Source: a virus. Taken from it: a DNA stretch of 22,611 nt. The stretch spans positions 1-22,611 of IMG/VR virus record IMGVR_UViG_3300025168_000727. One strand, written 5' to 3'. Each line of letters starts with the position of its first letter. Positions within the stretch are counted from its first letter, which is position 1. Under the pieces are notes generated by a model. The model was not told where the DNA came from. It searched no databases and worked only from the letters and a program-made list of their open reading frames with translations. Below are positions 1 through 22,611 of the stretch, in pieces. Position numbers and translations under genes: made by a program.

Positions 1-2723
1 GGCTTGCTATCAAATTGAGCCGCAACATATTCTTCATCAATATAAATTGTACCATTTGGTCCCTCTGATTGCCTAAAGAAAGCTGATTTATTTTTTCCTT
101 TACCTTTAATAGGGCCAACTACTATGTCTGCTTTTGTAATTGGCATATCAATATTTGATTTCCAATTAGAAATATTAGCTAGATACAAACCTGATGCACC
201 CTTTTGCCAAGGAGACTTAGCAATTTTTCCAGCTGTTTTAAAATCAATTCCATTTCTTAATAGCCAGTGTTGTTCAAATGTATTCGCTTCTCCCTTAGTC
301 CATTTAATAGAATAATCAATAATACTGTGCTGTCTGTTTAAACTTTCCCAATGTTTTAAAAAGGCTGTAAGAGGAGCAAGACCGTTTAATTTATAAAAAG
401 CATCAGTACCTTTTTCCCAGACTTTTGCTGTTTTAGATTGACCACGCATCTCGTCTGATAAACGAATTTGCGCTCCACCAATTTCCATCTCTAAAGCTTC
501 TGCGTATTGTTCTTTTGTTTCCCTTAATGCTTGCTGAATCTCTGGCGCTCTTTTTAATAAAGCAAATAAGTTTTTAAATACTGTACCAACTTCATGGTTC
601 ATAAACATTACTGCTGGCTCAGTAATTGTAGCAAGACCAGCAGAGCCTAAGAAATTTAAACCAGCCGCAGATTTCATAACATAAGCAATTTTATTATCAA
701 TCCTAGAAGGGTCATCAACAACACGCCCTACTATTCTGTCGTACATAACTAAAAATTCTTTTCTAGCTTTATTAATTTTAGCTGTAGACATGTTATTTGA
801 AATACCATCTTCATCAATTTCATCTAAAAGGTCATCTATACTACGCCCACCATACATTTTCTCCCATTCAATTCTAGGACCGAGACGCTTTACATATTCA
901 TCCATAACTTTAATAGGGTCTGCTTCAATAAACTCTAAAATTTCTTTGTTAGAAATATCTAACTTTCTACCTAACTGATGCTTAGAAGCACCAATACCCA
1001 TAAAAATAGAATCAGGATTTAAAGGGTCGTACTCCCCTTCTTCTAAGATTTTTTTAACTGTTTCTTCAGCACGAAGAGTTATAGATTCTATAGTATCTGA
1101 TTTGTTTGTTGAAGTTCTTGAGTAATGATTAATAATTGTTTTTGTAAATCCTACTCTATTAGCTTTTATTTTAGTCATATCAAAATATCTAGGGAAATAA
1201 ACAGTTTCATTTGCTGGCATTACAGGGTTTTCACTAGCTTCTTTTAATAATGCTTCTTGTTCTTTTATTTCTTTTTCTAATCTAGCTTGCCTTCTTTTAA
1301 GAGAAGCTGTTGTTTTTTTATTAGTTGGAAGTTTTAATTTTGCATTTGCATCTTCAAGGCTTGCTGTTAATCTAGCTATATTTTTTTTAAAACTGTCAAC
1401 AGAACCAATAAGTCCAAGCTTTCTAAGCTCTACTTCCTCATTCTTAAAAAACTTAGTAATTAATTCTGCCGCTTCTTTTTGTTTTACACTCATTCTATAA
1501 CTAGGGTCATCTTTTATCCTAGCTTTATTTACTTCAATCATCCAATCTTCCATAGTCATTCTGTTTTTTTGAAGCGGATTTAAATTAGCTAGTTTGTTTC
1601 CTGTATTTGTAAGGTTCATTCCAGCACCTTCTGTCATTCCCCCTATTTCTTCGCCCCATAGTTTTTGAAGTTGCGCTCTTAAAACAATAACTTTTGATGT
1701 GTGCAATTTTGCTAGGGTGTAAATAGATGGCCCTTGAGTTAACCCCATTAAATTACCAACTGTCATTAAAGCATGGTCACCACCTAATTGATGCATATAA
1801 GCTTTTGTCTTAGTTAGATTGCTATTTAAAAAACTTTTAAAAGGTACTGGTACAAATCTTAAAAAGAAATTATCTTTTTTGTAAATATCATTAGGGTCTT
1901 TAGTTTTCCAATATTCTATTGTTCGAACAGATAATTCTCTATTTAAATTATAAATTTCCTGTGTATTTTTTGTATTTTTTATAAGCTTTTTTAATTGGTC
2001 ATTTGTATATTTACCGTATGCTCTATCTTTAACTGATGGCATATTATTAATTTCTTCAGGAGTAAGGTCATCTAATCCTTTTGTTAAAGCATTGTAATCA
2101 TCCATTAATTTATTTAAATTTCTAGCTTTAATAGCTGAAGGTGTTCTAATTAAACCTTGCAAAAAACCACCGAAAACAAAAGCAGCTCCCATATTGATTG
2201 GAGTTTCATAAGGTATAGAGGTAGGGTCAAATGGCGCTCTAGCTGCTTCAAACCCACCTTCAATTATTGCATTAGATAACCCAACTTTTGCTATAGAAGC
2301 CAAGAAACGAGCTTCTCCAACTCCAAAAGGAAGAGCAAGAAGATTAATAGGATTTAAAAGTTCAGCAGGTATTAAATATTTATACGGAGCAGAAGCTAAT
2401 GTTTCTCTTACTTCTATTCTTTCATCTAAATCTTGTAATCTTTTAGTAAGTTCTGGTTGGCTAGTAACATCGCCAAAAGTATGTATATAAGGAGCATGTC
2501 TTGGTTTAAAAGATTCATTTCCTATAATATTAAACTCAGGGTCATCTACACCATTATAACCTTTAAATGTTTTAGCATTTTGAATATGAGTTATTATAGG
2601 GCTTGTAACTCTTTGATAAGTAGCTTTCCAAACTTCTCCAAAAGAAACATTTTTCTCTATTGGACCAACACCAAAATGTTTATTAGGGTTCCAGATTTCT
2701 TCATTATCAAACCCATTAATCAT
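1..2723 (-). CDS. Giant internal virion protein, gp16-like (partial, C-terminus beyond window)
   Basis: An open frame with no stop runs from an ATG at 2723 to the left edge, about 907 codons, so the C-terminus is missing. A good GGAG Shine-Dalgarno lies 9 bases before the ATG, and the upstream gene stops 4 bases before it. Visible parts are a hydrophobic Gly/Ala-rich stretch near residues 120-200, a Lys/Glu coiled-coil-like segment near 450-495, a YFPRYFD motif near 507-513 of the type seen in very large phage virion and polyvalent proteins, and another hydrophobic stretch near residues 670-700 (NFLGSAGLATITEPAV). Size, last place in the late operon and hydrophobic segments suit the T7 gp16 role, an ejected core protein that helps form the DNA channel across the cell envelope. 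No lytic transglycosylase motif was recognised in the visible part. The role is inferred; the reading frame itself is certain. Confidence 0.75.
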   Translation of the reverse strand, partial: MINGFDNEEIWNPNKHFGVGPIEKNVSFGEVWKATYQRVTSPIITHIQNAKTFKGYNGVDDPEFNIIGNESFKPRHAPYIHTFGDVTSQPELTKRLQDLDERIEVRETLASAPYKYLIPAELLNPINLLALPFGVGEARFLASIAKVGLSNAIIEGGFEAARAPFDPTSIPYETPINMGAAFVFGGFLQGLIRTPSAIKARNLNKLMDDYNALTKGLDDLTPEEINNMPSVKDRAYGKYTNDQLKKLIKNTKNTQEIYNLNRELSVRTIEYWKTKDPNDIYKKDNFFLRFVPVPFKSFLNSNLTKTKAYMHQLGGDHALMTVGNLMGLTQGPSIYTLAKLHTSKVIVLRAQLQKLWGEEIGGMTEGAGMNLTNTGNKLANLNPLQKNRMTMEDWMIEVNKARIKDDPSYRMSVKQKEAAELITKFFKNEEVELRKLGLIGSVDSFKKNIARLTASLEDANAKLKLPTNKKTTASLKRRQARLEKEIKEQEALLKEASENPVMPANETVYFPRYFDMTKIKANRVGFTKTIINHYSRTSTNKSDTIESITLRAEETVKKILEEGEYDPLNPDSIFMGIGASKHQLGRKLDISNKEILEFIEADPIKVMDEYVKRLGPRIEWEKMYGGRSIDDLLDEIDEDGISNNMSTAKINKARKEFLVMYDRIVGRVVDDPSRIDNKIAYVMKSAAGLNFLGSAGLATITEPAVMFMNHEVGTVFKNLFALLKRAPEIQQALRETKEQYAEALEMEIGGAQIRLSDEMRGQSKTAKVWEKGTDAFYKLNGLAPLTAFLKHWESLNRQHSIIDYSIKWTKGEANTFEQHWLLRNGIDFKTAGKIAKSPWQKGASGLYLANISNWKSNIDMPITKADIVVGPIKGKGKNKSAFFRQSEGPNGTIYIDEEYVAAQFDSK

Positions 2724-2727
2724 TTTA

Positions 2728-5700
2728 TTAATCTCCAACTATATCAAAAATTTTATCAAATAAATCAGGTTGGTCTTTTATTTCAAACAATATTCTAGTA
2801 AGTTCATCTGTTTCTACTCTGTTATTATTTGCATTTAAAACCATTGTTTTTCTATTGCTGCTTTCATCTGCTTTTACCAGTGTGTAAGTTCTTTTATTTT
2901 TACCTTTTCCAACATCAAAACGAGTAGCCTTATTAAAATCAATACTATTTAAAACAGTAGTATCTAATTGAATTGCAGATTCACTCAACAAAGGTTTAGT
3001 AAGTTTAAGTTTACGAGCATAGTCTAATCGAGCTTGTGCTATTCTTTCGTTTTCTATTTTTATTTGCTCATTAATATCATCACTATCAGGAAGACCTGAT
3101 GTTTCAAAAGCGTCTCTTAACTCTTTCTCAGAAAATCCAGGCATGTCTAACTTATCAGCATCGTTAATTACTACAGGAACATATTGACCTTCTATTATTT
3201 CATGAGGCCACCATGTTATAGCATTAGCAATTTCATCATTTGGAACTAAAACAACTCTTTTATAAGCAGTGTTAATACCTAATTTTGCTTCTGCTTCTTT
3301 TATTGAAATAGGGTTTATTCTTTCATGAAGTTCTTCATCAAGTTTTTTAAGAGTTCTAACAGCAGTTTTGCTAATTGGTTCGCTAGGCCATTCAATGCCA
3401 CTTGCTATAGCTCTTTCTTTTGCAGCCTTAGGAGTTAATATTGCACCATCCCATACAGTAGGTATTAAAACTTCATTTCCATCAATCTGTACTATTGTAG
3501 TAAATACAGTTTGCAGTTCACCACTTTCATTTGTAGAAGTTTTTTGCTCTGCAATATTTCTTAAATGATGCAATACTATTGGACTACTTTCTGTAGTAGA
3601 TGAACCAGCATTAAACCCTCTACCCATCATATATTCTGATGTACTATTTTCAGGACGAATTACAATTTTATCAGATAAAGTATAACCTAATCTATTTAAA
3701 TCTGTTTCAACATTTGTTTTTACAAATTTATTTATTTCTGGGTCAACAAAACGAAGGTCAAAACTGAAAGCTGTTCTTGCACCTGTTACGTCAAGAATTG
3801 TATTATCTATAACAAATTTTTCTTCGTAAGCTTGTTTTAATCTTTCTTTAACTCCTTCTTCAGTATAACCAGCGGCAACCATATATTCAAAATAATCATT
3901 AAACTTCTTATAAAGAACTGGATTTAAAATGTTTTCTTCTGCTTCAATGCTTTCAAGAATAAAATCAGAAGCTTTAATAGGTTCTTCTTCTTCTTTAAAA
4001 AGAAATGATTTTATTTTTAAAGCTTTATCTTCAGCACTCATATTGCCTAATAATTGAGCTGCTTCAAAAATATTTTTACTACCTGTTAAACTTTCTATAT
4101 TACTAATAGTTTCTATAAAATCAATTTGTTTATCAGTAAGAACACTATTACCTCTTATAAGATTAATTCTTTTTTCAGTGTCTGAGTCTACAAAATTATT
4201 ATATTGACCATAAAATTCAAGTAACATTTTAAAATCTGGCTCAAATGCTGAACCATTTACAAATCTATTTGCTAATGCTGAAAAATCATCTGAACCTGAC
4301 TTAATTAATATGGACCAATATTGATTGTTTCGAAAATCAAATTTAGAGTCAAACCCTGATTTATCTTTTTGATTTACTCTTCCAACCAGAAATCTATTTA
4401 TTTCATGTTGTTTTTCTAATTTAGCTATTTCAGCTCTTTCAACAGTTTCAAAATCAATAGTAGCTGTATTAATATATCCAGCTACTTTCTCATGACTATT
4501 GCCATACCCTGCCCTTAAGACAGAATCTGCAAAATCTTGTAGATAATTAACTGAAACTTCTTGTGGCCCATCAGCAGTGCCAGTACCTTGAGAAAATGCA
4601 AATTGATTTAACTCACTTGCGTTACTACCATTACTTCTTATATACATTTCTAAAGCTCTTAAATGAACTGTTTTAATTTCAGGACTCTCTGTAAGATTAT
4701 TTATCATGTTATTTTGAAGAGCTGTATGAATATCAATTATATAATTTTCTCGTGCTGTTACAGTTAAATCTAACTCAATACTTTTTTTATTAATATGTGT
4801 TCTAATTTTTAATAAATCTTTTGCACTGTAGTCAGGTTTAGCACCTATAATTTCTATTTCTTTAATTATATCATCAGATAATTGAAATTTTTCTATGTTT
4901 AGTTTTATTTTTTCGTTAGCAACTTTTCGACGGTCTACCTCGTTCTCAAATTGTTTATCGTCTACACGATTAACATATTCTGTAGCATTTCCAATTTGAT
5001 TTCGATTGTATATATTTTTATTATTATGCAACCAAGTAGTAATAGTTTTAGTTAATTTACTTGGTAGTTTTCCATTTTTATCTTTTACAAAATTATTAGG
5101 CATAGCTAAAGCTGCTCTAATAGTATCTAAGCTATCACCACTATATGCTATCATGTAATCTATAAGATTAAATCTTATATCACTGTAATCTTTCTGTAAT
5201 GCTTCTTGAGCGTTTATTCCTAAGTCCTCAAATCTACCAGCTTGAACACTTGCAGCTATTTGTTTTTCTTGCTTTGCTATTAATGAAGATGCTTGTTCTA
5301 AAAAAGCAGTCATTTCTTGTGCGTTATTAGGTCTCCATGCTCCATCTTCTACATCTCCATCTGTAGCAATTGTTCTACCAAAGAGAGCATCATTAAAAGT
5401 TTTATATATTTCTGTGCTACCGTCATTAACTCTTGTAGTATATTCTTGAAATTCTTGTGCTTGCCATTCAACTGCTCTTCTATCTAAAACAGGTGCAAAG
5501 GTTTGAGCAAAACTCACAAGCTCACTTCTAAATTCTGGTGGAATATCACTAAACTTCCATCTAGAATTAGGGTAGCCTTGACGAGACTCTAAAGTTTCAT
5601 AAGTATCATCTCCTGTTTTTATTCCATGAAGCCATTCTATAACATCACTTTTGCTTAATACTTGTTCTTTAGACATTTGCTCAATACTTGTTTGTATTAT

Positions 5701-6420
5701 TCCTTTCCACGAAGATAAATTAATATCTCTTATTCCTGCAGTATGTTCTCTTTGACTAATAACACCAGAGGTTAAACCATCATTTAAAAGTTTAGTACTC
5801 TTTTCTAATAATAAATTTCTTTCATCTTCTAAAAGTGCAATAGAAAGCTTATCACTAACTTGAGTTGTTTCAGAAATAATAAAATCATTTTGCTCTACTA
5901 ACGCTTCTCTTCTTCTAGTTTCAATAAGGTTCATTTTAGTAGAAGCTAAGTAAAAAGTCCCAGCTTCTTCTATCATGCTTTTATACATACCCTCTGGAGC
6001 ATTATTAACCATACCAGATAAATATTGAGAAAATTTTTCTTCGTATGCTTGAGGAGAAATTTTATTTATTAATGCAAATTCTTTAGATTTTAATTGTATT
6101 TCATCAGATATTGATTTTTCAAATCTACTATCAATTATTCTTTTGTAAGCAACTCTAGCATCAGAGTTCATATTGTATAACTCTAAAGCTTCTAGCTTAC
6201 CTGTAGTTGGATTAATTGTTCTAACTTTATCTATATCTTCATTTAAAGCTAACTCTTGTGCTTCATTAAGAGATTCTTTTTTTAAAGTATTAAAAGCTGT
6301 TGATGCTACAGTTTTTGCATTAGCTCTAATTGTTTCCCAAAGCTCAGACTCACCTGTATTAATCCTAGCAACACCTATTGGCGCGTTAGTAACTGTTCTT
6401 TTTTGTCTAAGTACTGGCAT
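2728..6420 (-). CDS. Large internal virion protein, gp15-like (1230 aa)
   Basis: A 1230-residue, mostly helical, charged protein lying between the gp14-like gene (12-base gap) and the giant gp16-like gene (4-base gap), which is the T7 gp14-gp15-gp16 order. Its family role would be an internal core protein ejected with the DNA. Near residues 945-1030 it carries a recognisable small domain with the motif NEVLIPTVWDG followed by an Ala/Lys helix and an IEWPSEP segment. The same 'IPT.W.G..L...A...A...G..WP' pattern is common in podovirus virion proteins, often close to lysozyme or transglycosylase domains, and its function is not known to me. No catalytic motif for cell-wall hydrolysis was seen. 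The protein is longer than T7 gp15 (about 750 aa), so extra domains are likely. The start at 6420 is the first ATG after the gp14-like stop. Confidence 0.75.
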   Translation of the reverse strand: MPVLRQKRTVTNAPIGVARINTGESELWETIRANAKTVASTAFNTLKKESLNEAQELALNEDIDKVRTINPTTGKLEALELYNMNSDARVAYKRIIDSRFEKSISDEIQLKSKEFALINKISPQAYEEKFSQYLSGMVNNAPEGMYKSMIEEAGTFYLASTKMNLIETRRREALVEQNDFIISETTQVSDKLSIALLEDERNLLLEKSTKLLNDGLTSGVISQREHTAGIRDINLSSWKGIIQTSIEQMSKEQVLSKSDVIEWLHGIKTGDDTYETLESRQGYPNSRWKFSDIPPEFRSELVSFAQTFAPVLDRRAVEWQAQEFQEYTTRVNDGSTEIYKTFNDALFGRTIATDGDVEDGAWRPNNAQEMTAFLEQASSLIAKQEKQIAASVQAGRFEDLGINAQEALQKDYSDIRFNLIDYMIAYSGDSLDTIRAALAMPNNFVKDKNGKLPSKLTKTITTWLHNNKNIYNRNQIGNATEYVNRVDDKQFENEVDRRKVANEKIKLNIEKFQLSDDIIKEIEIIGAKPDYSAKDLLKIRTHINKKSIELDLTVTARENYIIDIHTALQNNMINNLTESPEIKTVHLRALEMYIRSNGSNASELNQFAFSQGTGTADGPQEVSVNYLQDFADSVLRAGYGNSHEKVAGYINTATIDFETVERAEIAKLEKQHEINRFLVGRVNQKDKSGFDSKFDFRNNQYWSILIKSGSDDFSALANRFVNGSAFEPDFKMLLEFYGQYNNFVDSDTEKRINLIRGNSVLTDKQIDFIETISNIESLTGSKNIFEAAQLLGNMSAEDKALKIKSFLFKEEEEPIKASDFILESIEAEENILNPVLYKKFNDYFEYMVAAGYTEEGVKERLKQAYEEKFVIDNTILDVTGARTAFSFDLRFVDPEINKFVKTNVETDLNRLGYTLSDKIVIRPENSTSEYMMGRGFNAGSSTTESSPIVLHHLRNIAEQKTSTNESGELQTVFTTIVQIDGNEVLIPTVWDGAILTPKAAKERAIASGIEWPSEPISKTAVRTLKKLDEELHERINPISIKEAEAKLGINTAYKRVVLVPNDEIANAITWWPHEIIEGQYVPVVINDADKLDMPGFSEKELRDAFETSGLPDSDDINEQIKIENERIAQARLDYARKLKLTKPLLSESAIQLDTTVLNSIDFNKATRFDVGKGKNKRTYTLVKADESSNRKTMVLNANNNRVETDELTRILFEIKDQPDLFDKIFDIVGD

Positions 6421-6432
6421 TAGAGATTCCTA

Positions 6433-6888
6433 TTATTTATCTGATTTCTTTCTTGAGTCTCTGTAAGAAGATATACCCCCCATTATATCACCAAAGGCAT
6501 TAATAGTAGCAGACCTTAAAACATTTTTTGAACCAGCTCTTAAACTTGCCGCTTCTATTTCTGTTTTTCTCATACTAATTAGACTTTGATTAGTAGCAAC
6601 TCTTATGTCTTCTGACACTATATCTTTTTGATTATCAAAAAAAGCTTGCATACTAGGGTCATCTGCTCTTCCTAGATTTGCAAACATATTTTCATTAGCT
6701 GACATATCATTTTGATATTCATTCATTCTTATTATAGCAGATTGTTTAGTTTGTGTATCCATTAAACTACGGTCAATCATTGCAAGCTTTGCACTTTGCA
6801 ACGCCTGTCCAGCTTTAACTCTTCCGCTTTGAATAGAGCTAAAAGCTGATAAACCTGTACTAGCGATTGCTAACCATGGAATTGCCAT
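6433..6888 (-). CDS. Small internal virion/core protein, gp14-like (151 aa)
   Basis: The N-terminus has a hydrophobic Ala/Ser-rich stretch (WLAIASTGLSAFSSI, residues 5-19) followed by a long Gln/Lys/Met-rich helical region. This is the usual layout of T7 gp14-like core proteins ('virion core protein'), which insert in the outer membrane during ejection. Length (151 aa) is slightly below T7 gp14 (196 aa). The ATG at 6888 shares one base with the stop of tail tubular protein B, so it is translationally coupled. The position directly before two very large internal virion genes supports the call. The C-terminus ends in a basic Arg/Lys tail. The assignment rests on layout and context more than on strict motifs. 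Confidence 0.7.
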   Translation of the reverse strand: MAIPWLAIASTGLSAFSSIQSGRVKAGQALQSAKLAMIDRSLMDTQTKQSAIIRMNEYQNDMSANENMFANLGRADDPSMQAFFDNQKDIVSEDIRVATNQSLISMRKTEIEAASLRAGSKNVLRSATINAFGDIMGGISSYRDSRKKSDK

Positions 6889-9473
6889 TATATAATTACC
6901 TCTGCTATTAATCCATTAACCTGTATAGGTAGAGGTTCTGCTTGAGTCACTTCTATTTGTGGGTCATCACTATATCCAAGTAATCTAAACTCTCTTTTAC
7001 CAGTAACAGGCGTTCTTATCTTTGACATATCATCAGTAACTTGTCTTATTGTTAGTGCTGTATTGTTTACACTTACTGCTAATGTATTATTTAAATCTAA
7101 GAAAACACTTCCTATTGCTCGAGGCAATCCTGTAACTGGGCCATTGTCAGCAGTTAAATCAATAGGATTAGTCTTTAAAGTAACGTCAAACTTATATCCA
7201 ATTTCTGCTGTAAGAATAGCCTCAACATCAGATACATCAGCTTTACCACCAGATACTACTACATCACCATAATAATTTGTATTGCTTACTACACTAACAA
7301 CTGCACCATTAGCAAACTCATCACTTACAGTAAAAGCACCTGTAGTGCTGGTATAAGTCTTAGCTACATCTAAATTAACTGTGTCTTTAAACTCACATAA
7401 AATATATTCCTGAGTACCAGCACCAGTATCAATAATAATATTACAGAACACTTTGTCATCAATAACACATATAGATTTAAAAGAACCTCTAGTTGTAAAC
7501 TCAACCCACCCAGCTCGTTTTTCTGTTCTGTTAGAATTAAACACAGCTACAGTGCCATCGTCATTTACCATAAATATATAAGATTCATTTCTATTTATTG
7601 CACCTCTAAGAACAGACTGCTCAATAGGATTCTTAATAAGATGCGATGAAATAGAAGAAATAGAAGATGCAGTATACGAACCTTCTGCGTCTGAATAAAT
7701 GTATTCTCTAACAATAGAACCATTCTTTTGCACAAATACTGTGCCACCATCTAATGACTCAGGACGAATCCATGTGCTACCATAAGGTGTTTGTTTTCTT
7801 AACTGTGCATTAGTTGGAGTTATTGCGTTACCTAGATATGTAGGCACAAATAATTCATTACTAGCTGTAAATATTTGCAAATCTCTATTAGACACTAAAT
7901 GTCTTATTTCGTTTACTTCACCAGTAGCCGCAATCAATTGTATTGAATCAGAATCATTTGCTGTACCTACATCAAAGTTCCAGTAAGCATTTGTTTTGCT
8001 CATCCATATAGCATCAGGCTGTGAGCTTGTTCCACCAAATACTAATCTATTTTCATGAAAAGTAACGGCTGTAGGAAATCCTCTTAAAGAAGAAAAAGTT
8101 TGCTCTTGCCAATCTAATGTAGCTGCACCAGTAGTAATTTTAATAGAAGCACCACCACCATCTTCACTAGCATTAGCTGAACCATTAGCTGTAAATGTGT
8201 AAGTATTTGCATCTATAATAGCAAGAATAGCTTCTGAATTGTTTAGATTTGAAACAGAAATTCCACCAACAGTTGCAGCATCAGAGATAACAATAGTCTC
8301 ACCACCTACAAAACCATGAGCTATATGAGTAACTTCTACTACTGCGCTACCAGACGCAGTCCTAAATGCATTATTAATTAAAGTTTGCTGTAATATTTTT
8401 AGTATTGTTCCTGTAGCAGTAGTTCCATTAGTTACCGCTGTTATAAGTATTTCTGAGTTACCATACTTTATCCGTGTACCAACATGAGCTGATACAAAAT
8501 AAGATGCACTAGTTGTTAAAGTCTTACCTGTACCAACAGCTGTAGCGTTAACCGCTAAAGTTACGCCAGTATCTTGGAAAGGGTAATATGGTTGGAATGT
8601 ATCAGTAACAATAGAGTCAGACGTTAATGTATCAAATACTTTTACTTCCAACTGAAAAGCAGTTGCACTAGTCCTTACTAATAAACGTGGTTTAAAAAGT
8701 GTATGACATATCCACATTGTGTTTCCATTTTGAGCAAATGAATATTCATTTATATACTCATCATCAAATGGAATTGCATTGCTATCTGCATCAGCCGTTA
8801 ATGTAGCTACTAAACTTGTAACACCTGTTGATTGTAATACTCTAAATACTCTCAACTTAGCGTTTTCTATAGACACAATATATTGAAAACCATCTGAAAA
8901 TATAAACGGAACTAATCTACTTTGCATATCAGCACCACCAGTAAAATTTGTTACAGCTAATCGTGTGCTGTCTGCTGTTGTTACTGTTAAATTAGTGCCA
9001 GATTGAGGAAAATCTCTTTTAACAGTTACTACTGCCGCTGCTGGATTGGCTACTGTAAATCCTGATATTGCATTTATAGCTGCAAAAATAAGGTCTGCCG
9101 TTACATTATTAGATGTATTAGGTTTATAATAATGAGTATTACCAGACGCGGCAGTAGGAGTACCAGCACCAACCGCTTCCGACTCTAGTGTAATTTCTGT
9201 GCCGTCATGTGTAAAAAACTTTATTTGAGTGCCAACAACAATGTTAGCATAGTCAGCTACTGTAATTGTAAATGATGTTTGCTCTACAGTAATATCGTAC
9301 TCATATATTTTTTCAGTGCCAGCACGTTTAATTACACCCCCTTCACTTCTAAGAAGAAAGTTTTCTACACGTTGAGCTGAAGCTGAATACACAGCGGAGT
9401 CTGTTCTTGATATTGCTGACGGACTTATTTCACCAAACTGAAAATTATTTACTGGTACTCGAACTTTTCGCAT
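6888..9473 (-). CDS. Tail tubular protein B, gp12-like nozzle protein (861 aa)
   Basis: The N-terminus (residues 8-55) has the hallmark of podovirus tail tubular B proteins: NNFQFGEISP, then R.D...Y..SA.R.ENF, then GG.IKRAGTE. These proteins form the nozzle of the short tail and often carry fibre-binding surfaces. At 861 residues it is longer than T7 gp12 (794 aa). Residues roughly 65-180 form an inserted Thr/Val/Ala-rich beta module with the segment INAISGFTVA. Residues roughly 375-445 hold a module with AHGFVGGETIVI and IIDANTYTFTANG, like the small 'FCCH-like' beta domain often found in phage tail proteins. The ATG at 9473 shares one base with the upstream stop and has an AAAGG ribosome site. 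Its neighbour upstream is tail tubular A, the normal partner. Confidence 0.9.
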   Translation of the reverse strand: MRKVRVPVNNFQFGEISPSAISRTDSAVYSASAQRVENFLLRSEGGVIKRAGTEKIYEYDITVEQTSFTITVADYANIVVGTQIKFFTHDGTEITLESEAVGAGTPTAASGNTHYYKPNTSNNVTADLIFAAINAISGFTVANPAAAVVTVKRDFPQSGTNLTVTTADSTRLAVTNFTGGADMQSRLVPFIFSDGFQYIVSIENAKLRVFRVLQSTGVTSLVATLTADADSNAIPFDDEYINEYSFAQNGNTMWICHTLFKPRLLVRTSATAFQLEVKVFDTLTSDSIVTDTFQPYYPFQDTGVTLAVNATAVGTGKTLTTSASYFVSAHVGTRIKYGNSEILITAVTNGTTATGTILKILQQTLINNAFRTASGSAVVEVTHIAHGFVGGETIVISDAATVGGISVSNLNNSEAILAIIDANTYTFTANGSANASEDGGGASIKITTGAATLDWQEQTFSSLRGFPTAVTFHENRLVFGGTSSQPDAIWMSKTNAYWNFDVGTANDSDSIQLIAATGEVNEIRHLVSNRDLQIFTASNELFVPTYLGNAITPTNAQLRKQTPYGSTWIRPESLDGGTVFVQKNGSIVREYIYSDAEGSYTASSISSISSHLIKNPIEQSVLRGAINRNESYIFMVNDDGTVAVFNSNRTEKRAGWVEFTTRGSFKSICVIDDKVFCNIIIDTGAGTQEYILCEFKDTVNLDVAKTYTSTTGAFTVSDEFANGAVVSVVSNTNYYGDVVVSGGKADVSDVEAILTAEIGYKFDVTLKTNPIDLTADNGPVTGLPRAIGSVFLDLNNTLAVSVNNTALTIRQVTDDMSKIRTPVTGKREFRLLGYSDDPQIEVTQAEPLPIQVNGLIAEVII

Positions 9474-10057
9474 TAACTACGCCTTTGAGTAATATACCTA
9501 CTAGTATTAAATTTTCTATTTGTTTGTTGCTGAGAGTCACTTGCTCTAGCTTTAGCCATAGACACTGCGGCTTTTGTGTCCATCATGTTAGCCATAGCTG
9601 TATCTCTAGCTATTGATACTGCAAACATACTAGCTAATGTATACTCAACTGCTATTGTAAAATACGAAGGCCAGTCTACTTCTACTGCCCTAAATGTATA
9701 ATCAGCAATTAAAATTTCAGAACTGCTAGAATCACAGAATACTTTATCACCGTATGTCTGATACTCTATTGGAAAATCACCTACAGTTACTGCATGTAAC
9801 ATTATTAAATTAGACGGCAATTGATACGCGGCATCATATCGCCCTGTAGGAGCATCAGATAGTAAACCTAATACTGCTTGTTCTGTTGCAAAACGCCATC
9901 GACAATTAGTTAATGCCGCCCTTGCTATATCCTCATACATATTAGAAGCAACAAGTGCCTCATTAGTAGAGTCTTCAAATGAAGTTATAGGCTCTGCACC
10001 GATTAAGATTAAAGCCCTCGAACATACATCTATTGATGAATTTGCTGGTGTTGCCAT
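9473..10057 (-). CDS. Tail tubular protein A, gp11-like adaptor (194 aa)
   Basis: A 194-residue protein, essentially the same size as T7 gp11 (196 aa). Its first 70 residues match the family pattern: an N-terminal helix with ALILIGAEPITSFED, then N....YEDIARAALTNCRWRFATEQ. It then has L....APTGRYDAAYQLPSNLIMLHAV and a C-terminal VDWPSYFTIAVEYTLASMFA helix. The protein forms the adaptor ring between the portal and the nozzle. It is followed by the gp12-like gene with a 1-base overlap. There is no usual Shine-Dalgarno before the ATG at 10057. Instead a G6/C6 hairpin ends only 7 bases upstream, so initiation may depend on that structure or on coupling. Confidence 0.92.
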   Translation of the reverse strand: MATPANSSIDVCSRALILIGAEPITSFEDSTNEALVASNMYEDIARAALTNCRWRFATEQAVLGLLSDAPTGRYDAAYQLPSNLIMLHAVTVGDFPIEYQTYGDKVFCDSSSSEILIADYTFRAVEVDWPSYFTIAVEYTLASMFAVSIARDTAMANMMDTKAAVSMAKARASDSQQQTNRKFNTSRYITQRRS

Positions 10058-10064
10058 ATGTAAT

Positions 10065-10088
10065 TTGGGGGGCTGTTAAACCCCCCAA
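10065..10088 (-). other. G6/C6 intergenic hairpin before tail tubular A
   Basis: A perfect 8-bp inverted repeat, TTGGGGGG with CCCCCCAA, with an 8-base loop, fills the gap between the 87-aa gene and tail tubular A. No U-run follows on either strand, so it is not a standard intrinsic terminator. It may be an RNA-processing or 3'-end-stabilising structure that gives capsid-proximal genes higher message levels, or it may control access to the following start codon. Confidence 0.6.
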
Positions 10089-10092
10089 TCCT

Positions 10093-10356
10093 CTAATCAG
10101 AGTCTGTTTCTGCTATAGCAGTTCCGTCAGAAACGTCTACAACACTACCAGTATTACTTAACACAGTAACAAAACTTGATGTCGGAGCATTACTGTCCGC
10201 TACAAGAATTACGTCACGTATATTAAGCATATTTGCCGCGTTGTTAAAGTATCCTGCACTATTAACAGTTGCGATTGCGTCGACCGTTTGATACGCCCAG
10301 AAGTTAAATCCACTTCCTCCAGCTAATCTAATTAGTCCACTTGCTGCATAAGCCAT
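10093..10356 (-). CDS. Small virion-type protein next to capsid (87 aa)
   Basis: An 87-residue Ala/Val/Ser/Asn-rich protein with segments GLIRLAGGSGFNFWAYQT, a TVNSAGYFNNAANMLNIRDVILVAD core and an acidic end. Short beta-rich proteins of this pattern (DAIATV..AGYFN.A...L..GDVI.V) are often encoded directly after the capsid gene in marine podoviruses. They are usually left hypothetical, and a head-decoration or head-fibre role is possible. The gene starts 18 bases after the capsid stop with an AAAGGAC ribosome site, which implies co-expression with the capsid. The function is inferred from position only. Confidence 0.7.
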   Translation of the reverse strand: MAYAASGLIRLAGGSGFNFWAYQTVDAIATVNSAGYFNNAANMLNIRDVILVADSNAPTSSFVTVLSNTGSVVDVSDGTAIAETDSD

Positions 10357-10374
10357 TTTAAAGTCCTTTCTTTA

Positions 10375-11187
10375 CTAGCCGTTATTGTCAAGAACTTCGT
10401 AGATACCATTGTCGTCTATCGCAACAGACCCCATTGACATCATTGAAGTGGTTAGATGAGAAGCTTTCTCAGGGATATAATTTACCTCTGTAGAAACATC
10501 AGCATTAATACCAAGACCAATAGCTGAAGTGTGATAAGCCATATTTTTACCGCCAGCAATTGCACTGGTTGAGAAAATATTAAGACCTAAGAAGTTCTTC
10601 ATTGTCATTCCACCAGCAAACGGAAGATTTTGCTCACCTACATAATCAGATGATGCGAACTCTTCGATTAAGAATAAGTCTGCAAAACCTTTAGGATGCA
10701 TTGCCAAATATCTTTGGTTGTCTTCTGGAACTTCTGCCGCACCCATTGTTTCAAACAATGATAGTAAATCAGCTATTTGAACAGCAGAACTTGTATCATG
10801 TATTTGAGTAGAGTTTGCGCCAGCGTCTAGGGCCGCAACAATAATAGCATCTGTCTTACGACCAAGGGCCGCAGCTGCAGATTGAGCTACTGCTTGACGC
10901 TCATTGATATTGGTTTTTAACTCATCGAGTTTATCAATATATTCAGCGGCATAGAAGTCAGCCATTGTTGCTTCAACGGTTGTGTGGGCTAGCTCCATTG
11001 GAGTTACCATACCGTTACGAGATTTAGTTGTTGCTTCACCTGTTCCGATTTTTTGGAACCTTGCTATGTTGCCAGTTACGTTAGTAGTTCTGACAGTGTT
11101 ACGCAGTTTAGAACCCATACGCTGATACGCTAAATGCACATCGGACTCGAACTGTTTGATGAAGGCTGTGTCTATTGAGTTTGCCAT
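10375..11187 (-). CDS. Major capsid protein (270 aa)
   Basis: A 270-residue protein with the start ANSIDTAFIKQFESDVHLAYQ, then a basic stretch with NVTGNIARFQKIGTG, then YIDKLDE. This is typical of the phage capsid family found in many short-tailed phages (Phage_capsid_2-like rather than T7 gp10, which is about 345 aa). The segment from residue 100 on, AAAALGRKTDAIIVAALDAG, is the usual central (spine-helix/P-domain) pattern, and the GLGI..D..TEVNYIPEKASHL segment suits the late beta strands. It lies in the head module after scaffold and before the tail genes, with an 86-base leader, the longest gap in the late block, which may hold its own control signals. The start has an AAAGGTAG ribosome site. 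Confidence 0.88.
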   Translation of the reverse strand: MANSIDTAFIKQFESDVHLAYQRMGSKLRNTVRTTNVTGNIARFQKIGTGEATTKSRNGMVTPMELAHTTVEATMADFYAAEYIDKLDELKTNINERQAVAQSAAAALGRKTDAIIVAALDAGANSTQIHDTSSAVQIADLLSLFETMGAAEVPEDNQRYLAMHPKGFADLFLIEEFASSDYVGEQNLPFAGGMTMKNFLGLNIFSTSAIAGGKNMAYHTSAIGLGINADVSTEVNYIPEKASHLTTSMMSMGSVAIDDNGIYEVLDNNG

Positions 11188-11273
11188 TACAGCTACCTTT
11201 CATTAATTTGCACAATTATTTATATCGTGGGTGTCTGCTTCACATGGTCATTGTAGGTATCCAAAAGGGCTAC
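11188..11273 (-). promoter_or_regulatory. Capsid gene leader, possible promoter region
   Basis: This 86-base gap is the longest between late genes and lies directly before the major capsid gene. Read on the minus strand it contains an AT-rich GATATAAATAATTG block about 40 bases before the ATG, which could serve as a -10 region, but no convincing -35 was found. Extra transcription of the capsid gene would be logical. The evidence is only composition and position. Confidence 0.25.
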
Positions 11274-11786
11274 TCAATGTATTACAGGCCGTGATTCTAA
11301 ATTATAAACATTTTTTTTTGACAAATTGCAACGCACAAAATGAACATAATTAATATTTTCTCCATCAACTACAACATCAACGTCAAATCCAAGCCAAATT
11401 GCCCACTGTATTATGCGCTCATTGCTTTCTAATATGTTCATATTAAGTTTATAATAGTTTCCATGTAGAAATTCTACTAACTTTGGGGATGCTTTTAAAA
11501 AACTAAACCAATTTTTCTGCATATCTTCTGCAAACATTGCCCACATTAGCCCAGTTTGATAGCCGTCAGGCTCTACACCTACAATGCCTAGTGGTTTATT
11601 ATCTTTCTCAACCACATAAACATTCTTTTTTCTAACAAATTCCATAAAGAAATCTAAAGGTTCTCTGTTAAATAGAGATAACTCAAACTTATTTTCTTCA
11701 CTAAGTGTTTCTGAAAGAGGAATAACGTGTTTCATATGAGCAGGAACTAGGGTTAAAAGCCCCTGCTTCATAAGCCAATCAGCCAT
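11274..11786 (-). CDS. gp13-like protein with acetyltransferase (GNAT) fold (170 aa)
   Basis: The size and pattern fit the T7 gp13 / DUF2833 family. It has an N-terminal LVPAHMKHVIPLSE segment, a central YVVEKDNKPLGIVGVEP strand pair as in GNAT proteins, and the late NERIIQWAIWLGFDVD motif, which in GNAT enzymes follows the cofactor-binding region. In T7, gp13 is needed for correct virion morphogenesis and is not an abundant particle protein. Whether this one still acetylates anything cannot be told. The gene overlaps the end of the scaffold gene by 8 bases. In T7 the gp13 gene lies after gp12, whereas here it is between scaffold and capsid. Confidence 0.75.
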   Translation of the reverse strand: MADWLMKQGLLTLVPAHMKHVIPLSETLSEENKFELSLFNREPLDFFMEFVRKKNVYVVEKDNKPLGIVGVEPDGYQTGLMWAMFAEDMQKNWFSFLKASPKLVEFLHGNYYKLNMNILESNERIIQWAIWLGFDVDVVVDGENINYVHFVRCNLSKKNVYNLESRPVIH

Positions 11787-12504
11787 AAAGCTTCTTGAAT
11801 CCGTCTTCTATAGTCTTAACGTAAGCAGGGTCACGCTGGCTTACATTGTGGTATCGAGGGTCAAGCATCATAGTTCTTAAATCAGACTCATTAATTTTAT
11901 CTACTGAATCTGTAGTAGAATTTAATGACGCGCCTTTCATGTTTTCCATAATATGCTCTAAGGCAACAATACCTTCATGGGTCTCTGCCATGCGTTCTAT
12001 TGCTGGCATTAACTCCTCAGGGAAAAACTTATTAGCAAATGCACTAGCTGCATTAGTTCTATCTAAAGCTTGGTCGCCTAGTTTAATCATCTCATCGTCA
12101 ATGTTAACTTCATTACCAGCAATAGCGTTCATATATTTTTCAATACCAGCAGAAAATACATCCTGACCATAACCATTCTCAAATGAATGTTCAGACCACC
12201 ACTGTAACAGCTCACTTTCAATAGCCTCACCTTCGTCTATGTTCTCAGGTAATGTATAATCACCTTTGTTTTCTGGACGATTCTCATACTTAGTTCTATT
12301 AAACTCTTCTTCTATTTCTTTACGAAGAGTTTCATCTTTATTACCTAGCTTAGACTCTAGCTCTTTATAAGCTTTGGCTAGGTCTTCACCTGTTTTGTAT
12401 TTTTCAGGCAACCATTCTGGTCTGTCAGTAGTTTCTACTGGCTCTACTGCCTCAGTTGTTTCTGCAACTTCTTCTGTTTGTGTATCTAATAATGTTTCAT
12501 TCAT
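11779..12504 (-). CDS. Capsid assembly scaffolding protein (241 aa)
   Basis: An acidic, helical protein with a Glu/Thr-rich N-terminus, then the hallmark RPEWLPEKYKTGEDLAKAYKEL (residues 28-49) shared by podovirus scaffold proteins. A C-terminal helical region ends in a short basic KTIEDGFKKLYG. Scaffolds guide capsid assembly and leave before DNA packaging. It lies two genes after the portal and shortly before the capsid. The start overlaps the stop of the 85-aa gene by 4 bases (ATGA), and the stop overlaps the gp13-like gene by 8. Confidence 0.88.
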   Translation of the reverse strand: MNETLLDTQTEEVAETTEAVEPVETTDRPEWLPEKYKTGEDLAKAYKELESKLGNKDETLRKEIEEEFNRTKYENRPENKGDYTLPENIDEGEAIESELLQWWSEHSFENGYGQDVFSAGIEKYMNAIAGNEVNIDDEMIKLGDQALDRTNAASAFANKFFPEELMPAIERMAETHEGIVALEHIMENMKGASLNSTTDSVDKINESDLRTMMLDPRYHNVSQRDPAYVKTIEDGFKKLYG

Positions 12505-12758
12505 TGATTTTTCCTATGTGCATGTTGTATGCGCCTCTCTAAAAGACCAACTATATATCTCTGACCTTCCAAATGACGCAATTCCTCAGTTGTAACATTC
12601 GGGCCATTTACCATCTCTATTGTTATAGAGCGTAAATACTTTAAGACTTCCTTGCCAGTGGGAGACTCTAGCAAGGAAGCTATATTTTTACTTATCTGTG
12701 TATCTGTATTGGTATCTCTTTGAAAACCATCAACTCCAATATTAACTTTACTGGGCAA
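12501..12758 (-). CDS. Small protein between portal and scaffold (85 aa)
   Basis: An 85-residue protein overlapping the portal stop by 11 bases and the scaffold start by 4. The core is LRSITIEM, then N.TTEELRHLEGQRYIVGLLERRIQHA. A helix with 'reGqR..v..l...i' is typical of small Bbp19-like phage proteins encoded near head genes, so this may be a member, but the match is weak. The tight overlaps show that it is a real gene made together with portal and scaffold. The function is unknown. Confidence 0.65.
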   Translation of the reverse strand: MPSKVNIGVDGFQRDTNTDTQISKNIASLLESPTGKEVLKYLRSITIEMVNGPNVTTEELRHLEGQRYIVGLLERRIQHAHRKNQ

Positions 12759-14337
12759 TCATTTGCTCCTGTTCTTCTGGTTGACCTTGAGGCTGACCTT
12801 GCATCTGTTGCATCTGAGCCATCTGTGCCGCAGCTTCTGCAATTTGCTTGCGTTGCTCTTCATCTCTAATCAAAGCATCAGGAACACCAAACTTCTTAGC
12901 TAAATGAACTGCTGTTTCTTCACTATCAATTAACATGTTTAACATCTCTGGGCCAAACACACCACCAACTAGTTCTAAGAACCTAGATACTGAACTTATA
13001 TCTTGGTTTGCTTGGGCTTGTGCTAGTGGAGATATAGATTTTACCTTAACTTCTCTACCATTTACTACAGGTATTTCTATTCTACCCTGCTTTTTAAGAA
13101 TATATATTAGTCTTTGAAGCACAGGTTGTACTAATTCTGCCTGTAATCTACCAAATGCAGACCCCATTCTGCGTGATAAATCAGCCATTCTCTCTGCAAC
13201 TTCGGTTGCTGAAGCTGGTGTTCTGTCAGGATTACCTAACATATCGTTGTATAATGCACGTTTAATATTCAATCTCATGTCACTTAGTACCAACTGCGCT
13301 ACATCAAAGTTACCAGCGGCTTGTATAGGTTGCAATCCAGCAGAGCCTATACCCTTTGGTATAATAGACCCCGGAACTAGCTGGATAGTATCTACGTTAA
13401 CCACACCGTCATCTTCCATCTGGTAAATGCCAGAGATAGACATCTGTGCATTTTCCAAGATAAGCTCGATAGTTAAGTTAGTAGTCTTAATTGCACTAAG
13501 AGCGTTCATTAGTGGGCCACGACCGTATACTTCACCAGCACACTTGCTCCATCTAAAGCAAATAAAAGGATTAGACCCTACACCTGACATCTTTTCGTAG
13601 TAAACAACACACTTTGTAGTCATACATATAGCGTAATGTAGGTAAGCTTCTTCGTTTTTAGTACTATAATCCCTACAAACAAGCTCTAATAATGTAGTTG
13701 TTTGGTCTCCAGCGTTACTAATCCTGTCAGCAATCTTTGGTGGCATGGCAGAATTAGGGTATAACTGAGGTATTTGGTCAAACCTAATCTTCTTTCTTTC
13801 CCTAAATACATGGTCAATCTTATCATCTGGCCCAGTATCAAGGACAACATGAGGCAGAGGAACAGCAGAAAACACTACTGGGTTTAAGGAATCACCTTCT
13901 TCAACAACAAGTACACCAGTGCCTACAGCTAAATCCATAAAGGATTCATGCACCTCTTGAGAGAAATTAGAGTTCTGTATTATTTCAAATACATACTCTG
14001 TTACTTCATCGAGGTCGTTGTTAATTGGGTCACGCTCTCCTTTAGGAATCTCAGAACCAGCCACAAGGTCAGCCCACCTAGCAAAATTGGGAACAATACC
14101 AGACTGCAAACGAGAAGCGAACTCTTGTACACCCACCACAGCAGTCTCGTCGAATATTTTATCATCTCTTCTTTGACCGATACTTTCACTATAAAAAGAC
14201 TCCCTCATAGGTAGCGCGTACTCGTAACACTCCTCGAACAAAGGCACAAAGTTTTCCCTTAGAACCTTTGCTTTTTCGTATCTATCCATATACTTCTTGG
14301 CAACTGGGTCGTCACCATAGTTGCTTGAAGATTCCAT
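12748..14337 (-). CDS. Portal (head-tail connector) protein (529 aa)
   Basis: A protein of 529 residues, close to T7 gp8 (536 aa). It has the family's N-terminal pattern KKYMDRYEKAKVLRENF..LFEECYEYALP followed by KIFDETAVVGVQEFASRLQSGIVPNF.RW. The middle segment AGEVYGRGPLMNALSAIKTTN and the RTPASATEVAERM segment are the usual conserved blocks of these connectors. The C-terminus is Gln/Met-rich and low in complexity (last 35 residues), as in many portals. The dodecamer forms the DNA gate and packaging-motor dock. Its ATG shares a base with the stop of the 84-aa gene. Confidence 0.95.
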   Translation of the reverse strand: MESSSNYGDDPVAKKYMDRYEKAKVLRENFVPLFEECYEYALPMRESFYSESIGQRRDDKIFDETAVVGVQEFASRLQSGIVPNFARWADLVAGSEIPKGERDPINNDLDEVTEYVFEIIQNSNFSQEVHESFMDLAVGTGVLVVEEGDSLNPVVFSAVPLPHVVLDTGPDDKIDHVFRERKKIRFDQIPQLYPNSAMPPKIADRISNAGDQTTTLLELVCRDYSTKNEEAYLHYAICMTTKCVVYYEKMSGVGSNPFICFRWSKCAGEVYGRGPLMNALSAIKTTNLTIELILENAQMSISGIYQMEDDGVVNVDTIQLVPGSIIPKGIGSAGLQPIQAAGNFDVAQLVLSDMRLNIKRALYNDMLGNPDRTPASATEVAERMADLSRRMGSAFGRLQAELVQPVLQRLIYILKKQGRIEIPVVNGREVKVKSISPLAQAQANQDISSVSRFLELVGGVFGPEMLNMLIDSEETAVHLAKKFGVPDALIRDEEQRKQIAEAAAQMAQMQQMQGQPQGQPEEQEQMIAQ

Positions 14338-14591
14338 TAACTAAACCTTTGACCGAAATTAGAAGTGCTTCCTGATGATGGGTTAAGCATTGAGTAACGC
14401 TTTTTACTGCTAGAACCACCTCTTCTTCTTAATGTTTTAGCCGCTCTCTCAGTAATAGCTAAATCTTTATCTTCTTGCTTTTGCTCAGATATATCCAACT
14501 GCACTTCTCTTGCCGCCTCATCTGCATCAGCTTGTTGTTGTCTTGTTAGCGCGGCAACATTCGGGTCTACTTTTGGTTTTGGTAAGCACAT
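14337..14591 (-). CDS. Small charged protein preceding portal (84 aa)
   Basis: An 84-residue protein starting CLPKPKVDP, then a helical Gln/Ala/Asp/Glu stretch (residues 15-55), then a basic and Ser-rich tail (RRRGGSSSKKRYS). Similar short proteins with an MC.PKP start and an RRRGG segment are often encoded just before podovirus portals, with no known role to my knowledge. The Cys at position 2 is not preceded by a hydrophobic signal, so a lipoprotein is unlikely. It is translationally coupled to the portal (one-base overlap) and has an AAAGGAG ribosome site. It is reported as a real gene of unknown function, perhaps a minor head or packaging factor. Confidence 0.7.
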   Translation of the reverse strand: MCLPKPKVDPNVAALTRQQQADADEAAREVQLDISEQKQEDKDLAITERAAKTLRRRGGSSSKKRYSMLNPSSGSTSNFGQRFS

Positions 14592-14616
14592 AGTTTTCTC
14601 CTTTAAGGTTTGTTAC

Positions 14617-14638
14617 TTATTCTGTAAGCACAGAATAA
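14617..14638 (-). other. Hairpin in gap between large terminase and 84-aa gene
   Basis: A perfect 8-bp inverted repeat (TTATTCTG with CAGAATAA, 6-base loop) lies in the 66-base gap. The U-run lies upstream of it in the direction of transcription and no U-run follows, so it is not an ordinary terminator. A processing or message-end role is possible. Confidence 0.4.
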
Positions 14639-14657
14639 AAAATTTTGCAACTCACAA

Positions 14658-16181
14658 TTACATTCTAGCCCACAATCCTTGTCTTCTTCGTGGCTTATTA
14701 GTTCGTGCAAACACATCAAAGTTGCGTTGTACTACTGTAGCTTGCGCTGGTTTCTGGTTACTTATAAGGTTTCTACCTTCTCCAGCCCCTAATAGTAGGT
14801 ACTGTAAGGCATCATGTATGTGTGAATACATATTCTTATCTGGTTTATCTGCGTATCTTTCTCCAGATACTTCCATTCTGCGGTAGGAATACCCACCTTC
14901 GAATCCTTTTATAAGCGTTGAGCATCTTCTGTCTAGAAGAAACGCTGGCTTTCCTTCGGACATTTTGTTTAATTGTGATGAGACAGCCTCCAATCTTAGG
15001 TCAACAGAGTTACTTGGTGCAGGAACTGCTCTTAATCCAGCCCCTCGAAGTATGTGGAATGGTGTAGATTCATCAGTCTGCGCTCTAAAATCTCCAGCAG
15101 GGTCACCGAAAATAAGAACATCAGGACAGTCAGGAAAGCGTGTAGCGAGTTCTTCCCTTAGTACTTCCGCAAACCTAACGATACCCATGTCTATGGCTAC
15201 AATCTCGGACTGTATCAGCCATCTACCACGAACCTTCTGTCCTAATACTGCGGCTGGAGTAAGCCCAAAGTCTATTCCTACATAAAGAGGCAGAGAAGCA
15301 GCCACTGGGATTTCTTCTTTAGCAACGTGTGTGTCAGTTACAAACATAGAATATACAGGCTTTCCGTCTTGGATTGTGCCTAGTCTATTCATAACATACA
15401 CATCAATCCAGCTTTTTGTTTTACCCTGTACTAGATTAGGATAATAACTCTTTAACATATTCTTTACATTCTCAGCTACCTTATTAGGTGCATAGTTCTC
15501 TATCTCTCCGTCCTCATCCTTTAGCTCAACCATCCCAGAGGGCTGGGTATAGAAGCTCCAGTTAGTAGGTTTAACTAACATCTTAGCCTGTTCTCTAGGT
15601 ATATGGTCAGGAACAGGAACCTCTCCAGACATAATAGGCCACCAATGGTCTTCCTCTGGTGCGTTAGTATCAGCAATAACCCCAGTCCATGTAGGGCCAC
15701 CATCGCGCATAGAAGGAAAACGACCCACTCTCATAGTACACGCATCAATAATACTCTTGCCTAACTCTCTAGCCTCGTTAATCCAGATGCCAGTAACCTC
15801 TAGCGACAACAGTTTCTTTACATCCTCAGGTCTATCAAGGGCTAAAAAAATTACCTCAAGGTCTATATCACCCTTCTTAATGCGATGAGTATAAGGAACA
15901 GACCAATTAAACTTACCCCATTCATTCTCTGGAAACCAATCTAACCAAGTCTTAATTGTAGTAGTTCGAAGCTGGGGATTGGTATTCCGTATGATAGCCC
16001 ACCGACTCTTGCGTATTCCATCAGCAGACTTCTCCTGACTTAACGCCCTGCGAAACACCTCAATGCAACACGCAACAGACTTACCACTACCAACAGGACC
16101 TCGAATACCACGAAAAAAAGTATCGTCCTTCATAAAACTCTTTAATACTTCCCCATCAGGCTTGTACTTAAAGTCAATCAT
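14658..16181 (-). CDS. terL: Terminase large subunit (507 aa)
   Basis: This is the ATPase-nuclease motor that packages DNA. Walker A is GPVGSGKS at residues 28-35. The Walker B-like segment is GIWINEARE at 131-139, where the usual Asp before the catalytic Glu136 is Asn. A coupling-type motif ADTNAP follows near 170-175. The C-terminal RNase-H-like nuclease shows its acidic residues at Asp304 (GIDFG), Asp360 (FGDPAG) and Asp457 (HIHDALQY). Length is normal for the family. The start overlaps the preceding 64-aa gene by 4 bases (ATGA). The gene lies at the upstream end of the late block, not at its end as in T7. Confidence 0.96.
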   Translation of the reverse strand: MIDFKYKPDGEVLKSFMKDDTFFRGIRGPVGSGKSVACCIEVFRRALSQEKSADGIRKSRWAIIRNTNPQLRTTTIKTWLDWFPENEWGKFNWSVPYTHRIKKGDIDLEVIFLALDRPEDVKKLLSLEVTGIWINEARELGKSIIDACTMRVGRFPSMRDGGPTWTGVIADTNAPEEDHWWPIMSGEVPVPDHIPREQAKMLVKPTNWSFYTQPSGMVELKDEDGEIENYAPNKVAENVKNMLKSYYPNLVQGKTKSWIDVYVMNRLGTIQDGKPVYSMFVTDTHVAKEEIPVAASLPLYVGIDFGLTPAAVLGQKVRGRWLIQSEIVAIDMGIVRFAEVLREELATRFPDCPDVLIFGDPAGDFRAQTDESTPFHILRGAGLRAVPAPSNSVDLRLEAVSSQLNKMSEGKPAFLLDRRCSTLIKGFEGGYSYRRMEVSGERYADKPDKNMYSHIHDALQYLLLGAGEGRNLISNQKPAQATVVQRNFDVFARTNKPRRRQGLWARM

Positions 16182-16372
16182 TTGTCAGCAATACCACTGT
16201 CACGACCAACCCTTAACAGTCTAGCCACAGTAGAAGGAGCTAAAGAATCAATAAGCTTGTCAGCCTCATAGTCAGTAACAAACTCCTTAGGATGATGCTT
16301 GAAGTTAACCCTCTTTACTATCTTCCTCAACATATCTAACTCCGAACCCTTAATCGTACTAATAAAACTCAT
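16178..16372 (-). CDS. Small protein between terminase subunits (64 aa)
   Basis: A 64-residue basic, helical protein with a KRVNFKHHPKEFVTDYEADKLIDSLAPSTVARLL pattern. It lies between the two terminase genes, overlapping the large subunit start by 4 bases, and has an AAAGG ribosome site before its ATG. I do not know a named family for it. The pattern of a short helical protein coupled to terL suggests a packaging-related accessory, but this is positional inference. Confidence 0.65.
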   Translation of the reverse strand: MSFISTIKGSELDMLRKIVKRVNFKHHPKEFVTDYEADKLIDSLAPSTVARLLRVGRDSGIADK

Positions 16373-16452
16373 ATCGAACCTTTCTCAAGAAAAATGCTAG
16401 TGGTAGACCTATTGCAACACAGTGACCGAATGTTTTAAGCCCCCCCTCTGCA

Positions 16453-16830
16453 TTACGACAGGTCTATAGAGACACGAATGTCACCAGCTACCTGCACTTG
16501 ACTCCTATCTATTGGCTTGAACCCTGCTCTGTCTAGCAAGTCCTTGCTTGCTTCCAGCTGAACATACTCACTCTTAGCACCCTTACTCAGTCCTGCTAAC
16601 TGGTATACAGCTGCAGGAGCAAGTCTACTAAACTGTTCTGTCACCACTGTCATCAAGTGCTGTTGCACGTGTGCTGTCTTCAATGCCTTTTGTGCTGTGA
16701 CTCTACCGCTGTCACCTTCTGCGTATCCTGCGGTCTTTGCAGCTTGCGTGACATTCCCTCCATTTGCTACATATGCATCAACTAAAGCTATCTGTCTTTT
16801 GGTTAGTTTTCTTACTGCTACTTGGTTCAT
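16453..16830 (-). CDS. terS: Terminase small subunit (125 aa)
   Basis: The N-terminus has the Terminase_2 pattern LTKRQIALVDAYVANGGNVTQAAKTAGYAE (residues 9-38), a helix-turn-helix that recognises the packaging start site, then a helical oligomerisation region AQKALKTAHVQQHL and a C-terminal tail. Length (125 aa) is short to normal for the family. It is the first gene of the leftward late block. Its ribosome site is weak (AAGAG), but a purine-rich stretch with several stronger SD-like blocks lies 13-35 bases upstream inside a mirror repeat. Confidence 0.85.
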   Translation of the reverse strand: MNQVAVRKLTKRQIALVDAYVANGGNVTQAAKTAGYAEGDSGRVTAQKALKTAHVQQHLMTVVTEQFSRLAPAAVYQLAGLSKGAKSEYVQLEASKDLLDRAGFKPIDRSQVQVAGDIRVSIDLS

Positions 16831-16842
16831 CTCTTGTTACAA

Positions 16843-16865
16843 CCCCCTCTCCTTACCTCTCCCCC
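16843..16865. repeat. Perfect polypyrimidine/polypurine mirror repeat
   Basis: CCCCCTCTCC, spacer TTA, then the mirror image CCTCTCCCCC. With only one purine in the pyrimidine strand, this is the sequence type able to form intramolecular triplex (H-DNA). In the leftward transcript it becomes a purine run with SD-like blocks just before the terS start codon. Confidence 0.8.
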
Positions 16866-16869
16866 TTCA

Positions 16870-16899
16870 CAGATAGCTTGTTACAAATGTACGTGTCAA
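16870..16899 (-). promoter_or_regulatory. Possible leftward promoter for late genes
   Basis: On the minus strand a perfect -35 hexamer TTGACA (16894-16899) is followed after 18 bases by TATCTG, a poor -10. The dyad TTGTTACAA falls inside the spacer and recurs 44 bases downstream, which would suit an operator. The weak -10 keeps confidence low. Confidence 0.35.
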
Positions 16900-17040
16900 C
16901 TCACAAATCAAACTACTGTCATAAGTATGCTAAAGAAGCACCTTATTACTGCTATCTCACCCAGAATCAGCCTCGTAGTTCCGCCTTTAGTTCGCTGGCT
17001 CTGTCATTTCTCACCATGAATTGTCCAAATAGAGTCACCT

Positions 17041-17104
17041 CAAAGCCATCTTAACCAACCACAACAATCTCGAGAGGTCAGTACCTATATCGAGGATGGC
17101 TTTG
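17041..17104 (+). ncRNA. Three-tier hairpin element
   Basis: The outer stem of 10 perfect base pairs is CAAAGCCATC (17041-17050) with GATGGCTTTG (17095-17104). The 3' arm continues directly into a second stem, CTCGA (17069-17073) with TCGAG (17090-17094), leaving an 18-base bulge on the 5' side. Inside is AGGT-CAGT-ACCT (17075-17086). The two outer stems could stack coaxially. No U-run follows, so it is not a terminator. It may be an RNA element in a rightward leader, or a DNA protein-binding site. Confidence 0.5.
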
Positions 17105-17315
17105 TCACGACCTGTCTACTCTTGCAACTGACACTAGCCTACTCATTCCGTCTTTTCTTATTCACGAAGCCGATTGTTACCTTCATGCTACAGGCTTACG
17201 AAAGCTCGCTTTTTGTCTAGGTAATGTCTTGCCGAAATGTTCATAACTTGTCGAAGAGTAAGTCACTATTGCTTGAGAAGTTTATGTTGAATGAAATCTT
17301 TCTTATGTGAATCTG
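17105..17315. other. Non-coding stretch between structured elements
   Basis: No gene was recognised and no convincing sigma-70 promoter found on the plus strand. A TTGAGA at 17273-17278 lacks a fitting -10. A weak 5-bp stem followed shortly by a T5 run lies at 17193-17214 but is too weak to call a terminator. The early rightward promoter may lie here but cannot be placed. Confidence 0.4.
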
Positions 17316-17610
17316 TTCCTGTCATATCGCGAGGGAAATTCCTCGTGTCTTGTCTGCCATATCCTATCTGGTCAGAAAAGAGAAACGGACGTATCCATAC
17401 ACGACCTTGTGCGGATGCTATTCCACCTTTGGTGGGCATCCTTTATTGAATAGACCCTCGTCAGTTTATCTTGTCCGATGGTTGTGGCTAGGTCGTGGTT
17501 TATTTAATGCCTATTTATTTAACCACGCTAGATATTATCTGTTGGCTGGGCCAGATAGGATATGGCTGTCAAGTCTAAGTACGAGGAATTTCCCTCGCGT
17601 ATAACAGGAG
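17316..17610 (+). ncRNA. Large nested inverted repeat; candidate structured leader RNA
   Basis: The outer helix is TTCCTGT (17316-17322) with ACAGGAG (17604-17610), the latter being the Shine-Dalgarno of the next gene. After one mismatch come 3 more pairs, a bulged T, then a perfect 19-bp inverted repeat at 17328-17346 and 17581-17599. After a small internal loop follow 4 pairs and a perfect 16-bp repeat, GCCATATCCTATCTGG (17356-17371) with its complement at 17551-17566. The enclosed 179 bases hold further stems: 17413-17418/17436-17441 plus 17423-17427/17431-17435, and 17488-17491 plus 17494-17500 with 17521-17531. The repeat lengths are far beyond chance. It could be a translational switch, an RNase III target, or a DNA-level site. 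No known RNA class was recognised. Confidence 0.65.
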
Positions 17611-17616
17611 ATTAAC

Positions 17617-18012
17617 ATGAAAGATTTAATTAAACATAAACTAGCAATAGCAACTTACTCTTCAACAAGTTCTGAACAGCAAGACGACTACCTAAACAAA
17701 AAGCGAGCTTCCGACGCTATCTATTCAGGTAACAATCGTCTTCAGTTCTTTAAGAAAAGACTACATGAGCAGGCTACTAAGATGTCAGCTGCAATCGCAG
17801 ACAACGATGACAAAGCCATCCTCAATCTAGCTACTTGGATTGACCTCTCCGAAAAGATTGTTGCGGTTGCCCAAGATGACTTCGATGCCGACCAGTCTGT
17901 ATTCGAACAACTACATGGCGAGAAATGGCAGGCCAACGCGCCATCTAAAGCCCGAACTACTCATCTAACTCAGGATGAGATAGAAGAAATCAAAGAAAGG
18001 TATGCTTCATAG
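17617..18012 (+). CDS. First early protein, unknown (131 aa)
   Basis: A 131-residue, helical, charged protein of no family I recognise. Residues 20-70 are rich in Lys, Gln and Asp (a KKRASDAIYSGNNRLQFFKKRLHEQ segment), the middle has LATWIDLSEKIVAVAQDDFDADQSVFEQL, and the end is HLTQDEIEEIKERYAS. It is the first gene of the rightward block, with an ACAGGAG ribosome site 6 bases before the ATG. That site is predicted to be base-paired at the foot of the large upstream hairpin, so its translation may be tightly controlled. First early phage genes often encode host-takeover or regulatory proteins. Nothing in the sequence proves that here. Confidence 0.75.
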   Translation: MKDLIKHKLAIATYSSTSSEQQDDYLNKKRASDAIYSGNNRLQFFKKRLHEQATKMSAAIADNDDKAILNLATWIDLSEKIVAVAQDDFDADQSVFEQLHGEKWQANAPSKARTTHLTQDEIEEIKERYAS

Positions 18013-18023
18013 CATACTTACTT

Positions 18024-18051
18024 TATCGAGGTAGGCTTTCGGGTCTACCTC
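18024..18051 (+). other. UUCG-loop hairpin before the 27-aa gene
   Basis: GAGGTAG (18028-18034) pairs perfectly with CTACCTC (18045-18051), and wobble/GC pairs extend the stem inward to a TTCG loop (18038-18041), a very stable combination. No U-run follows, so a processing site or leader hairpin is more likely than a terminator. The sequence from 18024 repeats a piece of the 17041-17104 element. Confidence 0.55.
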
Positions 18052-18070
18052 ACAGCAAAAGGACAGACTG

Positions 18071-18154
18071 ATGGCACAAGATTTAATCGGAATTGTAGCT
18101 CTATGCGTTATCGTTGCAGGCGTGTTACTGATAGGTGAGGGTTTCGGCTTATAG
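18071..18154 (+). CDS. 27-aa single-pass membrane peptide
   Basis: A tiny frame of 27 codons with a proper AAAAGGA ribosome site 7 bases before the ATG. The peptide is MAQDLIGIVALCVIVAGVLL followed by IGEGFGL. Residues 5-21 form one hydrophobic helix, so it should insert into the inner membrane. No known family was recognised. Roles such as superinfection exclusion or membrane anchoring are open. It lies alone between the 131-aa gene and the DUF932-like gene, where nothing else codes, which supports reality. A chance frame cannot be fully excluded. Confidence 0.5.
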   Translation: MAQDLIGIVALCVIVAGVLLIGEGFGL

Positions 18155-18271
18155 CTGGCACCTTCACAGTCCTGTTGCAAGTACTGTTACCAAAGGGAGG
18201 ATGCCTCCCCCGAGAGCGACACCTATAAGATACAATTAGAAAGTGAATCAATTCATTTAAAGGAGAATACA
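18155..18271 (+). promoter_or_regulatory. Leader of the DUF932-like gene with hairpin
   Basis: A 117-base gap. It contains the perfect 6-bp hairpin GGGAGG-ATG-CCTCCC (18195-18209), which carries an SD-like block and an ATG in its loop, and a weak ACAGT/ACTGT stem at 18166-18187. A good AAAGGAG ribosome site lies just before the ATG at 18272. No clear promoter was seen. Confidence 0.4.
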
Positions 18272-19141
18272 ATGTTAGATACAATTACGCATGACTATGA
18301 CTTCCAAGTAGTAGAAGAGAAAGCATACTTGGCAGATGGTACAGCAATACCAGACATGAAGATACTTAGACATCCAGATACAGGGTTTATTCTAGGTAGA
18401 CACAGCAGTAATTACAAACCTATCAACTACGAAGAGATGGTTGATAACTTACTAGTTGGTCTTAATAACTCAGACATATCTCAAGATTACACTACTGATA
18501 TCAAGGTACATAACGGTGGACGTAAGCTTAAAGCTACTGTGTTATTCAATGACATAACAATCAACCCATCCCCTCAACTCAATGACCTAACTCATTACAG
18601 AATCAATATGTTTAGTAGTCATGACGGTACTTGGCCTTACATTATTAGTGCCGATGGCTTGCGATTAACCTGTCTAAATGGACAGACATTTGCTGACCCA
18701 CTATCTAAGATAAGACTCAAGCATACCTCAAGGGTAAGCATAGATGATACAGCTAGACATGTGCTTAACAATTACGAGACCTTCAAAGATAAAGAAGAAA
18801 TGTGGAGTGAGTATGCTTATACTAGTATCTATGAGACAGAGGTAGAAGATTTTTTCAAGGCTAATATAGTTAAGAAGAAAACATATTCATCAGTCAGGCA
18901 TAACAACGAGCGTCAGTTAGAAAACCTGATGAGTTTATATCACGACCATTCTAGCTGGATGGGTCACAACAAATGGTCTTTGTATAATTGTCTTACATCA
19001 TGGGCTACTCACACTGACTTCACTGATAACTCAGGCAAGCGTCTGTCTAAGAGTCCACACAATACCTCAGTAGAAAGGGAAGCTATGATTGCTAAAGCAA
19101 TGGACACTGAATACTGGCACACATTAGGTAGAAAGTTATGA
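18272..19141 (+). CDS. DUF932-like phage/plasmid protein (289 aa)
   Basis: Residues about 35-160 have the pattern of the DUF932 / 'phage-plasmid-like' family: TGFILGRHSSNYKPINYEEMVD, then GGRKLKATVLFND, then NMFSSHDGTWPYIISADGLRLTCLNGQTF, then IRLKHTSR. Family members are widespread in phages and plasmids and their biochemical role is unsettled. A link to DNA replication or repair has been suggested from neighbourhood only. The C-terminal third holds ERQLENLMSLY and YNCLTSWATH..FT, also usual for the family. The gene starts with an AAAGGAG ribosome site and its stop overlaps the next start by 4 bases (ATGA). Confidence 0.85.
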   Translation: MLDTITHDYDFQVVEEKAYLADGTAIPDMKILRHPDTGFILGRHSSNYKPINYEEMVDNLLVGLNNSDISQDYTTDIKVHNGGRKLKATVLFNDITINPSPQLNDLTHYRINMFSSHDGTWPYIISADGLRLTCLNGQTFADPLSKIRLKHTSRVSIDDTARHVLNNYETFKDKEEMWSEYAYTSIYETEVEDFFKANIVKKKTYSSVRHNNERQLENLMSLYHDHSSWMGHNKWSLYNCLTSWATHTDFTDNSGKRLSKSPHNTSVEREAMIAKAMDTEYWHTLGRKL

Positions 19142-19320
19142 GCATAATTAAATGTAATGAGTGTGATGGCACTGGTATGGTAGACAACTACTATGCTAGT
19201 CCATCATACAACCCAACGTCCTCTGACTACGGAGTAGCAGGGATGTCAAGCAACCCAAAGGTTTATTTTTCACACAAAGAAGAACTCTGCCTTAAATGTA
19301 ATGGAGATGGACATGAGTAA
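19138..19320 (+). CDS. DnaJ-type zinc-binding small protein (60 aa)
   Basis: A 60-residue protein with two CxxCxGxG knuckles, CNECDGTG (Cys6, Cys9) and CLKCNGDG (Cys51, Cys54), which together should bind one zinc as in the cysteine-rich domain of DnaJ. The link between them is Ser/Tyr/Pro-rich and probably flexible. Similar short zinc proteins are common in phage early regions, with no fixed role. The start overlaps the DUF932-like stop (ATGA), and the end overlaps the next gene by 8 bases if that gene begins at 19313. Confidence 0.8.
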   Translation: MSIIKCNECDGTGMVDNYYASPSYNPTSSDYGVAGMSSNPKVYFSHKEELCLKCNGDGHE

Positions 19321-19702
19321 TCCAATGAATGAGCTAGATAAATTAGCAAGTGGCTTAGAAAAATTAAGCATACGACAAATAAAAGAGAAAGAAACTATAT
19401 CGTTAGAAGATGCTGTGCAAAATAGTAAAGCTGAAAAATCACGTGAGTTTTTACAAGAAGCACACGGTATTGTGTATGGTGACAGACACGAAGAGTATGG
19501 TGATGCAGCTAATAACTTTGATGACATTGCTAGGATGTGGACTGACTGGAATAGAGGCTATCATTTTACTAAAGAAGATGTAGCAATGATGATGATAATG
19601 GTTAAGATAGCACGCTGTCATCAGAACTGGACTGAAGATAGCCTTAAAGATATCGTAGGTTATTGTACAATTCTACATAGATTTAAATTTCTTGATGATT
19701 AG
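19313..19702 (+). CDS. DUF6378 / MazG-like nucleotide pyrophosphohydrolase-type protein (129 aa)
   Basis: The C-terminal 90 residues match the phage DUF6378 pattern: YGDRHEEYGDAANNFDDIARMW, DVAMMMIMVKIARCHQNW and DSLKDIVGYCTILHR. The acidic and His residues in helices suit an all-alpha, metal-dependent NTP pyrophosphohydrolase-like fold, and such proteins are thought to act on nucleotides. No biochemical activity can be proved from the sequence. The N-terminal 40 residues are a charged helix. I chose the ATG at 19313 because GGAG lies 6 bases before it; in-frame ATGs at 19301 and 19307 lack a site. Confidence 0.8.
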   Translation: MSNPMNELDKLASGLEKLSIRQIKEKETISLEDAVQNSKAEKSREFLQEAHGIVYGDRHEEYGDAANNFDDIARMWTDWNRGYHFTKEDVAMMMIMVKIARCHQNWTEDSLKDIVGYCTILHRFKFLDD

Positions 19703-19740
19703 TATTGACCAATCAACTGCGTGTGTGCTACAACAGAATC

Positions 19741-19986
19741 ATGATTAGTTATTGGGAACAGATAATGGAGAAGCATAGGTGGGTTGACCTGCCTATGCAC
19801 AAGGTGTTTAAGCGTGCTGGTCTTCCAACATCTACATACTATAGAGCTGTGCGTAAGCAAGACATAAGACTAGCAACAGCTAAGCAAGTAGGTAGAACTC
19901 TAGATAGATTAGCTAAGAACTGGGCTACTGGATTATCTGAACCCAAGAAGATTAACTCTCAATGTAAAATTAAAAATGAACAATGA
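19741..19986 (+). CDS. Small helix-turn-helix DNA-binding protein (about 81 aa)
   Basis: The middle of the protein, VFKRAGLPTSTYYRAVRKQDIRLATAKQVGRTLDRL, is a repressor/Cro-like helix-turn-helix: AGLPTSTYYRAVR forms the turn and recognition helix and LATAKQVGRTLDRL a following helix. The C-terminus is basic. The ATG at 19741 gives 81 residues. A TTG at 19705 would add 12 residues but has no better ribosome site, and an ATG at 19765 is a third option. It is followed by a second HTH gene with 11 bases of overlap, so the pair may form a small regulatory circuit. It may bind the operator-like dyads near 16.8-17.6 kb, which is inference. Confidence 0.7.
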   Translation: MISYWEQIMEKHRWVDLPMHKVFKRAGLPTSTYYRAVRKQDIRLATAKQVGRTLDRLAKNWATGLSEPKKINSQCKIKNEQ

Positions 19987-20182
19987 ATACAAAGCAATGG
20001 TTGAACAGCTTGTAATATACAGGCATGAAAAGAAACTTAGCCAAGAAGATTTAGCCGACATCATTGGCATAGGTAATTCTTTGGTACACAAATGGGAGCA
20101 ACACAAGCGTATACCAAGTGGGTTCATGCTGTCGTGTTGGGTTGATGCACTTGGTTGCAAAATCGAAGTCACTAAAAGGTAA
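19976..20182 (+). CDS. XRE-family HTH regulator (68 aa)
   Basis: A 68-residue protein that is almost entirely an HTH_XRE domain: YRHEKKLSQEDLADIIGIGNSLVHKWEQHKRIPSG. LSQEDLADIIGIGNSLVHKWE is the helix-turn-helix with the expected Gln, Ala, Ile/Gly and Trp-Glu positions. There is no extra dimerisation domain. The small size suggests Cro-like action. The ribosome site is unclear, and the overlap of 11 bases with the previous gene suggests coupling. It lies in the centre of the early block. Confidence 0.8.
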   Translation: MNNEYKAMVEQLVIYRHEKKLSQEDLADIIGIGNSLVHKWEQHKRIPSGFMLSCWVDALGCKIEVTKR

Positions 20183-20183
20183 G

Positions 20184-20468
20184 ATGGAATCAGGCACAGG
20201 TACGTGCGATGCTTGCTATACTAAAACAGAATGGTTTGTTGCTATACTACATAGCTATAAGCCAACGAAACATTACATCATCTGTTTAGATTGTTACGAA
20301 AGGGAGACATGGCAAACAAGAATAAGTCAAAGGGAACTTACCACGAGAAATGGTTCTGCAAATGGCTCGAAAAAATCGGCATCAAAAACTACCGCGTCCC
20401 CCTCTCAGGTGCGCTCGGAGGTGAGTGGTCAGGTGACATCCACCTCGCAATGGTGGGACGAAAACTAG
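20184..20468 (+). CDS. Small CxxC...CxxC zinc-finger protein overlapping the resolvase (94 aa)
   Basis: The first 42 residues contain CDAC (near residue 8) and CLDCYERE (near residue 36), a likely zinc finger with about 24 residues between the pairs. The last 50 residues are Ser/Thr/Lys-rich with no fold, and they are encoded by the same DNA as the start of the resolvase in another frame. The ATG at 20184 comes 1 base after the XRE gene stop with a weak AAAGGTAAG site. Either the tail is overprinted by need, or only the zinc part is functional. Its job is unknown. Confidence 0.6.
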   Translation: MESGTGTCDACYTKTEWFVAILHSYKPTKHYIICLDCYERETWQTRISQRELTTRNGSANGSKKSASKTTASPSQVRSEVSGQVTSTSQWWDEN

Positions 20469-20656
20469 TAGGTGAAGTAAAATACAGGGATAAGTCTAAC
20501 TTCCCTAGCCCCTTCACAGTACTCGAGGGCAAAGACATTGCCTTCTATAAACGTAAAGCAGGCAAACCTCAGACGCTTGTGATTATGGACGGTGAATTGT
20601 TTGAGGAAATAGTAGGAGAATACCATGACAATAGAATCACAGAGGGTGAGAGTTAA
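20309..20656 (+). CDS. Hjc-like Holliday junction resolvase / PD-(D/E)XK nuclease (115 aa)
   Basis: A compact nuclease with Glu13 (YHEKW), then R-VPLSGALGGEWSGDI with Asp43, then GEVKYR with Glu56 and Lys58, the PD-(D/E)XK active site in the arrangement of archaeal Hjc-type and phage resolvases. Length (115 aa) is normal. It should cleave branched DNA made during replication or recombination, in line with the exonuclease downstream. The ATG at 20309 follows AAAGGGAG. A TTG at 20291 would add 6 residues and is less likely. It overlaps the preceding zinc-protein gene by 160 bases in a different frame and the next gene by 32. Confidence 0.85.
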   Translation: MANKNKSKGTYHEKWFCKWLEKIGIKNYRVPLSGALGGEWSGDIHLAMVGRKLVGEVKYRDKSNFPSPFTVLEGKDIAFYKRKAGKPQTLVIMDGELFEEIVGEYHDNRITEGES

Positions 20657-20879
20657 GAACTACCTAGAAGCAGGGAATAAACTTACACCCATTGAAGCAC
20701 TAGATAAATTTGGATGCTTTAGATTAGCAGCTATAATTCATGTGCTTAAAAAAGATGGCATGAATATACTCAGTCACATACACACACATAGTGGTAAGAA
20801 GTATGCAGTGTATGAGCATGTGCCAGAGGGTGATGTTAAGAAACCTGAATCCAACTGGATGATGCCTGAGTGGGGATAA
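20625..20879 (+). CDS. Winged helix-turn-helix protein, HTH_39-like (84 aa)
   Basis: The pattern QRVRVKNYLEAGNKLTPIEALDKFGCFRLAAIIHVLKKDGMNI is the small phage helix-turn-helix family in which 'TP.EAL..FGC.RLAARI..L...G' is conserved. It predicts DNA binding. The ribosome site AGGAG lies 7 bases before the ATG. The start overlaps the resolvase end by 32 bases, and a leftward terminator begins within its stop codon. By position it equals lambda cII, but there is no evidence that it activates transcription. Confidence 0.75.
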   Translation: MTIESQRVRVKNYLEAGNKLTPIEALDKFGCFRLAAIIHVLKKDGMNILSHIHTHSGKKYAVYEHVPEGDVKKPESNWMMPEWG

Positions 20880-20916
20880 AAAAACCCCTGCCTTAGTTGA
20901 TATCTAAAAGCAGGGG
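20878..20916 (-). terminator. Intrinsic terminator for leftward transcription
   Basis: CCCCTGC (20885-20891) pairs with GCAGGGG (20910-20916), with a short inner stem TTAG/CTAA. Read on the minus strand the stem is followed by TTTTTTT (complement of 20878-20884), a complete intrinsic terminator. In the rightward direction no U-run follows, so it does not stop the early operon. All recognised genes nearby run rightward, so it must end an antisense RNA. Confidence 0.8.
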
Positions 20917-20943
20917 CTATAGTTGAGTGGCAGGAGAGCCAAA

Positions 20944-20985
20944 AACAAATACTTATAGGACGTTATGAGACACCTATGTACGCTA
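20944..20985 (-). promoter_or_regulatory. Possible leftward promoter for an OOP-like antisense RNA
   Basis: On the minus strand TATAAG (complement of 20952-20957) is a 5/6 match to the -10 consensus. A weak -35 TACATA lies 17 bases before it. Transcription starting near 20945 would reach the terminator at 20878 and give an RNA of about 65-70 bases, similar to lambda OOP (77 bases). The -35 is poor, so this is a suggestion. Confidence 0.35.
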
Positions 20986-21257
20986 CAACACTAACATTAA
21001 ACATTTGCAAAGCGCAAGTTAATAATGCCAATGCAAAATATGTATACATTATTCTTGCTTCATATGTAGATGAAGGTGGTGTATGCTATCCTTCCATCCA
21101 AGGATTAGCAAAGAGAACAGGGCTATCAGGACGTACTGTTATTAGAGCTATTAACTACCTAGAAGAAAATAAATTCTTAACAAGAGAGCGTGGATGTAAG
21201 GGTAACACCACTCTCTATGACTTAACTTGCCCACTGGAGAACACCAATGACAGATGA
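20976..21257 (+). CDS. Replication initiator N-terminal domain protein, HTH_36-like (93 aa)
   Basis: This is a winged helix-turn-helix: ANAKYVYIILASYVDEGGVCYPSIQGLAKRTGLSGRTVIRAINYLEENKFLTRERG (residues 19-74). The pattern is the one at the N-terminus of phage O-like replication initiators (DNA-binding domain), with a C-terminal domain that loads helicase normally in the same protein. Here the gene ends after 93 residues, and the next gene supplies the C-terminal part, overlapping by 11 bases in another frame. The ATG at 20976 has no close ribosome site; a good AGGA site instead serves a 9-codon mini-ORF at 20965-20994. The split could be natural or could involve frameshifting. Confidence 0.8.
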   Translation: MYATTLTLNICKAQVNNANAKYVYIILASYVDEGGVCYPSIQGLAKRTGLSGRTVIRAINYLEENKFLTRERGCKGNTTLYDLTCPLENTNDR

Positions 21258-21657
21258 GAGTAGTGACACACAGTCACACAAAGAGAATAAGATTATTACT
21301 TATACTAACAATAAAGAACTAAACTCTTTGGGTGACACACTGTCACCTAGTGAGTTCGACTTCACTAGGTTCTGGGAAGTATACCCCAAGCATGTGCAGA
21401 AAAAGACAGCACGTTATGCTTTCTTCAAAGCATGCAAGACAGCAGACAAGTACGATATAATTTCTGGTGCGCTTGCTTTCGCTGATGCTATGAAATCCAA
21501 CAACACCCTCAAGAAATACATACCTCATGCATCTACATGGCTAAATGGTGAGCGTTGGGAAGATGACTTCGATGACCTCAAGGAAGAAACCAATACACAA
21601 GTGCTAGATAATATTCTTAGCTTCCCTCTAAACCAGCTCACAGCACAGGACAAATGA
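21247..21657 (+). CDS. Replication initiator C-terminal-type protein (136 aa)
   Basis: After a Ser/Asn/Lys-rich linker of about 35 residues comes FDFTRFWEVYPKHVQKKTARYAFFKACK, then YIPHASTWLNGERWEDD. This is the C-terminal block common to phage O-like / primosomal initiator proteins ('FW..YP.K..K..A...F.K.' and 'P.a.tWLn..rW.d'). It is thought to contact the helicase or its loader. Its frame overlaps the HTH gene by 11 bases. The DNA of the linker holds the palindromic, AT-rich origin-like cluster at 21263-21370, as lambda ori lies inside gene O. Confidence 0.8.
   Translation: MTDESSDTQSHKENKIITYTNNKELNSLGDTLSPSEFDFTRFWEVYPKHVQKKTARYAFFKACKTADKYDIISGALAFADAMKSNNTLKKYIPHASTWLNGERWEDDFDDLKEETNTQVLDNILSFPLNQLTAQDK
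21263..21370. other. Origin-like cluster of dyads with AT-rich spacer
   Basis: Two copies of GTGAC-N5-GTCAC lie at 21263-21277 and 21332-21346 (the second extends to GGTGAC/GTCACC), separated by an AT-rich stretch (21281-21327). A perfect 9-bp inverted repeat ACCTAGTGA/TCACTAGGT follows at 21345-21370. The cluster lies inside the initiator gene pair, as iterons do in lambda ori. It is a plausible replication origin and initiator-binding region; function is inferred. Confidence 0.55.
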
Positions 21658-21658
21658 C

Positions 21659-22123
21659 ATGACCTTTGACGAACGTACAAAAACTATCGGACAGTGGGTA
21701 CAGAAGCTTCTCCGTAGGTATGAGGCCCCATCTAAGATGGATAATGATTCCCTTCGTGAGGAACTCATGCTAATTGTCAAAGATGTGAACGCAAATATTG
21801 CAGGCCATGTCACACCAACACAACTATCCTCACTCTTAGAAAGAATAGAAGGTAAGATAAGAGCGAGTCATGGTGCGCGCACTTGGCCTACTATTAAGAC
21901 CTTCATCGATGCCGCTAAGAAATCAGCAGTTGATACACCACCTAATCCTACAGGTGAGTTCTCACTAGACCCACTAAAAATTACAGAGAGGCGCATCAAA
22001 AATGGTGAGCCAATATCAGATAGCTATCTAAGAGAGGGTGTCCTAAAAGATAAGCTCCTCTCTTATACTAGCATTACTAACGACGACCTTGAAAAATACA
22101 GGGTTGATACTATCCACGAATAA
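21659..22123 (+). CDS. Unknown protein at the helicase-loader position (154 aa)
   Basis: A 154-residue protein with an N-terminal helical region and a conserved-looking centre LSSLLERIEGKIRASHGARTWPTIKTFIDAAKK. The 'RTWPT.KTF..A' motif recurs in hypothetical proteins of marine and alphaproteobacterial phages, to my recollection, without a known role. It starts 1 base after the initiator C-terminal gene, with AGGA about 8 bases before the ATG, and is followed by a nuclease gene. The gene order resembles lambda O-P, so a helicase loader is possible. No AAA+ motif is visible, but lambda P also lacks one. Confidence 0.65.
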   Translation: MTFDERTKTIGQWVQKLLRRYEAPSKMDNDSLREELMLIVKDVNANIAGHVTPTQLSSLLERIEGKIRASHGARTWPTIKTFIDAAKKSAVDTPPNPTGEFSLDPLKITERRIKNGEPISDSYLREGVLKDKLLSYTSITNDDLEKYRVDTIHE

Positions 22124-22148
22124 TGTATAATAAAAACAGGAGAGTACA

Positions 22149-22611
22149 ATGATAAGACATGGATTTATTGGCGGTTCAGACTGCGCCAAGATAATGAGTA
22201 ATGATTGGCATGACCTTTGGTTAACCAAGACTCAAAGAAAACAACCAGATGATTTAAGTCATTTGATTCAAGTGCAGCTAGGTGTATTTACAGAACCATT
22301 TAATCTAAACTGGTTAGAACTAAACACCGATTGGAGTCCACACGAAACTCAAGTACCATACACAGCAGACTGGTTTGGTGTTCCAATTAAAGGTACGCTC
22401 GATGCACTAGCTGTTAACTCACAGAGTCATGAGGCTATAGTAGAGTGCAAGCATACCAATGCGTTTACCAATATAGATAAACAAGTAGAAAGATACATGG
22501 CACAGATGCAGTGTTACATGGCAATCAGTGGTATCAATGAATGTGTGTTGTCTTGTATCTTCGGCAACTCAGGGTACAAAGCTACTATAGTTTCAGCAGA
22601 TGAAGAGTATC
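22149..22611 (+). CDS. YqaJ-type viral recombinase/exonuclease (partial, 154 codons)
   Basis: The gene is cut by the right edge. Residues 7-16 (IGGSDCAKIM), 43-51 (QLGVFTEPF, Glu49), 82-87 (GTLDAL, Asp85) and 99-101 (ECK, Glu99 and Lys101) form the motif I and PD-(D/E)XK catalytic set of lambda-exonuclease / YqaJ-family nucleases. These enzymes chew 5' ends of double-stranded DNA to feed single-strand annealing. An annealing protein (Redbeta, RecT or similar) would be expected just downstream. A CAGGAG ribosome site lies close before the ATG. Confidence 0.88.
   Translation, partial: MIRHGFIGGSDCAKIMSNDWHDLWLTKTQRKQPDDLSHLIQVQLGVFTEPFNLNWLELNTDWSPHETQVPYTADWFGVPIKGTLDALAVNSQSHEAIVECKHTNAFTNIDKQVERYMAQMQCYMAISGINECVLSCIFGNSGYKATIVSADEEY

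Follow-up and report, generated by a model that had tools for sequence, protein, structure and literature searches.

A long imperfect hairpin linking the first early gene of a group of marine phages to a co-evolving mirror copy

Marine phages of an uncharacterised group carry a long imperfect hairpin in which one arm takes in the start region of the first early gene (g131) and the other is a non-coding inverted copy of it, lying beside the terminase small subunit gene (terS). Judging from the pattern of mismatches between its arms, the hairpin is very probably selected on the minus strand; most likely it acts as an RNA. As a tentative reading of its role, the element may encode a leftward structured RNA that is antisense to the start region of g131 and folds back on an imperfect version of that target carried in the same molecule.

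Extent and recurrence of the inverted repeat

The window analysed here is the whole 22,611-nt stretch of the IMG/VR record IMGVR_UViG_3300025168_000727 (positions 1–22,611; 22.6 kb), in which plus denotes rightward and minus leftward, towards terS. The record is podovirus-like, with a leftward cluster (terS, terL, portal, capsid, and tail tubes) and a rightward early cluster, and the closest portal protein from a cultured phage is that of Pelagibacter phage EXVC031P (64%). Comparison of the record with itself identified one long inverted repeat (Table 1; 72.7% identity, 494 columns, E 1.3e-64) and no other in the window. The right arm covers the leader of g131 and essentially its whole coding sequence. 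Two readings were rejected: the left arm is not a second, divergent protein-coding paralogue, as it has no conserved open reading frame (ORF), and the repeat is not an assembly artefact or chimera, as identity between the arms is only 73% and the repeat also occurs in other contigs.

Table 1. Coordinates of the element and its flanking features in the window
Feature	Position	Strand	Basis
terS, terminase small subunit; first gene left of the element	16453–16830	-	PHROG 2538, E 5.6e-13
Promoter-like TTGACA-17-CTATCT, between hairpin foot and terS	16871–16899	-	Read from the sequence; TTGACA part conserved across clades
Left arm: non-coding mirror copy adjoining terS; 3' half of the proposed leftward RNA	16922–17371	-	Self-comparison with 17551–18020; no conserved ORF
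Apical loop region with its own smaller helices	17372–17550	-	Lies between the arms; folding; part conserved in L006–L008
Right arm: antisense of the g131 leader and coding region; would form the 5' half of the proposed leftward RNA	17551–18020	-	Self-comparison; folding
Shine-Dalgarno (SD) of g131, AGGAG, within the duplex	17606–17610	+	Sequence; in relatives too, SD and start codon lie in the duplex
g131, first early gene, 131 aa, all-helical	17617–18012	+	ORF; divergent family alignment; AlphaFold2 pLDDT 90

A sequence-only reading of the window had proposed a rightward hairpin of about 295 nt (17316–17610), built on a perfect 19-bp and a perfect 16-bp inverted repeat, as a candidate undescribed structured leader that would hide the start of g131, its foot pairing with the SD. 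Both helices are present, the first at 17328–17346/17581–17599 and the second as the core of a longer helix (17349–17371/17551–17573, 91% complementary overall), and the SD does lie in the outer helix. Folding of 17300–17640 was far more stable than chance (−140.5 kcal/mol compared to −84.4 ± 4.6 for shuffled sequences; z −12.2; none of 100 shuffles as stable). A search of Rfam 15 at the curated gathering score matched neither the window nor any of 12 related loci. The proposed extent was too small: seven further inverted pairs in the same register flank the two helices, and the original hairpin is the tip of a longer element. The analysis supports a real, selected, and undescribed structured element that covaries among relatives and holds the SD and start codon of g131 in one helix; the extent and the strand originally proposed are not supported.

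Relatives were gathered using terS, the 289-aa gene downstream of g131, and several versions of g131 itself. An inverted repeat of at least 40 columns occurred at the 5' end of g131 in 20 of 33 non-redundant loci with the gene, a lower bound given the threshold, and in 1 of 26 control windows; three loci below the threshold (L162, L163, and L169) still pair well in the clade alignment described below (A5). The cultured pelagiphage EXVC031P (OQ414635, region 12116–12456) carries a 163-column version at the same place, and the corresponding junctions of HTVC010P and MEP301 hold no comparable repeat. Arm length varies about tenfold among loci, from ~45 to ~550 bp. The extreme case, L032 (82–1214 from the terS start), is a near-continuous quasi-palindrome of 1.13 kb with 73% identity (E about 1e-174) and almost no loop.

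In two loci, L010 and L099, terS is 98–99% identical to that of the window, but a divergent version of g131 and of both arms has taken the place of the window's. For L010 (terS 98%, g131 only 43%), the mirror arm changed along with the gene, which indicates that the module moves as a unit; recombination appears to swap g131 and both arms together between conserved flanks.

The product of g131 has no convincing match in Pfam or PHROG. Its predicted structure had no close counterpart in the PDB (best match UvsY, only E 0.09), and the best match in BFVD was an uncharacterised protein (E 1.2e-3). No relatives were found in bacterial genomes or, by tblastn, in annotated phages, and EXVC031P has a small gene at the same place.

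Between the hairpin foot and terS, most clades inspected have a G-rich polypurine tract as well as a TTGACA site resembling a promoter. The site in the window was not reported by an automatic promoter scan. From this arrangement terS may have its own promoter, such that a leftward transcript of the element need not be late mRNA. The G-rich tract (16843–16867, minus strand; type GGGGGGAGAGAGGGAGAGGGGG) immediately precedes the terS start, is conserved in every clade inspected, and is possibly a packaging, replication, or G-quadruplex signal. On the other side of the element, a short plus-strand hairpin (18028–18051; GAGGTAGGC-TTTCGG-GTCTACCTC) comes after the stop codon of g131; clades A and C conserve it with a G.U pair on the plus strand, opposite to the large element. 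A possible gene for a 27-aa hydrophobic peptide (18071–18154, plus strand; MAQDLIGIVALCVIVAGVLLIGEGFGL) occurs between g131 and the 289-aa gene, with a start region conserved among relatives. Farther right, two overlapping ORFs (20976–21257 and 21247–21657) match consecutive parts of the replication-initiator family phrog_270 (41–117 and 162–260) and are probably a frameshifted or split gene.

Pairing, strand and shape of the hairpin

Changes in the gene arm were accompanied by matching changes in the mirror arm. Between the window and L008, 16 of the 23 gene-arm duplex positions that differ were kept as Watson-Crick pairs in both genomes by a change in the mirror. Of the 135 positions with an unchanged gene arm, only 16 had an altered mirror. 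Compared to L099, 44 of 60 gene-arm differences were compensated (mirror altered at 22 of 106 unchanged positions), and in a further comparison 73 of 122 differences were kept as Watson-Crick pairs in this way. Pairs for these counts were picked by blastn, which favours complementarity, and does so alike in the changed and unchanged gene-arm classes. For alignment A5, comprising one clade aligned on sequence only, RNAalifold predicted 63 pairs, 25 of them with two-sided changes, a count reached by none of 500 shuffles and reduced to at most six when partners were slid by 1–3 columns. Two-sided changes occurred in all seven clades. Compensatory changes in the helices thus go beyond controls, and together these comparisons show that the mirror arm co-evolves with g131 and that the pairing has been preserved by evolution.

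A strand that is selected to fold tolerates its own G.U wobbles, and these show up as A.C mismatches when the opposite strand is read. Among the plus-strand mismatches of all loci taken together, 272 were of the A-C/C-A type and 47 of the G-T/T-G type (26 and 1 for the window alone). The excess held along the right arm (leader, 41:21; nt 0–49, 67:13; nt 50–149, 64:2; beyond, 100:11), amounting to 231 minus-type and 26 plus-type wobbles in the coding part, such that wobbles of the rightward strand were favoured in neither the leader nor the coding region. For an overlapping set of loci (284:68), a composition null predicted ~204 mismatches of the A-C type out of 352, compared to the 284 observed (p 1.6e-19). 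The remaining mismatches, in minus-strand terms, were G.A (152), U.C (72), G.G (53), and C.C (6); they agree with minus-strand pairing, in which G.A is tolerated along with G.U, and indicate that mismatched minus-strand C is avoided. Mismatches were not more common at third codon positions, where uncompensated synonymous changes in g131 would have enriched them. A few short-arm clades lack the strand bias (minus-type to plus-type, 2:5 in L051 and 9:5 in L043).

Predicted stability differed between the strands as well. As RNA, the whole element folds at −581.6 kcal/mol on the minus strand (z −29) and at −484.5 kcal/mol on the plus strand (z −22), a gap of 97 kcal/mol compared to 30 ± 8 (maximum, 44.6) in 60 shuffles. 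Mismatch asymmetry and minus-strand stability both identify the leftward strand as the one selected, and the case for the structure and for its assignment to the minus strand is strong.

The hairpin has a recurrent shape. Gap lengths between the arms were bimodal on the gene side (1–2 and 4–6 nt), and the bulges that break the helices keep a constant position with respect to the start codon of g131. The window, L006, and L010 share a 5-nt bulge on the left at +25 from the start, along with one of 5 nt on the right near −37 to −41. Other clades share a 3–4-nt right bulge near −15 and a 4–5-nt right bulge near +10, along with a short mirror insertion just before the start codon. An apical stem (TTCGCAA...TTGCGAA) is common to several clades, and in almost all loci the core of the duplex spans the SD and start codon of g131.

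Possible roles of the element

The best explanation, though a tentative one in its entirety, is that the element encodes a self-sequestered antisense RNA acting in cis on g131. A leftward transcript would start to the right of the right arm, cross g131 in antisense, and run towards terS. Its 5' half would be exactly antisense to the region where translation of g131 starts, while its 3' half, a target copy rich in wobbles and bulges, would fold back on the 5' half, the imperfect hairpin keeping the antisense strand in a stable holding form. From there the antisense strand would invade g131 mRNA and cover its SD and start codon, where cis-antisense RNAs usually act, and so silence g131 at the onset of leftward (late) transcription. 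In its position, the minus strand of 17551–18020 is an exact antisense of the leader and start of g131, an arrangement common to the relatives. By simple duplex energies, the antisense strand forms a much stronger duplex with g131 mRNA (−923) than with the built-in mirror (−536) and could thus invade the mRNA. Some observations sit poorly with this explanation. A simple antisense RNA needs no fold-back copy; arm length varies about tenfold and a few short-arm clades lack strand bias; terS seems to have a promoter of its own, such that the leftward transcript need not be late mRNA; and consensus scans to the right of the right arm gave no common minus-strand promoter, for a host group and phages whose promoters are poorly known.

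The same evidence for strand and structure would suit a leftward structured RNA with no antisense task, either a leader of leftward transcripts or a free-standing non-coding RNA (a scaffold, or an RNA for packaging, anti-termination, or decoy), in which case the overlap with g131 would be incidental. Such an RNA would account for the position next to terS and for conserved bulges and apical stems that exceed what antisense pairing needs. It would not account for a core that, across loci, is exactly the g131 start region, nor for a module that moves together with g131, and we consider it possible but rather unlikely.

Single-stranded DNA tolerates G.T and G.A as well, and the mismatch asymmetry therefore does not separate RNA from DNA. 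A minus-strand single-stranded DNA structure serving replication, or concatemer processing and packaging at the terS junction, is a serious rival on this ground, with the site beside terS and the conserved G-rich tract in its favour. Pairing that extends deep into a coding gene and a tenfold variation in length would be odd for a DNA end signal, and this role is unlikely. The genome of EXVC031P is recorded as circular.

The rightward leader of the sequence-only reading, acting as a translational switch or RNase III target, draws support from the placement of the g131 SD and start codon within the duplex and from a rightward RNA that also folds far better than shuffles; within the 295 nt originally delimited both strands fold about equally, the rightward slightly better, and that part may have a secondary rightward role. 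Rightward pairing should give a mismatch spectrum opposite to the one observed, and the pairing in the window covers most of the coding region, beyond the needs of a start switch. Given the wobbles kept on the leftward strand and the greater stability of the leftward RNA, a rightward SD-hiding leader is not mainly what selection maintains, and the reading is improbable.

Still less probable is an element with no function, an inverted duplication whose arms are kept alike by template-switch (quasipalindrome) correction and otherwise decay. According to PMC3820800 and PMC7202029, such events extend arm identity in imperfect inverted repeats, and many of the two-sided changes seen here lack wobble intermediates, as template switching would produce. 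This mechanism predicts no strand asymmetry, recurrent bulge positions, or avoidance of mismatched minus-strand C, all three of which were observed, and long inverted repeats are normally unstable, yet the element recurs across diverged phages. Template switching may well help to keep the arms alike, leaving the strand bias and bulges unexplained. A DNA cruciform, for which a symmetric mismatch spectrum is expected, was rejected on the strong strand asymmetry, and neutral decay with compositional bias was rejected on the composition null given above.

Relation to known systems

Long inverted repeats tend to be lost, being usually unstable, yet in this diverse group of marine phages one reaching 1.1 kb has been retained at a single position, and its pairing co-evolves with a protein-coding gene. 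If it acts as RNA, the element would be among the longest covariation-supported hairpin elements in phages, and the coding sequence on one strand would be tied to the folding of the other. The cultured pair EXVC031P and Pelagibacter HTCC1062 carries a short version, making the element directly testable. More tentatively still than the antisense role itself, it may represent a new class of phage regulatory RNA, a self-sequestered hairpin at the early/late junction in which the antisense of a protein-coding gene's 5' half is paired with a co-evolving imperfect copy of its target and is exchanged between phages as a unit with the gene. The ingredients (antisense RNA, foldback by inverted duplication, and structured phage RNA) are known; neither Rfam nor the open literature searched contained their combination at this length with the gene as an arm, and nothing in that literature described the element.

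The concatemer-processing hairpin of T7 is likewise a hairpin near the junction of early and packaging functions, and is a DNA structure at the genome end. Large structured RNAs such as GOLLD and ROOL are known from phages. Like these and OLE (PMC12286853), the element is large and supported by covariation; GOLLD, ROOL, and OLE are multi-helix folds with conserved sequence, whereas the element forms one long rod, has little sequence conservation, and lacks a match in Rfam. The CBASS-activating cabRNA (PMC10686824) is also a structured phage RNA of the terminase region, but it lies inside terS-terL, is about 400 nt or under 50 nt, is an incidental trigger of host immunity, and has no inverted gene copy. 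Closer in its proposed role are the cis-encoded antisense RNAs (type I antitoxins and lambda OOP RNA; reviewed in PMC5415839), which are antisense to a neighbour's SD or start, structured, and found in a phage setting; unlike the RNA proposed here, they are short and are not known to have a long co-evolving fold-back copy of the target. Closest in form are plant MIRNA foldbacks that arose by inverted duplication of target genes, where an inverted partial gene copy likewise gives rise to a long imperfect hairpin RNA (PMC3237417 and PMC1790633). Those are eukaryotic, depend on Dicer-like processing, and have the duplicate at another locus, whereas in the phage element the gene itself is one arm.
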